The notes under the pieces were generated by a model that was not told where the DNA came from, ran no database searches, and saw nothing but the letters and a program-made list of their open reading frames with translations. This document shows, piece by piece, positions 1 through 64,000 of a DNA stretch of 64,000 bases; position 1 is the first letter of the stretch, and every line of letters begins with the position of its first letter. The position numbers were made by a program, and so were the translations under genes. The DNA is from Desulfomonilia bacterium (GTDB taxonomy: Bacteria > Desulfobacterota > Desulfomonilia > UBA1062), in assembly GCA_036567785.1 (NCBI GenBank), contig DATCTV010000034.1:1-64000 (forward strand), read 5' to 3'.

Positions 1-744
1 GACCGGATGGTGGCTTTTCACGTCCAGCGGGGCGTGACTGTGCCGCTATCCGCTACGGAGTTCTATTCCGGTTTGGTCCAACGGCTCTCAGAACGAGACG
101 GGATGTACTTCCTTCCCGAGCAGGTGGCCGAGTACGATAAAAAGCGCATAACCGTCCGGGAAGTTCTACAACTCCAGCTTTTCGTCACGGACGAGTCATC
201 AGCCATCCAATGGCTCAAGCAGCAGATCGTTAAAAAGCCCCAGACCTTTCAGGAACTTCAGCCGCAGTTCATGCGAGAGACCCAAGGAGGTTGGCAGAAG
301 TATGAGAAGCCGCTGGAGCTGTCGGAACTGTTGGAGCAGAACTTCCTCCGTTACGACGGCAAGGGGGAAGTGCCGAACCAAATTCACAGCTACCTCTCCA
401 CGAATTTCAAGGAGCTACGGAACCTGCCCAAGGACGACGAGAGCCTGCGCGCCAAGGGCAAAGACCGCTGGTATGTGCCCGACCCCAACAAGGCCGGCGA
501 CCTGGAGAAGCTGCGCGAGCGGTCTCTGCTCAAGGAGTTCGAAGACTATCGCACTTCAAGCCAGAAGCGCCTGAAGGTGTTCCGCCTCGAGGCGATCCGC
601 GCAGGCTTCAAGAAGGCGTGGCAGGAGCGCGACTACGCCACGATCATCACCGTGGCCCGCAAGATTCCCGAGAACGTCCTCCAGGAAGACCCCAAGCTCC
701 TCATGTGGTACGACCAGGCGTTGACACGAAGCGGAGAAGAATGA
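1..744 (+). CDS. pglX: BREX-3 PglX-type DNA methyltransferase, C-terminal part
   Basis: The reading frame is open from base 1 and ends at 744, so only the last 247 residues of a larger protein are visible and the start lies outside the window. No methyltransferase catalytic motif falls in this part. The identification rests on resemblance of the C-terminal end (basic and acidic, with a KDRWYVPDPNKAGDLEKLRE stretch near residue 160) to the adenine-specific methyltransferase of BREX type 3, and on its position directly upstream of a BREX-3 helicase, PglZ and BrxA. In BREX the methyltransferase marks host DNA and is needed for phage exclusion. The normal spacing to the helicase is broken by a GxxExxY gene and repeats. 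Confidence 0.75.
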   Translation, partial: DRMVAFHVQRGVTVPLSATEFYSGLVQRLSERDGMYFLPEQVAEYDKKRITVREVLQLQLFVTDESSAIQWLKQQIVKKPQTFQELQPQFMRETQGGWQKYEKPLELSELLEQNFLRYDGKGEVPNQIHSYLSTNFKELRNLPKDDESLRAKGKDRWYVPDPNKAGDLEKLRERSLLKEFEDYRTSSQKRLKVFRLEAIRAGFKKAWQERDYATIITVARKIPENVLQEDPKLLMWYDQALTRSGEE

Positions 745-774
745 TCCACGAAGGGCACGAAGGGGCACGAAGAA
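744..774. repeat. CACGAAG repeat upstream of GxxExxY gene
   Basis: Three spaced copies of a CCACGAAG/GCACGAAG motif (about 746-753, 755-762 and 765-772) directly follow the methyltransferase stop and run into the start of the GxxExxY gene. The same motif recurs at 1145-1173 on the far side of that gene and inside the helicase gene at 2444-2462, with its inverted form at 1203-1227 and 2496-2514. This marks a dispersed palindromic repeat family that came with, or was spread around, the GxxExxY insertion. Confidence 0.75.
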
Positions 775-1151
775 TGACAGAGTTGATTTTGAAAGATGAA
801 GTCTTTGCCATCGTGGGCGCGGCTATTGAGGTGCATCGGGAGCTTGGGCCGGGGTTTCTGGAGGCGGTTTATCAGGAAGCATTCGAGATGGAATTGCGAG
901 ATCGCGGCATTCCGTTCGAGGCACAGAAGCTGCTGAGGGTTTCTTACAAGGGCAAGATGCTGAACAAGGAATACTGCGCGGACCTGATCTGCTATGGGCA
1001 AATCATTGTCGAGCTTAAAGCGCTTGACCGGCTTTCGGGGAATGAAGAAGCGCAGATTCTCAATTATCTCAAGGCGACTGGATTGAGAGTCGGTGTCCTC
1101 ATCAATTTTGGCAGTCACGGCAAGCTGGAATGGAAGCGATTTATCCACTAA
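774..1151 (+). CDS. GxxExxY family protein
   Basis: This 125-residue protein carries the family signature near residues 25-35 (GPGFLEAVYQEAF, i.e. GFLEAVY). It also has a C-terminal part typical of the family, with ADLICYGQIIVELKAL followed by an alternating strand/helix region. The family is common in bacteria, often next to dispersed repeats, and has a PD-(D/E)XK-like appearance (D..E.K in the VELKAL region), but its function is not established. The ATG at 774 is preceded by GCACGAAGA rather than a clear ribosome binding site. The gene sits between two genes that are normally adjacent in BREX-3, so it looks like a cargo insertion rather than a BREX component. Confidence 0.85.
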   Translation: MTELILKDEVFAIVGAAIEVHRELGPGFLEAVYQEAFEMELRDRGIPFEAQKLLRVSYKGKMLNKEYCADLICYGQIIVELKALDRLSGNEEAQILNYLKATGLRVGVLINFGSHGKLEWKRFIH

Positions 1152-1230
1152 GGACACGAAGATGCACGAAGAAAAAAAAGAAAACTTAGCGTCCCTTTGT
1201 GACCTTCGTGGATTGTGTTTTTCGTGGATG
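1143..1230. repeat. Palindromic CACGAAG/CTTCGTG repeat at start of helicase gene
   Basis: The left arm (1145-1173) holds CCACTAAGGACACGAAG and a second CACGAAG. The right arm (1203-1227) holds CCTTCGTGG and TTCGTGG in inverted orientation. The element overlaps the end of the GxxExxY gene and runs up to the likely helicase start codon at 1228. The native 5' end and ribosome binding site of the helicase gene have therefore probably been replaced by repeat sequence. Confidence 0.7.
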
Positions 1231-4083
1231 TATTCTCTTGATCATCAACAGCTCTGTCAGGTCATCGAAGCCCAGACGCTCTGGGGTGAGACGACCTGCC
1301 GCGTCTGGCTGCCCGGCCGCGACTCCGTGGTCCGCATCCCGGCTTCCAGGCTCAAGCCCCTGGAGAGCGCGGGCACCGGTTCGTCGGACGATATCGCCTA
1401 CATCGCTGCTGCCGCGCGGGTAGCCGACGCCCTGACCCAGGACGTGCTGCTCGCGCCCATCGAGTCCTCCGTCATCCCGCTGCCGCACCAGATTCGTGCG
1501 CTATCCCGCGCCATCGCCTATGACCGGGTGCGCTACCTCCTGGCGGACGAGGTCGGCCTGGGCAAGACCATCGAGGCCGGGCTCATCATGCGGGAGCTCA
1601 AACTTCGCGGGCTGGTCAAGCGAACGCTGGTCATCGCCCCGAAGGGATTGGTGAGCCAGTGGGTGGCCGAAATGCGGGAGCACTTCAACGAGCATTTCCA
1701 GCTTGTTTTGCCGGATGATATCAGAACGCTCAGCCGCATTTCGGCAGTCGCGAGTTCTGAGTCGCGGGTCTCGGGTCAAGAAGACTCGCAACTCGTGACT
1801 CGCAACCCGTGGACCATGTTTTCCCAGGTGGTCGTGCCGATGGACTCGGTCAAGCCCCTGGACAAGCGCCGCGGATGGAGCGCAGCTCAGGTGAGCGAGC
1901 ACAACCGCGAACGGTTCGAGGACCTGATCTCCGCCGGCTGGGACCTGGTCATCGTTGACGAAGCGCACCGTCTCGGTGGCAGCACCGAACAGGTGGCCCG
2001 TTTCAAGCTGGGCCAGGGACTCTCCGAGGCCGCCCCATATTTCCTGATGCTTTCGGCCACCCCGCACCAGGGTAAGACCGACGCCTTTCATCGGCTGGTT
2101 TCCCTGATCGACGCCCAGGAGTTCCCGGACATCAGCAGCGTCACCCGTGAGCGGGTCCAGCCTTATGTCATCCGTACCGAGAAGCGCCGCGCTATCGATG
2201 CCGATGGGAAGCCCCTGTTCAAACCGCGGCGCACGCAGCTTGCCCCGGTCTCCTGGGAAGAGCGGCACCGCAGTCAGCAACTCCTCTACGAGGCGGTCAC
2301 CGAATACGTCCGCGAAGGCTACAACCAGGCCATGCGGGAGAAGCGGAGCTACATCGGCTTTCTGATGATCCTGATGCAGCGCCTAGTGGTCTCCAGCACA
2401 AGCGCCATCCGCACTACGCTTGAAAGGCGGCTTGAGGTTTTAACCACAAAGGACACGAAGGAACACCAAGAAGAATTATTTCCCGCATTTCGTGATTCTT
2501 CGTGTGCTTCGTGGATTGAAGATTTCGAGGATTTGGATGGGCAGGAACAATTAGACGTTTTGCTTCGTGGAAAGATTCAGGCGCTCAAGAACGAACGCGC
2601 CGAGGTCAAGCTGTTGCTGGAGGCCGCGGCTCGCTGCGAGCAGATCGGACCGGATGCCAAGGCCGAGGCGCTACTCGACTGGCTCTACCGCCTCCAGTCC
2701 GAGGAGAGCGACCCGGAGCTCAAGGCGCTGGTGTTCACCGAGTTCGTTCCCACCCAGGAGATGTTGCGTCGGTTCCTGACTGAGCGCGGGTTTTCGGTCG
2801 TCTGCCTGAACGGCTCCATGGACATGGAAGAGCGTAAGCGGGTCCAGGAGGCATTCGCCAAGGATGTTCGTATTCTCATCTCCACCGACGCTGGCGGGGA
2901 GGGCTTGAACCTCCAGTTTTGCCACGTGGTGATCAACTACGACATCCCCTGGAACCCGATGCGTCTCGAACAGCGGATCGGCCGGGTGGACCGTATCGGT
3001 CAGGCCCATGCGGTGCGCGCGGTCAACTTCGTCTTCGAGGGCTCGGTCGAGCACCGGGTCCGTGAGGTCCTGGAGCAGAAGCTCGCCGTCATATTCGAGG
3101 AGTTCGGTATTGACAAGACCGGCGACGTCCTCGACTCAGCCCAGGCGGGCCACATGTTCGACGAGATGTATGTCGAGGCGATCCTCAATCCCGAAAAAGT
3201 GGAGGAATCCGTAGAGAGCGTGGTTGCCCGCCTGCAGGAGCAGGCTCGCGAGGCGCGCACGACCGCATCCGTGCTCGGCGCGACCGAGGACCTGGAGCCT
3301 GGCGAAGCCCAGCGGCTGCTGACCCACCCCTTGCCCCATTGGGTCGAGCGCATGACCGTGAGCTACCTAAAGGCGCACGGCGGCCAGGCCGAGAGGAGAA
3401 GCCAGAGCTGGAACCTCACCTGGCCCGACGGCGAAACCTACGAAAACGTGGTCTTCACCGGCAAGGAAGCCGAGAGGCTTCCGGCTGCCCGGCATCTTAC
3501 CCTTGAAGAGCCGAAAGTCCGCGGACTGGCCATGCGGCTCCCACGTTTTGCGCCTGGCCAGCCGGTCCCCATCGTGTCGATCCCAGGTCTCTCCGAAGAA
3601 GTTCAGGGCATCTGGTCCTTGTGGCGGATCGCGATTGCCACCATGGAGTGGAACCGTCGACGGATCATGCCTCTCTTCCTGGCCGACAACGGCATGGTCT
3701 ACATGCCGGCAGCCAGACACGTATGGGACCAGCTCCTCGCGGCAAGCACAAAGGTCCGGTCCGTTCTTGACGCCGAGGTCTCCCAAGCCGCTTTCGCAAA
3801 GCTGCAAAGCGCCGCAGAGGAGCACGGGAAGCCAATCTACGAAGCACTCGTGCAAGAGCACCGGGGCCGCATCGCACGCGAGCGCGAGAAGGCCGACTAC
3901 GCCTTTGCCGCGCGCCGCAAGACCGTCGAGCGGATCGGCCTGCCCCAGGTCCGCAACTATCGCCTGAACCTCCTCTCGCAGGAGGAGCGGAGCTTCCAGG
4001 AGCAGCTCGATCAGAAGGCTCATGCCTATCCCGAAATGGTGCCGCTGCTTGTGATTCGGGTGGAGGGCGGTGGACATGAGTAG
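1228..4083 (+). CDS. brxHII: BREX-3 SNF2-type helicase BrxHII
   Basis: This is a superfamily 2, SNF2/RapA-like ATPase of about 951 residues. Walker A is seen in LADEVGLGKTIEAGL, motif II in LVIVDEAHRLGG, motif III in LMLSATPHQGK. The C-terminal helicase lobe has ISTDAGGEGLNLQ and the arginine-finger motif EQRIGRVDRIGQ. It matches the DISARM/BREX helicase type and lies between PglX and PglZ as in BREX-3. The frame is open back to a GTG at 1093 inside the GxxExxY gene. ATG 1228 (reading MYSLDHQQLC) is preferred because the upstream residues are encoded by repeat DNA; no good ribosome binding site precedes it. Two palindromic repeats are inserted in frame (1750-1803 and 2444-2514), the second between the two helicase lobes. 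The gene overlaps pglZ by 8 bases. Confidence 0.88.
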   Translation: MYSLDHQQLCQVIEAQTLWGETTCRVWLPGRDSVVRIPASRLKPLESAGTGSSDDIAYIAAAARVADALTQDVLLAPIESSVIPLPHQIRALSRAIAYDRVRYLLADEVGLGKTIEAGLIMRELKLRGLVKRTLVIAPKGLVSQWVAEMREHFNEHFQLVLPDDIRTLSRISAVASSESRVSGQEDSQLVTRNPWTMFSQVVVPMDSVKPLDKRRGWSAAQVSEHNRERFEDLISAGWDLVIVDEAHRLGGSTEQVARFKLGQGLSEAAPYFLMLSATPHQGKTDAFHRLVSLIDAQEFPDISSVTRERVQPYVIRTEKRRAIDADGKPLFKPRRTQLAPVSWEERHRSQQLLYEAVTEYVREGYNQAMREKRSYIGFLMILMQRLVVSSTSAIRTTLERRLEVLTTKDTKEHQEELFPAFRDSSCASWIEDFEDLDGQEQLDVLLRGKIQALKNERAEVKLLLEAAARCEQIGPDAKAEALLDWLYRLQSEESDPELKALVFTEFVPTQEMLRRFLTERGFSVVCLNGSMDMEERKRVQEAFAKDVRILISTDAGGEGLNLQFCHVVINYDIPWNPMRLEQRIGRVDRIGQAHAVRAVNFVFEGSVEHRVREVLEQKLAVIFEEFGIDKTGDVLDSAQAGHMFDEMYVEAILNPEKVEESVESVVARLQEQAREARTTASVLGATEDLEPGEAQRLLTHPLPHWVERMTVSYLKAHGGQAERRSQSWNLTWPDGETYENVVFTGKEAERLPAARHLTLEEPKVRGLAMRLPRFAPGQPVPIVSIPGLSEEVQGIWSLWRIAIATMEWNRRRIMPLFLADNGMVYMPAARHVWDQLLAASTKVRSVLDAEVSQAAFAKLQSAAEEHGKPIYEALVQEHRGRIAREREKADYAFAARRKTVERIGLPQVRNYRLNLLSQEERSFQEQLDQKAHAYPEMVPLLVIRVEGGGHE
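1750..1803. repeat. In-frame imperfect palindrome inside brxHII (TCGCGAG type)
   Basis: Two 21-base arms (1750-1770 and 1783-1803) are inverted copies that agree at about 16 of 21 positions, separated by 12 bases. The arms consist of GAGT/CGCGAG and ACTCGC words. The sequence is in frame and encodes ASSESRVSGQEDSQLVTRNP, a serine-rich hydrophilic stretch located before the DEAH motif. It differs from the CACGAAG family found elsewhere in the gene, so two repeat families have entered this gene. Confidence 0.7.
2444..2514. repeat. In-frame CACGAAG palindrome inside brxHII
   Basis: The left arm 2444-2462 (CCACAAAGGACACGAAGGA) and right arm 2496-2514 (TTCTTCGTGTGCTTCGTGG) are inverted copies matching at about 16 of 19 positions. 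The whole element keeps the reading frame and encodes a hydrophilic peptide beginning TTKDTKEHQEE and ending SSCASWIE. It sits in the linker between the two helicase lobes. Its arms match the repeats that flank the GxxExxY gene 1.2 kb upstream. Confidence 0.8.
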
Positions 4084-6082
4084 CTGGCGCGATCAAATAC
4101 TGAAGGAATTCACCCCGAAGGTCGCCCGACTCACCCTGGTGGCCGATCCGGACGGACTTCTCCTCGAAGAAGGGATTCTCGAAGGTGTCCGCGAGCGTGG
4201 ATTCGAGCTGATCCCGTTTGAAGACCATATCGCGTTCCGTTACGCCTACGAGTCGAAGTTTCGCTCCCGCTGGGACCGCGGCGAGCACACGGACCTTGTC
4301 GTCGTGTTGCGCTCGCAAGCAAGCGACCTCAGTGGGTTGCCCTATGATCTCCTCCAGGCCGGTCGCAGACTCTCCTTCAACCTCGGCGACATCTTCCCGA
4401 ACCTCAGCTACCCGGTCGTGACTGCCCTGGACCGCGGGGACCTCGATGCCTTGTATGAGGCGCAGAAGAGACATGCACCCGGCCAGTTGGGCGACAACGC
4501 CACCAAGGAGTTCGTCCTCCGGCACGTCTTTGAAATCGCGCCCGAGCTGGTCAAACAGCCATCCGACCTCCTGCGGGTGCTGCTGCGCCGTCACTACCGC
4601 GGCCAAAGAATCCCGGCTGACCTTGACAACCGGTTCATCCAGCTCTTGCGCCAGAACAACATCTTCGACGACTGGCCGCTTGAGACGCTGGTTTCGGACC
4701 GGGAGGCGTTCTTCGCATTCCTCCAGGAGCGCTGGCCGATCTTCCTCGACCGTGAGGCAGCCAGAGGGACGTCCGGCGTTCGTGAGGATGAGAAGCCCTA
4801 CGGTCTGTCCATTGAGGGACCGGTCGAACTGCCCTTCGACCACCATGACATCCGGGTCTACATCGACAACCTGTTCGTGGAGGGGGTACTGCACTCAGTT
4901 CCACACGAGCACGCGGACACCTTGTCCAAGACCTGGGTAGGTATCGGCGTTCGAACCGCTCCCATGGAGGACAGATCCCGTCGCCTGAGCAAGCTCATCG
5001 ATAGCCTGGAGGCATCCATTCCGGCCGAGGACGCGAAGCACACGGACTGGTTCCACTTTGCCCGCGGATGGGCGGAGACGATCCTGCTGGCGAACGATCA
5101 GGCCGAAGCGATTTCCGAACCGACGGATGAACGCATCAAGAACTTGCAGGCACAGGTGGATGCCGGTTTCGCAGCCTGGCTCTTCAAGCGGTATGCCGGG
5201 CTTGTCAACCTGCCACCGGTGCCTCCGGTCATGTTGCATCACCTCCCGCGATTTCTTGCCCGCCAAATGGGAGAAGACCGCAAATTCAAGATCGCACTGA
5301 TCGTGGTGGACGGCCTTGCCATGGACCAATGGCTGGTAGTCCGGGATGCACTTGCCTCGCGTCAGCCCGGTTTTCGATTCCGGGAGCAGGCGGTCTTTGC
5401 CTGGATTCCCTCGCTCACATCTGTTTCGCGCCAAGCGACCTTCGCTGGCAAGGCTCCCATCTTTTTCCCGAACAGTATCCAGACCACGGACAGGGAGCCT
5501 GCTCTATGGGCGCAGTTCTGGGCGGATCAGGGTTTCGCGCCAAACGAGGTCGTCTACATCAAGGGGCTGGGCGACGGTAATCTGGAAACCGTTTCCGAAG
5601 CGCTTTCTCATCCCAGGGCAAGAGTCGCCGGGCTGGTCGTGGACAAGGTCGACAAGATCATGCACGGGATGGAAATGGGCACCGCCGGGATGCACAACCA
5701 GGTTTGCCAGTGGGCCAAGCAGCCGTACCTGAACACACTCCTCGATCTGCTCTTGGATCGGAGCTTCCGTGTCTATCTGACTTCTGATCATGGCAACCTC
5801 GAGGCGGAAGGTTGCGGTCGTCCATCCGAAGGGGCTGTGGCGGACCTGCGCGGCGAACGAGTCCGCATCTATCCAGACGCGGCCCTTCGCGGAAAAGTGA
5901 AAGAACGCTTTCCAGCCGCGTTGGAATGGGGAACCGTTGGTCTCCCGGAGGACTACCTCGCCCTGCTGGCCCCTGCTCGGCAGGCGTTTGTCCAGGAAAA
6001 GCAGCGCACCGTGAGCCACGGCGGCGTTTCAGTCGAGGAACTCATCGTCCCTCTGATCCAAATTGACAGGAGGGGCGAATGA
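4076..6082 (+). CDS. pglZ: BREX-3 PglZ domain protein
   Basis: This 668-residue protein carries a PglZ domain (alkaline phosphatase superfamily fold) in its C-terminal half. Visible metal-site motifs are ALIVVDGLAMDQW, SVSRQATFAGK, YLTSDHGNLEAEG and SHGGVSVEELIVP, in the expected order. PglZ is a core protein of all BREX types. The N-terminal 380 residues look like the BREX-3 version. ATG 4076 is chosen over the GTG at 4070 because GGAGG lies at 4062-4066. Its first codons overlap the end of brxHII and its stop overlaps the brxA start (ATGA), so translation is probably coupled. Confidence 0.88.
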   Translation: MSSWRDQILKEFTPKVARLTLVADPDGLLLEEGILEGVRERGFELIPFEDHIAFRYAYESKFRSRWDRGEHTDLVVVLRSQASDLSGLPYDLLQAGRRLSFNLGDIFPNLSYPVVTALDRGDLDALYEAQKRHAPGQLGDNATKEFVLRHVFEIAPELVKQPSDLLRVLLRRHYRGQRIPADLDNRFIQLLRQNNIFDDWPLETLVSDREAFFAFLQERWPIFLDREAARGTSGVREDEKPYGLSIEGPVELPFDHHDIRVYIDNLFVEGVLHSVPHEHADTLSKTWVGIGVRTAPMEDRSRRLSKLIDSLEASIPAEDAKHTDWFHFARGWAETILLANDQAEAISEPTDERIKNLQAQVDAGFAAWLFKRYAGLVNLPPVPPVMLHHLPRFLARQMGEDRKFKIALIVVDGLAMDQWLVVRDALASRQPGFRFREQAVFAWIPSLTSVSRQATFAGKAPIFFPNSIQTTDREPALWAQFWADQGFAPNEVVYIKGLGDGNLETVSEALSHPRARVAGLVVDKVDKIMHGMEMGTAGMHNQVCQWAKQPYLNTLLDLLLDRSFRVYLTSDHGNLEAEGCGRPSEGAVADLRGERVRIYPDAALRGKVKERFPAALEWGTVGLPEDYLALLAPARQAFVQEKQRTVSHGGVSVEELIVPLIQIDRRGE

Positions 6083-6858
6083 CCAGACGGACCGACCAGA
6101 TCGGATTCAGTCAGCGGGTGCGTCTGGAATGGCTTGAGCAGACGGCCAACCTGGTCTTGGCAGGGAATGACAAGGCTGCGGTCAACGAAGCCTTGCAGGA
6201 TTTGCTGAAGGACAAGGTGTCCGTAGGCGGACAGGCCGAGCGTGGCAATCGTGAGAAGATCATCACGATTCTCCTGAAGACGTGGCTGACGGTTCCGAGC
6301 GAACTCGAGTCGTTGCGCATCGAAGGACTGGAACTACTCAAACGTGTTCCTCGACGCGATCATCTGGCCATCCACTGGGGGATGGTCATGGCCGTCTACC
6401 CGTTCTGGTCGGGTGTAGCCACCCAGACCGGCCGTCTGCTGAGGCTTCAGGGCTCCGCTGCCGCGGCTCATGTCCAGCGCCGGGTTCGCGAGCAATACGG
6501 CGAGCGGGAAACTGTTTCCCGAGCGGCCCGCCGCGTGCTGCGTTCGTACCTGGACTGGGGCGTGCTTCAGGAGACCGGCGCAAAGGGCATCTACTCCGCC
6601 GGGGCAACGCTCGCCGTCGATGATTCCCGACTGATCGCATGGCTGGCCGAAGCATCCCTCCACGCCCGCGCCAACGGCTCGGCTCCGCTGAAAGATCTGA
6701 TCGACAGCCCGAGCCTCTTCCCGTTCCGAATCAAGCCGGTCCACGCCGAAAACCTCGTGGCCGCGTCATCCAGACTCGATCTTCTCCGCCATGGGCTGGA
6801 CAACGACCTGGTCATGCTGCGGAAACAGACACCGAACGGAAAGGAGGATAGGCGATGA
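6079..6858 (+). CDS. brxA: BREX-3 BrxA protein
   Basis: This 259-residue protein has the appearance of the BrxA family: mainly helical, with a conserved WLTVPSELESLR segment and a middle part reading HWGMVMAVYPFW. BrxA of other BREX types is a small DNA-binding protein of winged-helix type needed for phage exclusion, but its exact role is unresolved. The start overlaps the pglZ stop as ATGA with AGGAGGGG just upstream. In standard BREX-3 loci brxA is the last gene, but here its stop overlaps the start of a SIR2 gene in another ATGA. Confidence 0.8.
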   Translation: MTRRTDQIGFSQRVRLEWLEQTANLVLAGNDKAAVNEALQDLLKDKVSVGGQAERGNREKIITILLKTWLTVPSELESLRIEGLELLKRVPRRDHLAIHWGMVMAVYPFWSGVATQTGRLLRLQGSAAAAHVQRRVREQYGERETVSRAARRVLRSYLDWGVLQETGAKGIYSAGATLAVDDSRLIAWLAEASLHARANGSAPLKDLIDSPSLFPFRIKPVHAENLVAASSRLDLLRHGLDNDLVMLRKQTPNGKEDRR

Positions 6859-8270
6859 GCGAGACTTTCCGCTTATCTGATTATCAGATACGCATCGGAA
6901 GCGAGGATATCATAGAGCGACACCTGCATGGCATCTTGAGCGCTGACGCTGAGAACTCCGAGAACCAAGAGAAGGCTCAAAAGGCACTCGATGAACTCCT
7001 CAAGGAGATGCGCGTCCGGTTTGGCACAGTAATTAAGACCGACAACGTCTCATTCCTGCTCGGGGCCGGTGCCTCCCTGGCTGTCGGAGGTGTATCTCTT
7101 ACCAACATACCGAAGCAACTCGAGAAGGCACTTATCGACAAAGCGAAGGACGAGCAAAAAGAGAAAGAAGCTCCTGCCTGGATAGATCTCTTCTATATGA
7201 TTGCTTCAGCCCTTTCCCGAAAAGACTTCTCGTTTGACGCCCGTTCTAAACTTTTCCAGTCGACCGGAGAGAAGGACATTCCCGCGATAGGTGTGAACCT
7301 TGAAGCCTATCTCAGTCAATTGCATACATGGCATGCCGGAATGCTCGATGTGACTGAGACATTAAAACTGACGGGCGGCTCCGAACTGTCAATCGTCAAG
7401 AGCGATTTGGCTCGTCTGATCAAAGAGATAACTGGCTCCTTGACGATTCTCCTTAACCTGCCAAAGTCTGGCTTGGATGAGCCTCTTCGGAGTCACAGGA
7501 AATTCATCAAGAAGGTCCTCACTCGACCGCTTAACCTTCGACGGGCGAATCTCTTCACTCTTAATTATGACACACTGATTGAACAAGCCGGAGATGCTGA
7601 AGGAGCGGTGCTTGTCGATGGATTTGTGGGAACACTACGTCGTGTTTTTAGACCCGAGTCCTACGACATAGATTTCTATTTCCCCGCACAGACCACCGAA
7701 GGACGGGTTCATCGATTTGATCGGGCCCTTCACCTTTATAAGCTTCATGGCTCGATTACATGGCATCGCTGTGATCCTGATTGGGGAAACCCTTTCGGAT
7801 TGTATGCAACATTCTATAACCAGGACTGCCGCACAGACGATGTCCTGATCTATCCATCTCCTCTCAAATATGGACAGGCGCTGGGCATGCCGTATTCCGA
7901 GCTGTTTCGTCGGTTTGGAAACGCCATCGCGCAACCCCAATCGGCACTTTTTGTGATTGGTTACGGATTCGGAGATGATCACGTCAACGCTTTGATCCGG
8001 CAGGCGCTTGCCATACCGAGCTTTACTCTTGTTGTGGTGGACCCCGATCCGAAGAACGATTTCGTCTCGGAGCTGGAGAAACTCGAAGATGAACGCGTTT
8101 GGATTGTCAAGGGATGGGGGTTAGGGACATTTGAAGGTTTTGTTGCGAAGCTTTTGCCTGACCTGAGAGAAGAGGAAATCGATGCCAAGGTAATAAAAAC
8201 CTTCAAGGGGCTATCGTCGCCTTCCAGGCGAGAAGCGAAAGACGCAGAAGAGGACAACGATGGCAAGTGA
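6855..8270 (+). CDS. SIR2-family NADase-like defence protein
   Basis: This 471-residue protein has a SIR2-like fold. The nucleotide-binding signature FLLGAGAS is at residues 68-74, the TLNYD motif with the conserved Asn is at 237, and the catalytic His is in KLHGS at 298. A late VIGYGFGDDHVN motif completes the pattern. SIR2 domains of this kind are NAD+ hydrolases in several anti-phage systems. Together with the next gene it forms the known SIR2-HerA pair, in which the two proteins assemble into a large complex. AAGGAGG at 6841-6847 and the ATGA overlap with brxA suggest expression from the BREX operon. It ends with an acidic, charged tail. Confidence 0.88.
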   Translation: MSETFRLSDYQIRIGSEDIIERHLHGILSADAENSENQEKAQKALDELLKEMRVRFGTVIKTDNVSFLLGAGASLAVGGVSLTNIPKQLEKALIDKAKDEQKEKEAPAWIDLFYMIASALSRKDFSFDARSKLFQSTGEKDIPAIGVNLEAYLSQLHTWHAGMLDVTETLKLTGGSELSIVKSDLARLIKEITGSLTILLNLPKSGLDEPLRSHRKFIKKVLTRPLNLRRANLFTLNYDTLIEQAGDAEGAVLVDGFVGTLRRVFRPESYDIDFYFPAQTTEGRVHRFDRALHLYKLHGSITWHRCDPDWGNPFGLYATFYNQDCRTDDVLIYPSPLKYGQALGMPYSELFRRFGNAIAQPQSALFVIGYGFGDDHVNALIRQALAIPSFTLVVVDPDPKNDFVSELEKLEDERVWIVKGWGLGTFEGFVAKLLPDLREEEIDAKVIKTFKGLSSPSRREAKDAEEDNDGK

Positions 8271-10497
8271 CCATGAAATTGGCCGGGTCGTCGCAGTTGA
8301 CACGGCCCAGGTGACGGTTGAACTGAACCGGGAGCTGAAAGCCCTGACCCGATCCACCTATGAGGGGACGCTGGAGGTCGGGCGGATAAACTCATACGTC
8401 ATAATTCCCGTCGGTGCCCGCCGGATCGTGGCTATGGTCACACGTGTTCTATTGACAGAAGAAAGTGAACTGAAAGCCGACAAGACTATGGTGACGCTGC
8501 CTTCTTCTCGAAGATTGATGAAGGCAACGATGATCGGCACCATTGACGAGGATAGATTCCGGCAGGGGATCAATCTGTTCCCGGTCCTCGATTCGCCAGT
8601 TCTTATTACAACAAAAAAGGACCTTGATGCAATTTTCGGCAAGTCTTCCGAGCAGGATGGGGCGTCATCGGATGAACCAGGGTTCTGCATTCCAATTGGG
8701 CGTTCCGCGGTCTTCCGGGATTACGACATCAAAATCGATCCAGACGGGTTCTTCGGAAAACATGCCGCTATCATCGGCAGCACTGGCTCCGGCAAGTCCT
8801 GCACTATTGCCACCATTATTCAGTCGATTATCCATCAGGCATCGGTAAAGCAAACGCGGTTCATAATCCTCGACACCAATGGGGAGTACCGCACAGCCTT
8901 CCAAAGGCAAAATGGGGACAAGGCGTGGACTGATGCGGATGCGGCATTCAAGGCGCTCTATATACCCACCGATCCTGCAGAGAAAGAAAAACTCGCTATC
9001 CCTTACTGGTTTATGGATTCTGAGGACTTCGTTCGTTTGTTCAGGGCATCTCCTGGCGTTCAAAGGCCGGTACTGCTCAACGCTCTGTCGTCGGCTCGAG
9101 ACTCTGAGGAAGGTGCCGAGAACTGGCTCCATGTGCGTGAAAACATCATTAAGGAATGCAACCGGATTCTTGGGCTTTGTTCTGGTACCGAGACAAAAGA
9201 CGCAAAGTCTATCCGGCAGTTATGCGATGGATTTCTCACTTACATTGCGGAGCCGGCCATCGAACAACAACTTAGTCTTCTATCTAAACATTACCCAAAT
9301 ATTACAGCTACAGACATCAAAACGATCTTTGAGGGAATAAGAGATGTCGTTCGGGATGGAATCCGCAACGAGGGACAACAATACGAGGCATACGCAGCCA
9401 TCGATGTAAACAAACGTAGACGTATTGAGAAGTCTATCAAGCCTTTGTTGGGGGCGTTATCGCGACTTCCCGAGAACAGCACCGCTCTCAGCACGGCGTC
9501 AGCAGATTGCCCGAGGTTCTTTAGTAAGAGCGAATTTCGCTACTGGTATCTTGAGCAAGCCATGACTCGCGACGAAGCAAGCTCTTCGCGGGCTCGCGAC
9601 AATTGCTCCACGATGCTGATGCGCATTTACCGGCTACTGGAGGATTCCCGATTCGAATTTATGTTTGGCCCTACTTGTTCTGAATGGCCATCGGTTACGC
9701 ATTCTCTTGCCACCTTCATACGGGACATTCTGGGAGCTGGATGCTTAGGGGAAGCAGGACTAACTGGAACCGCTGCCTGTCCTGAAGGCTTACTGCCCTT
9801 CTACGACAGGCAGCGAGGCGGTTCTACTCGATCCAATGTTGTTATCATCGACTTGAGCCTCCTCGCCTCTGAAGTTCTCGAGAATGTAACCGCACTCATT
9901 GGACGCCTTATTCATGAATTCTTGCAGCGATTGAGCGATCCGGTTAGTGGTGTCGGCCGCGGTGAGTACCCGGTTGTTCTCATCCTTGAGGAGGCACAGA
10001 ACTATATCCGCGAGGGAAGAAGGACAGAGGAGGATTCCATCTCGAAGCTCGTCTTTGAGCGTATCGCCCGAGAGGGTAGGAAGTATGGGTTGGGATTGGT
10101 TGTAGCTTCCCAACGGCCAAGCGAATTATCAAAAACGGTTCTCTCGCAGTGCAATAGCTTCATTGTCCATCGTCTGCAGAATCCTGAAGATTTACGCTAT
10201 TTCCGGGAAATCGTACCTGGCATCTACGGCCAACTTCTCGATCAACTTCCAGCTCTTGCCCCTCGAAGCGCCTTGGTATTGGGAGAGTGTGTTCAGGCTC
10301 CCGCGTTGGTGGAAATGCGAGAAGCCAGCCCTGTTCCAAAAAGCAAGAACCCGAAGTTCTATCGAAGCTGGACCCAAGAGGAGAAGCAACCTGATTTTGA
10401 AGCCGTATGTGAAAGGTGGGAGGGCAGGCAACCCGAATGCCCTGCTCTCGCCGATCAACCTCATAACGCTCCCCAAAATGGAAGTGAGACGAAATGA
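8260..10497 (+). CDS. herA: HerA-type ATPase partner of SIR2
   Basis: This 745-residue protein has an N-terminal HAS-barrel-like segment (residues 4-65), Walker A GSTGSGKS at 173-180, Walker B LILEEAQ with the paired Glu at 577-578, and the sensor region LVVASQRPSELSKTVLSQCN. These are features of HerA/FtsK-superfamily DNA translocases. Between Walker A and B lies a long helical insertion, as in defence-associated HerA proteins. The start overlaps the SIR2 gene by 11 bases. In the SIR2-HerA system both proteins are required for phage protection. The gene ends in an ATGA overlap with a small ORF. Confidence 0.88.
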   Translation: MASDHEIGRVVAVDTAQVTVELNRELKALTRSTYEGTLEVGRINSYVIIPVGARRIVAMVTRVLLTEESELKADKTMVTLPSSRRLMKATMIGTIDEDRFRQGINLFPVLDSPVLITTKKDLDAIFGKSSEQDGASSDEPGFCIPIGRSAVFRDYDIKIDPDGFFGKHAAIIGSTGSGKSCTIATIIQSIIHQASVKQTRFIILDTNGEYRTAFQRQNGDKAWTDADAAFKALYIPTDPAEKEKLAIPYWFMDSEDFVRLFRASPGVQRPVLLNALSSARDSEEGAENWLHVRENIIKECNRILGLCSGTETKDAKSIRQLCDGFLTYIAEPAIEQQLSLLSKHYPNITATDIKTIFEGIRDVVRDGIRNEGQQYEAYAAIDVNKRRRIEKSIKPLLGALSRLPENSTALSTASADCPRFFSKSEFRYWYLEQAMTRDEASSSRARDNCSTMLMRIYRLLEDSRFEFMFGPTCSEWPSVTHSLATFIRDILGAGCLGEAGLTGTAACPEGLLPFYDRQRGGSTRSNVVIIDLSLLASEVLENVTALIGRLIHEFLQRLSDPVSGVGRGEYPVVLILEEAQNYIREGRRTEEDSISKLVFERIAREGRKYGLGLVVASQRPSELSKTVLSQCNSFIVHRLQNPEDLRYFREIVPGIYGQLLDQLPALAPRSALVLGECVQAPALVEMREASPVPKSKNPKFYRSWTQEEKQPDFEAVCERWEGRQPECPALADQPHNAPQNGSETK

Positions 10498-10619
10498 GCA
10501 GGAGATTTCGTTCCGCATTCATAAATAACAGAAGGATCACCGGTGGGCTGTTTCGGACTAACGACAAGTGGCGCATCCATCCGGTCTTGTGCGATCTCGA
10601 TAGGTCGGGGAAAGACTGA
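10494..10619 (+). CDS. Small 41-residue ORF coupled between herA and the next gene
   Basis: ATG at 10494 overlaps the herA stop (ATGA). The frame stays open for 41 codons and its TGA at 10617-10619 shares a base with the ATG of the following gene (TGATG). The encoded peptide is basic (starts MSRRFRSAFINNRR, ends DRSGKD) and has one cysteine and no membrane segment. GGAAGTGAG upstream could serve as a ribosome binding site. The overlap at both ends supports a real, translationally coupled gene, but no family was recognised and an untranslated spacer cannot be excluded. Confidence 0.45.
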   Translation: MSRRFRSAFINNRRITGGLFRTNDKWRIHPVLCDLDRSGKD

Positions 10620-11266
10620 TGACCGGCCCACGAAGAACAGCAGACAAGGTGCAATGGTCCGGCCGCGTCGCGGCCGTTCAGCCCCGCATCCGGCTCACGC
10701 GTTCCTTCGATGAGCGGTCCCACAGCTACCTCGGGTACGTGCTTCGAATCGACGGAACATGCGGCGGGGAGGCCGGAGAGTTCCTGATTGCGGTCGGTGA
10801 GGGTGCGCACGAAAAGCACCGGTTTCAGACGGGCATGGAGCTCGCCGGCTCCTCCGTGCCGGTTGACGACCCGCGTAAGGAAACGGCAACGCTCTACAAG
10901 ACGAGCGGACTCAAGGTGGTCGAGGATGCCGCCAGTGAAACTCCTGTTGGGCCGCCTTTTCATGGCGTGCCTCCTGACCTGGAAACGTACCGCGCAAGGG
11001 GACATCGCCGCCTGGACGCCCGGACCTATGACACAAAATGCACGACCTGCATCTGGGGCTGCCGGATGCCGGTGGAAATGATCATCGACCAATGGAATCC
11101 GTCAAAGAAACAGTACCGGTTCGAAACCTTCTGTTACGGCCCGAAAAGCTGCCCCTTTTACCGGCCCGGGCCCGTGCGGAAAGTTCCGGGTCGAAAGGGC
11201 ATGTCCTACACCGAGGAGGATTGGGTCGACGAGGACGCCATCGCCCACCGTGGGCCGGATGATTGA
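10619..11266 (+). CDS. Cysteine-containing protein of unknown function ending the defence operon
   Basis: This 215-residue protein is not assigned to a named family. The first half looks like a small beta-rich domain (WSGRVAAVQPRIRL, SYLGYVLRIDG, GEFLIAVGEGAHEKHRF) of OB-like character. The second half has a cysteine cluster CTTCIWGC followed about 32 residues later by CYGPKSC, which could bind zinc or an Fe-S cluster. It then has a basic PGPVRKVPGRKG and an acidic EEDWVDEDA tail. GC-rich codon use matches the BREX and SIR2-HerA genes and not the genes after 11.9 kb. Its position suggests an accessory role in defence. Confidence 0.7.
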   Translation: MTGPRRTADKVQWSGRVAAVQPRIRLTRSFDERSHSYLGYVLRIDGTCGGEAGEFLIAVGEGAHEKHRFQTGMELAGSSVPVDDPRKETATLYKTSGLKVVEDAASETPVGPPFHGVPPDLETYRARGHRRLDARTYDTKCTTCIWGCRMPVEMIIDQWNPSKKQYRFETFCYGPKSCPFYRPGPVRKVPGRKGMSYTEEDWVDEDAIAHRGPDD

Positions 11267-11977
11267 GGATTGAGGAACTTGCGACAAACTCACGACTCGA
11301 CTTGCGACACGCGCATCGGGTAGAGTAATTGGGAAATCGAAATCAACGCCGCTACCGGCCCGCCGGGGGCCGCATACTCCTTGATAACCCGATGATATTG
11401 AGGGTTTTTGGTTAACAGCCAGAGAACGAGAAGGATTATGAAGAGGGTTGCACACGGGGAGCCAAAAATTTTATATCAGATAATTATCAGTAACGACCTT
11501 AAGACAATCTTAATAAAATCATATTTTGTTTGAAGATAACTTTTCTGCTATTCTGAAAAAAAATCCTAAAGCATGTGACAGGATTTTTTTAAATGGGACC
11601 TACCTGCAGCCAGAAAATATAACAATGATTTATTCATGTGCTCCTTTTATATTCATTCTTAAACTATCTTGGAATTCGATAAAACGGTTTCTATTTGTGC
11701 CCTCTGAACACATGGCAGAAAAAATCCATTTCGAAGTGAAATTAATTTCCATCCGTAAATTTTTTCATACTGGCCTCTATGAAAATCATTGAATTAACAG
11801 CAGGTTAAAAATGATACCATGTGGCATAGTACATGCATTAATTGTATTCATATAAGTCATCTGGTGATGCAACATTATGAGGGAGGCAACATGGCCTGGC
11901 AAAGAATTTGTCAGGCCATTCGCCTATGTAAGGGCTGCAGCAATGTTTAAAATCTATCTTAATGAGGAGATGCACTT
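11267..11977. other. Border region between GC-rich defence island and AT-richer chromosome
   Basis: No convincing gene is seen. The first part (to about 11,340) is GC-rich and contains TTGCGAC/CACGACTCG words resembling the palindrome inside brxHII, perhaps a decayed copy. From about 11,460 the sequence becomes strongly AT-rich with no coding pattern. A long hairpin lies at 11,891-11,919 in the leader of the next gene. No integrase, tRNA or clear attachment site was found. Confidence 0.6.
11891..11919 (+). repeat. Strong hairpin in leader of lipoprotein gene
   Basis: The sequence ATGGCCTGGCAAA-GAA-TTTGTCAGGCCAT can fold into a 13-pair stem with a single G-T wobble and a three-base loop. It is not followed by a T-run in either direction, so it is a poor intrinsic terminator. 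It lies about 60 bases upstream of the lipoprotein start, in the presumed 5' leader. Confidence 0.65.
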
Positions 11978-13396
11978 ATGCGCAAAGTTCTTCTGTTGGC
12001 GGCAATCGGTCTGATTATCTTTTTTCCGGGATGCAAGGATGACTCTTATGTGGCGCCATGGCCCCAGAATGCGGTGGAGACCAGGGACTATGATGAAAGC
12101 AAGCCGGCCGGTCTTCTTCGCAACAAGGCGGACCAATATGACGCCTGGCATGTACAGTGGCACCAGCCATATTACGGCGGTACGGTAGAAACCTACTTTG
12201 CCGATGACGCAAGGACCATCATGAGTGGAGTCGGAGGCTATGGCGACAGCTGCATCTGGACCGGGACATATCTCGGCAGTCAGGCCATGCGTTACCATGT
12301 GACAGGAGACCCTGTCGCAAAAGCGAACGCAATCCGGATGGTTGATACGCTTGACGGCTTTCTTCATGTAACGGGCAAGGAAGGCTTTATCGCCCGATAC
12401 CGCGCCCCGCAGACATCGCTTGCATACAGAGGAGATGCCGCATGTGACGCCAGCGATAGTTGTCACCGTGTCGTAACCGGCCCCTATGCGGGAGACTTCT
12501 GGGAAGGAAATACGAGCCGCGACCAGTACACGGGTTGGTTTTTCGGCATGGCTCTGGCCTATGACCTCATAGACGATGATACGGTAAAGACAAAAATTCG
12601 CGATGACGTAAGCGAGGTGGTGACCGCCCTTATGGACAACAACTGGAACATAACGGCCCAGGACGGCAAACCAAGCAAAACAGCTCCTCAGGTAATAGCC
12701 ACGATGAAGATGAACTTCCTTCTTATAGGCTATCACATGACCGGAGATGCACGAATGCTCAAGCAGCTTAAAACCATGCTGCTCAATGCAAACCGCGCGA
12801 CTCTGTTCGTATCCGATATCAATTATTTCAACCGGTATCTGGAGTATTACGGAAACAACCTGGGACATACGAACTGGTACAACCTCCTCAGGCTTGGCAA
12901 GGCCTATTTCAGCGAAGATGACTATAACTGGCTCGTAAGCGAATTCAACAAATCGGTCCATACTTTCACAAGGCTTTCTCACAATGCCTGGTTCAACGGC
13001 ATATATATGAGCCAGGGCGGATGGGTTAATGACATATCAGATGCATATTATACGCAGCTTGTTGAAGATCTCACCGCATTCAGGAATGCACCTAACGGCG
13101 AATACTACCTGCCAGACCGTGATCCTTCGACCTATACGATAGACCCGCAGTCAGAAAAGCTTCATAATCTATTTGAGGCGCTCAATGTGGATGCCATCTG
13201 GAAGCCGATCAACATACAGGCGCTTGAGGCATTCCCTGTGCCGCTGCAGTGCCCCAGCGATTTCCTCTGGCAGCGCAACCCGTTCGTCATCACTGCCTGC
13301 GGCAGCAACAATCCGAGGCATGTCAACCCTGGTGTCGACTATCTCGCAGCATATTGGCTTGCCAGCTATCACAAGTTCCTGAACAAGGACATGTAA
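11978..13396 (+). CDS. Secreted lipoprotein of unknown function
   Basis: This 472-residue protein starts with a lipoprotein signal (MRKVLLLAAIGLIIFFPGC, lipobox FPGC with Cys19), so it is probably anchored to a membrane facing the periplasm or outside. The mature part is rich in aromatic and helical stretches (FFGMALAYDLIDDD, LRLGKAYFSEDDYNWL), which suggests an alpha/alpha-toroid fold as in some glycan-processing enzymes. No catalytic motif can be named. GAGGAG upstream of ATG 11978 supports the start. It stands alone between the AT-rich border and a hairpin terminator, so it is probably a single transcript. Confidence 0.75.
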   Translation: MRKVLLLAAIGLIIFFPGCKDDSYVAPWPQNAVETRDYDESKPAGLLRNKADQYDAWHVQWHQPYYGGTVETYFADDARTIMSGVGGYGDSCIWTGTYLGSQAMRYHVTGDPVAKANAIRMVDTLDGFLHVTGKEGFIARYRAPQTSLAYRGDAACDASDSCHRVVTGPYAGDFWEGNTSRDQYTGWFFGMALAYDLIDDDTVKTKIRDDVSEVVTALMDNNWNITAQDGKPSKTAPQVIATMKMNFLLIGYHMTGDARMLKQLKTMLLNANRATLFVSDINYFNRYLEYYGNNLGHTNWYNLLRLGKAYFSEDDYNWLVSEFNKSVHTFTRLSHNAWFNGIYMSQGGWVNDISDAYYTQLVEDLTAFRNAPNGEYYLPDRDPSTYTIDPQSEKLHNLFEALNVDAIWKPINIQALEAFPVPLQCPSDFLWQRNPFVITACGSNNPRHVNPGVDYLAAYWLASYHKFLNKDM

Positions 13397-13405
13397 AGTC
13401 TTCAA

Positions 13406-13429
13406 GGGGGCATATTGCGATATGCCCCC
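13406..13429 (+). terminator. Hairpin after lipoprotein gene
   Basis: A perfect 10-pair stem (GGGGGCATAT / ATATGCCCCC) with a TGCG loop begins 10 bases after the stop codon. The following bases are A/T-rich (ATCCAAAAATATTTTC) but without a clean T-run, so termination is likely but not ideal. Confidence 0.6.
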
Positions 13430-13534
13430 ATCCAAAAATATTTTCAGCTTTATATCTGCTCGTCATTGATATTGATCTTCTTATCCATTAAAATCACCAG
13501 TCTTAATAAACCAAGACAAATATGGGAGGAAAAG

Positions 13535-14677
13535 ATGGATTTTGAATTATCGGAAGAAATGCGGATGCTGTCGGACATGGCCTACAAGTTCGCGGTCAAT
13601 GAGATCGGTCCGGCATCGGAAGAGGCCGACAAACTGGAAAAGTATACGCCCGACATCAGGAAGAAAGCCGGGGAAAACGGCCTGATAGGGAGCTGGATAC
13701 CCGAAGCCTATGGCGGAGCAGGCGTCGGCTTCCTCGGAAACACCATCATAACAGAACAACTTTCAAGGGTCGATATGGGCATAGGGCTCAATGTCATCGC
13801 CGCGACATTCGGATGTGAAAACCTTCTCCACTACGGCTCCGAGGAGCAGAAGCTTAAATATCTTCCGCCCGTATGCGCGGGTGATTCCGTATTTGCAGGT
13901 GCCTACACAGAACCGAACGCGGGCACCGACGTCGCAGGATATCGCACCAGAGCGGTAGCCGACGGTGACGATTTCATCATCACCGGCAACAAGATGTTCA
14001 TAACAAACGGTACCGTATGCGATTTCATGGTTGTACAGGCACTAACCGATCCGGATGAAAAGATTCACAAAAGTTTCAGCCAGTTCGTGGTGCCAGCAGA
14101 TGCACCAGGGGTAACCGCCACCAAGATAAAGGGCAAGCTGGGCATCCGCGCCAGCGATACGGCGGAGATTGCACTGGACGGCGTCCGTGTGCCAAAAGAA
14201 AACCTCATAGGAAAAAGGGGGGCGGGCTTCTACCAGCTAATGCACTTCTTCGACACCACGCGCGTATTCGTCGCGGCGCAGGGCACTGGCATCTCGCAGG
14301 CGTGCCTGGACGAGTCCGTTAAATATTGCAAGGAAAGGACGGTTTTCGGCAAACCTCTGGGCTCCTTCCAGATCAGCATGCAGAAGCTGGCCGAGATGTG
14401 GATCAGGATAGAAGCGCTCAGGAACATGACATACAAAGGAGCGGTATCTCTTGACAGCAAGAAACCCGACTATCATGTCTCTGCCATGGCTAAATTTTTT
14501 GCAGGCCAGACCGCGGTCTTCTGCGCCAATGCAGCAGTTGAGCTTCACGGCGGCTATGGCTATATTGAGGAATACAAGGTGCAGAAGTGGTACCGTGACG
14601 CAAAGATTCTTGAGTTGTATGAAGGAACGAAGGAAGCCGAGATCATGACACTGGGAAAGGTTCTTCTTTCGAAATAG
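13535..14677 (+). CDS. Acyl-CoA dehydrogenase
   Basis: This 380-residue flavoprotein has the full-length three-domain architecture. FAD/substrate signatures include AYTEPNAGTD (near 125) and FITNG. The C-terminal helical domain has LHGGYGYIEEY and the catalytic Glu is in LYEGT at about residue 363. It oxidises acyl-CoA to enoyl-CoA and passes electrons to ETF. The substrate chain cannot be read from sequence; cyclic or short-chain acyl-CoA forms exist in fermenting Desulfobacterota. GGGAGG six bases before ATG 13535 decides the start over upstream in-frame codons. No ETF or ligase genes are adjacent. Confidence 0.9.
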   Translation: MDFELSEEMRMLSDMAYKFAVNEIGPASEEADKLEKYTPDIRKKAGENGLIGSWIPEAYGGAGVGFLGNTIITEQLSRVDMGIGLNVIAATFGCENLLHYGSEEQKLKYLPPVCAGDSVFAGAYTEPNAGTDVAGYRTRAVADGDDFIITGNKMFITNGTVCDFMVVQALTDPDEKIHKSFSQFVVPADAPGVTATKIKGKLGIRASDTAEIALDGVRVPKENLIGKRGAGFYQLMHFFDTTRVFVAAQGTGISQACLDESVKYCKERTVFGKPLGSFQISMQKLAEMWIRIEALRNMTYKGAVSLDSKKPDYHVSAMAKFFAGQTAVFCANAAVELHGGYGYIEEYKVQKWYRDAKILELYEGTKEAEIMTLGKVLLSK

Positions 14678-14700
14678 CAAATATGTCTTTTTGAACAAAA

Positions 14701-14728
14701 GGCCGCACCTGATAATAAAAGTGCGGCC
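14701..14728. terminator. Bidirectional terminator between acyl-CoA dehydrogenase and acidic repeat protein
   Basis: GGCCGCAC (14701-14708) and GTGCGGCC (14721-14728) form an 8-pair stem. T-rich sequence follows on the plus strand (TGTTCCTGTTCTATTTTT) and on the minus strand (TTTTGTTCAAAAAG), which fits two convergent genes. Confidence 0.75.
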
Positions 14729-14778
14729 TGTTCCTGTTCTATTTTTCAGTCTGGAATTATATCCTTATCAGAATCGTA

Positions 14779-15120
14779 TCAGTCGCCCGAATCATCATTA
14801 AGAATGGCATTCTTATCGACCTTTTTGCCTGCGCCCTTGTCGTCATCATCGATAACGGCATTCTTGTCGATTTCCTTGCTTGCGCCCTTGTCATCATCAT
14901 CGATAACGGATTCTTTATCCTCATCATTGCTGGAACCGGCATCGTCATCATCGATGACCGCCTCTTTATCTATATCGGAGCTGCTCCCGCACATTACTAT
15001 TTTACCATTGATCAAAGAACCGTCCTGATATGCAGGAGATGCAAAAACTTTAGAACCGGCAATGAAAACAAATGCACAGCACATTGTCATCAGCAGCAGT
15101 GTTAACCCGTATTTTTTCAT
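14779..15120 (-). CDS. Secreted acidic tandem-repeat protein
   Basis: This 113-residue protein has a signal peptide (MKKYGLTLLLMTMCC, cleavage probably after VFA) and a short linker with one Cys. It then has 3.7 copies of a 17-residue unit of the form DKxxVIDDDDxGxxxxx. The DDDD-x-G spacing recalls calcium-binding loops but is not a clear EF-hand. AAGGAGG before ATG 15120 supports this start over an upstream one. It lies 78 bases downstream of cusA on the same strand, so an accessory periplasmic metal-binding role in the efflux operon is possible. No family is recognised. Confidence 0.75.
   Translation of the reverse strand: MKKYGLTLLLMTMCCAFVFIAGSKVFASPAYQDGSLINGKIVMCGSSSDIDKEAVIDDDDAGSSNDEDKESVIDDDDKGASKEIDKNAVIDDDDKGAGKKVDKNAILNDDSGD
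14782..14970 (-). repeat. Tandem 51-bp coding repeat
   Basis: Units are at 14970-14920, 14919-14869 and 14868-14818, plus a partial unit at 14817-14782. Each encodes 17 residues with a conserved VIDDDD core. Units two and three are the most alike, which suggests recent duplication by slippage or recombination. Confidence 0.85.
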
Positions 15121-15198
15121 GACTATCCGCCTCCTTGAGTTCAACAGACCTTTCCCGGCATCTGTCGCTTATCACACCTTATCGGCAAAATACGTCTT

Positions 15199-18100
15199 TT
15201 AACTATAATTTTTTTCTGTTTTCTGGCCAACAAGCCCTCTTTTCCTCCAGATGAAAAATATGCTCGGGTAGATGAGCAGTTCAAGCAACGTTGATGTAAC
15301 GACGCCTCCGACCATAGGTGCGGCAATGCGCTTCATAATATCCGAACCTGCTCCGTGACTGAACATGATCGGTATGAGCCCGGCAAGGATCACGCTTACG
15401 GTCATGATTTTAGGGCGTATCCGCTTTACTGCGCCTTCCATTATCGAGGCCTCTAAATCACTATCCGATTTCATCCTGTCCATGGTTTTGTATTTATTAT
15501 ATGCAAGGTCGAGGTATAAGAGCATTACCACGCCGGTTTCCGCATCGAGCCCGGCAAGCGCAATGATACCGACCCAGACTGCAATGCTGAGGTTGTACCC
15601 CATGATATAAAGAAACCAGAATGAGCCCACCAGGGAAAAAGGGACTGCAAGAAGAACGATGGCCGTCTTCGTCACAGAGCGAGTGTTCATGTAGATAAGT
15701 ACGAATATGATAAAAAGCGTAAGAGGAATGACCAGCATGAGCCTTTCCTGTGTCTTGAGCAGGTATTCGTATTCGCCGCTCCATTCAAGTCTGTAGCCGG
15801 ATGGGATTTTCACGACTGATGCGGCCTTTTTAGCCTCTTTCACGAATCCCCCGATATCCTTGCCCGAAAAATCAATGAATACATAGGTGTTAAGCAGACC
15901 CTTTTCGCTCTTTATCATTGTTGGGCCGCGGACAATCTTTATATCCGCAAGCTCGGATAAGGGAATCCAGGCTATCTGACCTGAAGAGGCACCCACGGCC
16001 TTGTCACCCATGCCGGATCCGCCCATGCCGCTTGTCGCAGCACCGGCCTGGACCGGTACCTCGATTCTTTTCATCTTTTCGATGTCGTTCCTCAGTTCCC
16101 TGGCATAACGGACATTGACAGGATAACGCTCCCTCCCCTCAACCGTTGTCGTGATATTCATCCCGCCTATTGCCGTTTCCACTACCGTCTGGATATCCTC
16201 CACACTCAGGCCGTAACGGGCGGCGGCATTTCTGTTCACCTCAAAATCCACATAATAGCCTGTAGTCGCACGTTCGGCGTAAACGCTCCTTACCTCGGGG
16301 ACATTTTTAATAGCTTTTTCAAGTTCAAGACCGATCCTGTCTATCACGTCAAGGTCGGGGCCAAGTATCTTTATGCCCACAGGGGTTCTGATACCGGTTG
16401 CAAGCATGTCTATCCTGGCCTTTATAGGCATGGTGAAGGAATTCGCCACACCCGGAATGCTCAGCCTGTCATTGAGCTCGTCTTTTATGTCATCTGTCGT
16501 AATGTCCTTTCTCCACATGGATTCGGGCTTGAGGTTGATGACCGTCTCGAACATCTCAAGCGGTGCAGGGTCGGTTGCCGTCTCTGCTCTTCCGGCCTTG
16601 CCGAATACAGATTCCACCTCTGGAACCTGCATAATGATCCTGTCCTGAAGATTGAGAAGCTTCTGAACCTCACTGATCGATGCCGCAGGTACTGTTACAG
16701 GCATGTAAAAAAGCGTGCCTTCATTGAGAGGCGGCATGAATTCGCTGCCAAGTTTTTTTATCGGGTAAACGGTTGCCGCCATAATGATCAGTGAAAGCAC
16801 GATCACGATCCACGTATGTTTGAGGGCTATTCCCGCAACAGGTCTGTATATCCATCTGAGAGCAATACTTATGGGGTTCCTGTCCTCATGCCTGATTCTG
16901 CCTCTTATGAATATGGTCATGAGTACTGGTGTCAGGGTCACGGCCAGCAGAGATGAAAAGAGCATTGCAAATGTCTTTGTATATGCAAGAGGTTTGAAAA
17001 GCCTTCCGGCCTGGGCCTCAAGTGTAAAGACGGGAAGGAACCCAACCATAATAACGAGCAGGGAGAAGAACAGAGACGGTCCCACTTCCTTCGCCGCCTC
17101 CACTATGGCATCAAATTTAGTCCCCGAGCGTTTCTCTTCCCATTCCTCCAGTTTTTTATGGGCATTCTCCACCATTATTATAGATGCGTCGACCATTGCG
17201 CCTATTGCTATTGCGATGCCGCTCAAGCTCATGATGTTTGAAGTGATGCCGAGGTAGTACATGCAGATAAAGGACATGATTATGGCAACGGGCAGAGTGA
17301 GTATTACTACAAAAGCACTCGGCAGGTGGAAAAGAAAGATAAGGCATACAATACCTACTGCAATGGCAAGTTTTATTATCTCGTCCCTGAGCGTTGCTAT
17401 GCTCCTCTTTATAAGATCGGAACGGTCATAGGTGACAACGATCTTAACCCCATCGGGCAGGGAAGGTCCTATATCGTTCTTAATCTTTTCCTTTACCCTC
17501 TCGATCACGTTGAGGACGTTCTCGCCGAAGCGCACGACAACTATTCCTCCCGCGACCTCGCCTCTGCCGTTCAGGTCGGCGAGCCCCCGCCTTATTTCAG
17601 GCCCGACCTCAATAGATGCTATGTCCCTGAGGATAACCGGCGTACCCCTGCCGTCTGTTGAGATTGAGATATTTTCAATGTCAGTGAGGTTTTTTATGTA
17701 ACCGCGGCCTCTTATCATATACTCAGTGCCGGACATCTCAAGGACGCGGCCTTCCACATCGAGGTTGCTCTTCTTCACAGCCTCCATTACCTTCATGAGC
17801 GGGATATTGTATGACCTGAGTTTTACAGGGTCGATATTTACCTGATATTGCTTAATGAACCCGCCTATGGAGGCAACCTGGGAAACACCCGGAACGCTTT
17901 CAAGGGCCAGTTTTACCGTGTAGTCCTCAATTGAACGCAACTGGGAAAGGTCATGCCCACCTTTTTCATCGACAAGGGCATATGAAAAACCCCAGCCGAG
18001 GCTGGTGGCGTCAGGGCCGAGTACAGGGGTTACCCCCTGAGGTATCTTGTTGGTAACCGCCTGTATATACTCTATCACCCGGCTCCTTGCCCAGTATATG

Positions 18101-18405
18101 TCGGTGCCTTCATCGAATATGACATATATGAATGAGCTGCCGAGAAAAGAAAATCCTCTCACGGCCTGCACCTTGGGGGCTGCAAGAAGCGTGGCCGATA
18201 TCGGGTAGGTTATCTGGTTTTCAACAAGGTCGGGGCTCCTGCCGGGCCACTCCGTATATATTATAACCTGCGTGTCGCTCATGTCCGGTATCGCATCGAG
18301 CGGAGTGCGCTTCATGGCCCAGACGCCCCAGATTATGGCAAAGACCGCAATCAGGATAATGAAGAAACGATTTCGGGCGCTCAGGCCTATTATCTTATCA
18401 ATCAC
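15199..18405 (-). CDS. cusA: CusA/CzcA-type heavy-metal RND efflux pump
   Basis: This 1068-residue inner-membrane pump is full length for the heavy-metal RND family. It opens with the TM1 region and the family signature TPLDAIPDMSDTQVIIYTEWPG (residues 34-55 region). It has the TM4 segment, GAMVDASIIMVENAHKKLEE, and a second repeat ending with GLDAETGVVMLLYLDLAY. Methionines in the porter region (LEMFETV, PESMW) fit the Cu/Ag (CusA) type rather than the Zn/Co type. It exports metal through CusB and a TolC-like channel by proton antiport. It is separated from cusB by an oppositely oriented methyltransferase gene and therefore needs its own promoter or read-through. Confidence 0.92.
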   Translation of the reverse strand: MIDKIIGLSARNRFFIILIAVFAIIWGVWAMKRTPLDAIPDMSDTQVIIYTEWPGRSPDLVENQITYPISATLLAAPKVQAVRGFSFLGSSFIYVIFDEGTDIYWARSRVIEYIQAVTNKIPQGVTPVLGPDATSLGWGFSYALVDEKGGHDLSQLRSIEDYTVKLALESVPGVSQVASIGGFIKQYQVNIDPVKLRSYNIPLMKVMEAVKKSNLDVEGRVLEMSGTEYMIRGRGYIKNLTDIENISISTDGRGTPVILRDIASIEVGPEIRRGLADLNGRGEVAGGIVVVRFGENVLNVIERVKEKIKNDIGPSLPDGVKIVVTYDRSDLIKRSIATLRDEIIKLAIAVGIVCLIFLFHLPSAFVVILTLPVAIIMSFICMYYLGITSNIMSLSGIAIAIGAMVDASIIMVENAHKKLEEWEEKRSGTKFDAIVEAAKEVGPSLFFSLLVIMVGFLPVFTLEAQAGRLFKPLAYTKTFAMLFSSLLAVTLTPVLMTIFIRGRIRHEDRNPISIALRWIYRPVAGIALKHTWIVIVLSLIIMAATVYPIKKLGSEFMPPLNEGTLFYMPVTVPAASISEVQKLLNLQDRIIMQVPEVESVFGKAGRAETATDPAPLEMFETVINLKPESMWRKDITTDDIKDELNDRLSIPGVANSFTMPIKARIDMLATGIRTPVGIKILGPDLDVIDRIGLELEKAIKNVPEVRSVYAERATTGYYVDFEVNRNAAARYGLSVEDIQTVVETAIGGMNITTTVEGRERYPVNVRYARELRNDIEKMKRIEVPVQAGAATSGMGGSGMGDKAVGASSGQIAWIPLSELADIKIVRGPTMIKSEKGLLNTYVFIDFSGKDIGGFVKEAKKAASVVKIPSGYRLEWSGEYEYLLKTQERLMLVIPLTLFIIFVLIYMNTRSVTKTAIVLLAVPFSLVGSFWFLYIMGYNLSIAVWVGIIALAGLDAETGVVMLLYLDLAYNKYKTMDRMKSDSDLEASIMEGAVKRIRPKIMTVSVILAGLIPIMFSHGAGSDIMKRIAAPMVGGVVTSTLLELLIYPSIFFIWRKRGLVGQKTEKNYS

Positions 18406-18427
18406 CGTCTTTCTCCCTTAATAAAGA

Positions 18428-18456
18428 TTGACTTACTGTCCGAACACGGCTTTATT
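18428..18456 (+). promoter_or_regulatory. Possible sigma70-type promoter for the methyltransferase gene
   Basis: TTGACT (18428-18433) and TTTATT (18451-18456) are spaced by 17 bases in the short divergent gap between cusA and the methyltransferase gene. The -35 is good, the -10 is weak. The gene start at 18499 fits. Confidence 0.35.
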
Positions 18457-18498
18457 CTCAGAAGATTTCCATAAGAATCAATACGATCGGAGGTTCTG

Positions 18499-19374
18499 AT
18501 GAATGAGTTTATCGCCGGATTGATCAAAGACGGACCGGTTCTAACAGACGGGTCATGGGGTTCGCAGATGATGAAGCGGGGACTTAAGGCGGGTGTAGCT
18601 CCGGATTCATGGAACCTCACCTTTCCCGATAAGGTCGAAGAGATCGCACGACAATATGTCGAGGCAGGCAGTCGTGTCATCCTCACTAACACCTTCGGCG
18701 CGAACCGCTTCGTTCTGGGCAAGTTCGGCATGGCCGATAAGGTATCTGAAATAAACAGAAAAGGTGTGGAAATATCGAAAAAAGCAGCAGGAGACAGGGC
18801 ATTCGTCTTTGCATCGATCGGGCCCAGTGGCAAACTCCTCATAACCAAAGATGTCACGGAAGGAGGCCTTATAGAGGCTTTTTCTGAGCAGGCGCAGGCC
18901 ATTGCCGATGCCGGAGCGGACGCCATAGTCGTTGAGACCATGATGGACCTGAACGAGGCCAGGATAGCGGCAGAAGCTGCTAAAAAGACAGGTCTGCCGG
19001 TCATCGCCTGCCTGGTCTTCGATGCAGGCAAAAACAAGGACCGCACAATGATAGGAAACACCCCGGAGCAGGCGGTTGAAACCTTGACGGGTATCGGCGT
19101 TGACGTCATAGGCGCAAACTGCGGGCAGGGCATAGAGGGTTTCATACCGATCTGTAAACGCATGCGTTCAGCCACATCACTACCTCTGTGGATGAAGCCC
19201 AATGCGGGCTCACCCGAAGTTATAGGCGGGCAGACCGTGTATGCCACATCCGCACAGGATTTCGCCCGCCATATCCCGGCTCTTATTGAGGCAGGCGCCA
19301 ATTTCATAGGCGGCTGCTGCGGAACAGACATGGAATTCATAATAGAGGCAGGGAAAGCCTTGAAAGGCATATAA
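18499..19374 (+). CDS. Homocysteine S-methyltransferase domain protein
   Basis: This 291-residue protein is a stand-alone homocysteine-binding barrel as in the N-terminal module of MetH and in betaine-homocysteine methyltransferase. It begins with LTDGSWGSQM. The zinc ligands are visible as GANCG (near 209) and GGCCGT (near 273-274). It transfers a methyl group to homocysteine; the donor could be a corrinoid protein or a methylated thiol, and no cobalamin or folate domain is fused. CGGAGG precedes ATG 18499. It is on the opposite strand between cusB and cusA, converging on cusB with 13 bases between stops. Confidence 0.88.
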   Translation: MNEFIAGLIKDGPVLTDGSWGSQMMKRGLKAGVAPDSWNLTFPDKVEEIARQYVEAGSRVILTNTFGANRFVLGKFGMADKVSEINRKGVEISKKAAGDRAFVFASIGPSGKLLITKDVTEGGLIEAFSEQAQAIADAGADAIVVETMMDLNEARIAAEAAKKTGLPVIACLVFDAGKNKDRTMIGNTPEQAVETLTGIGVDVIGANCGQGIEGFIPICKRMRSATSLPLWMKPNAGSPEVIGGQTVYATSAQDFARHIPALIEAGANFIGGCCGTDMEFIIEAGKALKGI

Positions 19375-19387
19375 AAGAAACCAGAGG

Positions 19388-20545
19388 CTACTTTCTATCA
19401 TGAAGGGTAACACCCTTTAACTGTGCCTCGGAATCGATCAGGAACGTGCCTGTCGCCGCCACCTTTTCGCCAACATTGACACCTGAGAGGATTTCCCTCA
19501 TGCCGCCTGCCGAGATTCCTGTCCTGACCTCTCTGGGCTCGAACGTTTCATCACCTTTGTCAACATATACAATCTGTCTCAAACCCGTATCGATCACGGC
19601 ATCGGCAGGCACGGCAAGCCTTCTTCCAAGGTTTGCCGATGAAGTGAGCGTTGCATACATCTGCGGTTTCAGTGAACCGCCTGGATTGTCAAGGACGCAT
19701 CTTATCCTGACCGTTCTTGTGGAACCGCTCATCACAGGATAGACATAATCAATTCTGGAATTAAATGTCTTCCCGGGCATGCCTTCAAAACTGATTTTTA
19801 CGGCCATATCCTGCTTGACCTGCTGCATATCCGCCTCGGGGACTTCAGCGACCACCCATACCCTGGAAAGGTCGGCGATATCGAACAGGGGCTCCCCGGG
19901 CATAATCTGCATACCCTTAACTGCATAACGCTTAAAAACTGTTCCTGTAACCGGGCTCCTGATTGTAAGCGCCCTTACGGGTTTGCCTGTACGCTCGATT
20001 TGAGCAATCTGTCCTTCGGTAATGTCCCACAGTATAAGCCGTTTCCTGGCTGCTGAAATAAGTTCCTCAGCATCTTTTTCAACCATCCTGCCCAGATCGG
20101 TCGAATCTTTCCTGCCGGAGAATGCCTTAAGACTCAAAAGCTCCTTCTGTGCGCTTAGAAGCTCCGGACTGTATATATCCAGCAGGGATTCTCCTTTTTC
20201 CACGGGCCTGCCCTCAAAATCGACATACAGTCTTTCGATCCAGCCATCGACTTTTGCATTGACCGTTGATATTCGCTGTTCGTCATATTCAATACGGCCA
20301 GCCAGCCTTAAATCGGAGTTCATCTCAACAAAAGAGACCGGAACTGTTTTTACCCCGATCATTTTCTGTCCCGCCTCGGACATATCAAGTGATGGCGCCT
20401 CATCGGTTTGAAATGCATTCGCAGACTGAGTCTGAGACATTGAAGGCGTTTGGGAATGCTTACTGAAGTAGTAAATCGCAAGTGTTGCAACAATCATAAT
20501 AACCAATATGGCGGCAACAATAACTGCGGCCTTTCTTCTGTTCAT
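19388..20545 (-). CDS. cusB: CusB-type RND periplasmic adaptor
   Basis: This 385-residue membrane-fusion protein has an N-terminal membrane anchor (VIVAAILVIMIVATLAIYYF). The family core follows: lipoyl-like half motifs (VDGWIERLYVDFEGRPVEKG), a hairpin with SPELLSAQKELLSLK, and a beta-barrel part (VWVVAEVPEADM). It links the CusA pump to the outer-membrane channel and may deliver metal to the pump. Its start overlaps the stop of the TolC-like gene by ATGA. Few Met/His residues are seen near the N-terminus compared with E. coli CusB. Confidence 0.9.
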   Translation of the reverse strand: MNRRKAAVIVAAILVIMIVATLAIYYFSKHSQTPSMSQTQSANAFQTDEAPSLDMSEAGQKMIGVKTVPVSFVEMNSDLRLAGRIEYDEQRISTVNAKVDGWIERLYVDFEGRPVEKGESLLDIYSPELLSAQKELLSLKAFSGRKDSTDLGRMVEKDAEELISAARKRLILWDITEGQIAQIERTGKPVRALTIRSPVTGTVFKRYAVKGMQIMPGEPLFDIADLSRVWVVAEVPEADMQQVKQDMAVKISFEGMPGKTFNSRIDYVYPVMSGSTRTVRIRCVLDNPGGSLKPQMYATLTSSANLGRRLAVPADAVIDTGLRQIVYVDKGDETFEPREVRTGISAGGMREILSGVNVGEKVAATGTFLIDSEAQLKGVTLHDRK

Positions 20546-21804
20546 TTCGCACCTTCGGCATCAAGTATGCCTGTAACCGAGTTTATCCTGGCTATCGCCT
20601 TTTCCCGGATGGTGAACTGCTGATAGTATGAAAGCTCGAAATCAAGCGGCTGCTTCAGCCTGGAAATTAACTGCATTGAGTTTGATTTTCCGGATGTAAA
20701 CCTAGCCAGAACAGCATCAATATCCTGCCTGCCTTTAGGTATGAGGGCCTTTTTGTAGATTTCCATGAGCTTTTCCGATGTCTTTATCATGGAATAGTTA
20801 TCCCTTATAAGAGATTCCGCCATAAGCCTCGCACCTTCCATCTCTTTCCTGGCGGCAGCCATGCTATAACCGGCTCCCTCGATCTGGCTCTTCTGCTTGC
20901 TGGCATAAAACACCGGTATGGGAAGGCTTGCGGTAAGACTCCACATATCGTCAAATTCTCCACCCTTGTTCATATATGATACGTTCAGCGTGACATCCGG
21001 CAGGGCTTCCTTTTTTGCCATTTGAAGCATTCGCGACTGGGCCTCGACCATATTTTTCTGCATCGTGACATCAGGCGAAGTTTCTCCGGCCTTCTTTATA
21101 AGCTCTTCGAGGTTGTAAGGGAAAGGTGTAGCAGGATATTCGGCACTCATATCAAATGTCAGATTAACCTGCGTGCCCGTCTCGCTGCTCAGCATGGCGT
21201 TAAGCGATTCGACCTTCTGCCTCGCCATTTCCTGTCGCTCAAGGATCATATACTTCTCCGACTGCGCCATTATGACATCTTCCTGCGACGCCATACCTGA
21301 AGCATACATTGAAAGCGAAGCCTTCTCCAGTCTGGTGTTAATATCGTTTTTCAATGAAAGGATATACTGCTCACGGTATGCATACATGATGTCGTAATAC
21401 TGCTCGGTAACTGCAAGAGTCGTCTTTCTTTTCAGAAAATCGGCGGAAGACTTGAGCACCCTTGCCTCATATTCTGCCGTCTCCCCCGCAAGTCTCCTTT
21501 TTCCGGGATAAAGGAACATCTGGGATGCGGTGAACATCCATTGCGAATCGTTCATCTCACCGTAGGTTATCCTGTCAAAACCAGCATTCTGATATCCGAA
21601 CATGAACATCGGATCAGGGAGAGACCTTTTAACTGCAACCTGCTTGAAGGCTGCATCCGCTTTCTCTTGTGCGGCAATCAGCTGGGGATTGTTATTTAGC
21701 GCGTCAGTTATAAGTTCTTCAAGCATTTGATCCCTGGCTTGAAGGGACTTATTTTCAAATACAAATAAAAAAGCCAAAAGAACAATAAAAGCAGCCTTGC
21801 GCAT
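20542..21804 (-). CDS. TolC/CusC-type outer-membrane efflux protein
   Basis: This 420-residue protein has a signal peptide (MRKAAFIVLLAFLFVFENKS). It shows two repeats of the outer membrane efflux family, with long amphipathic helices (ALNNNPQLIAAQEKADAAFK near the start; ISRLKQPLDFELSYYQQFT late). It forms the trimeric exit duct of the efflux system. Its place between the YtkA-like gene and cusB on the same strand supports this role. Confidence 0.88.
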   Translation of the reverse strand: MRKAAFIVLLAFLFVFENKSLQARDQMLEELITDALNNNPQLIAAQEKADAAFKQVAVKRSLPDPMFMFGYQNAGFDRITYGEMNDSQWMFTASQMFLYPGKRRLAGETAEYEARVLKSSADFLKRKTTLAVTEQYYDIMYAYREQYILSLKNDINTRLEKASLSMYASGMASQEDVIMAQSEKYMILERQEMARQKVESLNAMLSSETGTQVNLTFDMSAEYPATPFPYNLEELIKKAGETSPDVTMQKNMVEAQSRMLQMAKKEALPDVTLNVSYMNKGGEFDDMWSLTASLPIPVFYASKQKSQIEGAGYSMAAARKEMEGARLMAESLIRDNYSMIKTSEKLMEIYKKALIPKGRQDIDAVLARFTSGKSNSMQLISRLKQPLDFELSYYQQFTIREKAIARINSVTGILDAEGAK

Positions 21805-21816
21805 GGCAGGCCCCTT

Positions 21817-22209
21817 TTATCTTACATCTATATTAAGCTTGGATTTTCCCTTATTTCCTGCTGCCTCAACCTTCACTTCAACAGACCATGCCCCGGACAT
21901 TGAAAAATTAAGTTTGCCGGAGTATATACCGTCCTTTCCAGCAAGAGCTGCCTTGTAATTCATTGCAGGCATACCGGGCATAGCAGGCATAATATATTCA
22001 ATATTAACCTTTGCATCTTTTACCGGCCTACCCGCAACATCCCAGACAAGAATACTAATATTGTTCTCACCCGTAACCGGCGGGTTTTTGTCAAGCGTTA
22101 TATCAAGTTTGAAAGGGCCTGCCTGTTTGCTTGTTTCAAAACCCTTTGCGTAAGCGGCAGAAGTTATCAGCATTATTATCATTATTATTGTCAACATCGT
22201 CTTTTTCAT
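21817..22209 (-). CDS. YtkA/FixH-like periplasmic protein of the efflux operon
   Basis: This 130-residue protein has a signal peptide (MKKTMLTIIMIIMLITSAAYA) followed by an immunoglobulin-like domain of the YtkA/FixH type. The domain contains a methionine-rich loop MPAMPGMPAMNY that could bind Cu(I). Such proteins frequently precede Cus-type efflux genes. It lies 12 bases upstream of the TolC-like gene and opens the efflux operon. Ribosome binding site GGGAGGATC precedes the start. Confidence 0.8.
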   Translation of the reverse strand: MKKTMLTIIMIIMLITSAAYAKGFETSKQAGPFKLDITLDKNPPVTGENNISILVWDVAGRPVKDAKVNIEYIMPAMPGMPAMNYKAALAGKDGIYSGKLNFSMSGAWSVEVKVEAAGNKGKSKLNIDVR

Positions 22210-22273
22210 ATGATCCTCCCATAAAACTCATATTGTTTTATAATAGGGTTTATTTTCATCAGGACAAGTCCTG

Positions 22274-22891
22274 TCAGGTTTTCTCTATAAGCTGTTTTAG
22301 TTCAAGCGCCGCTTCATAAGGATCAGGGGCCGCGCAAATGGCTGATACTACTGCAATGGAATCGGCACCGGCCCTGATTACAGCAGCTGCATTTTTCATG
22401 TTTATACCCCCGATGGCCACAAGCTTATGCCGGGAAAAGGCCTTGATTCGTGAAAGCCCGTCAAGCCCCCAGGCGTACTTCGTATCAGTCTTGGTAGGCG
22501 TATCAAAGACAGGGCTTACGCCCAGATAGTCGGCGTCAAGATCCTGGGCCTTCTCCACATCTTCCCATGTCTCGACGGACAGGCCGATTATGGCCTCAGG
22601 TCCCATAAGTCTCCTTACTTCGATAAAGGGCATATCGGACTGCCCAACATGAACTCCATCGGCACCCACAGCCAGCGCTACATCCACGCTGTCATTGATT
22701 ATCAGAGGAATATTGAATGGCTTTATAAGCCCTTTTATCTTTTTTGCCTGTTCGATGAACAGATTCAAGGGGAGCTTTTTTTCTCTTATCTGAACACAGG
22801 AAACTCCTCCCCTGACGGCCATAAGGACTACCTCTTCGAGTGGCCTTTTCCCGCATAATTCCCGGTCTGTAACAAGATACAGGCCCTGCAT
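22274..22891 (-). CDS. thiE: Thiamine-phosphate synthase
   Basis: This 205-residue TIM-barrel enzyme joins HMP-PP and the thiazole phosphate to thiamine phosphate. Motifs seen are the start GLYLVTDREL, a VQIREK loop, LIINDSVDVALAVGADGVHVGQSD, and IGLSVETWED. A phosphate-binding AIGGINMKNA region follows near 160. It begins one base after the thiM stop, forming a salvage pair. No TPP riboswitch is visible upstream of the pair. Confidence 0.93.
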   Translation of the reverse strand: MQGLYLVTDRELCGKRPLEEVVLMAVRGGVSCVQIREKKLPLNLFIEQAKKIKGLIKPFNIPLIINDSVDVALAVGADGVHVGQSDMPFIEVRRLMGPEAIIGLSVETWEDVEKAQDLDADYLGVSPVFDTPTKTDTKYAWGLDGLSRIKAFSRHKLVAIGGINMKNAAAVIRAGADSIAVVSAICAAPDPYEAALELKQLIEKT

Positions 22892-22892
22892 G

Positions 22893-23699
22893 TCAGTTCT
22901 CTACTTTCAGGCGCTGTCCTATATCATCAATCGAAAGATTAAAAAGAGCATCATAAAAACCAACCTGCAATGTTCCCGGCCCTGCTGCACGCTCAGCTGC
23001 AATTTCGCCTGCTATGCCCATCACCGCCATGGCATGCGCGGCAGCCTGTGCACGATTTTCACTGACCGCGGCAAAAGCCCCGCAGAGAGCCGTCGCCGTA
23101 CAGCCCAGACCGGTCACCCTTGTCATCATCTTATGGCCGTTTCTGATCTTTATTATACGGCCTGCATCGATGACATAATCGGTTTCGCCGCTTATGCAGA
23201 CAACCGAGCCGTAATCTTCATTAATACTCATGCCTGTCGAAACCGCATCATGTGAAGCCTTGGTGCTGTCTACACCCTTTGTCGTGCCCGCATCCTCATA
23301 GACCGACATGATTTCAGAGGCATTCCCTCTGATAACTGAAGGCCTGAACACCCTGATAAATTCCCGTGCCGTTTCCGTCCTGAAACTGGTGGCGCCTGCA
23401 CCGACAGGGTCCAGTATGACGGGTATATTCCTGAGGGTAGCCCTCTCGGCTGCCTTGAACATGGCCTTTATCCATTCCCTGCTTAAAGTTCCAATATTGA
23501 CAACCAGGGCAGCAGCTATACCCACCATTTCATCCATTTCCTCCAAGGCATGGGCCATCACAGGAGAGGCGCCGATTGCAAGAAGCGCATTGGCCGTGGA
23601 ATTCATGACCACATAGTTGGTTATATTATGAATAACCGGCGAGAGTTTTCTTATGCTCTCGACCGATCCCCATACATCCGTCACATTACATTTGGGCAT
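22893..23699 (-). CDS. thiM: Hydroxyethylthiazole kinase
   Basis: This 268-residue ribokinase-fold enzyme phosphorylates the thiazole moiety for thiamine salvage. Motifs include VIHNITNYVVMNSTANALLA, NIGTLS, ILDPVGAGAT and the catalytic GLGCTATALCGAF near residue 196. ATG 23699 is preferred over the TTG at 23705 because AAGGAG lies seven bases before it. It lies 30 bases downstream of cysK on the same strand and directly upstream of thiE. Confidence 0.93.
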   Translation of the reverse strand: MPKCNVTDVWGSVESIRKLSPVIHNITNYVVMNSTANALLAIGASPVMAHALEEMDEMVGIAAALVVNIGTLSREWIKAMFKAAERATLRNIPVILDPVGAGATSFRTETAREFIRVFRPSVIRGNASEIMSVYEDAGTTKGVDSTKASHDAVSTGMSINEDYGSVVCISGETDYVIDAGRIIKIRNGHKMMTRVTGLGCTATALCGAFAAVSENRAQAAAHAMAVMGIAGEIAAERAAGPGTLQVGFYDALFNLSIDDIGQRLKVEN

Positions 23700-23729
23700 T
23701 ACCAATTCTCCTTTAATAAGTTTTGATCT

Positions 23730-24653
23730 TTACTGGTTCTGGAACAGCCAGGTTGATAGGTAGCGCTCGCCTGTATCAGGAAGAAGAACAACAATTATCT
23801 TTCCCTTGGCTTCAGCTCTCGCGGCAACCTGAAGTCCGGCCCACAAAGCCGCACCGCTTGAAATACCGGCAAGAATGCCTTCCTCCTTTGCAAGAGCCCT
23901 TGCCGCTATTCCCGCATCATCATTGGCAACAGTAATAATTTCATCAAGTATTTTTCTGTTGAGCACGTCAGGCACAAAACCTGCTCCTATACCCTGAATC
24001 TTGTGAGCCCCTGATTTCCCTCCTGAAAGAACCGGTGAATCCTTGGGCTCGACCCCTATGATTTTTACCCCGGGCAATTTATCTTTAAGCACCTCGCCAA
24101 CGCCTGTGATTGTTCCGCCCGTACCGATACCTGCAACAAAATAGTCAACCTTGCCGCCCGTGTCGGACAATATTTCCACGGCAGTAGTCCGCCTGTGAAT
24201 CTCAGGGTTTGCAGGATTCCTGAACTGCTGCGGTATGAAGCTGCCCGGGATTTCAGCTGCAAGCTCTTCCGCCTTTTGGACAGCACCCGTCATCCCTTTT
24301 GCCCCTTCTGTCAGCACGATTTCGGCGCCCAGGATTGCAACGAGCTGTCTCCTCTCAATGCTCATGGTTTCGGGCATGGTAAGTATCAGCCGGTAGCCGC
24401 GCGCAGCACATACGAAAGCAAGCCCGATTCCGGTATTGCCGCTCGTGGGTTCAATGATTACCGTACCTTTTTTTATAAGCCCTTTTTTCTCGGCATCATC
24501 GATCATGGCGACTGCAAGCCTGTCCTTGACGCTGGAAAGGGGGTTGAACGACTCGACCTTGACAAGCACCTGCGCACCAAGACCTTCAGCCATCCTGTTG
24601 ATACGCACAAGAGGGGTGTTTCCTATTGTCTTTGTTATATCGCTGTAAATCAT
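23730..24653 (-). CDS. cysK: Cysteine synthase A
   Basis: This 307-residue PLP enzyme makes cysteine from O-acetylserine and sulphide. The PLP lysine is Lys43 in NPLSSVKDR, the substrate loop is [10 protein letters not shown], and the phosphate cup is [12 protein letters not shown] near 175. It lies between metY and thiM on the same strand, as part of a sulphur assimilation series. The C-terminus is short, ending in LFQNQ. Confidence 0.94.
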
Positions 24654-24710
24654 ATCGTCTCCTTTTTAAAAGTATCCCCTCTTCAGAGTGGTGATACTTG
24701 CTGGATTCTT

Positions 24711-25994
24711 CTATGCCTTTGCAAGGGCCTGGTCAAAATCCGCAATTATATCGTCGATATTTTCGATGCCGATAGAGAGCCTGATGAAATCCGGCGTCAC
24801 CCCTGTTGCGAGCTGCTCTTTTTCCGAAAGCTGCTGATGGGTGGTGGTAGCAGGATGAATGGCCAGGGTCTTTGCATCGCCGATATTTGCAAGGTGGCTC
24901 GCCAGCTCAAGCGATTCTATGAAGCGCCTGCCAGCCCTTATGCCGCCTTTTATGCCGAAGCCGATAATCGCCCCTGCTCCCCTGCCCAGATATCTATCGG
25001 CCCGTAATTTTTCCGGGCTTGAAATAAGACCGGGATAATTGACCCATTTTACCTTCGGGTGCCCTTTAAGGAATTCAGCAGTTGCCAGTGCGTTCGCTGA
25101 ATGCCTTTCCATTCTCAGGTGAAGCGTCTCAAGCCCCTGCAGAAGAAGAAAGGCGTTGAACGGGCTTATGGCCGGCCCCAGGTCGCGAAGGAGAACAACG
25201 CGTGCCTTTGCAATATATGCCTGAGCGCCCAGGGCCTTATGGAAATCAAGACCGTGATAGTTCCTGTCGGCACCTGAGATGAGAGGGAACTTGCCGCTTC
25301 CGAAATCGAATTTTCCGGAATCTACAATGATGCCGCCCAATGATGTCCCGTGGCCGCCGATGAATTTAGTCGCAGAATATACGGCTATATCCACCCCGAA
25401 ATCAAAGGGCCTCAGAATATACGGGCTCACCGTGTTGTCCATGATAAAAGGTATGCCATGACTGTGCGCAACAGCGGCAATGCCTTCAATGTCCGCCACA
25501 TCGAGCTTGGGATTTCCTATAGATTCGGCATACACCGCCTTTGTCCTGTCAGTAACGGCTGCCTTCAGTTCGTCGAGGTCATTCGATTTTACGAATTTGA
25601 CTTTTATTCCGAATCTTGGAAATGTGTTGTGAAAAAGATTGTATGTCCCGCCGTAAAGATTATCCGCAGACACAATTTCATCACCCGATTGTGCCAGGTT
25701 CAAAAGTGCGAGCGTAATGGCTGACTGACCGCTTGCAACGGCCAGGGCGCCGACACCGCCGTCCATAAGCGCAATGCGCTTTTCGAGGACATCGGTTGTC
25801 GGGTTCATAAGCCTTGTATAGATATTGCCGGACTCTTTGAGCCCGAAAAGGTTTGCTGCGTGTTCAGTATCTTTGAACTGATACGACGTCGTCTGATAAA
25901 TCGGCACGGCGCGCGAGCCTGTCGTCGGATCAGGCTCCTGGCCTCCATGCAGGAGCAGGGTTTCAATCCTAAGTTTATCATCTATTTTACTCAT
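24711..25994 (-). CDS. metY: O-acetylhomoserine aminocarboxypropyltransferase
   Basis: This 427-residue Cys/Met-metabolism PLP enzyme probably forms homocysteine directly from O-acetylhomoserine and sulphide. It starts with [25 protein letters not shown], and the PLP lysine is in [12 protein letters not shown] near 210. The length and the SATKF plus HP.TTTH(Q)Q signature favour the MetY branch over MetB/MetC. It is 57 bases upstream of cysK and 40 bases downstream of fdhD. Homocysteine made here could feed the methyltransferase at 18.5 kb. Confidence 0.9.
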
Positions 25995-26033
25995 TATAAT
26001 CTCCTGATTTCATGCGGGGACATTTGCCCCCAT

Positions 26034-26801
26034 TCAGTTGTCCGTTATTCTCTGTTCCCCGCTCAATATGTCGCCGCGCTGACCCATGAGCTTGCTTGCA
26101 AGAGTTATGTTGGTCACCCTGGCGAGCTTGACCGCCTGATTGGTGGCACTGCCGAGTGCGGCTATAACGGGGAATCTTGCCCTGAGCACCTTGGAGAATA
26201 TCTCCGAGGATACCCTTCCGGTAGTCAGCAGGACCTTGTCGGACATACATATTCCGGCGGCCAACGCAGAGCCTATGACTTTGTCGATTGCGTTATGCCG
26301 TCCAATATCCTCTCTCACTATAAGTATTTCCTTTACTGATGCCATTGCCGCCCCGTGAACCCCTCCGGTTTCACCGTGGGACAGCGGGGTTTTTGCAAAT
26401 TCCTTCATAAGCTCCAGCAGTTTTGATGCCGGTATCGTAAACCCGTTTTCAAGAGGCGCCTTGCCGAGCACATCCATCGGGTTATGAAAAATCACGCCCT
26501 TGCCGCAGCCTGAGGTATATATGCGCTTGAAAACAAAGTCGTCCGGGATCCCTTCAATGGTAACGGATGTCCTGAACCTATCCATATCTACTGAAATCGA
26601 TTTTATATCTTCCCTGCCCTGAATAAGGCCCGATGTGAATAAAAAACCCACGGCAAGTTCATCAAGGTATGTAGGGCTCGCCAGCACGGTTGCGATCTCG
26701 GTATTATTGACCTCAATGGTAAAGGGGACCTCGGAGGCTACCGTTTTTCTGGCAGAAACGAGCCTGCCTTTTTCGATCTGAATTATCTCAAAATTTTCCA
26801 T
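26034..26801 (-). CDS. fdhD: Formate dehydrogenase accessory sulfurtransferase FdhD
   Basis: This 255-residue protein matches FdhD, which moves sulphur from IscS to the molybdenum or tungsten cofactor of formate dehydrogenase. The conserved core GVHGAAMA and EDIGRHNAIDKVIG are present, as is a Cys-containing loop YTSGCGKG (Cys94). E. coli FdhD has a C-x-x-C in this loop; here only one of the two Cys is present. It sits three bases downstream of nadA in the isc cluster, which makes sense because IscS is its sulphur donor. No formate dehydrogenase is in the window. Confidence 0.9.
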   Translation of the reverse strand: MENFEIIQIEKGRLVSARKTVASEVPFTIEVNNTEIATVLASPTYLDELAVGFLFTSGLIQGREDIKSISVDMDRFRTSVTIEGIPDDFVFKRIYTSGCGKGVIFHNPMDVLGKAPLENGFTIPASKLLELMKEFAKTPLSHGETGGVHGAAMASVKEILIVREDIGRHNAIDKVIGSALAAGICMSDKVLLTTGRVSSEIFSKVLRARFPVIAALGSATNQAVKLARVTNITLASKLMGQRGDILSGEQRITDN

Positions 26802-26804
26802 AAT

Positions 26805-27713
26805 CTACGCCCTGTATTCAAGCATCCTTCTCAGACACTGCCTCGCCTTGAACATGGCCTCCTGCTCTATCTTTACCTCGAACGTCATTTCCTCAAGCGA
26901 GAATAACACCTTTTCCAGGGTTATCTTTTTCATGTTGGGACATATTGCCCTCTCGCTTGCCGGTATGAAGTCCTTATCCGGGTTTTCCTTTTTAAGCTTA
27001 TGCAGTATGCCGATTTCGCTAGCAATAATGAAAACCTTATTGTGAGAGCCTGCTGCATAAGTGCACATCGCCTCTGTAGAGAGTACCTTATCGGCAAGCT
27101 CGCGGACAGCCCTCGGACATTCCGGATGGGCAAGGACAATGGCGTCTTTGTATTCAGCCTTCAGCTTTTGAATATTTTCCGGCAGAATTTTAACATGAGA
27201 GGGACAGTACCCTTTCCATATTATAAATTCTCTTCCTGTCTGACCTGCTACATAATCGGCAAGGTGCATATCGGGTACGAATATGACCTCATCATCGTTT
27301 TTAAGCGCCCCGTTAACCATGGCCAGCGCATTTGCAGATGTGCATGAGAGATCACATTCGGCCTTAACGTCAGCCGTCGTGTTGACATAACAGAGGACCT
27401 TTGCCTTCGGATGATCTCTTTTAAGTCTTTTCACGTCTTCGGCAGTGATCATATCCGCCATGGGGCAGCCGGCATCCCTGTCAGGTATGAGAACTGTTTT
27501 GGCTGGCGATAGTATCTTCGCGGTCTCGGCCATGAACCTGACACCACAGAATACGATCACCTTTGCATCGGTGCCTGCGGCCTGAATGCTCAACCCGAGC
27601 GAGTCCCCGACAAAGTCGGCTATATCCTGCACCTCGGGCGACTGGTAATTATGCGCGAGGATAACCGCATTCCTCGTGCGCTTGAGCTTGTTTATCCTCT
27701 CAACAATATCCAT
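26805..27713 (-). CDS. nadA: Quinolinate synthase NadA
   Basis: This 302-residue [4Fe-4S] enzyme condenses iminoaspartate and DHAP to quinolinate for NAD synthesis. The three cluster cysteines are visible in VIVFCGVRFMAET, CDLSCTSANA and AHPECPRAV. AHNYQSPEVQDIADFVGDSL marks the N-terminal substrate site. Length is typical of the short class. It lies five bases after iscU, so cluster assembly and a cluster-dependent enzyme share one transcript. No nadB or nadC is nearby. Confidence 0.93.
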   Translation of the reverse strand: MDIVERINKLKRTRNAVILAHNYQSPEVQDIADFVGDSLGLSIQAAGTDAKVIVFCGVRFMAETAKILSPAKTVLIPDRDAGCPMADMITAEDVKRLKRDHPKAKVLCYVNTTADVKAECDLSCTSANALAMVNGALKNDDEVIFVPDMHLADYVAGQTGREFIIWKGYCPSHVKILPENIQKLKAEYKDAIVLAHPECPRAVRELADKVLSTEAMCTYAAGSHNKVFIIASEIGILHKLKKENPDKDFIPASERAICPNMKKITLEKVLFSLEEMTFEVKIEQEAMFKARQCLRRMLEYRA

Positions 27714-27718
27714 GCATT

Positions 27719-28111
27719 CTACGCCTTGGGATGCTTTTTCCTGTAATCATCTATTGCAGCCTGAAGCGCCTCTTCTGCAAGAACCGAACAGTGCATCTTG
27801 ATGGGCGGCAATCCGCCAAGGGCCTCTGCAACCGCCTTGTTGGAAACCTGAAGCGCCTCATCAATGGTCTTGCCCTTGACGAGTTCGGTAACCATCGAAC
27901 TGGTTGCAATAGCCGCTCCGCAACCGAAGGTCTTGAATTTTACATCGGTTATAACATCGTTATCCACTTTAAGAGAAAGCTCCATGATATCACCGCACTG
28001 AGGATTACCGGCCGTACCGGTTGCATCAGCGTTCTCAACCTCGCCTACATTTCTGGGATTTTTGAAATGATCCATCACCTTCTCATTATAAACCCTGCAA
28101 GTACTTTCCAT
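27719..28111 (-). CDS. iscU: Fe-S scaffold protein IscU
   Basis: This 130-residue NifU-N type scaffold has the three cluster-binding Cys in [20 protein letters not shown] and MHCSVLAE. The start shows [12 protein letters not shown]. It receives sulphur from IscS and passes [2Fe-2S] or [4Fe-4S] clusters to apo-proteins. The start codon overlaps the iscS stop. No HscA/HscB genes are adjacent, as in the minimal Isc clusters of many anaerobes. Confidence 0.94.
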
Positions 28112-29280
28112 TATCTTGCTCCTTTCTTGTACAGGGGCGACATCGCCCTCAGCTTTGCTATTATCGGCGGCAGAACCTTTATTACATGATCGATTTCCTC
28201 TTCTTTAGTTCCCCTTCCGAAAGTGAACCTGAGAGAACCGTGAGCCAGCTCGTGAGGAAGGCCGCATGCAACAAGCACATGTGACGGCTCCAGACTTGAC
28301 GATGTACAGGCGCTGCCGGTGGAAGCGGCAATGCCTTCCATATCAAGATTGAGCAGCATCGCTTCACCTTCCACATAGGCGAATGATATGTTCACATTGT
28401 TGGGAAGCCTGAGAACAGGATGTCCGTTAAGCGTGCTTTCCGGAATGGCGGCAAGCAGCTCTTTAATAAGCCTTTCCCTGAGAGCAGTCTGCCTTGCCGA
28501 TTCAGCAAGCATCTCTTCCTGTGCAAGCTCAACCGCCCTGCTGAAGCCTACTATACCCGGCACATTCTGGGTAGAAGCACGCCTCCTTCTTTCCTGGTCT
28601 CCACCGTGAAGTAGAGGGGTAAGCTTGACCCCTTTTTTTATATAGAGCAACCCCACACCTTTAGGACCGTAAAGCTTATGGGCCGAAGCACTTAAAAGAT
28701 CGATGTTCATATCTTTAACGTCGATCGGAAGATGCCCGAATGTCTGGACCGCATCGGTATGGAAAATGACACCTGCCTCCCGACATACCTCACCAAGCGC
28801 CTTTATCGGCTCTATTGTCCCTATCTCGTTGTTTGCGTGCATGACGCTTACAAGAATCGTCTTGTCCGTTATCGCCTTTTTCAGATCGTCCGGATCGACA
28901 AGGCCTGTGGCATCATTTGGCAGGTATGTAACCTTGAAACCCTTCTTTTCAAGAAAGTGAAGGGGCTCGTGTATGGCATGATGCTCAAGGGCTGTCGTTA
29001 TTATATGGTTGCCCTCTCCTTCAAGCACATCGACTATTCCCTTTATTACGGTATTGTCGCTTTCAGTGCCAGAACCTGTAAACACGATCTCATCATCACG
29101 GGCATTTATGAAAGATGCTATTCTGTGTCGGGATGCCTCCACCATGTCCTTTGCATCAAGACCGAATGAATGAAGGCTCGACGGATTTCCAAAGTTTTCA
29201 CTAAAACATGGCGCCATAGCCTCTGCCACTTCTTTTGCCACCGGTGTCGTAGCCGCATGGTCCAGATATATTCTTTCCAT
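28111..29280 (-). CDS. iscS: Cysteine desulfurase IscS
   Basis: This 389-residue PLP enzyme releases sulphur from cysteine. It starts at ATG 29280 ([14 protein letters not shown]) with GAGAGG upstream; an upstream in-frame extension has no support. The PLP site is [12 protein letters not shown] and the sulphur-accepting Cys is in the loop [15 protein letters not shown]. It is the sulphur hub of the cluster, supplying IscU, and probably FdhD and thiamine or tRNA modification. Confidence 0.94.
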
Positions 29281-29290
29281 TTTTTTCCTC

Positions 29291-29731
29291 TCAGATATTA
29301 TAATCGCTGCTTGTGCCTGACTTTTCCCTGCTTGTCCTGACAAGATCCGCCAATGTCATTGATTCAAGCACATCTGTCATTTTATCCGCAACTATCTGCC
29401 AGACATCCCTAGTGGCACAAACCCCTGAACGAGTGCATGATCTCGGATCTGTCAGGCAGTCCACGAGGAATATCTTCCCCTCCAGACTTTCTACAACTTC
29501 CTTAAGCGTAATCTCCGACGGTTCTCGCGAAAGAGTATAGCCGCCGCTTGCACCTCTCAGCGCTTTTATAAGACCTGAGGCCTTAAGCGGAAGGACTATT
29601 AGGCTCAGGTATTTCTCGGACAGGTCCTCTTCTCTTGCAATGTCCTTGAGAAGCACCGGCCCGCTGCCGTGTTTCTGTGCAAGATCGAGCATCAATCTTA
29701 CCCCGTACCTTGTCCTGGTTGACAGTTTCAT
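29291..29731 (-). CDS. iscR: Rrf2-family regulator, IscR type
   Basis: This 146-residue winged-helix regulator begins MKLSTRTRYGVRLMLDLA. The effector-domain cysteines are spaced as in IscR (C-x6-C-x5-C in DCLTDPRSCTRSGVC), so it probably holds a [2Fe-2S] cluster and senses Fe-S status. ATG 29731 has a better spacing to GAG than ATG 29734. It is the first gene of the isc series and has a palindrome overlapping its promoter. Confidence 0.9.
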   Translation of the reverse strand: MKLSTRTRYGVRLMLDLAQKHGSGPVLLKDIAREEDLSEKYLSLIVLPLKASGLIKALRGASGGYTLSREPSEITLKEVVESLEGKIFLVDCLTDPRSCTRSGVCATRDVWQIVADKMTDVLESMTLADLVRTSREKSGTSSDYNI

Positions 29732-29767
29732 CATTTATCTCTTTTTTTATTTTCTATTATTACTATC

Positions 29768-29805
29768 TTATTACTAGTATTAATATCCATCCACCTGAAA
29801 GTCAA
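29768..29805 (-). promoter_or_regulatory. Promoter and probable IscR operator of the isc series
   Basis: On the minus strand TTGACT (29805-29800) and TAATAC (29782-29777) are spaced by 17 bases. An inverted repeat centred on ACTAGT (29768-29783, TTATTACTAGTATTAA, 7 of 8 pairs) overlaps the -10. This placement fits autorepression by the Rrf2 protein encoded just downstream. Confidence 0.6.
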
Positions 29806-29867
29806 GAAAATATTAATAAAAGACGAAATGTCGATAAGAAGTCAGAAAAGAGAAGTGAGGATTAACG

Positions 29868-30521
29868 GTGAAAGACAATGACAGATATGTGATTGACTCA
29901 ATGAACCCTGATGAGTCCTGGAGGGTGTTCAGGATTATGTCGGAATTCGTTGACGGTATCGAGACGCTCTCAAAACTCCCATCGGCAGTAACTTTCTTCG
30001 GTTCCGCCAGGTCAAAGCCTGAAGACAAATATTACATGCTTGCAAAAGAGCTGGCTTCGGAACTGGCGGGACAGGGTTTTGCAATCATAACAGGCGGCGG
30101 TCCGGGCATAATGGAGGCTGCCAACAGGGGGGCGCTGGATGCCGGAGGGATATCGGTCGGAGTAAATATTGAACTTCCTTTCGAGCAGAAGCCGAACCCG
30201 TACACGAATGTTAAGCTTACATTCAGGTATTTTTTCGTAAGAAAGGTCATGTTCATTAAATATGCGATCGGATATGTTATTTTTCCGGGAGGGTTCGGGA
30301 CACTGGATGAGCTTTTTGAGGCTTTGACGCTTATCCAGACCGACAAGATACGGCCTTTCCCGGTCGTGCTTTTCGGTTCGGAATACTGGTCGGGCATGAT
30401 AGACTGGCTGAATAAGACCATGGTCGAAAACAAGATGATCCGGCCTGAAGACATGTCGATCTTTACGGTAACCGATTCGATACCGGAGGTTGTAAAAATT
30501 TTAAGAAGCCTTTATCATTGA
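29868..30521 (+). CDS. LOG-family protein (TIGR00730 type)
   Basis: This 217-residue Rossmann-like protein carries VTFFGSARS, ITGGGPGIMEAANRGA and the signature PGGFGTLDELFE. Family members hydrolyse nucleoside 5'-monophosphates to base and ribose phosphate (LOG activity) and were formerly called lysine decarboxylases. The start is GTG 29868 with GTGAGG upstream. It is divergent from iscR. The link to neighbouring recO and rodZ-like genes is not obvious. Confidence 0.85.
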   Translation: MKDNDRYVIDSMNPDESWRVFRIMSEFVDGIETLSKLPSAVTFFGSARSKPEDKYYMLAKELASELAGQGFAIITGGGPGIMEAANRGALDAGGISVGVNIELPFEQKPNPYTNVKLTFRYFFVRKVMFIKYAIGYVIFPGGFGTLDELFEALTLIQTDKIRPFPVVLFGSEYWSGMIDWLNKTMVENKMIRPEDMSIFTVTDSIPEVVKILRSLYH

Positions 30522-30584
30522 ATCCTGTTGAAGCTTGAATCCTGCATAATTGCATGATAGCGTTCCCGAACGCTGGAGGCCGTT

Positions 30585-31055
30585 ATGGTGATTGAAAGGC
30601 TTACATTGGGACAGTATTTCAGGGCTGAAAGAGAAAGGCTCGGCATAAGCCTTAAGGATATTGAGCGACGCACCAAGATATCCTATCAGACGCTTGTCTG
30701 GCTCGAAGAGGACAATATTGAAATATTGCCGCCAAGGGCTTTTTTAAGAGGCTTCCTTCAAGTAATCTCCAAAGAGTTCGGAATGGATGAAAACGAACTT
30801 TTCAGGCTCATGGATGAATCGCTGATAAAGATCGAAAAGGCTAAAAGCGCCACCCCCTTGAGAATCGATTCACCGGCAAAAGCCAGAAAAAGGGCATACC
30901 TTTATATAGCGGCAGCCGTTTTACTGATTGCGGTAATCATCACCGGTGCAGTCTGTGCCATACGCTACTGGGAAGTATCTTCGAGTCTGATTGAGCCGGA
31001 TACAAGAATCGCATATTTATCCGACCAGGAAAAAGGTTTGAGTTTCGATATCTGA
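30585..31055 (+). CDS. RodZ-like helix-turn-helix membrane protein
   Basis: This 156-residue protein has an N-terminal HTH_25-type domain (LGQYFRAERERLGISLKDIE, with AFLRGFL). One transmembrane helix follows around residues 105-127 (AYLYIAAAVLLIAVIITGAV) and then a short tail. RodZ links MreB to the cell envelope, but typical RodZ proteins have a larger periplasmic domain of unknown role, which is missing here. It may be a short RodZ or a related membrane-bound regulator. It lies 37 bases upstream of recO. Confidence 0.7.
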   Translation: MVIERLTLGQYFRAERERLGISLKDIERRTKISYQTLVWLEEDNIEILPPRAFLRGFLQVISKEFGMDENELFRLMDESLIKIEKAKSATPLRIDSPAKARKRAYLYIAAAVLLIAVIITGAVCAIRYWEVSSSLIEPDTRIAYLSDQEKGLSFDI

Positions 31056-31091
31056 CAATAAGCAACCGGGAAAACATAAAGCGGCCGGATC

Positions 31092-31769
31092 ATGCCAAGA
31101 ATTAAAACCAGGGCAATAATACTCAATACAAGAGATTATTCGGAATCAGACAGGATAATCATCATGCTGTCTCCCAATCTGGGGCTGATAAATGCAATCG
31201 CGAAAGGGGCACGAAGGAGTACAAAGCGTTTTCCAGGAACTCTTGAACCATTTTGTGAAATTGAAGCTGAGCTTTTTATTAAACCCGGTTCGGAATTGTT
31301 AAGACTAGAAGAAGCAAAGCTTGTAAACGCCAATCTGTGGGCAAGGGAAGATTTGAACCTCTTTGCGCATGCGTCCGTACTGCTGGAGATACCGGCTGTA
31401 AATCTTGCACCCCTTGACCCTCACCCCCAGCTTTTCGAGGTGCTGAGGAGGTCTCTCTCGTATTTGAGCCCCGGGAAAAAGTGGTTCTGCTTCTGGGCTT
31501 CGGCATTGACCGGAATCCTCAAATCCATGGGGTACGGCTTTGACGTCACGGAAACCCTCAAAAATGGCGAACCTCTTTCCATGAGCAGCATGTCGGGAGA
31601 GGCAGTTAAATTTATGGAACATTCCTGCATGCTTGAAACCGGACTGCTCTCAAGGCTTTATTTGAGCGAAAGGGCAAAAAATGAAATAAGCCTGTTCCTC
31701 TTTGAATTATGCGAAAAAGTTTCACACAGGCCCCTTAGGACAATAGAATTCCTGAAAGGGCTGGGCTGA
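31092..31769 (+). CDS. recO: DNA repair protein RecO
   Basis: This 225-residue protein matches RecO: an N-terminal OB fold (RAIILNTRDYSESDRIIIMLSPNLGLI, KGARR) followed by a helical domain. RecO helps load RecA at gaps with RecR. The usual zinc cysteines in the C-terminal part are absent: the region after LKSMGYGF reads DVTETLKNGEPLS with no CxxC. Both zinc-free and zinc-binding RecO versions exist. It lies close downstream of the RodZ-like gene. Confidence 0.87.
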   Translation: MPRIKTRAIILNTRDYSESDRIIIMLSPNLGLINAIAKGARRSTKRFPGTLEPFCEIEAELFIKPGSELLRLEEAKLVNANLWAREDLNLFAHASVLLEIPAVNLAPLDPHPQLFEVLRRSLSYLSPGKKWFCFWASALTGILKSMGYGFDVTETLKNGEPLSMSSMSGEAVKFMEHSCMLETGLLSRLYLSERAKNEISLFLFELCEKVSHRPLRTIEFLKGLG

Positions 31770-31878
31770 GGAATTGGCCGCTGGAGCATACCCAGCTTAA
31801 TGGACTGGACAAAAAAGCCGATAGATGCTAACTGCAATTAATTATCATCTGATAAAAATTTAATATGAGGAGAATATT

Positions 31879-32943
31879 ATGAAAAAGATGTTGGGGCTGA
31901 TTCCGGTTTTATCAATTTTTTTCGTGGCAATCATTTCAACAAGCGCAGTGGCCGATCAGAATGCACTGCTGGGCGGTTTGAACATCTATTTTGGAAGCCT
32001 GCATGCACACAGCAATTTTTCTGACGGCAAAGGCACACCGGAAGAAAATTTCAAATGGGCGCGCGATGTGGCTAAGTATGACTTCTACGCGCTTACCGAC
32101 CACAGCGAACAGGTCCTGCCGTTCATGTGGTCAAAGATCGGCAGCCTTGCCGACAAATACAATGCCGATGGGGTATTCACCACCATCAGGGGATTTGAAT
32201 GGGGCAATCCGCTTCAAGGACACATAAATGTTTTTGACACCGCCACTCAGACAAACACCATAGCAATAATGGCAGTTGATCCTTTCTACATGTGGCTGCG
32301 TTTGAACAACGGGATAGGCCAGTACAATCATCCCGGCGAGCAGCCAATGAACTACAACAACTTCAGATACATACCCAAGGATGACAAGTATATGTGCCTC
32401 CTTGAAACAGGCAACAGCGGAACTGGTAACAATGACACTAAATATATTCTTCAATATATAAAGGCGCTTGACAAAGGATGGCATGTGGCGCCTGCAAACA
32501 ATCAGGACAATCACAGCATGAGCACAAACTGTCACCGCACCGCTATAGTTGCATCGTCCCTTTCAAGGGCGGCTTTACTGGATTCAATCCGCAAAAGAAG
32601 GGTATATTCAACCGACGACCCGAATATGAACGTTGTCTTCAAGGCAGGTTCTGCATGGATGGGAACACAAATGGCAACCGGTGATCCGGATATTACCTTT
32701 ACCGTCTCGGTCACTGACGATGAGCCTATACTCAAGATGGAACTCATAACAAACAAGGGCGCTGTCCTTGCAACGAAAACATTCAGCGAAACTGCAGCAG
32801 AATATGTCTGGCAGCCGACAGTTCATCTTTCCGGTGATGCATATTACTTTGTAAAAATTTATGAGCTGAATACAATAGAGACATCTGACGGCGGCATTCA
32901 GATCGCAGTGACTGCCCCGATATGGATTGATTTCGCAAACTGA
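31879..32943 (+). CDS. Secreted PHP-domain protein (DUF3604-like)
   Basis: This 354-residue protein has a signal peptide (MKKMLGLIPVLSIFFVAIISTSAVA) and a PHP-type metal-dependent phosphoesterase fold. Metal-ligand motifs are GSLHAHSNFSDGKG, YALTDHSEQ, GFEWG, YNHPGE and NNQDNHS. The C-terminal 90 residues look like a beta-sandwich. A periplasmic or extracellular location is expected, and the substrate is unknown. AGGAGAA precedes the start, and a strong terminator follows the gene. Confidence 0.8.
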   Translation: MKKMLGLIPVLSIFFVAIISTSAVADQNALLGGLNIYFGSLHAHSNFSDGKGTPEENFKWARDVAKYDFYALTDHSEQVLPFMWSKIGSLADKYNADGVFTTIRGFEWGNPLQGHINVFDTATQTNTIAIMAVDPFYMWLRLNNGIGQYNHPGEQPMNYNNFRYIPKDDKYMCLLETGNSGTGNNDTKYILQYIKALDKGWHVAPANNQDNHSMSTNCHRTAIVASSLSRAALLDSIRKRRVYSTDDPNMNVVFKAGSAWMGTQMATGDPDITFTVSVTDDEPILKMELITNKGAVLATKTFSETAAEYVWQPTVHLSGDAYYFVKIYELNTIETSDGGIQIAVTAPIWIDFAN

Positions 32944-32981
32944 AACTGAATAAATTTTTTAGTTTAACATTATTATTCCCG

Positions 32982-33014
32982 CAAGCCGGCGATCTTTCGC
33001 CGGCTTGTTCTTTT
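32982..33014 (+). terminator. Intrinsic terminator after PHP gene
   Basis: CAAGCCGGCGA / TCGCCGGCTTG forms an 11-pair stem with a short TCTT loop, followed by TTCTTTT. It starts about 40 bases after the stop. Confidence 0.85.
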
Positions 33015-33503
33015 CAATGCCTATATGGTTCTCTGCTGATCAGATCTATTGCTCACTTTTTTTGTTGTATCAGAATAAAATATTTAAAATAAATCACTAA
33101 AGTAAATCCATATTAAGTCGATAGATTATATATCAGACGAGGGTTTTGGAGGCTAAAAAAACCTTCTACATAAAAGCAACCAGGCGCCTTATAGGTGAGC
33201 CTGGTCAGGCTTTTTTTTAAATGCATTATAGGGGTTACTATCTCTGGTTGTCCTGGTATGATACCTTTCAAAGGATAAATTAAAAACATTTCAAACCTAT
33301 TGAGAATCCAAGTGTCACCTATTATAAAACACAGTCCCCAGGAACAGGAAATTTCCTCAATAAGTTATTTTGTTATCAGCGTCCTGTGTGTGATCCGTAT
33401 TAGGCTTTTCTGTTATGGAAAACTTACGTCAACTCCTTCAGGTTATAAATCTTTTGGCTAATGCAAAATGTGGGTTTACAAACACTATAAAGATAAGAAC
33501 TCA
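33015..33503. other. Long intergenic region with orphan terminator-like structure
   Basis: No gene is supported in this stretch. It is AT-rich and lies between the PHP terminator and the end of the leftward transporter gene. It contains paired GGTTTT/AAAACC words near 33142-33163 and a terminator-like hairpin at 33179-33218. The rest shows no recognised structure. Confidence 0.5.
33130..33218 (+). ncRNA. Possible small RNA ending in an orphan terminator
   Basis: A hairpin ACCAGGC (33179-33185) / GCCTGGT (33199-33205) is followed by CAGGC and eight T (33211-33218), a good plus-strand terminator. It is about 165 bases after the preceding terminator and no gene lies between them. Upstream (33142-33163) GGTTTT and AAAACC can form a second stem. 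A short transcript starting near 33,100 would explain the terminator. No known RNA family was recognised. Confidence 0.35.
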
Positions 33504-34238
33504 TCACCTGAACGAGAAAGGATTGAACCTGGTACCGATGTCGAAATGATCGATGTTTTCCTTTTTCTTCAGCCAGGCACAGACATTATATGTTACCGGC
33601 GTCATGATAACTTCAACCGAGCACTTGAAAATATAGTTCGTGAGAAAGAGCTGCACGAAAAGGGCGAATGGAAAGACACCGGTGAAGCACGCAATCGCTA
33701 GAAAGATGCCCGTATCAACGATCTGGCCGGCCAGCGTACTGCCCACCGTCCTGGTCCATAGCCACCTGCCCTTCGTAAGCACCTTCATTTTTGCCAGGAC
33801 GAACGAATTAGTAAATTCGCCGGTGAAATACCCGCACAGGCTTGCAACCACTATCCCGCCGGTACTCATTCCTCCAAGTATCGCCCAATAGGCCTTGTCG
33901 CCTGCATATTGCCTCCACGAAGCGTCGCCCGGCATTGCTGAAATAAGCATGAAAAGACCGGAGCTAAGAAACAGCATGAAGAACCCCGTCCATATGATTC
34001 TACGTGAGCGCGAATAGCCGTAGACTTCAGTGAATATGTCTCCGAAAATGTAGCTCAATGGATAAAGGAGCGTCCCGGCGTCAATTGCCATCCTGATTCC
34101 GAAAACCGAGAATCCGCAGTCTATTATCTTGGCAGAAGAAGCGATGTTGCTGACAAGAAGCACCGTCACGAATGCAGTTGAAATGATGTCGTAATAGCCT
34201 GGTTTCCGATCATCCATAGTTGCATAATATTTCGGCAT
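33504..34238 (-). CDS. Queuosine precursor transporter (YhhQ/COG1738 type)
   Basis: This 244-residue membrane protein has six or more hydrophobic segments and family motifs: VSNIASSAKII near the start, DAGTLLYPLSYIFGDIFTEVYGY, and LAGQIVDTGIFL. The family imports queuosine precursors (preQ0, preQ1 or queuine) for tRNA modification. No queuosine gene is adjacent and no preQ1 riboswitch is seen upstream. It is divergent from the M50 protease gene. Confidence 0.85.
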   Translation of the reverse strand: MPKYYATMDDRKPGYYDIISTAFVTVLLVSNIASSAKIIDCGFSVFGIRMAIDAGTLLYPLSYIFGDIFTEVYGYSRSRRIIWTGFFMLFLSSGLFMLISAMPGDASWRQYAGDKAYWAILGGMSTGGIVVASLCGYFTGEFTNSFVLAKMKVLTKGRWLWTRTVGSTLAGQIVDTGIFLAIACFTGVFPFALFVQLFLTNYIFKCSVEVIMTPVTYNVCAWLKKKENIDHFDIGTRFNPFSFR

Positions 34239-34355
34239 TTGATTTAGAGAAGATTAACCGAACGTTTGCCGGAATGAGAAATCATGCCTTTTTACCCCGC
34301 TGACCCGCCCTTTGTTTTTGACACCCGGGCTTTTCTTCCTGTATAAACTTGCCCC

Positions 34356-34970
34356 ATGAACAATACCATTTCATATATAGTCCTCATGATTGTGCCTGTG
34401 CTGTTCTCGCTCTCGGTGCATGAGGCATGTCACGGCTACGCCGCCTATGCCCTGGGTGACCCGACTGCAAAGCTTCAGGGCCGGCTAACTTTAAACCCGC
34501 TCAAACACATAGACGTCTTCGGCCTGGCCGTGCTCTTCATCACGCGTATGATAGGCTGGGCAAAACCTGTCCCGGTCGACCCCCGCTATTTCAAGAATCC
34601 GAGAAAAGACATGCTGTGGGTGGCGCTGGCAGGCCCGGCATCAAATCTGGCTCTCGGTCTGATTTTTGCTCTGCTCTTGAATTATGTGGGACCGCTGATG
34701 ACAGGAAGCATCTTTAATCCTGTAAAAATAATGATGGAGATTATGGTATTCATCAATGTAGGTCTCGCAATATTCAATCTCATTCCTATTCCGCCCCTTG
34801 ACGGCGGAAGAGTGATGGTAGGGCTTCTTCCTGAAAATATGGCCAATTCATGGGCCAGAATCGAACCCTACGGATTCATCATTCTCCTCGTACTTGTTTT
34901 TACAAAAGCTGTGAATTTCGTGATATTCCCGATCATCCACAACATAGTAAATATCTTTTTATCTATATGA
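34356..34970 (+). CDS. Site-2-type membrane metalloprotease (M50 family)
   Basis: This 204-residue membrane protease has the zinc motif HEACH near residue 22 and the second ligand motif NLIPIPPLDGGRV near 140. It has about five hydrophobic segments and no PDZ domain. It belongs to the short M50 group commonly found beside trpS and scpA in anaerobes. The substrate is unknown. It ends nine bases before trpS, so the four genes to 37.3 kb look like one operon. Confidence 0.87.
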   Translation: MNNTISYIVLMIVPVLFSLSVHEACHGYAAYALGDPTAKLQGRLTLNPLKHIDVFGLAVLFITRMIGWAKPVPVDPRYFKNPRKDMLWVALAGPASNLALGLIFALLLNYVGPLMTGSIFNPVKIMMEIMVFINVGLAIFNLIPIPPLDGGRVMVGLLPENMANSWARIEPYGFIILLVLVFTKAVNFVIFPIIHNIVNIFLSI

Positions 34971-34979
34971 GGTGAAATA

Positions 34980-35969
34980 ATGGACAAACCAAGGATAGTT
35001 TCCGGAGTCAGACCGACAGGCCCTCTTCATCTGGGGCACTATCTGGGTGCGCTCAAGAACTGGGTGTCCCTGCAGGACGACTACCGCTGCCTGTATTTCA
35101 TAGCGGACTGGCACGCGCTCACGACCGCATACAAAGACCCATCCATAATAACCGAAAGCACGGAAGATATGGTGCTTTCCTGGCTTGGCGTTGGAATTGA
35201 CCCGGAAAAGAGCATTATATTCAGGCAGTCGGATATCAAGGCGCATGCAGAATTTTTTCTGCTCCTTTCCATGATCACTCCTGTAAGCTGGCTGGAAAGA
35301 AACCCGACCTACAAGGAGCTCAAAGAGGAACTCAAGGAAAAAGACCTGGGCACAATAGGATTTCTCGGCTATCCCGTGCTTCAGGCGGCTGACATCGTGA
35401 TTTATCACGCCGATAAAGTGCCCATAGGAGAAGATCAGCTCCCCCATCTGGAACTGACAAGGGAGATCGTGAGGCGCTTCAACTATATCTATGGTGAGGG
35501 GCTACTGAAGGAGCCGCAGCCGATTCTAACGGCAGCGCCCAGGGTGCCGGGTCTTGACGGTAGAAAGATGTCGAAATCATTCAACAATGCAATCTTCATC
35601 AACGACTCTGGTATGGAGCTGAAGGAAAAGGTCATGCAGATGTTGACAGATATCAAGCGCATGAGAAAAAAAGACCCTGGCGAACCAAAAGACTGCAATC
35701 TTTTCCCGTTTCATGAATTTTTCACCGATGAATCAAAACACGACGAGATAAAGGAGGGCTGCAGAAACGCCACATGGGGATGCGTCGACTGCAAGAAGCT
35801 CTTGATCGCGAACATCGAGGCTGAGATGTCGCCAGTCTGGGACAGAATAGAATATTTCAAGGGCCACAAACAGCAGGTGCAGAATATCCTTCACGAAGGC
35901 GCTTCCAAGGCAAGGGCCCTTTCTGCAATTACGATAGAAAAAGTCAGGGAGGCGATGAAGGTAGCCTGA
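34980..35969 (+). CDS. trpS: Tryptophanyl-tRNA synthetase
   Basis: This 329-residue class I enzyme charges tRNA-Trp. It has the HIGH-like motif in TGPLHLGHYLGAL, the KMSKS loop in DGRKMSKSFNN, and the conserved GEDQLPHLELTRE. Length is typical. The C-terminal part contains a CVDCK motif near residue 265. AGGTGAAATA precedes the start. Its stop overlaps the start of scpA. Confidence 0.94.
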   Translation: MDKPRIVSGVRPTGPLHLGHYLGALKNWVSLQDDYRCLYFIADWHALTTAYKDPSIITESTEDMVLSWLGVGIDPEKSIIFRQSDIKAHAEFFLLLSMITPVSWLERNPTYKELKEELKEKDLGTIGFLGYPVLQAADIVIYHADKVPIGEDQLPHLELTREIVRRFNYIYGEGLLKEPQPILTAAPRVPGLDGRKMSKSFNNAIFINDSGMELKEKVMQMLTDIKRMRKKDPGEPKDCNLFPFHEFFTDESKHDEIKEGCRNATWGCVDCKKLLIANIEAEMSPVWDRIEYFKGHKQQVQNILHEGASKARALSAITIEKVREAMKVA

Positions 35970-36688
35970 TGGACCTTATTTCAAGTTCAGACCGCACGGA
36001 TTTCATCCTGCACCTGGAAAGATTCGAGGGTCCGCTCGACCTTTTGCTCTACCTTATAGAAAAAAACAAATTCAGCATAGAGGAGCTTGAAGTCTGCCCG
36101 ATAGTTGACCAGTACATCGAGCACATCAAACGCCTAAGGTCATTGAATATTGAACTTGCAGGTGAATTCCTCGAAATGGCCTCATACCTGATATGGCTCA
36201 AGTCATGCATTCTTCTTCCCGTATTCAGGGAAGACGGCTCAGAGGAGATTAACCCCGCCCAGCAGCTCAAAGAGATGCTGCTGGCCTACATGGCGATCAA
36301 GCAATCGGCCGGTCTCCTGGCCGAACGCCCGCAACTTTTCAGAGACAGGTTCCCAAGGGGCGTTGCCAGCGAGGAAAGAGGCTTGCCCAGGCTTGGACTC
36401 GCGGCACTGCTTCAGGCAATAGACTCAATCAAGGAACGCACCAGGCATTACATAATGAAAGTAGATGTCCGCAGGTATCATATAAGAGACATGATGGCCA
36501 GGATTACAGCGATGCTGACAAAAAAGGAAAAAATCGATCTAATGGAAGCGGTCCAGACAAAGGAAAAGGCTGAAATAATATCTCTGTTCATGGCAGCGCT
36601 GGAACTTTCAAAGGCATCGTTGGCAAAAACTGCCCAGAGCGGGCTTTTTTCAAGGATATTCGTCATAAGAAAAAGCGGGGCTGCATAA
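35969..36688 (+). CDS. scpA: Segregation and condensation protein ScpA
   Basis: This 239-residue kleisin binds SMC and ScpB to form the condensin that compacts chromosomes. The N-terminal signature FEGPLDLLLYLIEKNK and FLEMASYLIWLKS are typical. The start overlaps the trpS stop, and scpB follows after three bases. The C-terminal winged-helix region is present. Confidence 0.92.
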   Translation: MDLISSSDRTDFILHLERFEGPLDLLLYLIEKNKFSIEELEVCPIVDQYIEHIKRLRSLNIELAGEFLEMASYLIWLKSCILLPVFREDGSEEINPAQQLKEMLLAYMAIKQSAGLLAERPQLFRDRFPRGVASEERGLPRLGLAALLQAIDSIKERTRHYIMKVDVRRYHIRDMMARITAMLTKKEKIDLMEAVQTKEKAEIISLFMAALELSKASLAKTAQSGLFSRIFVIRKSGAA

Positions 36689-36691
36689 AAT

Positions 36692-37312
36692 ATGGCAATT
36701 GAAGAAAGAGGGATTGTTGAGGCTATAATTTTTTCATCGGACAGCGCACTGGGACTAAAAGACATCCAGAAGGCAATGCCGGACATGACCACCGACAAGC
36801 TGGATGAAATTGTATCCGAATTGAACAGCATATACGACGAGACAGGAAGGTCTTTCAGAATCCTCAAGGCGGCTAACGGCTACATGTTCGTATCCCTTGA
36901 AGTCTTTTCACCATACATCAAGGCCATGCTTTCGCCCAGAAGGCTGTCGCAAGCGGCGTTCGAGGTGCTTGCCGTTATCGCGTACAAAGGCCCCTGCACA
37001 AAAATGATCATTGACGGGGTACGCGGAGTCGATTCGACATCCACTTTGAAAAATCTGCTCAAGGCGGAGCTGATAGACGTAAGACCTGGAAAACCAATGA
37101 AATATGTTACGACCAATCATTTCCTTGAGGTGTTCGGTCTCAATTCTCTCAAGGACCTGCCGGATATGAGCCAGTTCGAGGAGGTTTTTGCGGAAACCGC
37201 AGGCAGGATGGATGAGGTTCAACACGAACAGCTTGATCTGATCCAGGATGATGCCGCCATAAAAAGCATGAAAACAGCAGACAATCCCGATGAAGCAAAC
37301 CGGACGGGATAA
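36692..37312 (+). CDS. scpB: Segregation and condensation protein ScpB
   Basis: This 206-residue protein has two winged-helix domains with the family signatures VEAIIFSSD near the start, FRILKAANGYMF and QAAFEVLAVIAYKGP near residue 90. It dimerises and binds ScpA. The C-terminal tail after residue 165 is acidic and variable. It is the last gene of the M50-trpS-scpA-scpB operon and converges on the MFS gene. Confidence 0.92.
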   Translation: MAIEERGIVEAIIFSSDSALGLKDIQKAMPDMTTDKLDEIVSELNSIYDETGRSFRILKAANGYMFVSLEVFSPYIKAMLSPRRLSQAAFEVLAVIAYKGPCTKMIIDGVRGVDSTSTLKNLLKAELIDVRPGKPMKYVTTNHFLEVFGLNSLKDLPDMSQFEEVFAETAGRMDEVQHEQLDLIQDDAAIKSMKTADNPDEANRTG

Positions 37313-37343
37313 ATTTCACTATTATCCTGATTAAGTTAAAAGG

Positions 37344-38558
37344 TCACGGAGTATTGTCAGCATTAATCTCCTTCATCATCAGGGAACATATGAATGCAGC
37401 GATAAAAAGTATGGTTATAAGCTTCATGCCAAAAAATATGACGATGGGAAGGCCGCTGATCTGACCGCTCAGCATCAGAATGCCGTTGGATGTGGCTTCC
37501 GGGACGGGGTGTGTTTTCTCTACCGCATATGTAAGCCCTACAGGCAGCGCCGCCACAAGAAAGAACCCGAACACGAAACCGCAGGCTCCCAATACCACTA
37601 TGGAAGATGAATACTGAAGCAATATTGTCAGCGGTACGGCCAGTCCCGCAGATAAAACCAGGAACATCTTTCTCTTGTGGTATTTGTCGGATAATGCTGC
37701 AAGAATAACCGCACCGAATATTCCTCCGATTACAAGCAATCCTCCTACTATACCGGGAGCAAGCGCGGTATCTATATCCAGAGGCCGGTCTTTGAATATG
37801 CAGTCTATCTTTGTCAGTATGGCATTGAATGCGCCGAGACCTATGAAGAATAGAACGAGCAGGAGCAGGTAATCCCTGTTTTTAAACAGGGCCTTCAGTC
37901 CCACTGTCATGGTGACTTTTTTCTCCGCGGCGATAGCGTTCGGCGGTATCTCCGGCTTTTCCCTGAAAAAGAAGATAAACAAGACCATGGATAAGAGGGC
38001 CAGGATCCCATAAATATAAAGGATGGCATCCATACCCTGTTTGACGGCGCCCATATCCCGGTAATGTGCAAGGATGAAATCGGTAGCAAACATGACTGTG
38101 GTGAATCCGACAAACATGGACATGGTCAATAAGCCTGAAGCAAGCGCCTCTTCATTTTGGGGGAACCAGTTCGAAGCCAGTTTGGTAAAGGCATTCAGAA
38201 TGAAGGGCTGCGCTATTGCGCATCCGGCCATACAAACAAGGAGCCATGTATAATTAGGGGCGAATATCCTTAAAAACCCGCAAATACCGATAAGCAACAC
38301 GCCGATGCCTGCACCTTTCCTTAATCCAAGGTTGTCGATGCACCATGCAGCCGGAATGGCGAAAGGCAGCCATGCCAGCATTGCAAAGACGGCAAGAAGG
38401 TCAATCAGATCGATGTTTCCGTTTGTATAGATTGCCGCTGCATCCCTTGCCACAGGCGCAAAAGTCATCCACATGATTTGCGATGCCCCTGTCACAAGCA
38501 TGTATACCGCCAGCACAACCCAGCGATATGAAGACACGACTGAATTGGATTGTTCCAT
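37344..38558 (-). CDS. Major facilitator superfamily transporter
   Basis: This 404-residue protein has about 12 hydrophobic segments. The loop 2-3 region reads WCIDNLGLRKGAGIGV, a variant of the MFS D-x-x-G-R/K-R motif. A second cytoplasmic loop LSDKYHKRK is near residue 270. The N-terminal RWVVLAVYMLVTGASQIMW recalls the FLVCR-like group (heme, choline or other cofactors), but the substrate cannot be told. It lies upstream of nothing obvious in substrate terms and is likely a single gene. Confidence 0.85.
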   Translation of the reverse strand: MEQSNSVVSSYRWVVLAVYMLVTGASQIMWMTFAPVARDAAAIYTNGNIDLIDLLAVFAMLAWLPFAIPAAWCIDNLGLRKGAGIGVLLIGICGFLRIFAPNYTWLLVCMAGCAIAQPFILNAFTKLASNWFPQNEEALASGLLTMSMFVGFTTVMFATDFILAHYRDMGAVKQGMDAILYIYGILALLSMVLFIFFFREKPEIPPNAIAAEKKVTMTVGLKALFKNRDYLLLLVLFFIGLGAFNAILTKIDCIFKDRPLDIDTALAPGIVGGLLVIGGIFGAVILAALSDKYHKRKMFLVLSAGLAVPLTILLQYSSSIVVLGACGFVFGFFLVAALPVGLTYAVEKTHPVPEATSNGILMLSGQISGLPIVIFFGMKLITILFIAAFICSLMMKEINADNTP

Positions 38559-38728
38559 GATTCTGTAGCCTCCCTGAATGAAATCCTAATTTAATGAAAA
38601 GACCTGTTTAGTATACAGCATAGTTTGAGCAATCTCTACATATAATAGACTGTTAAATCATCTGATTTCATATAATTTTCATGCGGCGGACCGGCTGCTG
38701 TTTTTGAAATTTCAAGATTTCCTCAATA

Positions 38729-39631
38729 TTACTTCCACGGCAGACCCGGAACCAGCTTCAGACAATTGTTCTCGCATGAGCTGACGCATTGTTCGCAGAT
38801 TATGCAGCTCCTGCTGTTGACGCTTTTTCCGTTCTTTACAAAACCACTTACATCTATAAGCATGGGACACGCTTTGCTGCACCTGTTGCAGCCTGTACAT
38901 TTTTCAGCATTTACCGGCTTGATTTTAAAGATCGAATATTTCGATATAAGCCCGGACACCGACAGAAACGGGCACAGCATCCTGCAATAGGCACGGCGGC
39001 CCAGAAAGACCGACAGGATAATTCCGAGGCTTAAAATGAAAGCGTTCTCTCCTACTATCCACCAGAACCTTTTGCTCTCATTCAATGCCGGATTCCCGTA
39101 TAATGAAACGCCGCCGGCTATTATTACAGCGACAGCAAGATATGAGAATGCTGTTACAACCGATCTTTTTCTATTGTTTTTTGATTTCGGTATGACATTC
39201 TCCGCCAGTTCGAATATCGCACCGTCCCAGCACACCCAAGAACAAAACGCATTGCCTATGATAAAAGGCATGATGAGTCTTGCTATGACAAATTGAATGA
39301 TCGCGCCTGTTGCAACAAGAGCGAAAATGTCGAAAATAACCTCCGAAAACTGGAAGTTGACATTGACTCGAAGAGACAGCCCCAGGAACAATCCGCCGCC
39401 TACAAGGACTTGTGTTGTTCTGCGAAAGGCCTGTTTCTTTTCGGGAAAAAGAATTGTTAGACTTCCGCAAGCTCCTGCTATCAAGCCGATCCCGGCGAAA
39501 AGGAAAAAATATATCAGCCTTTGTTTGTATAAAAATACTGCAATTCCGATCAATGAAAAAATAATAATCACGAATATCGGAAGCAGTAGATTTTTGAATT
39601 CCAGCGCGTACTTTGTTTTCCTTGATATCAT
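38729..39631 (-). CDS. NapH-like membrane ferredoxin
   Basis: This protein of 300 residues has about five or six membrane helices with internal cysteine motifs (AFCSWVCWDGAIFE, RRAYCRMLCPFL). These resemble the NapH/CcoG group. Two C-terminal ferredoxin motifs follow: CTGCNRCSKACP and CIICEQCVSSCENNC. It probably moves electrons across or along the membrane. ATG 39631 is used; a TTG at 39643 is an alternative. No NapG, NosZ or other oxidoreductase is adjacent, so the partner is unknown. Confidence 0.8.
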   Translation of the reverse strand: MISRKTKYALEFKNLLLPIFVIIIFSLIGIAVFLYKQRLIYFFLFAGIGLIAGACGSLTILFPEKKQAFRRTTQVLVGGGLFLGLSLRVNVNFQFSEVIFDIFALVATGAIIQFVIARLIMPFIIGNAFCSWVCWDGAIFELAENVIPKSKNNRKRSVVTAFSYLAVAVIIAGGVSLYGNPALNESKRFWWIVGENAFILSLGIILSVFLGRRAYCRMLCPFLSVSGLISKYSIFKIKPVNAEKCTGCNRCSKACPMLIDVSGFVKNGKSVNSRSCIICEQCVSSCENNCLKLVPGLPWK

Positions 39632-39684
39632 ATTATATTCCAATATAAGCCCTTAAACAGCAAATGTAATGGCGGTAATAAAAA

Positions 39685-39707
39685 AAGCAGGCCGTTGCGG
39701 CCTGCTT
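39685..39707 (-). terminator. Intrinsic terminator between small membrane gene and NapH-like gene
   Basis: AAGCAGGCC / GGCCTGCTT forms a 9-pair stem with a GTTGC loop. On the minus strand a TTTTTTTATT run follows, so it ends the transcript of the upstream 91-residue protein gene before the NapH-like gene. Confidence 0.85.
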
Positions 39708-39867
39708 AAATGGGAGGTTCTTTTGGTTTGAATCCAGGAAATTTTTTTATGTTACAGTCTCAGTATTAAATACCCTGTTTATTCGATAATTCAATTTTTG
39801 ACTCATCCATTACTGGCTTCAATAATCCCGCCCTTTTTCTCAGAAAGGGAAGGGTTACCTGTATTAA

Positions 39868-40143
39868 TCAGCTCACCAAGCCTTTTATAGCTTCAACAGC
39901 CGGCGCAGTGAACAGTGTAACCATAACCGCATAAAGGGCAAATGACCCGACTGCCTCGCTCAGATACATTTTCTGATATCTGTATTTCAAAGATACGATG
40001 GTCAATCCGCCCATGATAAGGCATCCGAGATTGAAATAAGGGAAATTGCCTTCACCGGACACTGCATTTGCAGCAAAAGCAAATGATGCCGTGATTAATA
40101 CAACGAATACCGATACGATCAATGTCTGTACTGTCCTTTTCAT
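39868..40143 (-). CDS. Small membrane protein of unknown function
   Basis: This 91-residue protein has a signal peptide or first helix (TLIVSVFVVLITASFAFA). It also has two hydrophobic segments (FNLGCLIMGGLTIVSL and FALYAVMVTLFTAPAV) in the mature part. ATG 40143 with GGGAGG upstream is preferred over a longer start. ATP synthase subunit c proteins have a similar size and two helices, but no conserved acidic residue is seen in the second helix, so that identity is not supported. It has its own terminator. Confidence 0.65.
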   Translation of the reverse strand: MKRTVQTLIVSVFVVLITASFAFAANAVSGEGNFPYFNLGCLIMGGLTIVSLKYRYQKMYLSEAVGSFALYAVMVTLFTAPAVEAIKGLVS

Positions 40144-40426
40144 CTTAATCCCTCCCGCTACCTTATTTTTTTGTTTAACTGCATATCTCTCTAGGAAGAA
40201 CCATGCCAATTCTGCATCAAAATCTAAAAAAATTGTAACTGGTTGTTTTCATAAAAGATTGAATGGAAAAAACTGAATTGCGGATGCTCCTTCGCCTGAT
40301 GCATCCGAAAATTTATCGAAAAAAACGTTAAATCCCTTAAATAAAACTTTCAAACGGGAACACATGTCAGATTAAAATATGAGTATCTTATAAGACAAAG
40401 GGATATGGTATTTCCTGTATGAGCTT

Positions 40427-41509
40427 TTAAAAAACCCTTGTTTCTCCGAAATTCATAACCAGAAAGGAGTCATCGCTCACCCCTGCCTCTTTCATGATTT
40501 TTTTTAAATAAACAGGCGGTTCATTCAGCGGCTCATCGGTGAGCTTGAATGTTCCCCAATGCATGGCAACGGACTTTTCCGCCTGAAGATCCCTGTGAGC
40601 CAGCAATGCCTCCGGTGGATCCATATGAACTGCCTTCATGAGCCAGCGAGGCTGGTATGCCCCTATGGGCAAAAGCGCAATACGCATCTTTCCCAGCTTA
40701 TCACTGATCTCCCTGAAATGATGCGAGTAGCCCGTATCACCTGCAAAGAATATTTTCCCATGGCTTGTTTCCAGTACCCATCCTGCCCAGAGAGTTTTAT
40801 TTCTGTCACTCATGGATCGCCCTGAAAAATGCTGAACCGGAACCGACACGATGCGGATGCCACCATACATAGATGTTTCCCACCAGTCCATCTCCACATA
40901 GTTAGTAATATTCTGTTCTTTGAACCACTTCCCGAGCTTAAGGGGAACAAAATATACAGGCTTGTTGCCCAGCTTTTTGACAGTGTACAAATCAAGATGG
41001 TCATAGTGGTTGTGGCTCTGAAAAACGGCGTCGATCGGCGGCAGGCGGTCAAAGGGAATGCCGGGGGGGCTTTGCCGCCTGGGACCTATGCCGGCAAAAG
41101 GTGATGAACTGCCGTTGAAAATCGGGTCTGTAAGGATATTGATTCCTTCAACCTGGATTAAAAACGTTGAATGGCCTATCCAGGTAATCTGGATTTTGCC
41201 GGGATCAGGATGATATATCTTCTGATAATCGGGAACAGCTATATCAGGCACATAGGGTGACATCAGGCTATTAGAAATGGCGGGCGGTTCATCCGGCCCC
41301 AGCCCCAGTTTCCATCGCAGAAGACTTGTGAAACCATGTTCCGGGTTTTCGTAAATATTGCGAAACCCGTTCATTGTATAGTGCTCCTGTGCATTATTAC
41401 TGTCCGGGGTTTTCTTCCCGGCAAAAGCATAAACAGCCATGAAGTTGATGCAGCCGAAAAGCGTCGCAAGCAGGATGTAAAAAATTTTCTGGTGTCTGAT
41501 TTTTTCCAT
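40427..41509 (-). CDS. MBL-fold hydrolase (RomA/NAPE-PLD-like)
   Basis: This 360-residue protein has an N-terminal hydrophobic segment (IFYILLATLFGCINFMAVYAFA) and a metallo-beta-lactamase fold. It carries the HxHxDH motif SHNHYDHLD near residue 168, a GDTGYSHHF motif near 258 and a late HWGTFKL. The LTDPIF..G.GP.R pattern fits the NAPE-hydrolysing phospholipase D-like group, which acts on lipids. It may be a periplasmic lipid-modifying enzyme. No partner genes are obvious. Confidence 0.82.
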   Translation of the reverse strand: MEKIRHQKIFYILLATLFGCINFMAVYAFAGKKTPDSNNAQEHYTMNGFRNIYENPEHGFTSLLRWKLGLGPDEPPAISNSLMSPYVPDIAVPDYQKIYHPDPGKIQITWIGHSTFLIQVEGINILTDPIFNGSSSPFAGIGPRRQSPPGIPFDRLPPIDAVFQSHNHYDHLDLYTVKKLGNKPVYFVPLKLGKWFKEQNITNYVEMDWWETSMYGGIRIVSVPVQHFSGRSMSDRNKTLWAGWVLETSHGKIFFAGDTGYSHHFREISDKLGKMRIALLPIGAYQPRWLMKAVHMDPPEALLAHRDLQAEKSVAMHWGTFKLTDEPLNEPPVYLKKIMKEAGVSDDSFLVMNFGETRVF

Positions 41510-41578
41510 GGAAATATAAAGAGATCAACTCCGCCAGACGGCCTTTGATAATGGGAATTTCCATTACCGAAAAGACCT

Positions 41579-42064
41579 CTAGCCGGCACAATCGCTCATA
41601 TCGCCGTCCAGCTTGGAGAGCGCATGCGGCAGGGCAGGGAGAATTACCTCCAGATTCTCTCTAACCGCTTTCGGGCTTCCCGGCAGATTGATGATGAGCG
41701 TCCTTCCCCGAATCCCTGCAACAGCCCTTGATATCATGGCATTGGGTGTTTTTTTCAGGCTTTCCATCCTCATGGCCTCTTCCATGCCCGGAACCCTTTT
41801 ATCAATTACAGCCAGCGTTGCCTCAGGCGTGACGTCCCTTGGAGAAAGGCCTGTCCCGCCTGTTGTCATAATCAGGTTCAATCCTTTGGAATCACTCCAT
41901 TCCTTAAGCTTTGATGAAATAAGGAGGGCATCATCGGGAATAATCTCATATGTGTCAACCTCAATCCCCAGACCTTCAAGCATCCCTCTGATGACCACTC
42001 CGCTTAAATCCTCGCGGTCTCCCCTGGATCCCTTGTCACTCAATGTAAGTATGCCGGCCTTCAC
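41579..42064 (-). CDS. mogA: Molybdopterin biosynthesis protein MogA/MoaB
   Basis: This 161-residue protein matches the MogA/MoaB family, which adenylylates molybdopterin before metal insertion. Motifs are LTLSDKGSRG at the start, MTTGGTGLSPRDVTPEAT near 66-83 and INLPGSPKAVRE near 125. With fdhD at 26 kb it indicates molybdenum or tungsten enzymes in the cell. Its start overlaps the stop of the preceding gene by ATGA. Confidence 0.9.
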   Translation of the reverse strand: MKAGILTLSDKGSRGDREDLSGVVIRGMLEGLGIEVDTYEIIPDDALLISSKLKEWSDSKGLNLIMTTGGTGLSPRDVTPEATLAVIDKRVPGMEEAMRMESLKKTPNAMISRAVAGIRGRTLIINLPGSPKAVRENLEVILPALPHALSKLDGDMSDCAG

Positions 42065-42765
42065 TTCTTCACCTCATGGAGTCTTCTGACAGCTGTCAAG
42101 CCTAGGACTCTCGGAACCGCCTTGCTTTTCCCAAGCTTGGAAAGTTCTCTTTCCTTCATATATTGCACTTGTTTGGTTGATATGAATAGAGGCGTCTTGG
42201 GATTGAAGACCAGGGCGACTCTGACTTCATAATTTTTCATCCATTCACGCTGGGTTGAAATATACTTTAAAACATCTTCATGAACGGAGCGGTTGTTGGC
42301 TATCGTAATAACTTCACTTTCTGTTATTTTCGGAGACCTGATAACGGACATCTGAACCAGCCGGTTGCTGTCGCGAATGAGGATTGTCCTGGCCTCCTTG
42401 TTGCATTTCATTGCAAACTCGATTTTCTTCGACACGGTCATTTCCTGAAGCTGAAGATACAGACTGTTTGTTTTGCGCTCTTTCTCTTCACTTGGAAGAT
42501 CTTCCAGATCCTCTTCAAAGGCTTCCAGACTTACTTCACCGGCTTCCAATTCAAACGAATCCGTACCGATGAAACCATCGTCTTCAATCGAATACTGGCC
42601 CGCTATCTCCGCATAGTCTGCAAGTCCGTCACCTGCTGTTTCTTTTACAAACGAAATGCGCGGTTTTCCCGGCACGGTCAGGCTTCTGGTCTGGATCTGA
42701 ATGATAACCGGCAGCCACCGTTCGTTATATTCTTTTTCTATCTGTGGCCTGCTTTTATCTTCCAT
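42061..42765 (-). CDS. Conserved protein of unknown function
   Basis: This 234-residue protein has no named family here. The N-terminal 100 residues are acidic. The C-terminal part has helical-repeat-like segments (VITIANNRSVHEDVLKYIS, LVFNPKTPLFISTKQVQYM) that resemble armadillo/DUF2336-type repeats found in deltaproteobacterial proteins. It has no signal peptide. It sits between an EF-G paralogue and mogA and overlaps mogA, so it shares its transcript, but a shared function is not evident. Confidence 0.65.
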   Translation of the reverse strand: MEDKSRPQIEKEYNERWLPVIIQIQTRSLTVPGKPRISFVKETAGDGLADYAEIAGQYSIEDDGFIGTDSFELEAGEVSLEAFEEDLEDLPSEEKERKTNSLYLQLQEMTVSKKIEFAMKCNKEARTILIRDSNRLVQMSVIRSPKITESEVITIANNRSVHEDVLKYISTQREWMKNYEVRVALVFNPKTPLFISTKQVQYMKERELSKLGKSKAVPRVLGLTAVRRLHEVKK

Positions 42766-42780
42766 AGCTCAGATAAAAAT

Positions 42781-42803
42781 AAAGCCCCTGCTCAAGGGGC
42801 TTT
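42781..42803 (-). terminator. Terminator after EF-G-like gene
   Basis: AAAGCCCC / GGGGCTTT forms an 8-pair stem, followed on the minus strand by ATTTTTAT. It separates the EF-G-like gene from the following gene on the same strand. Confidence 0.75.
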
Positions 42804-42812
42804 ATTTTATCG

Positions 42813-44903
42813 TTATTTCTCTTTTGCCTCTCTGGCCGCCTTCGCCTCGGCCACGACCTTTTCCTGGATATTGAAAGGTACGGGTTCATAGTGTGAAAAG
42901 CTCATCGAATAAGACCCGCGGGCTGATGTCATTGAGGTAAGGTCGGACGCATACATGAGGACTTCGGCAAGAGGCACGCTAGCCTTGATCTCCTGGTACT
43001 TTCCTTTGGCGTTCATGCCTTCGATCTTTCCCCTGCGGCTGTTGAGATCTCCCATAACATCACCCATACAGTCTTCAGGCACCACTATAGCGATTTTCAT
43101 TATGGGCTCGAGCAGTATCGGCTTACAGCTCTCCATCGCCTTCTTGAATGCCATTGATGCAGCAATCTTGAATGCCATTTCGGACGAGTCCACCTCGTGG
43201 TATGAACCGTCTACCGCGCTTATCTTGAGGTCAACAACGGGATTTCCGGAAAGCGGCCCCTCTTTTATTGCTTCAATCAATCCCTTTTCCACTGCCGGAA
43301 TATAATTCCTGGGGATAACCCCGCCGACGATTGCGTTAACAAACTCGAAACCGGCACCGCGTTCCAGCGGAACAACTTCAATCCACACATCTCCATACTG
43401 GCCGTGACCTCCGGTCTGCTTCTTGTACTTGCCCTGAACCCTTGCTGTCGCGGTAATCGTTTCCTTATATGGGACCTTGGGTGTCTTAAGCTCAACTTCG
43501 ACATTATAACGGCGCTTCAGCCTGTCAACAGTAAGCTCGATGTGAATCTGACCAAGGCCGTAAAGTTTGAATTCGCCGGTCTGTTCGTCACGTATAACCT
43601 TGAGAACCGGGTCTTCCTCCATGAGTTTCTGAAGACCGGGCATAATTTTGTCTTCATCGCCTTTTGTTTTTGGCGATATGGCCATGTTCATGATGGCTTC
43701 AGGGAACTCCGGACTTGGAAGCATCATATCGGAATTATCACTTATAAGCGTATCGCCGGTTTTCGTTTCCTTGAGTTTTGCTACTGCAAACAGGTCTCCG
43801 GGGCCAACCTGCTCGAGCGGTTTCTGTGTTTTTCCTTCGATGGCCACAATCGAACCGATCCGCTCCTTTATGCCGCGGTTGGGATTGTTAAGCTGTGAGT
43901 CAGGCCCAAGTGTTCCAGAGAGGCACTTGATTATGCTCAATTTGCCGGTGTAGGGATCGCTCATTGTCTTGAACACATAACCGACAAACGGTTCGCTTTC
44001 CTCGGCCTTCACTTCTCTGGTTTTTCCGTCTGCTGATTTAAGAACCAGGGGTTTCCTGTCTTTCGGGCTGAGCATCGAGTTTATAATAAAATCCATAAGC
44101 ATCTGGACGCCCATATTCAAAAGTGCGGAACCAGCAAAAACGGGCAGGAAAACACCCTGTGCAACACCGTTGTTAAGAGCACCAGAAAGCTCTGTCGCGC
44201 TCAATTCACCGCCTTCAAGGTATTTCTCCATGAGAGTATCATCAACTTCGGCGAGGTCTTCGATTACCTTGGAATATGTTTCTTCAAGTATATCCGTCAT
44301 ATCCGCAGGTACTTCGGTTTCCTTGAAGTTCCCGCTGCCGTTTTTCTCGAAAATGTATGCCTTCTTTTTGAGTACGTCCACTATGCCCTGAAAGCCTTCT
44401 TCCTTGCCGATAGGGATTGTCAGAGGAAGAGGTTTCGTTTCGAACATCTCACGAATGTCAGAAAGCACCTGATCGAAGTCCGCTCGTTCCCGGTCCATCT
44501 TGTTCACAAAGCATGCACAGGCAAGGCCTTCTTTTTTTGCAAGCTGCCAGAGGTTTTCAGAGTGCGGTTTGATTGAATCGACCGCATCGATTACAAAAAT
44601 CGCATTATCCGCCGATTTAAGGCCAAGAATAGCTTCCGATGAGAAGTTCGCATCACCCGGCGTATCAAGGAGCATCACACCTTTGTTCTTCCATTTGAAA
44701 TTATGCAGCGCGCTGAACACCGAAGACTGCCTTTTCTGCTCTTCGGGCTCGAAATCCAGGACCGAATTCCCTTCCAGCACCTTGCCGAGCCTGGTGGTCG
44801 CCTTGGCATTGAACAGCATTGCCTCTCCGAGCGATGTCTTTCCTGATCCCGAATGGGAGACCAGAATTATATCTCTTAAACTTTCCGTACCAAATCTTCT
44901 CAT
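42813..44903 (-). CDS. fusA: Elongation factor G-like GTPase
   Basis: This 696-residue translational GTPase has G1 HSGSGKTS, G3 DTPGD, G4 NKMD and all later EF-G domains, ending in a domain V with YASDLTSMTSARGSYSMSF. The G1 loop with SGSGKT and its position away from ribosomal protein genes suggest the FusA2/EF-G2 paralogue rather than the main EF-G. It may act in ribosome recycling or in a specialised translation step. It has its own terminator and is divergent from the phosphatase gene. Confidence 0.88.
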   Translation of the reverse strand: MRRFGTESLRDIILVSHSGSGKTSLGEAMLFNAKATTRLGKVLEGNSVLDFEPEEQKRQSSVFSALHNFKWKNKGVMLLDTPGDANFSSEAILGLKSADNAIFVIDAVDSIKPHSENLWQLAKKEGLACACFVNKMDRERADFDQVLSDIREMFETKPLPLTIPIGKEEGFQGIVDVLKKKAYIFEKNGSGNFKETEVPADMTDILEETYSKVIEDLAEVDDTLMEKYLEGGELSATELSGALNNGVAQGVFLPVFAGSALLNMGVQMLMDFIINSMLSPKDRKPLVLKSADGKTREVKAEESEPFVGYVFKTMSDPYTGKLSIIKCLSGTLGPDSQLNNPNRGIKERIGSIVAIEGKTQKPLEQVGPGDLFAVAKLKETKTGDTLISDNSDMMLPSPEFPEAIMNMAISPKTKGDEDKIMPGLQKLMEEDPVLKVIRDEQTGEFKLYGLGQIHIELTVDRLKRRYNVEVELKTPKVPYKETITATARVQGKYKKQTGGHGQYGDVWIEVVPLERGAGFEFVNAIVGGVIPRNYIPAVEKGLIEAIKEGPLSGNPVVDLKISAVDGSYHEVDSSEMAFKIAASMAFKKAMESCKPILLEPIMKIAIVVPEDCMGDVMGDLNSRRGKIEGMNAKGKYQEIKASVPLAEVLMYASDLTSMTSARGSYSMSFSHYEPVPFNIQEKVVAEAKAAREAKEK

Positions 44904-45044
44904 CGATGGTCCTCCTACATAATAATACTGGTTTAACGAGTGTCATACCGTATCCAAAAGACATCCCCAAGTCAAGCGGACATTGGAAATTCCATGACCT
45001 TCGGATTCCTTTACGCATCGGCCGCCGTATGGTAACTTGTCCGC

Positions 45045-45689
45045 ATGAGAAAATTTGCCATTGGTGACATACACGGCTGCCTTGACAAGCTTGAGGATCT
45101 GCTCAAGAAAATCGACCCGAAACCTCACGACAGCCTGATCTTTCTGGGCGATTATATCGACAGGGGAGAAAACACGAAAGGCGTAATAGATGCCTTGATA
45201 AAGCTCTCTTCTCATTGCAGATGCATTTTTTTAAGGGGCAACCACGAAGACATGCTCATCGAATACATGACATTCGGCAGAAACCGCAGCATGTTCCGTT
45301 CAAACGGCGGCGAAATGACGGTGCTTTCCTATACCGGAAAGAAAACCGCGTCCGGTAAGGTACTGGCGGAGAATCTGCCTGAAGATCACAAAGACTTCAT
45401 GACAAAACTGAAATGGATCCATGAAGACGACAGATACATCTATGTACATGCGGGAATAAAACCCGGCATACCGCTCAAGATGCAGGATGCGATGGACCTG
45501 ATATGGATAAGGGGGGAATTTCACGAAACACCGACCGGTCTTGACAAAAAAATCATCTTCGGCCATTGCCCGTTTACCCAACCTTTTGTTAGAGACGATA
45601 AGATAGGCATAGATACAGGGGCGGTCTATGGAAGAAACCTTACTGCAATAGAGTTGCCTTCCGAGCGCTTTATATTTTCCTTTTCCTGA
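45045..45689 (+). CDS. Metallophosphoesterase (serine/threonine phosphatase type)
   Basis: This 214-residue protein is a calcineurin-like phosphoesterase with GDIHGC, GDYIDRG, RGNHED and FGHCP motifs. These give the two-metal site typical of PrpA/bacteriophage-lambda-type phosphatases or Ap4A hydrolases. Its size fits protein phosphatases of the PPP kind. It precedes a J-domain gene on the same strand with a 40-base gap; a shared stress role is possible but not shown. Confidence 0.87.
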   Translation: MRKFAIGDIHGCLDKLEDLLKKIDPKPHDSLIFLGDYIDRGENTKGVIDALIKLSSHCRCIFLRGNHEDMLIEYMTFGRNRSMFRSNGGEMTVLSYTGKKTASGKVLAENLPEDHKDFMTKLKWIHEDDRYIYVHAGIKPGIPLKMQDAMDLIWIRGEFHETPTGLDKKIIFGHCPFTQPFVRDDKIGIDTGAVYGRNLTAIELPSERFIFSFS

Positions 45690-45729
45690 TGTCTTGTAAA
45701 AATGCCTCCCGGTGGTTTATAAAAATCGA

Positions 45730-46389
45730 ATGTCAATAAATTACTATGAAATCCTTGGCGTAAATAAAAATGCCTCTGCGGATGAGATAAAAAAAGCCTA
45801 CAGGAGAATGGCGCTCAGGCTTCACCCTGACACCAACCCGGACAACCCGGATACCGAGGAAGAATTCAAACTCCTGACAGAAGCTTACGGAGTCCTCATA
45901 GATCCTTCAAAGAGAAGGCTGTACGATATATCGCGTACCGCAGGCTTCGACCGGCAGCATGTGTACGATGATATCTTCACCAACACTGCTTTCAGCAAGG
46001 TGCTTACAGATCTGCCCATACCACCGGAATGGATAGAGCGCATGCTGCATGTCGGCAAAATTGTCGCATATGAGGCAATAATACGGGGCGGCAGGCCCCG
46101 GGATATAATAGGAAGGAGCCTGGTAAGGCTGGCGGCCGACAGCGCCGGGACATTTTTTCACAACGTTATGGATATCCACAGGGATTTTTCGGTCTCTGAA
46201 CAACTTGCGAAAACTGGCGGAGAAATGACTTTTTCATATCGTCCGGGGTTAACACAAAAAAGGCTTAACATCACCGTTCCTGCAGGCAGCACGAACGGAA
46301 CAGTCCTGCGTCTTAAAGGCATGGGAAGGAAAGGTCTTGGCGGAGCAGCCGGAGACCTCTATTTGAAGATAGTCATCTCGGGAGAATAG
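45730..46389 (+). CDS. J-domain co-chaperone with DnaJ C-terminal-like segment
   Basis: This 219-residue protein has an N-terminal J domain with the HPD motif in LHPDTNPDN. It lacks the Gly/Phe-rich stretch and zinc-finger cysteines of DnaJ. A short C-terminal substrate-binding-like part follows ([31 protein letters not shown]). It would stimulate DnaK. ATG 45730 is chosen over a GTG at 45712. The 3' end overlaps the oppositely oriented diguanylate cyclase gene by 31 bases. Confidence 0.83.
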
Positions 46390-47273
46390 ACCACAATACG
46401 GTTCTTGCCGTTTGATTTTCCCCAGTACAATGCTTTGTCAGCCATTTTTATAAGCTCATCACCGTTCATCGTATCCTTGGGCAGACAGGCCAGACCTACA
46501 GTGATGGTAATGCCCAGCGTGGACTCAAGAGATCTGCAGATTCTCTGTGCTACCATGCTTGATTCTTCGGGGTTGGTTTCAGGAAAGACTATAACGAATT
46601 CCTCACCGCCGTACCTGGTCAGAATATCGCAGTTTCGTGTGTTGTGTCTCAGCGCCTCTGCAAGGCCGACCAGCAGCTTGTTGCCTGCCTCATGGCCGTG
46701 TGTATCATTGTATCTCTTGAAATTATCTATATCGAGCATTGCAACGGTCAGGGTATGATCATACCTGATGTGCCTGTCCACCTCTTTTTTAAGCGTCGGC
46801 AGAAGATGCCTCAGATTAAACAGGCCGGTGAGTTCGTCCGTATGAGAAAGCATCCTGTAATAATTTGCCATTTCGGCCTCTTCGAGAAGCCTTGCATTTT
46901 CAAGCAGTTTGTTGATTGTCAGGTGCAGATGATCAAGATGTAGCGGTTTTGTAATAAAGTCAGCAGCACCCATTTTCATGCATTCCACCGCATCATGAAT
47001 CGATCCGTAACCGGTTATCATTATTGCCTGAATTTTGGGATGGTATTCCTTGATTTCACGCAGCAGTTCAATCCCTGTGGTGTCGGTCAGATAAAGATCA
47101 AGTATGGCGATATTGTAGGCATGCTCCCTGATAAGTTCAACGGCCTTCTCTCCGGTTTCCGCAACCGATATATCCATGCCTTTATCACTCAGATAATCGC
47201 TTATAAGGTTTAAAGTCTCAACCTCGTCATCAACAACAATTATCTTTGTACTTTTGTAGATGCTCTGTTCCAT
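46359..47273 (-). CDS. Response regulator with GGDEF diguanylate cyclase domain
   Basis: This 304-residue protein has a receiver domain (phospho-acceptor Asp59 in AILDLYLTD), a coiled linker, and a GGDEF domain with the active motif GGEEF at 222-226. An RNCD inhibitory site lies five residues before GGEEF. It therefore probably makes c-di-GMP when phosphorylated and is product-inhibited. This is the PleD-like single-receiver (WspR) layout. The cognate kinase is not adjacent. Confidence 0.92.
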
Positions 47274-47432
47274 TCACATCTCCAGTTCAAAAAAGGTATT
47301 TAATAACACTATTTATTCTCATTTTAATCTTATCGGTTTTCCTCTTAAAAATTTTAATATTATTTTTCGTTTGTATATTGCCCTCTGAATAAATATCATC
47401 AATGCAGACATTTACTGAAAAGGGAGATAGGC

Positions 47433-48386
47433 ATGCAGATACTTGTTACAAGAAGCCTGCCCGGCAATGCGCTTGAAAATCTGGCATTGAGTGCTGAAAT
47501 TGAATTATGGAAAAATTCATATCCAATCCCTGAAAACGAATTGAAAAAAATGATTAGAGGCAAAGACGGCCTTCTGTGCCTCCTGACCGATTCAATCGAT
47601 GCCTCGATTATGGATTACGCAGGAGGCAGTCTTAAGATAATTTCCAATTATGCAGTAGGATTTAACAACATTGACCTTGATGCCGCAAAACAAAGAGGCA
47701 TCGTCGTAACCAACACACCCGGAGTTCTTACCGACGCTACGGCAGATCTTGCCTGGGCGCTTCTTTTTGCCGTGGCCAGGAGAATAACGGAATCGGATGC
47801 TTATCTGAGGTCAGGCGCATGGACAGGCTGGGACCCCAGCCTTATGCTCGGAGTCGACATAGCAGGCGCAACACTGGGAGTTGTCGGAACGGGACGGATA
47901 GGTGAGGCGTTCGCGATGAGATCAAAAGGCTTTGATATGAAGGTAATCTATGCAGATGAAAAGCCAAACGAACAGCTTGAAAAAAGTCTAGGAGCAGTAA
48001 GGCTTCCTCTCGATGAACTTCTGAGCGTATCCGATTTCGTTTCACTTCATGTGCCTCTGCTGCCGGCAACGAAACACCTTATAGGAGAACGGGAATTAAG
48101 GCTTATGAAACCGACAGCCATACTTATAAACACCTCACGCGGCCCCGTGATCGATGAAGCGGCCCTGGCGGAAGCCCTTGATAAAGGCATAATCAGGGGG
48201 GCGGGTCTCGATGTCTATGAATTCGAGCCTGCTGTCAACCCGATGCTTTTGAAGCAGAAAAACGCAGTCCTCCTTCCCCATATCGCATCCGCAACAAACT
48301 CGACCCGGGAAAAGATGGCGCATATGGCGGTGGAAAACCTGACTGCATTCATAAAAGGAGAAGAGCCTCCGAACAGGGTGGTTTAG
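47433..48386 (+). CDS. D-2-hydroxyacid dehydrogenase (glyoxylate/hydroxypyruvate reductase type)
   Basis: This 317-residue NAD(P)-dependent enzyme has the Rossmann motif GVVGTGRIGEAFA. The catalytic Arg is in NTSRGPVID, the Glu in LDVYEFEPAVNP, and the His in LPHIASAT. Similarity is to GyaR/GhrB glyoxylate reductases, which reduce glyoxylate or hydroxypyruvate. GGGAGATAGGC precedes ATG 47433. The gene seems monocistronic. Confidence 0.88.
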   Translation: MQILVTRSLPGNALENLALSAEIELWKNSYPIPENELKKMIRGKDGLLCLLTDSIDASIMDYAGGSLKIISNYAVGFNNIDLDAAKQRGIVVTNTPGVLTDATADLAWALLFAVARRITESDAYLRSGAWTGWDPSLMLGVDIAGATLGVVGTGRIGEAFAMRSKGFDMKVIYADEKPNEQLEKSLGAVRLPLDELLSVSDFVSLHVPLLPATKHLIGERELRLMKPTAILINTSRGPVIDEAALAEALDKGIIRGAGLDVYEFEPAVNPMLLKQKNAVLLPHIASATNSTREKMAHMAVENLTAFIKGEEPPNRVV

Positions 48387-48756
48387 ACGGGAAGGAAGCT
48401 GATGAACCGGTAAGCCCGTGAGTTATCAAGATTGTACTAAAGCTGTATCAATTTTTTTAATGAGATCTTTTTCCGTTTTGGAAGGAAGTATGTATCTCGT
48501 GATATTATGGAAACAATTGCCTGATCGTTTTTTAAAGTTATATCTGCGGATAAGATCTTAAGTCTTTCAGTATAATTCAGAAGAAGTGCAAATTTGAACC
48601 GAATATCCGAAAAACGTCCCCTCATTCCCGTTCCATATCAATCCAACTTTCGTCCCTGATGCTCTTTTTCAGATCAAATCATAGTAGTGCTTTTAAACGC
48701 ACGCGTTCAGACGCGCCGTTAAGCGTCGACCGGATCGCTTGGTTTCGATCATTCTT
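48387..48756. other. Intergenic region between dehydrogenase and UroD-family gene
   Basis: No gene is supported. Near 48698-48721 a GC-rich imperfect hairpin (CGCGT-TCAG-ACGCG core with AACG/CGTT flanks) could end the leftward UroD-family transcript. The rest is AT-rich without recognised features. Confidence 0.45.
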
Positions 48757-49890
48757 TTATTGGGCTTCGACGACTTCGATGATCTTTTCGTAGTTCTTCA
48801 TGGCCAGAGGAGAAAGGTTCCTACCGTATGGACATGCGGATGGCATCAGGACAAAGCCGCGACCAGATCCTGAAGTCCCCTCTGCGATTGCCCGTTTGAC
48901 CTTTTCCGCGAACTTCTCCGTTGGCAGGTTTTCGATGTCGGATGCTTCGAGGTTTCCGAAGAGCACCATGTTGCTCCCATACCGATCGCGTACATATCTC
49001 AACTCTACATCACCCTGAGGTGGTGGTTCTATGGGATCAAGACCATCAGGACCCATAGACACGATGTCATCGAGAATGAGTTTGAGATTGCCATGCGAAT
49101 GAATTCGGGCATACCCCCCGTACTTCTGAATCGCCTGAATCATCGGGCTCACGTAACGGCAGACGTATTCACGAAACAGATACGGCGGCAGATAAGGGGG
49201 AGATGCATATTCCGGGCCGTATATACGCCAAAGACGGCCGGGCAACGCTTTGGCTGCGGCTTCGGTCTCCGGCAGCAGCGTTGAGGCAAAACGTTCAAGC
49301 AGTTTATGAAACAGTTTCTGTTCGGTCATCGCAATGACTGTGTACTCACCCATCTCAAATAGCGAGGCAGCTTGACAGAGGGGGTCGGGGGTGTCAATCA
49401 TAACAATGCCGGTATCTCCCAGCAAGGACTCTGTTTCGAGGATCTGACAGGGATCCACATTGTCCTTCGGAGCGGGAGGAGGAATGTCGAGAAAAGCACG
49501 CAGGTCATCGACATCCTTGAGGAGAGGCTCCACCGTCCATACCGTGTTTACATCAAGGTCGCGCCGCGTACGGGACGTCAGCGTCCGGCCGCAAGCTTGA
49601 ATGCGCCATGTGGAGAACTGGCTTGTATTGCATAGTATCGACTCAGTTGAGGACAATTCAAAAATGGGATCAAGGGGAACAGATTTGTAGGAAACCCCCC
49701 TCATGACGATCCTGTCCGTCTTCTCGCGTGCAAGCTCAATTAACGGCCACCAGGAAGAATGCGAGTAGATGTTGAAGGGATCGCTGTCTCCCGGGTCTTC
49801 ATCCAAGCCATTGATCTCATAGAACGAGACTGGCGGCCGGTCAACCTGTTCACCTCGAAGTGTGGCCATCAGTCTTTCGCGTCTTGTCAT
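48757..49890 (-). CDS. Uroporphyrinogen decarboxylase-family methyltransferase-like protein
   Basis: This 377-residue protein belongs to the UroD superfamily, with TRRERLMATLRGEQVDRPPV at the start and HSHGNLKLILDDIVSMGPDGLDPIEPPPQGDVELRYVR later. The latter is the pattern of the MtaA/CmuA-type group that moves methyl groups with corrinoid proteins. True HemE residues for porphyrin are not evident. The late part holds the VLFGNLEASDIENL segment. Codon use is somewhat more GC-rich than in the neighbours. It lies 22 bases downstream of the phosphofructokinase gene. Confidence 0.82.
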   Translation of the reverse strand: MTRRERLMATLRGEQVDRPPVSFYEINGLDEDPGDSDPFNIYSHSSWWPLIELAREKTDRIVMRGVSYKSVPLDPIFELSSTESILCNTSQFSTWRIQACGRTLTSRTRRDLDVNTVWTVEPLLKDVDDLRAFLDIPPPAPKDNVDPCQILETESLLGDTGIVMIDTPDPLCQAASLFEMGEYTVIAMTEQKLFHKLLERFASTLLPETEAAAKALPGRLWRIYGPEYASPPYLPPYLFREYVCRYVSPMIQAIQKYGGYARIHSHGNLKLILDDIVSMGPDGLDPIEPPPQGDVELRYVRDRYGSNMVLFGNLEASDIENLPTEKFAEKVKRAIAEGTSGSGRGFVLMPSACPYGRNLSPLAMKNYEKIIEVVEAQ

Positions 49891-49912
49891 TTTCCTCTCA
49901 TCGAACGCCGAT

Positions 49913-51136
49913 TTAAAACTCCATCACCCTGGCCAGCCTGTAAAAATCGCTGTCCCTTTCGATGAATTTGAGTCTGGTCAGTCCTGTCTTCTGATCAATA
50001 AGCTCCTTAAAGGGCACATATTTCAGAGAAAGCTGCTCGCCGAGGCTTATCATTACTCCGTTCAAGCCTTCTTCCGCAATCGCCCGGCATGCCCCGGCCC
50101 CGAGCTGGCTTGCCATGATGACATCATAGCCGTTGGGCGCTGTGCACCTTGCTTCATAGCCGATCTGTTTCGGTATGAATTTCACCTTTTCTCCTGTTCT
50201 TTTTTTATGGACTTCAGTAAGTCTATCGCAAAGCATCTTGCCTATTTCCAGGTTGGTGAGCACGGCATTGCCGTGATTGTCTATTTCCTTAAGGCGTATC
50301 TCATCGGGAAGCTTATCGGCAATCCCTTCGGCTACACAGACGACACCAAAATCAAGGCCTGCTTTTTTTCTTGCCTCGACGAGCATGGAAATATCCGTGG
50401 CAAGTCTGTCAATATCAAGGACATCCTCGTCAATATCTTCCACCGAGATCATTTTAGGTGCCTCCGCCATCATGGCAGCGGCATATGTAAGCCATCCAGC
50501 CTTTCTGCCCATGATCTCGGCGATGAACCAGCTCCCGGATGTGAAGCTGTCGGCCATCAGGTTTCTGATATTGAGGGCTGCATGCTCGGCGGCGGAGAAA
50601 AAGCCGAAGGTCCAGTCAATGCCCTGATAGTCATTATCTATTGTTTTCGGAACATGTACCACCTTAACCGGCCTCAATCCCTTGACCTCTTTCTGCAAAC
50701 TGTAGAGATAATTCGCAGTCTTCAAGGTGTCATCACCGCCAATGGAAACCAAACCGTCAATCTTCATGTCTTCAAAGGCATTAAAGATATTTACTAGCTT
50801 TGCATTCTTGACCGGGTCCTTCAGATCAGACCATTTTTTTATGGCACTTCCCGGATTTGCACGGGAATTATGTATGATTACCCCCTGTGAATTTCTGAGA
50901 CCACGGATCAAATCAAAATCAATTTCGATATAATGCCGGTCCTTGATCAGGCCCTTATCCCTGCTGTAGTTTTCAAGAAACTTGTACCCGTAGAGAAAAC
51001 CCGTGACTTTTATTCCTTTTTTAAGGCATGCCGCAGCAACCGCTGATATAACCGTGTTTGCCGCAGGGGCGGGACCGCCTGAAAACACAATGCCGATATG
51101 TTTCACGTTTGTTTCCTGTCTGGCCTTTTTTGTCAT
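49913..51136 (-). CDS. pfp: PPi-dependent 6-phosphofructokinase
   Basis: This 407-residue enzyme phosphorylates fructose 6-phosphate. The PPi type is indicated by GGDDT (ATP enzymes have GGDG), and by VPKTIDND with a lysine. MGRKAGWL and YEARCTAPNGYD, which bind substrate, follow. With PPi the reaction is reversible, suited to an energy-limited anaerobe. GAGAGG precedes ATG 51136. The UroD-family gene follows on the same strand. Confidence 0.9.
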   Translation of the reverse strand: MTKKARQETNVKHIGIVFSGGPAPAANTVISAVAAACLKKGIKVTGFLYGYKFLENYSRDKGLIKDRHYIEIDFDLIRGLRNSQGVIIHNSRANPGSAIKKWSDLKDPVKNAKLVNIFNAFEDMKIDGLVSIGGDDTLKTANYLYSLQKEVKGLRPVKVVHVPKTIDNDYQGIDWTFGFFSAAEHAALNIRNLMADSFTSGSWFIAEIMGRKAGWLTYAAAMMAEAPKMISVEDIDEDVLDIDRLATDISMLVEARKKAGLDFGVVCVAEGIADKLPDEIRLKEIDNHGNAVLTNLEIGKMLCDRLTEVHKKRTGEKVKFIPKQIGYEARCTAPNGYDVIMASQLGAGACRAIAEEGLNGVMISLGEQLSLKYVPFKELIDQKTGLTRLKFIERDSDFYRLARVMEF

Positions 51137-51249
51137 CTCGCTTACCTCTCTGCTATTACAATATCCGGCCTATATGCATTAATTACCAAAATTTCAAGTT
51201 GGACTTTTTATTGAAGATACCCTTTCAAAATGCTATTGTGTCTTCACAT

Positions 51250-51924
51250 ATGGAAAACACAGAAAGAAAACGCGTACTGATTGTCGACGACGAGGAAATC
51301 ATCAGGTACTCGCTTGTAAACATTCTCAAAGGTTATGGATACGATGCTGTGGATGTCGGTTCCGGTGAAGAAGCCGTCCGGATTATAAGCGAACAGAGAA
51401 TTCATCTTATACTGTCCGATCTCGTAATGGAAGGAATGGACGGCCTGCAGCTTCTCGAAAATGTCAAGCTCGTATCACCTCAGACCATATTTATCCTTAT
51501 AACGGGATACGGATCGCTCAAAACCGCAGTATCGGCGCTCAGGCTTGGCGCCTATGATTACCTGCTCAAGCCGTGCGATGAAGAAGAGCTGTGCTACCGC
51601 GTAAAACGCGCCCTGGAAATGCAGAACTTCGGTGAAGAGCAGAAGCGTATTCAGGAAACAAGCGCAATAGCAAAGACAACAATCACACTGTCTGACAAGA
51701 TCAATACGCCTCTTAATATAATCCTTGGAAATGTGGAAATCCTCCAGCTTCTTTTTAAAGATATTGAAGATATCAAGGTGAAGAAAACACTTGAAACAAT
51801 TGAAAAGCAGATATTTTCCATCAAGGAGGTCATGGAGAAACTCGCCAAACTTACCAATGCCGAGACGAGGAAATATACTTCATTTCCAGACTATGAAATA
51901 ATAAATCTTCCGAGTGAAGAATAA
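51250..51924 (+). CDS. Response regulator with degenerate DHp-like helical domain
   Basis: This 224-residue protein has a receiver domain with phospho-acceptor Asp57 and the conserved Lys in YLLKPCDEEE. The C-terminal region (residues about 140-215) reads LSDKINTPLNIILGNVEILQ and then a long helix. It looks like a histidine kinase dimerisation (HisKA) hairpin in which the phospho-His is replaced, and there is no ATPase domain. It could dimerise or bind a kinase. ATG 51250 is preferred over an earlier in-frame start that overlaps the divergent pfp gene. Confidence 0.82.
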   Translation: MENTERKRVLIVDDEEIIRYSLVNILKGYGYDAVDVGSGEEAVRIISEQRIHLILSDLVMEGMDGLQLLENVKLVSPQTIFILITGYGSLKTAVSALRLGAYDYLLKPCDEEELCYRVKRALEMQNFGEEQKRIQETSAIAKTTITLSDKINTPLNIILGNVEILQLLFKDIEDIKVKKTLETIEKQIFSIKEVMEKLAKLTNAETRKYTSFPDYEIINLPSEE

Positions 51925-51927
51925 TCT

Positions 51928-52314
51928 ATGCCAGAACAGTCAAAAATCTTGATAGTTGATGATTCTCAGGAACTTACTGAAGTAATACATGAGTATATGG
52001 AAGCTTGCGGTTTTATTGTAGATACCACAACCGAAAGTACGGATGCACTCAGGCTCATAGCAGCAAACGGATATGATGTCATAGTATCGGATATACACAT
52101 GCCGGGAATGGACGGCCTCGAATTGATGGGCCTCATAAAAGACAGGCATCCGGATTTACCGGTTGTTCTTATTACAGGCTACAGTATAAGCGAAGCGAGA
52201 AAGATCGCTCTGGAAAAAGGGGCTGATGCCTTTGTCGCAAAACCTTTTCATATGAAAGAAATCCTTGATGTCGTTACAGGCGTACTTAACAAGAAAAGAT
52301 TTATCACTACATAG
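51928..52314 (+). CDS. CheY-like single-domain response regulator
   Basis: This 128-residue protein is a receiver domain only: acidic pair DD at 11-12, phospho-acceptor Asp55 in SDIHMPGMDG, Thr in VLITGY, and Lys in VAKPFHMKE. It starts three bases after the preceding regulator. It probably acts in a phosphorelay or by protein contact. The two regulators and the next gene form a short operon. Confidence 0.9.
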   Translation: MPEQSKILIVDDSQELTEVIHEYMEACGFIVDTTTESTDALRLIAANGYDVIVSDIHMPGMDGLELMGLIKDRHPDLPVVLITGYSISEARKIALEKGADAFVAKPFHMKEILDVVTGVLNKKRFITT

Positions 52315-52329
52315 GAGGGTATCTATAAT

Positions 52330-52788
52330 ATGGCAAAACAGAAAGTTAAAAAAATAAAAAAGATATTGTGTTATGTGGACCTCAGCAAAAGCAGCAGATA
52401 TGTTATTGAATACGCAAAACAAGTCTCGGACCTTACTGGAGCTGAAATCTTCTTTCTTCATACGGTAACAGATTTAGGAAGGTTCGCAGGGTTTTATGTG
52501 CCGCATATGAGCACTGACAGCCTTTCCAGCGAGATGATGAAATCCGCCAAAGACAAGCTCTATGCCGTTTGCATGCAGACTATAGGAGAGATCGACGCCT
52601 CAAAAAGAATTATAAAAGAAGGCGATATCGTTGAAGCCATTCAGGAAGAAATAGACAGAATCGGTATCGACATCCTGGTAATCGGCCATGATTTCAGAAC
52701 TTTTTCGTTCTTCAAGGAAGATTATGTGACCAGGTACCTGAAAGATCCGGCGTGCCCGGTTCTTGTTATTCCTCTCGCAGTAGATTAA
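52330..52788 (+). CDS. Universal stress protein
   Basis: This 152-residue UspA-fold protein has the N-terminal basic strand KKILCYVDLSKSSRYVIEYAKQ and a C-terminal VIGHDFRT...PACPVLVIP. The usual ATP-binding glycine motif GxxGxxxxxxxxxG(S/T) is not present, so it may not bind ATP. AGGAGGG precedes the start. It follows two response regulators, suggesting a signalling-linked stress role. Its 3' end overlaps the opposite-strand gene by 23 bases. Confidence 0.85.
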   Translation: MAKQKVKKIKKILCYVDLSKSSRYVIEYAKQVSDLTGAEIFFLHTVTDLGRFAGFYVPHMSTDSLSSEMMKSAKDKLYAVCMQTIGEIDASKRIIKEGDIVEAIQEEIDRIGIDILVIGHDFRTFSFFKEDYVTRYLKDPACPVLVIPLAVD

Positions 52789-53413
52789 CAGTACCCATAA
52801 GGAAAGATAAAAAGGGCTTATCCGGACTTCCGTCGACTTGGATTACGATAAGACCCTTTTTATCAAACACCAGCCCCATCTGCTTAGAAGAAGAAAGGAA
52901 CCCTATTCCGTCAGCCCCTTCCGGAAAGATGATACATGCCGTATCATCGCCCCGCATCCACCTGGGGACAATGTCCGCCCTCACTCCGAAAAATACCGGA
53001 TTATACCGCTTTTCAAATACGTTTTTCATGATTTCTGCAGTGCTTTTCGAGGATAAATCTCCTGACATCATCCTGTTAAAAGGCTTATTGAGCACAGATT
53101 TTATCTGCGTTTCGTAACCGCTGTTTTTACCTTTGGATATCAATCCTGAAACATGTTTGCTGCTTGAAAAAAACCTTATTGAACCGTTCATAATTTCAAA
53201 ACCCATATCATCAGGAATACATGCATCGATAATGTCCGACCTTACATGCCTGCATTGACTTGAAACAGGCTTGACTATTTCCGGCTTTAACATCAACTCC
53301 GGTGTCAGTTTGAAAGCCCGTGTTATATAAAATCCGAAAAAGCAGACAAGTATGATAATGAAACCTGCAAGAAACCTTATCTGAATGTTGCCAGATTTGT
53401 TCCTTAGAACCAT
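52766..53413 (-). CDS. Membrane-anchored protein of unknown function
   Basis: This 215-residue protein has one N-terminal membrane helix (IRFLAGFIIILVCFFGFYI) and a soluble part with no recognised motif. Two Cys (SQCRH, DACIPDD) near the start of the soluble part could form a disulphide. It overlaps the preceding gene by ten bases, so they form a pair translated together. The soluble part would face the periplasm. Confidence 0.65.
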   Translation of the reverse strand: MVLRNKSGNIQIRFLAGFIIILVCFFGFYITRAFKLTPELMLKPEIVKPVSSQCRHVRSDIIDACIPDDMGFEIMNGSIRFFSSSKHVSGLISKGKNSGYETQIKSVLNKPFNRMMSGDLSSKSTAEIMKNVFEKRYNPVFFGVRADIVPRWMRGDDTACIIFPEGADGIGFLSSSKQMGLVFDKKGLIVIQVDGSPDKPFLSFLMGTVNLLREE

Positions 53414-53667
53414 TTTGGCTTGATGGGTTTGTCTGAAAATGTCTGGTGCACCGGGGGCGGCATATGGTCTCCCGGCTCAGGAGTCAACCGGGGCGGCTTT
53501 GGAATTTCCGGGGAATGTGGATGATGCATGCTGTCATCAGGTTCTTCTTCCTCTGCATGCGGCTGTTTGACCACGAACTTTTTACCGAGCAGCTTCATGA
53601 TCATTGGCGCCAGAAGAAAAACCGCTATAATGATTATGGAGATCAGATTCTGTTCTTTACCTTCCAT
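53404..53667 (-). CDS. Small membrane protein with proline- and histidine-rich tail
   Basis: This 87-residue protein has a single membrane helix (LISIIIIAVFLLAPMIMKLL) and a tail that is acidic, then Pro/His-rich (HAEEEEPDDSMHHPHSPEIP). The tail might bind metal or act as a spacer. It lies upstream of and overlaps the 215-residue protein gene. No family was recognised. Confidence 0.65.
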   Translation of the reverse strand: MEGKEQNLISIIIIAVFLLAPMIMKLLGKKFVVKQPHAEEEEPDDSMHHPHSPEIPKPPRLTPEPGDHMPPPVHQTFSDKPIKPKWF

Positions 53668-53690
53668 GACATTATTTTATCACAAAAATT

Positions 53691-54785
53691 TTACAAGTCA
53701 TATCCGGTTTTCAAACGAAACTGTTTTTCGAACCTTTCTAGGGCGAGCCCTATAAGTCTGTCTATGAGTTCTTTATATGATATTCCGCATGCTTCCCACA
53801 ATTTAGGGTACATGCTTATCCTGGTGAAGCCTGGTATCGTATTGATCTCATTTACTATTATCTCGCCGCTTTCTTTGAGGAAAAAATCAACACGCGCCAT
53901 ACCTTCGCAATTAAGCGTTTCATAGACTCTTTTCGCCGTCTCACGGAACTCGGCAACTTTTCCTTCTGGCAACTTGGCCGGAATTTCAAGGATCGCGCCG
54001 TTCTCATCTATGTACTTTGCCTCGTAGGAATAGAACTCATGGTTTGGAATTATTTCACCGGGTACTGAAACAATGGGATCGTCATTTCCGAGCACTGAGC
54101 ACTCAATCTCCCGGCCTTTTATACATTCCTCTACAAGGACCTTCATATCGTATTCAAACGCCTTTTTGACACCGGCCATAAACTCTTCTTCTGAATCAGC
54201 CTTGCTGACGCCTACAGATGAGCCCATATTCGCAGGCTTGATGAAAAGAGGCAGTCCGAGTTTTTCTACTGCCTTCTTGAAATCGGCGTCAGCTTCCTTT
54301 CTAAGCGTGATAAAATCGGCGATCCTTATACCGGCATCCCGAAGCAGCCTCTTTGCAACATCCTTGTCCATTCCCACTGCGGAACCCAGCACACCGGCAC
54401 CGACAAATGGGATGTCGGCAAGCTTCAGCATGCCCTGAATCGTGCCGTCCTCGCCGTATGTGCCGTGCAATACGGGAAATACGACATCAAGGCGGCCGAT
54501 TGCGGTTTCTTTCTTAATGTCCATGAGCTGTTTGCTGCTTTCGCCGGGGACAAGGGCAAGTTCGTTTCCGGTTTTATTAAGCGCAATGAGTTTGGGATTG
54601 GTTTCATTGAGAAGGTACCCTGTCTCATCGGTCAGATGCCATCCGCCCTCTTTGTCCATACTGATGAGAACAACCTCGTATTTATTCCTGTCAATCGCTG
54701 CTATCACGTTTTTTGCAGACTGCAGCGAGACCTCATGCTCGGCTGAACGTCCGCCGAATATTATCCCTACCCTGATTTTGCTCAT
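53691..54785 (-). CDS. ddl: D-alanine--D-alanine ligase
   Basis: This 364-residue ATP-grasp enzyme makes D-Ala-D-Ala for peptidoglycan. Motifs include [44 protein letters not shown] and [19 protein letters not shown]. The YPKLW region and length fit the DdlA/VanA-like branch that uses Tyr/Ser/Lys. The start overlaps the engB stop (ATGA). The gene is away from the mur cluster. Confidence 0.93.
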
Positions 54786-55372
54786 GACATATCTCCGGGC
54801 GCTCCAATGGAAGATTCCACTATTTGCCAGACCTTATCGATGCCCGATCTGTCAACCGAAGATACTGCAATTACCTTAGCGGTTGACGATGCTTTGAGTG
54901 CCGCAATCAGCCTGTTTCTTTCCGACATGTTCACCTTGTCGGCCTTTGTCGCGGCAATAAGTACGCCAACTCCCATCCTGGATGCAATATCGATCAGCAT
55001 CCTTTCCTCTTCCTCGATATCCCTTCTGATATCCATTACAATAATCAGCAGTTTAAGGCTTGCATTCCCCGTGAAATAGCGCCTTGCCAGTCCGTCCCAT
55101 TCCGATTTCATACCCTTTGCGATCCTGGCATAGCCGTAACCCGGCATGTCCACCATGTAGATCGGAGGCATCTCAACAGTCTCCACAATAAAGTAATTGA
55201 TGTTTCGCGTCTTGCCGGGAACCTTGCTTGTCTGGACAAGGTTTTTCCTTCCGAGCAGGGCATTTATCAGTGAAGACTTACCTGCATTGGACCTGCCTGC
55301 AAACGTAACCTCAGGGGCATGCTCCCTTGCGTCATGGACGGTGCCTGCATAATCCGCATGCTTGATTTTCAT
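54782..55372 (-). CDS. engB: Ribosome biogenesis GTPase EngB/YsxC
   Basis: This 196-residue GTPase has G1 [16 protein letters not shown], a threonine-containing switch ([11 protein letters not shown]), G3 DMPGYGYA and G4 TKADK. EngB helps assemble the large ribosomal subunit and is often essential. It lies between the aminotransferase and ddl genes and is translationally coupled to ddl. Confidence 0.93.
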
Positions 55373-55375
55373 ATA

Positions 55376-56512
55376 TCACAAACCCTTCAAGTACAGGCCT
55401 ACCCTGCGGATGCCTTCAATGATATTAGCCTCGGAATTGGCATAGGAAAACCGTATAAAACTCTTTACCTCATGCCCGAAGTCGATACCTGGCGTCACGC
55501 CGACACCCGTGTTCTTGAGTATGTCAAATGCAAGCCTGTACGAGTCATCCGTTATATGATCGATATTCGCCATTACATAAAATGCGCCGGTGGGTCTTGA
55601 CTCGACCCTGAAGCCGTATTTTTCCATTTCGGAGAGCATTACAATCCTGCGTTTTGCGAAAACCTCCTTCATGGCCTCGCAGTCGGGACCGGCTTTTTCA
55701 AGGGCGGCCACTCCCGCCCACTGTGCAAAAGAAGGCGCGCATATTACAAGATTCTGCTGCAGCTTCTGCGCAGCCCTTATAAGCCTTTTCGGGAATATCG
55801 CCCAGCCAAGCCGCCAGCCTGTCATGGCCCAGGCCTTTGAAAAACCGTTAATGATAATGGCATCGTCTGTGAATTCTCTCATTGTATGCTGCTCGCCTTC
55901 ATAAACAAGGCCGTGATATATCTCGTCGGATATTATCGTTATGCCTGATTCGGCAAGCGCAGCCATCCTGTCCCTGTCCAGACACACGCCCGTTGGGTTT
56001 GACGGGGAATTTATGAGTATGGCCCTGGTATTATGATGAATGGCAGCCCTCACCCTATCGGGATCGAGCCTGAATCCGTCGTTACGTGTAGGCACATAAT
56101 CTATCACTGCATCCAGAACGCGTGCAAAGTTCGGATAGCATGCATAGCGGGGATCGGTCATGATAATACTGTCACCCGCATCCAGCAGCACTGCAAATGC
56201 AATGAGAAGAGCCGCGGATGAACCTGTTGTCACAAGCACCTGTGAAGGGTCAACGTCAACCCCGTATGTTCTTTTGTAATGTGCGCATATCGCCTCCCTC
56301 AGTTCGGGTATGGCCAGAGAATGCGTATAATGGGTCTTTCCTTCTTCCATAGCCTTTATGGCCGCCGTCCTGACGCAAAGAGGCGTGTCGAAATCGGGCT
56401 CGCCCACTTCGAGATGAATGACGCCCATTTCATTGGGCAGGTCATGCGCCGCCTCGAGTATGTCCATTACAAGAAAGGGCTTAATGTCTTCTGCTTTTCG
56501 CGAGATGTGCAT
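55376..56512 (-). CDS. PLP-dependent aminotransferase (class I/II)
   Basis: This 378-residue enzyme has the family pattern LEVGEPDFDTP near 35, INSPSNPTGV near 170 and the PLP lysine in INGFSKAWAMTGWRLGW near 230, with R..FS near the end. It resembles aspartate or alanine-type aminotransferases of the AspB/AlaA group. The substrate is not certain. It lies three bases upstream of engB. Confidence 0.88.
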   Translation of the reverse strand: MHISRKAEDIKPFLVMDILEAAHDLPNEMGVIHLEVGEPDFDTPLCVRTAAIKAMEEGKTHYTHSLAIPELREAICAHYKRTYGVDVDPSQVLVTTGSSAALLIAFAVLLDAGDSIIMTDPRYACYPNFARVLDAVIDYVPTRNDGFRLDPDRVRAAIHHNTRAILINSPSNPTGVCLDRDRMAALAESGITIISDEIYHGLVYEGEQHTMREFTDDAIIINGFSKAWAMTGWRLGWAIFPKRLIRAAQKLQQNLVICAPSFAQWAGVAALEKAGPDCEAMKEVFAKRRIVMLSEMEKYGFRVESRPTGAFYVMANIDHITDDSYRLAFDILKNTGVGVTPGIDFGHEVKSFIRFSYANSEANIIEGIRRVGLYLKGL

Positions 56513-56514
56513 GT

Positions 56515-56826
56515 CTATTCCTTAAAGTCTTTATTTTCTTCAGTTTCATCCGGCAATCCTGTTTGTCTTCTGAATCTGATAAAATAAATTACAGGCCAGG
56601 GGAGTACAATGAGCGTGCTCAGCACTGACAGGTGCCATCCTTTGCTGATAAGAGAGCTGCCAAGCTGTTCCACCCTCCAATCCGGCGCAAGAAGGCCGCA
56701 TATGACGAGCCCGAACCAGACATACAAGAAGAGCATTACATGGAAGTGATACCTGAGAAGCCATACAATCCGCCTTTTGAGGCCCTTATCCGGAAATGAA
56801 ATGTCTTTTTCTGATGTCTCATTCAT
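56515..56826 (-). CDS. Small two-helix membrane protein
   Basis: This 103-residue protein has two hydrophobic segments (FHVMLFLYVWFGLVICGLLA and HLSVLSTLIVLPWPVIYFI) with charged ends. ATG 56826 is chosen over GTG 56835 because AAGGGG lies in front. The family is unknown. It follows a DUF422-like membrane protein and an Fe-S protein on the same strand, and could be a third subunit of a membrane complex. Confidence 0.65.
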   Translation of the reverse strand: MNETSEKDISFPDKGLKRRIVWLLRYHFHVMLFLYVWFGLVICGLLAPDWRVEQLGSSLISKGWHLSVLSTLIVLPWPVIYFIRFRRQTGLPDETEENKDFKE

Positions 56827-56842
56827 GACAGTCACCCCTTTA

Positions 56843-57673
56843 TCAGATGTTGAACAGTATGGTAACCGGTAATAAAATCATGATGACAATCACCATGAGG
56901 TATAAAACGACCGTTTTTTTGATCTCACCCCAGCCGTTTTTGGATTCAACCCATCTGAACGAGAACGAGAACATGAACACCAGCAGAATCCAGTCTATGA
57001 AATTGATGAGCGGGATACCCAGAATCCTTGTGGGATACCTGAGGCCGTCTGGAAAGAACCCTGCAAAAAACCTGAGTACCGCATTATCCGGCGTGGTCAT
57101 GAAGACATGGTTATCAAAATTGTAGGCGTCTATCACCCCGGGACCGATCGATACTACGCCCTTTTCACAAGGCACCCAGAGCCACCAGTTGTATATCGTG
57201 GCAAGAGGGTCTTCTATGAGGTCAATCATCACGCAGATGCTTGCATCGATCACAGCCAGGAGAAGTATGGTTTTTACGATGGAACCTTTGAATAATGCAA
57301 ATTCCCTGGCTTCCGGGTGGTATCCGTCCTTTTCATAAGTCTTCAAGGAGCGCGGCCCGTAAACTATGCGGTTCGTGAATTCGATCACGATATATACTAT
57401 CGCCACCCAGGAAAGCGGGTTTAAAAGAGGCGTCGCATAAACATAAACACTGAAGCCGGGGTATATGTACGCCCCGCAGAGCACGCCCAGATTTTCAACG
57501 ACCGCGGTAAGGAAAAAACCTGCCGAAAATTCCCTCAGTGTCCTTTTCCATCCGTGCACCCAGGTGGAATGCGCAAAACATAAGACGAACATCGAAATGA
57601 GGCTCACCTCGAACATCGTCTTCATGAAGCGCGCAGGTTCAATCCCGAAAAGATCAAAGAATGCTCCCGCCAT
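56843..57673 (-). CDS. Membrane protein resembling the carotenoid biosynthesis CruF/DUF422 family
   Basis: This 276-residue protein has about six or seven hydrophobic segments. The pattern VVENLGVLCGAYIYPGF, PLLNPLSWVAIVYIVIEF, DPLATIYNWWLW and IPLINFIDWILL recalls DUF422/CruF carotenoid hydratases, though the match is partial. No other carotenoid genes are in the window. It begins one base after the stop of an Fe-S protein gene, so a redox or lipid-modifying membrane complex is possible. The assignment is tentative. Confidence 0.6.
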   Translation of the reverse strand: MAGAFFDLFGIEPARFMKTMFEVSLISMFVLCFAHSTWVHGWKRTLREFSAGFFLTAVVENLGVLCGAYIYPGFSVYVYATPLLNPLSWVAIVYIVIEFTNRIVYGPRSLKTYEKDGYHPEAREFALFKGSIVKTILLLAVIDASICVMIDLIEDPLATIYNWWLWVPCEKGVVSIGPGVIDAYNFDNHVFMTTPDNAVLRFFAGFFPDGLRYPTRILGIPLINFIDWILLVFMFSFSFRWVESKNGWGEIKKTVVLYLMVIVIMILLPVTILFNI

Positions 57674-58522
57674 TCATCGCTCTCCGGTTACATGTTCCGG
57701 CCATCTTTTTCTGGGGACCATGCTTATTGCATTGTTGGGGCAGACCTTTATGCACTGTCCGCACCCGTAGCACCTCTCATACGATACCAGTGAAGACTGT
57801 TTTTTCCCGTTCCTTTTTATCACCTGCCTCGCCTTGAAGTGGCAGACCTGCGCACATCTCCCTCTACCATCACACTTCGAGTTGTCCGTAGCTGCAATCA
57901 AGTCGCCGTGAATAATCACTCTGGATTTATACCCTATGGCCTCGTTTGCAAGAAAGGGCGCGCATGTGGGTGAAGAGCAGTGGCATATTCCGGCGTCCCC
58001 GTCCCTTATCACATAAACGTTTGACACGAGTCCCATGTTCTGGCAACTCGTCTCGATTTCAAGAAGTTCCTTTTTGCTTATTATCCGGTATGTCTCGAGC
58101 CTGCCGAACTTTTCGCCGCATGTGCCTATCTGGATATCGACATCGATCGGGGTATCCATGAACATGTCGAGCCTGCCACCTGCAATATCCCTTGCATCCG
58201 GCCCGAGATCTTTGGCCGTATCCAGCCTGCATGCGCAAGGGCCCGCAGCAATGGGAAATTCCTCCGGCAGTTTGTCGATATAATCATATATTTCGTTAGC
58301 GCTCATGATTTTTGTCACGACGGTCGCCGATGCCAGGACATCGAATATCCGGTGCACCAGCCTTATGGGCAGTTTCTTTTCCGCTTCGAGAAACCTGAGC
58401 ACCGCTTGCATCACAAGAGGTTCCCTAGGGGCGTAAAATTCTATGAGCTTTTCCCGGCCCTTTCTGTCATGGATCTTTACCCTTTCCTCACGGTCTTTTA
58501 GCCAGGGTTCCTTGTCTTTCAT
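57674..58522 (-). CDS. Iron-sulphur protein with ferredoxin domain
   Basis: This 282-residue protein has several cysteine groups. PCACR is near residue 95, ICHCSSPTC near 180 and CDGRGRCAQVC near 217. A complete ferredoxin motif CYGCGQCIKVCP is near 253. It has no signal peptide and is probably cytoplasmic, facing the membrane. It is encoded directly before a membrane protein with no gap, so the two probably interact. The enzymatic role is unknown. Confidence 0.8.
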   Translation of the reverse strand: MKDKEPWLKDREERVKIHDRKGREKLIEFYAPREPLVMQAVLRFLEAEKKLPIRLVHRIFDVLASATVVTKIMSANEIYDYIDKLPEEFPIAAGPCACRLDTAKDLGPDARDIAGGRLDMFMDTPIDVDIQIGTCGEKFGRLETYRIISKKELLEIETSCQNMGLVSNVYVIRDGDAGICHCSSPTCAPFLANEAIGYKSRVIIHGDLIAATDNSKCDGRGRCAQVCHFKARQVIKRNGKKQSSLVSYERCYGCGQCIKVCPNNAISMVPRKRWPEHVTGER

Positions 58523-58525
58523 TCT

Positions 58526-59920
58526 TCAGTCTGACTCTTTCAATTTGATAAAATTCAAAGCTTCGCTTTTATTTGTTATTAGACCTTCCGCACGGGCCTC
58601 CTCGACCCTGACAAGAAGCTTGCCGACTTCCGGGCCGGGTCCTATCCCGAGTTCAGCCATGACATCGTTGCCGTTTAAAAGAGGCTCTTTCCTGTTGTTC
58701 AGATACACATCAATATAATATTCCCAGATGCGTCTTATCATTTCTTCAATCTCTGTCCTGACGCCTATATAGCCGGGGTCTTTACCTGTAGCCACGGCAT
58801 CGGCAAGAGAAAGAAGCAGGAGTTCCGGCATGAATGCTTCAGCGTTCTTTATAAGCCTATGCATCGCCTTTGTCGTCATTATTCCGCCGCAGGCCAGATC
58901 CAGGACCCTCATATGCATGCCGATCAGTCCTGAGATACTCGAGCAGAAGGCGGATGAAAACCTGAGGTTCCTGCAAAGCGTATCCGCAATTTTCGCACCA
59001 GCGCCGGCATGGGCATAAAAATGCACCATGCCGTTTTCAGCGTCTTCGCGAGTCGAAGGTTTCCCGATATCATGCATAAAAGCGGCAAGCCTGAGCATGC
59101 AGGCCCTGTCAATGCCGTCCTCAACCTCTTCGGACAGCATAGCACCTGCCCCCGGCAGGAGATCTTCCGCTTCGTCAATAAGCGCATCAACGGTCTCGGC
59201 AACGAGTGTGGCGTGCTTTATAAGCGGCCAGCGGTGGTAAACACCCTGATATATGTCTTCGTATCCCGGAAACAGGATTTCCCTGATTCCCGTCTCTTCC
59301 ATGAGGGAGAATATACCTGCGCCTCTCTTATATGAAAGGGCGCAGACCAGCTCCTGTTTTATCCGTTCCGGTGCGATATTTTTCAGCCCCGGCGCATATT
59401 TCTTTATCAATGAGGTCGTGCCGTCCTCTATCGAGAACTCGAGCACTGCAGCAAACCTGAGACATCTGAAAGTCCTCAGTGCATCATCTGCGAACCCTTT
59501 TTCCGATACGGCCCTGATAGTCCTGCTGTTAAGATCGCTGACACCGTTTAACGGGTCATGTATTTCCATGTTTGCGAGGTTAAGCGCAATTGCATTGATG
59601 GTGATGTCGCGGTTAAGAAGGTCTTCATTCAGGCTCGACCCTTTGGGTGCGCACACGTCGAGAGTGATGCCATCTCTCGATACGGTCCTTGCTATGCCGC
59701 GGCTTTCGTCCATCCAGAACGGTTTCGAACCCAGGCAGGACGCTAGTGTTAAGGCCTTGTCCCATACGTTGCCGAAGGTAAGTATGTCGTAGTCGACGGG
59801 GATTTTACCGAGCAGCAGATCCCTTACACTGCCGCCGACAAGGTAGTCGCTCTCATCAAGAGTCCGGCTTATCCGCCTGATTACCTCGTTATCTTTTGCG
59901 ATAGTCCACTGCTCGGGCAT
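58526..59920 (-). CDS. cca: tRNA nucleotidyltransferase/poly(A) polymerase family protein with HD domain
   Basis: This 464-residue protein has the nucleotidyltransferase motif LVGGSVRDLLLGKIPVDYDI. It has RNA-binding CCA-enzyme helices (ALRTFRCLRFAAVLEFSIE) and an HD domain with AAFMHDIGKPSTRED. It either adds CCA to tRNA or is a related A- or CC-adding enzyme. ATG 59920 with GGAGG upstream is chosen. It overlaps the end of hisD by about 32 bases, and the Fe-S gene follows four bases later. Confidence 0.88.
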   Translation of the reverse strand: MPEQWTIAKDNEVIRRISRTLDESDYLVGGSVRDLLLGKIPVDYDILTFGNVWDKALTLASCLGSKPFWMDESRGIARTVSRDGITLDVCAPKGSSLNEDLLNRDITINAIALNLANMEIHDPLNGVSDLNSRTIRAVSEKGFADDALRTFRCLRFAAVLEFSIEDGTTSLIKKYAPGLKNIAPERIKQELVCALSYKRGAGIFSLMEETGIREILFPGYEDIYQGVYHRWPLIKHATLVAETVDALIDEAEDLLPGAGAMLSEEVEDGIDRACMLRLAAFMHDIGKPSTREDAENGMVHFYAHAGAGAKIADTLCRNLRFSSAFCSSISGLIGMHMRVLDLACGGIMTTKAMHRLIKNAEAFMPELLLLSLADAVATGKDPGYIGVRTEIEEMIRRIWEYYIDVYLNNRKEPLLNGNDVMAELGIGPGPEVGKLLVRVEEARAEGLITNKSEALNFIKLKESD

Positions 59921-61175
59921 GTGCCTCCAGGTCTTCCGCCCGGGCAATACAGGCCGCCTTTGACCCTAGCTCGAGCACAGCTTTTTCGGACATTCCGACA
60001 ATGGAAGTCCTTTTCACAAAATCATAAACCCCCAGAGGCGAGTAGAACCTTGCCGTCGAGGAAGTCGGCAGCGTGTGATTGGGGCCTGCTATATAATCGC
60101 CTATCGATTCCATTGAATGGTATCCGAGGAATACCGCCCCGGCATTTTCAACTCTGCCTAGCAGTTCAAAAGGATTTCCGACCATGAGCTCCAGATGCTC
60201 AGGGGCAATCATGTTGGCGATGTCGAGGGCCTCGCTGATATCGTGCGTAAGGATGAACGCCCCGTGGCTTGCAAGCGATTCATTAGCGATATCCTTCCTG
60301 GGCAGACTTTCCATCTCGCTTTCAATAAGTTTCATAACTTGCGCCGCCAGCTTTTTATCCGGCGTAATAAGCATGGACGAGGCCGCCGTATCGTGTTCCG
60401 CCTGAGACAAGAGGTCTATCGCCACCCATCTCGGGTCTGCCCCGCTGTCTGCGACAACGACGATCTCAGAAGGCCCGGCCACCGCCTCGATACCTATAAT
60501 ACCCTGCAGGATTGACTTTGCATGGGCAACATAGACATTGCCCGGGCCCACCACCTTATCAACTCTCGGAACGGATTCGGTACCGAAGGCAAGGGCAGCA
60601 ATCGCCTGGGCGCCGCCTATTCTGTAGATTTTTTCAATGCCGGCAATGTGTGCGGCCGCAAGCAGTGCGTTATTCACCCTGGCCTTGGGAGTCGGTGAGA
60701 CAACGACAATATTCTTTACCCCTGCAATTTTCGCAGGGATCACATTCATGAGAAAGGTGGATGGAAATGCATTCCGGCCGCCGGGAGTATAGACGCCAAC
60801 ACTCGCAATCGGCGTCACTTTCTGCCCCAGGATGGAACCGGTTTCGTCCGTTGTTATCCATGAATTTTCCTTCTGCCGCAAATGAAACGCCTCAATCCTT
60901 TCAGCCGCAGTCAAGAGCGCGTCGTAAAGGCTTTTATCAATTTTCGATGCAGCCTTGTTTATCTCCTTTGAGGTAAATGCAATACCGTTCTTCTCAGGAT
61001 CGTATTCATCAAACCTGCGTGTAAGGTCAAAAAGGGCCTTGTCTCCGTCTTCCCTGACTTTTTCTATAATCTCCCTGACAACGATATCGATATCAGGCGA
61101 AGTGATCCTCTTGCGGTCAAGGATTTCATCGAGTTTAATTTTCCACCCTGTCTCGGATGTTCTGATGGTCTGCAT
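59889..61175 (-). CDS. hisD: Histidinol dehydrogenase
   Basis: This 428-residue NAD-dependent zinc enzyme performs the last two steps of histidine synthesis. Motifs are PGGRNAFPSTFLMNVIPA, VAGPSEIVVVADS, the zinc ligands in LLSQAEHDTAA and PEHLELMVGNP. Length is normal. It is the only his gene in the window and follows murA after four bases. This murA-his arrangement is found in deltaproteobacteria, where hisG is often between them but is missing here. Confidence 0.93.
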   Translation of the reverse strand: MQTIRTSETGWKIKLDEILDRKRITSPDIDIVVREIIEKVREDGDKALFDLTRRFDEYDPEKNGIAFTSKEINKAASKIDKSLYDALLTAAERIEAFHLRQKENSWITTDETGSILGQKVTPIASVGVYTPGGRNAFPSTFLMNVIPAKIAGVKNIVVVSPTPKARVNNALLAAAHIAGIEKIYRIGGAQAIAALAFGTESVPRVDKVVGPGNVYVAHAKSILQGIIGIEAVAGPSEIVVVADSGADPRWVAIDLLSQAEHDTAASSMLITPDKKLAAQVMKLIESEMESLPRKDIANESLASHGAFILTHDISEALDIANMIAPEHLELMVGNPFELLGRVENAGAVFLGYHSMESIGDYIAGPNHTLPTSSTARFYSPLGVYDFVKRTSIVGMSEKAVLELGSKAACIARAEDLEAHARAVDYRKR

Positions 61176-61179
61176 GATA

Positions 61180-62445
61180 TCAAAGACCTCCCTTTTCTCT
61201 CCTGATCGAAGCCCCGACGGAATTCAGTTTCTTGTCGAGCCCTTCGTAACCCCTGTCCAGGTGGTATATGCGGCGGATTTCCGTATAACCCCTTGCATTT
61301 AGCCCTGCCAGAACAAGGCTTGCCGATGCCCTCAAATCCGTCGCCATGACGTTGGCGCCTTCAAAGCGTTTAATGCCGTGGATAATGACCGTGTTCCCTC
61401 TTTCTTCAAGATTGGCACCCATCCTGATCAGCTCCGGCACATGCATGAAGCGGTTTTCGAATATGTTCTCGGTTATGCTTGAAACGCCTCCCGCAATGCA
61501 GGCAAGCGTCATGATCTGAGCCTGCATGTCAGTCGGAAAGCCCGGGAAAGGCGCCGTGCTGACATCAACGGGCTTTAAGTCCACATCGCCGTCAATCTCG
61601 ATTATTCCATCTCCGGCTTGAGTTATTTTAATGCCCATATCGTTCAGCTTTTCAGATATGGCCTCTACATGATCGTTTCTGGCGTTCTTAATCCTGAGTC
61701 TTCCCTTTGTTACGGCGGCTGCAACCATAAGGGTGCCCGCTTCTATCCTGTCCGGTATGACCGTATGCTCAAGTCTGCCCAGCTCTTTTACTCCTTCGAT
61801 GGTTATCGTGCTGCGGCCTGCGCCTTCGATATGTGCGCCCATTGCAATAAGGGCATCGGCCAGGTCAACAATCTCGGGTTCCATAGCCGCACCTTCGATT
61901 ATTGTCGTGCCTTCGGCCAGGCTTGCAGCCATCAGGACGTTTTCCGTACCGCCGACCGTCGTGTTGTTGAATATAATGCGTGAGCCTTTAAGCTTTTTCG
62001 CCTTTGCATAGACATAGCCGTGTTTAAGTTCAATCTCGGCCCCCATTTTTTCCATCGCCTTTAAATGCAGGTCAATAGGCCTGACCCCGATTGCACATCC
62101 TCCCGGCAGTGAGACCTTGGCCTGTCCGTATCTGGCCAGAAGAGGCCCCAGCACGAGGATGGATGCTCGCATGCTCTTGACCAGATCATAAGGCGCAGCA
62201 AAGCAGGTTATATTCGAGGGGTCAATCTCGACGACACCGGACTCAAGCCTTTCCCATCTGACACCCAGCACGCCCAGTACTTCCAGCATGGTTTTTATGT
62301 CCATCAGCTGGGGAATGTTTTTATATCTGCACAGACCGCCGGCAAGAATAGAGGTGCATAAAACAGGTAGCGCTGCGTTTTTTGAACCCGATACACACAC
62401 ATCGCCGATGAGGGTCTTGCCGCCGTCGATAACAAACTTGTCCAT
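61180..62445 (-). CDS. murA: UDP-N-acetylglucosamine 1-carboxyvinyltransferase MurA
   Basis: This 421-residue enzyme catalyses the first committed step of peptidoglycan synthesis. The active-site Cys is in SLPGGCAIGVRPIDLH near residue 117, so the fosfomycin target Cys is conserved. FPGFPTDMQAQ and EINRIYHLDRGYE-type end (RRIYHLDRGYEGL) are present. It lies 46 bases after the histidine kinase gene, on the same strand. Confidence 0.94.
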   Translation of the reverse strand: MDKFVIDGGKTLIGDVCVSGSKNAALPVLCTSILAGGLCRYKNIPQLMDIKTMLEVLGVLGVRWERLESGVVEIDPSNITCFAAPYDLVKSMRASILVLGPLLARYGQAKVSLPGGCAIGVRPIDLHLKAMEKMGAEIELKHGYVYAKAKKLKGSRIIFNNTTVGGTENVLMAASLAEGTTIIEGAAMEPEIVDLADALIAMGAHIEGAGRSTITIEGVKELGRLEHTVIPDRIEAGTLMVAAAVTKGRLRIKNARNDHVEAISEKLNDMGIKITQAGDGIIEIDGDVDLKPVDVSTAPFPGFPTDMQAQIMTLACIAGGVSSITENIFENRFMHVPELIRMGANLEERGNTVIIHGIKRFEGANVMATDLRASASLVLAGLNARGYTEIRRIYHLDRGYEGLDKKLNSVGASIRREKGGL

Positions 62446-62491
62446 TTTTCAACCTCGGTTATTTTTTGTGACTATATAAAGTATTGGACAA

Positions 62492-64000
62492 TTATTCAAT
62501 CGGCAGTGTTACGGTAAAGACCGTACCTGTCAATGGTATGCTTTCAGCAGTGATCCTCCCGTTGTGAAGGGTAGCTATATGTTTTGCAATCGAGAGCCCC
62601 AGACCGGTTCCTCCAACACTGCGCGACCTGGACTTGTCGACGACATAAAACCTTTCGAATATCCTTGCAAGGTGCTCTTTCGGAATCCCGATACCCGTGT
62701 CCCTGACGGTTATTATTGCATTACCGCCTTCGGTCCTCAATCCCACTAAAACCTCACCCTTTTCGGTATATTTGATGGCATTGTCTATGAGATTTGTCAG
62801 GAGCTGCTCTATCCTGAAGCTGTCCGCTGATATGGCAACCGGCCTCAGGTCGGTCTTCAATGAAAGGCCTTTCTGTGTGGCTTTGGGTTCAAAGAGTGTT
62901 ACGATAGAGTTTATCACGGAGCTCAGTTCAATCTTTTCCACACTCATGCTGACAGCCCTGTCCTCAAGTTCCGAGAGAATAAGCAGGTCCTGGACAATAT
63001 TTATAAGGCGGTCCGTGTGGCGTTTTACGATATTGAGGTACTCCCTCTGCTCCTCACTGGCATCATCCAGGATTGTTTCGACAAAGCCTTTTATCGCTGT
63101 GAGCGGTGTCCTCAGTTCATGGGATATATTGACGACCAGTTCTTTTTTCATCTGTTCGATCTTTTTCATATCTGTAATGTCGTGGAATATAAGGACATGA
63201 CCCGAAATAACTCTGGTAGCACTTGCAAGAAATACTCTGCCCGATATCTCAATTTCGGTCTGGGCATGATTAAGGCCGATGTCAAAAATATTCTTAAGCG
63301 ATTCCGAACGCAGAATTTCCCAGTAAAATCTGCCTTCAGGGCTTAATGTACCGAGAATATCCTTTGCGCTGGCATTGACGATAACGATCCTGCCGTCCGA
63401 ATCGAGAAGGACAAGACCTTCGGACATGGATGAAATGATGCCTTCGAGTTCGTCTTTGTGCCTCACAGTGCTGTCAAAGTATAAAGAGAGCTTTTCGGTC
63501 ATATCGTTGAAGCTGTCCGCCAGCCCGCGGAGTTCAGCCTCCTCCATTCTCCTGACACGAATGGAAAAATCTCCTGAAGCGATTTTTCTTGCCGCGTTTC
63601 TGAGTTCAAGCACTGGCCTTGAAACCCTGACCGAGAATATGTATGCGACAATAAACGATAAAATGCTTATAGCACACAGGATGAAAAGAAGCCGCCATTT
63701 GAGCTTGCCGAATATATATCCTTCAGACGGCAGGCTATAGCGGATCACACCGATTATATTTCCGTCTTTCTTCAAAGGTACGGCCACATATATCATTTCC
63801 TTCAGCACGCTTGCGCTGTACCTAACTGAACGGCCGGTCTTTCCGCTGTATGCAGCAGCTATTTCAGGCCTTGATTTGTGGTTGTACATGGTAGAAGGGT
63901 CGACAGCCGAATCAGCCTGAACCACGCCTTCAGAGTCAATCACAGTTATGCGGTTCATGTTGAGGTTGCCGTAATGGCTGACCACAGACCTCAGTTCTTT
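62492..64000 (-). CDS. Membrane sensor histidine kinase, N-terminus beyond window
   Basis: The frame is open to base 64000, so the start is outside the window. The visible 502 residues have part of an extracytoplasmic sensor domain, a membrane helix (LLFILCAISILSFIVAYIF), a HAMP domain, a PAS domain, and a HisKA domain with the phospho-His in VNISHELRTPLTAIKG. The ATPase follows with N box LTNLIDNAIKY and DTGIGIPKEH, then GGTGLGLSI. This is the PhoR/VicK layout. The partner regulator is probably just upstream outside the window. Confidence 0.92.
   Translation of the reverse strand, partial: KELRSVVSHYGNLNMNRITVIDSEGVVQADSAVDPSTMYNHKSRPEIAAAYSGKTGRSVRYSASVLKEMIYVAVPLKKDGNIIGVIRYSLPSEGYIFGKLKWRLLFILCAISILSFIVAYIFSVRVSRPVLELRNAARKIASGDFSIRVRRMEEAELRGLADSFNDMTEKLSLYFDSTVRHKDELEGIISSMSEGLVLLDSDGRIVIVNASAKDILGTLSPEGRFYWEILRSESLKNIFDIGLNHAQTEIEISGRVFLASATRVISGHVLIFHDITDMKKIEQMKKELVVNISHELRTPLTAIKGFVETILDDASEEQREYLNIVKRHTDRLINIVQDLLILSELEDRAVSMSVEKIELSSVINSIVTLFEPKATQKGLSLKTDLRPVAISADSFRIEQLLTNLIDNAIKYTEKGEVLVGLRTEGGNAIITVRDTGIGIPKEHLARIFERFYVVDKSRSRSVGGTGLGLSIAKHIATLHNGRITAESIPLTGTVFTVTLPIE

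Follow-up and report, generated by a model that had tools for sequence, protein, structure and literature searches.

Gene organization of the locus

The sequence analysed here, referred to as the window, is a stretch of 64,000 nucleotides from a Desulfomonilia bacterium (assembly GCA_036567785.1, contig DATCTV010000034.1, positions 1-64,000). Three consecutive genes at 56515-58522, together with the two genes that flank them, are listed below with the evidence for each.

57674..58522, minus strand: gene 1, a 2xFer4 protein of 282 aa with a Cys-bearing N-terminal region (ORF; Fer4_21 40.8 bits, Fer4 37.2 bits; family alignment)
56843..57673, minus strand: gene 2, a PF04240 (Caroten_synth/DUF422) membrane protein of 276 aa (ORF, Pfam, hydropathy, alignments)
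56515..56835, minus strand: gene 3, 106 aa with two hydrophobic segments (ORF with a GTG start; alternative ATG at 56826)
58526..59947, minus strand: flanking cca-type nucleotidyltransferase, the end of a conserved murA-hisD-cca block (Pfam, loci of relatives)
55376..56512, minus strand: flanking class I/II aminotransferase, the start of a conserved aspAT-engB block (Pfam, loci of relatives)

The gene order is murA-hisD-cca-[1-2-3]-aspAT-engB-ddl. Both immediate flanks, cca and the aminotransferase, have Pfam matches; the names murA, hisD, engB and ddl are our assignments by eye. Genes 1 and 2 are separated by 0 bases and genes 2 and 3 by 7 bases (16 if gene 3 is started at its later ATG, nine bases on). 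An earlier note on this DNA had described three genes with gaps of 0 to 16 bases, and the ORFs on the minus strand bear this out; yet such packing is common to the whole string, where the other gaps are likewise a few bases or overlaps. Since cca, aspAT, engB and ddl are packed equally closely, the packing is not evidence for a special trio.

In GC content, GC3 and codon use, genes 1 and 2 agreed with 14 reference ORFs of the window, and the GC content of gene 3 was slightly lower. Given the match in GC3 and codon use, genes 1 and 2 look neither decaying nor freshly foreign. Horizontal transfer as judged by composition was rejected, GC and codon use being unremarkable. Downstream of ddl, at 52766-53667 of the window, a pair of small ORFs, of 215 and 87 aa, has no Pfam match; several relatives also have them in the vicinity of aspAT-engB.

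Conservation of the trio and of the flanking blocks

A lack of co-occurrence in related genomes, which the earlier note had named as counting against its reading, is what was seen, in the form of absence: the trio was found in none of the examined relatives (98 relatives, 394 phylum genomes). With gene 2 as a query, 14 of the 98 other relatives were matched at E<=0.001, all weakly and distantly, and matches at E<=1e-5 were found in 4 of the 394 other phylum genomes; local identity of the matches, the query itself aside, was 20-41%. No close relative of gene 2 was found in the scanned genome contigs (one scan was empty and another gave two distant PF04240 genes), and plasmids, phages and viral contigs gave no match. 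Gene 3, searched in 395 phylum genomes, matched its own place and, weakly, 8 of the 394 others (best E 4.6e-4).

The flanks are conserved separately. The aspAT-engB pair was kept in all 18 family loci and in neither of two loci of the class's other family; the genes that precede it in relatives are, judged by eye, presumably xseA-xseB. In relatives murA-hisD-cca forms a block of its own, with hisD and cca detected by BLAST in 10/10 loci and murA in 8/10, the two missing copies of murA being hidden by greedy ORF calls. The trio thus sits where the window genome joins two separately conserved blocks, and this join was seen in no examined relative. The three genes may either have been inserted into an existing join or have arrived together with it.

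It is quite possible, if somewhat doubtful, that these are chance neighbours, three unrelated genes caught where two operon blocks joined and sharing transcription alone. The equal packing of the whole string, the separate standing of the two blocks in relatives and the absence of the trio from every relative all agree with such an origin; that the three extra genes are contiguous, and not scattered among the housekeeping genes, speaks against it. Further evidence on both sides comes from the neighbourhoods of other PF04240 genes, described below.

Gene 1, an iron-sulphur protein with lost ligands

The Cys-containing sites of gene 1, and the sites that correspond to them in its relatives, are as follows.

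57740..57772, minus strand: complete ferredoxin motif CYGCGQCIKVC, residues 251-261 (sequence, motif scan)
57842..57874, minus strand: degenerate first ferredoxin motif CDGRGRCAQVC, residues 217-227, without the second Cys (family alignment)
57962..57985, minus strand: CHCSSPTC, residues 180-187, at the C[HN]CC-type motif site of longer relatives (alignment)
58136..58159, minus strand: MDTPIDVD, residues 122-129, at the CDxPLDxC-type site (alignment)
58229..58237, minus strand: N-terminal CxC, residues 96-98 (alignment)

Relatives of gene 1 in the class are 24-35% identical to it over the aligned parts and usually carry, in this order, CxCR, CDxPLDxC and C[HN]CC-type motifs followed by two ferredoxin motifs. 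No Pfam name was found for the N-terminal region of these anaerobe proteins. Gene 1 shares with them the CxC and CxC...C motifs and the two Fer4 repeats; it differs at two sites: neither Cys of CDxPLDxC is left, and the first Fer4 motif is without its second Cys. Both end Cys of CDxPLDxC are present in 10/10 of the longer relatives aligned, and the two shorter relatives, L078 and L065, are likewise missing at least one of these Cys.

The several Cys groups and complete ferredoxin motif reported earlier are borne out. One motif is complete (C251-x2-C254-x2-C257-x3-C261), but the first reads C217-DGRGR-C223-AQV-C227, so that of the two CxxCxxCxxxC motifs of a 2[4Fe-4S] ferredoxin domain only the second is complete in gene 1. 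The first site may hold a 3Fe-4S cluster or none. Judged by motifs and alignment, gene 1 belongs to a 2xFer4 family common and widespread in anaerobes and has lost Cys ligands.

A paralogue of gene 1 in the same genome (L065:4949-9698, G000:C13) has a Fer4 protein and a DUF169 gene as neighbours; a gene for a BcrAD_BadFG ATPase lies close by. Its surroundings look like an anaerobic catabolic cluster, and no PF04240 gene stands beside it.

Gene 2, a divergent member of PF04240

Gene 2 matched Pfam PF04240 (Caroten_synth, formerly DUF422) with 27.1 bits against a cut-off of 25, so the resemblance to CruF and DUF422 proposed from the sequence is real; NCBIfam gave nothing. The match is borderline, because six-frame genome searches with the same model did not list the own genome among the PF04240 matches at E<=0.001. 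As a whole word, 'DUF422' was not found in the open-access literature searched.

We aligned 90 PF04240 proteins from the fetched loci, the window included. Residues E60, D151, W164, N224 and W228 are invariant in 90/90 and D155 and P156 are present in 88/90; gene 2 has them all. The comparison of DUF422 residues thus came out in favour of membership, every residue invariant in the 90 members being kept. A smaller alignment of 30 proteins agrees (D155 in 29, P156 in 28). Two features set gene 2 apart.

57005..57181, minus strand: the W164-N224 interval of gene 2, 59 residues, with a window-specific insert (90-protein alignment)
56993..56995, minus strand: Asp227 of gene 2 (90-protein alignment)

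The W164-N224 interval is 59 residues long in gene 2 and does not exceed 20 in any of the other 89 proteins, which makes an insert of about 39 residues that is unique to gene 2 among the 90 proteins. Position 227 is Gly in 78/90 and Ala in 10/90 proteins, and its Asp is likewise found in gene 2 only. Hydropathy indicated about six membrane stretches. In a tree of 38 proteins gene 2 formed a long end branch (1.78) in an unresolved part, within a group of 24 rows that is apart from the 14-row group holding most of the high-scoring PF04240 members; gene 2 is in none of the starred groups that span half the rows or fewer, and the tool warns that long branches meet. Two structure models, with mean pLDDT of 46 and 36, were too poor for use.

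Compared with CruF and PF04240 proteins at large, gene 2 therefore shows a score over the Pfam cut-off, the kept E60, D151, D155-P156, W164, N224 and W228, and six hydrophobic regions. The differences are the 39-residue insert, Asp227, the long branch and a genome without phytoene/squalene synthase. On these sequence grounds we regard gene 2 as a genuine but extreme PF04240 member, whose insert and Asp227 may reflect changed or lost catalysis.

Carotenoid route and possible substrates

The absence of carotenoid genes, claimed for the window, holds genome-wide for one marker domain, PF00494 (phytoene/squalene synthase), on which our statement about carotenoids rests. Searches for it came up empty in the own genome (G000, 97% complete) and throughout the 24 genomes of the own family (G000 and 23 relatives); 7 of 14 control genomes were matched. 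A carotenoid pathway in this genome was rejected on the missing PF00494. With the marker absent from genome and family, a carotenoid substrate is unlikely for gene 2, and the substrate is probably something else. The own genome has two UbiA-type prenyltransferase genes, so a non-carotenoid isoprenoid substrate is possible.

We consider it very improbable that gene 2 is a normal carotenoid hydratase with a carotenoid substrate that is imported or produced elsewhere. PF04240 membership and the kept invariant residues fit such an enzyme. The lack of PF00494 in genome and family, the position of gene 2 in the tree apart from most high-scoring members, and the unique insert and Asp227 do not.

PF04240-type genes occur in 11/24 genomes of the own family, the own one included, when the gene 2 protein is the query, and in 6/24, the own one not among them, when the Pfam model is used. 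One form found in the family is about 307-324 aa long and sits between what we take by eye to be a trpA- or trpB-like gene and a glycosyltransferase; the member tested (L068) scored nothing in Pfam. At two further loci (L085:5551-10176, L086:7163-11623) a PF04240 gene lies between a 932-aa ORF and a UbiA-type gene, the UbiA match having been obtained for the same locus of G042. By eye the 932-aa ORF resembles an HMG-CoA-reductase/terpene-cyclase fusion.

Small two-TM neighbours of PF04240 genes

Gene 3 has two hydrophobic stretches by hydropathy, in line with the two-helix protein described before. No Pfam family scored over its cut-off, and PIG-P was rejected as an identification (12.6 bits compared to a cut-off of 39.3).

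For the neighbourhood test, a small two-TM ORF was defined as a same-strand ORF of 45-135 aa that lies no more than 120 bases away and has exactly two hydrophobic segments. The 78 loci used span all 57 genomes matched by the PF04240 search; the places G081:C313 and G116:C96 were not extended, and in one locus (L081) the HMM used detected no PF04240 gene. Of the 90 PF04240 genes, 12 have a small two-TM ORF abutting them (11/89 without the window), at seven loci: L072, L079, L205, L207, L209, L213 and the window, where genes 2 and 3 are on the same strand, abut at 7 bases and show the two hydrophobic segments. For the remaining ORFs of 150 aa or more in these 78 loci, which are mechanical calls with false frames included, the count was 7/576. 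It was 0/64 for those among them with at least 4 hydrophobic segments. In an earlier control on 52 loci, 6/505 ORFs had such a neighbour, as did 4/56 with at least 4 segments, all four of the latter being PF04240 genes. The Fisher p of about 4e-7 (2e-6 without the window) is inflated by related genomes and by tandem genes that share one neighbour; independent cases are few (families f1, f3, f13 and f33, and the window).

We observed, then, that diverse PF04240 genes, from at least one family without phytoene/squalene synthase, recur with small two-TM neighbours, and the window trio may be an unusual case of this pairing. The enrichment counts against chance neighbours as the explanation of the locus.

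The small proteins fall into families of their own. Those of G004, G001, G052, G124 and G108 align mutually at low identity, and those of G116, G081 and G042 are a second family. Homology of gene 3 with these proteins was unsupported: the hhalign probability against four members of the first family was 0.3%, and no BLASTP alignment was obtained with the second (f3-type) proteins. Lacking a detectable resemblance, gene 3 can be paired with them by position and architecture only. The divergent genes at G004:C317, G001:C211, G052:C105, G124:C5 and G108:C578 are like gene 2 in their low PF04240 scores and an adjoining small membrane ORF; they differ in standing in tandem arrays (4/5), in their small-protein family and in having no adjoining Fe-S gene.

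One array (L072, G004:C317:1-9012) consists of seven PF04240-type genes in tandem, all on one strand, and two 72-aa two-TM ORFs overlap or abut these genes; PF00494 is absent from this genome. Arrays of two or three PF04240 genes were seen at L205:5951-8975 (G124:C5), L079:10952-13005 (G052:C105) and L073:3250-6553 (G001:C211), where the interleaved small membrane ORFs are mutually alignable.

Iron-sulphur neighbours of PF04240 genes

An ORF with a C..C..C...C motif abuts 2/90 PF04240 genes compared to 4/576 other ORFs, and lies within 3 kb of 4/90. The two genes concerned are that of the window and one at G116:C50, where the neighbour is a CCG-type Fe-S protein that follows an FAD_binding_4 gene. 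Among 47 loci examined earlier, with flanks of about 1.5 kb, the motif was found beside the window's PF04240 gene only. With so few Fe-S genes abutting PF04240 genes, gene 1 has the weakest claim to belong, and the count also suits chance neighbours.

Redox genes were also seen near PF04240 genes of family f3. In G116 a pair of PF04240 genes comes after FAD_binding_4 and CCG Fe-S genes; in G042 redox genes of these two kinds are found about 3 kb from a PF04240 gene. These loci (G116:C50, G042:C70) resemble the window in having PF04240 near redox genes, with one of the gene types abutted by a small two-TM ORF; they differ in having a CCG-type Fe-S protein in place of gene 1's Fer4 type, and in that two PF04240 types are involved. 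The loci L212 (G042:C70), L213 (G081:C99) and L207 (G116:C50) share a PF04240 gene, a 439-441-aa protein and small two-TM genes that belong to a single family; the 439-441-aa protein had no Pfam or NCBIfam match in those tested. In addition, L212 and L207 carry FAD_binding_4 and CCG Fe-S genes, and L213 carries a molybdopterin oxidoreductase.

The putative redox complex of the earlier note is unproven, being unsupported beyond adjacency, with the trio unconserved and an Fe-S ORF beside 2/90 PF04240 genes. In favour of the note's reading are the recurrence of small two-TM ORFs next to PF04240 genes and the redox genes near those of family f3. We find it quite unlikely that gene 1 passes electrons to a reaction of gene 2 with gene 3 as a membrane anchor. 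The immediate adjacency of genes 1 and 2 (0 bases) and the f3 genes near FAD_binding_4 and CCG Fe-S genes (G116; about 3 kb away in G042) would fit such a complex, but gene 1 has lost Cys ligands, its relatives adjoin other genes, as does the own-genome paralogue beside DUF169, and the trio is not conserved. Moreover, PMC6013536 describes the carotenoid 1,2-hydratases known so far, among them those of the CruF family, as cofactor-free. Hydration chemistry of that kind therefore requires no electron donor, and electron donation by gene 1 would require a different reaction, or a regulatory role.

Interpretation

As the best explanation of the locus as a whole we tentatively favour a gene 2 that acts outside carotenoid metabolism, with gene 3 as its small partner and gene 1 loosely linked. 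Gene 2, as a membrane enzyme in the PF04240/CruF superfamily, would have left carotenoid metabolism. The kept acids and Asn suggest that it may still protonate or hydrate a C=C bond, most likely by CruF-like acid-base chemistry at the invariant E60, D151, D155 and N224. The bond could lie in a polyprenyl, in the side chain of a quinone, in an imported terpenoid or in some other non-carotenoid lipid. Gene 3 would be a two-helix partner that folds, holds or gates gene 2. The weakest link is gene 1, a presumably soluble 2xFer4 protein in the same gene string that may supply electrons or sense the redox state.

A broader conjecture, which we consider unlikely, is that a PF04240 branch independent of carotenoids pairs with two-helix subunits and acts on non-carotenoid isoprenoids or unsaturated lipids in anaerobes, sometimes coupled to Fe-S or flavin carriers. 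The window trio would then be a minimal redox-coupled form, in which Asp227 would be a new active-site acid and the extra loop could dock the Fe-S protein.

The window trio is a single unconserved case and alone cannot carry a claim about PF04240 outside carotenoid metabolism. The recurring small two-TM neighbours provide a concrete candidate partner for PF04240 enzymes. If these enzymes do act outside carotenoid metabolism, database names like 'carotenoid biosynthesis protein' would give a false picture of many anaerobes, and there would be substrates still to explore for a family of membrane enzymes whose known activity is the hydration of isolated C=C bonds.
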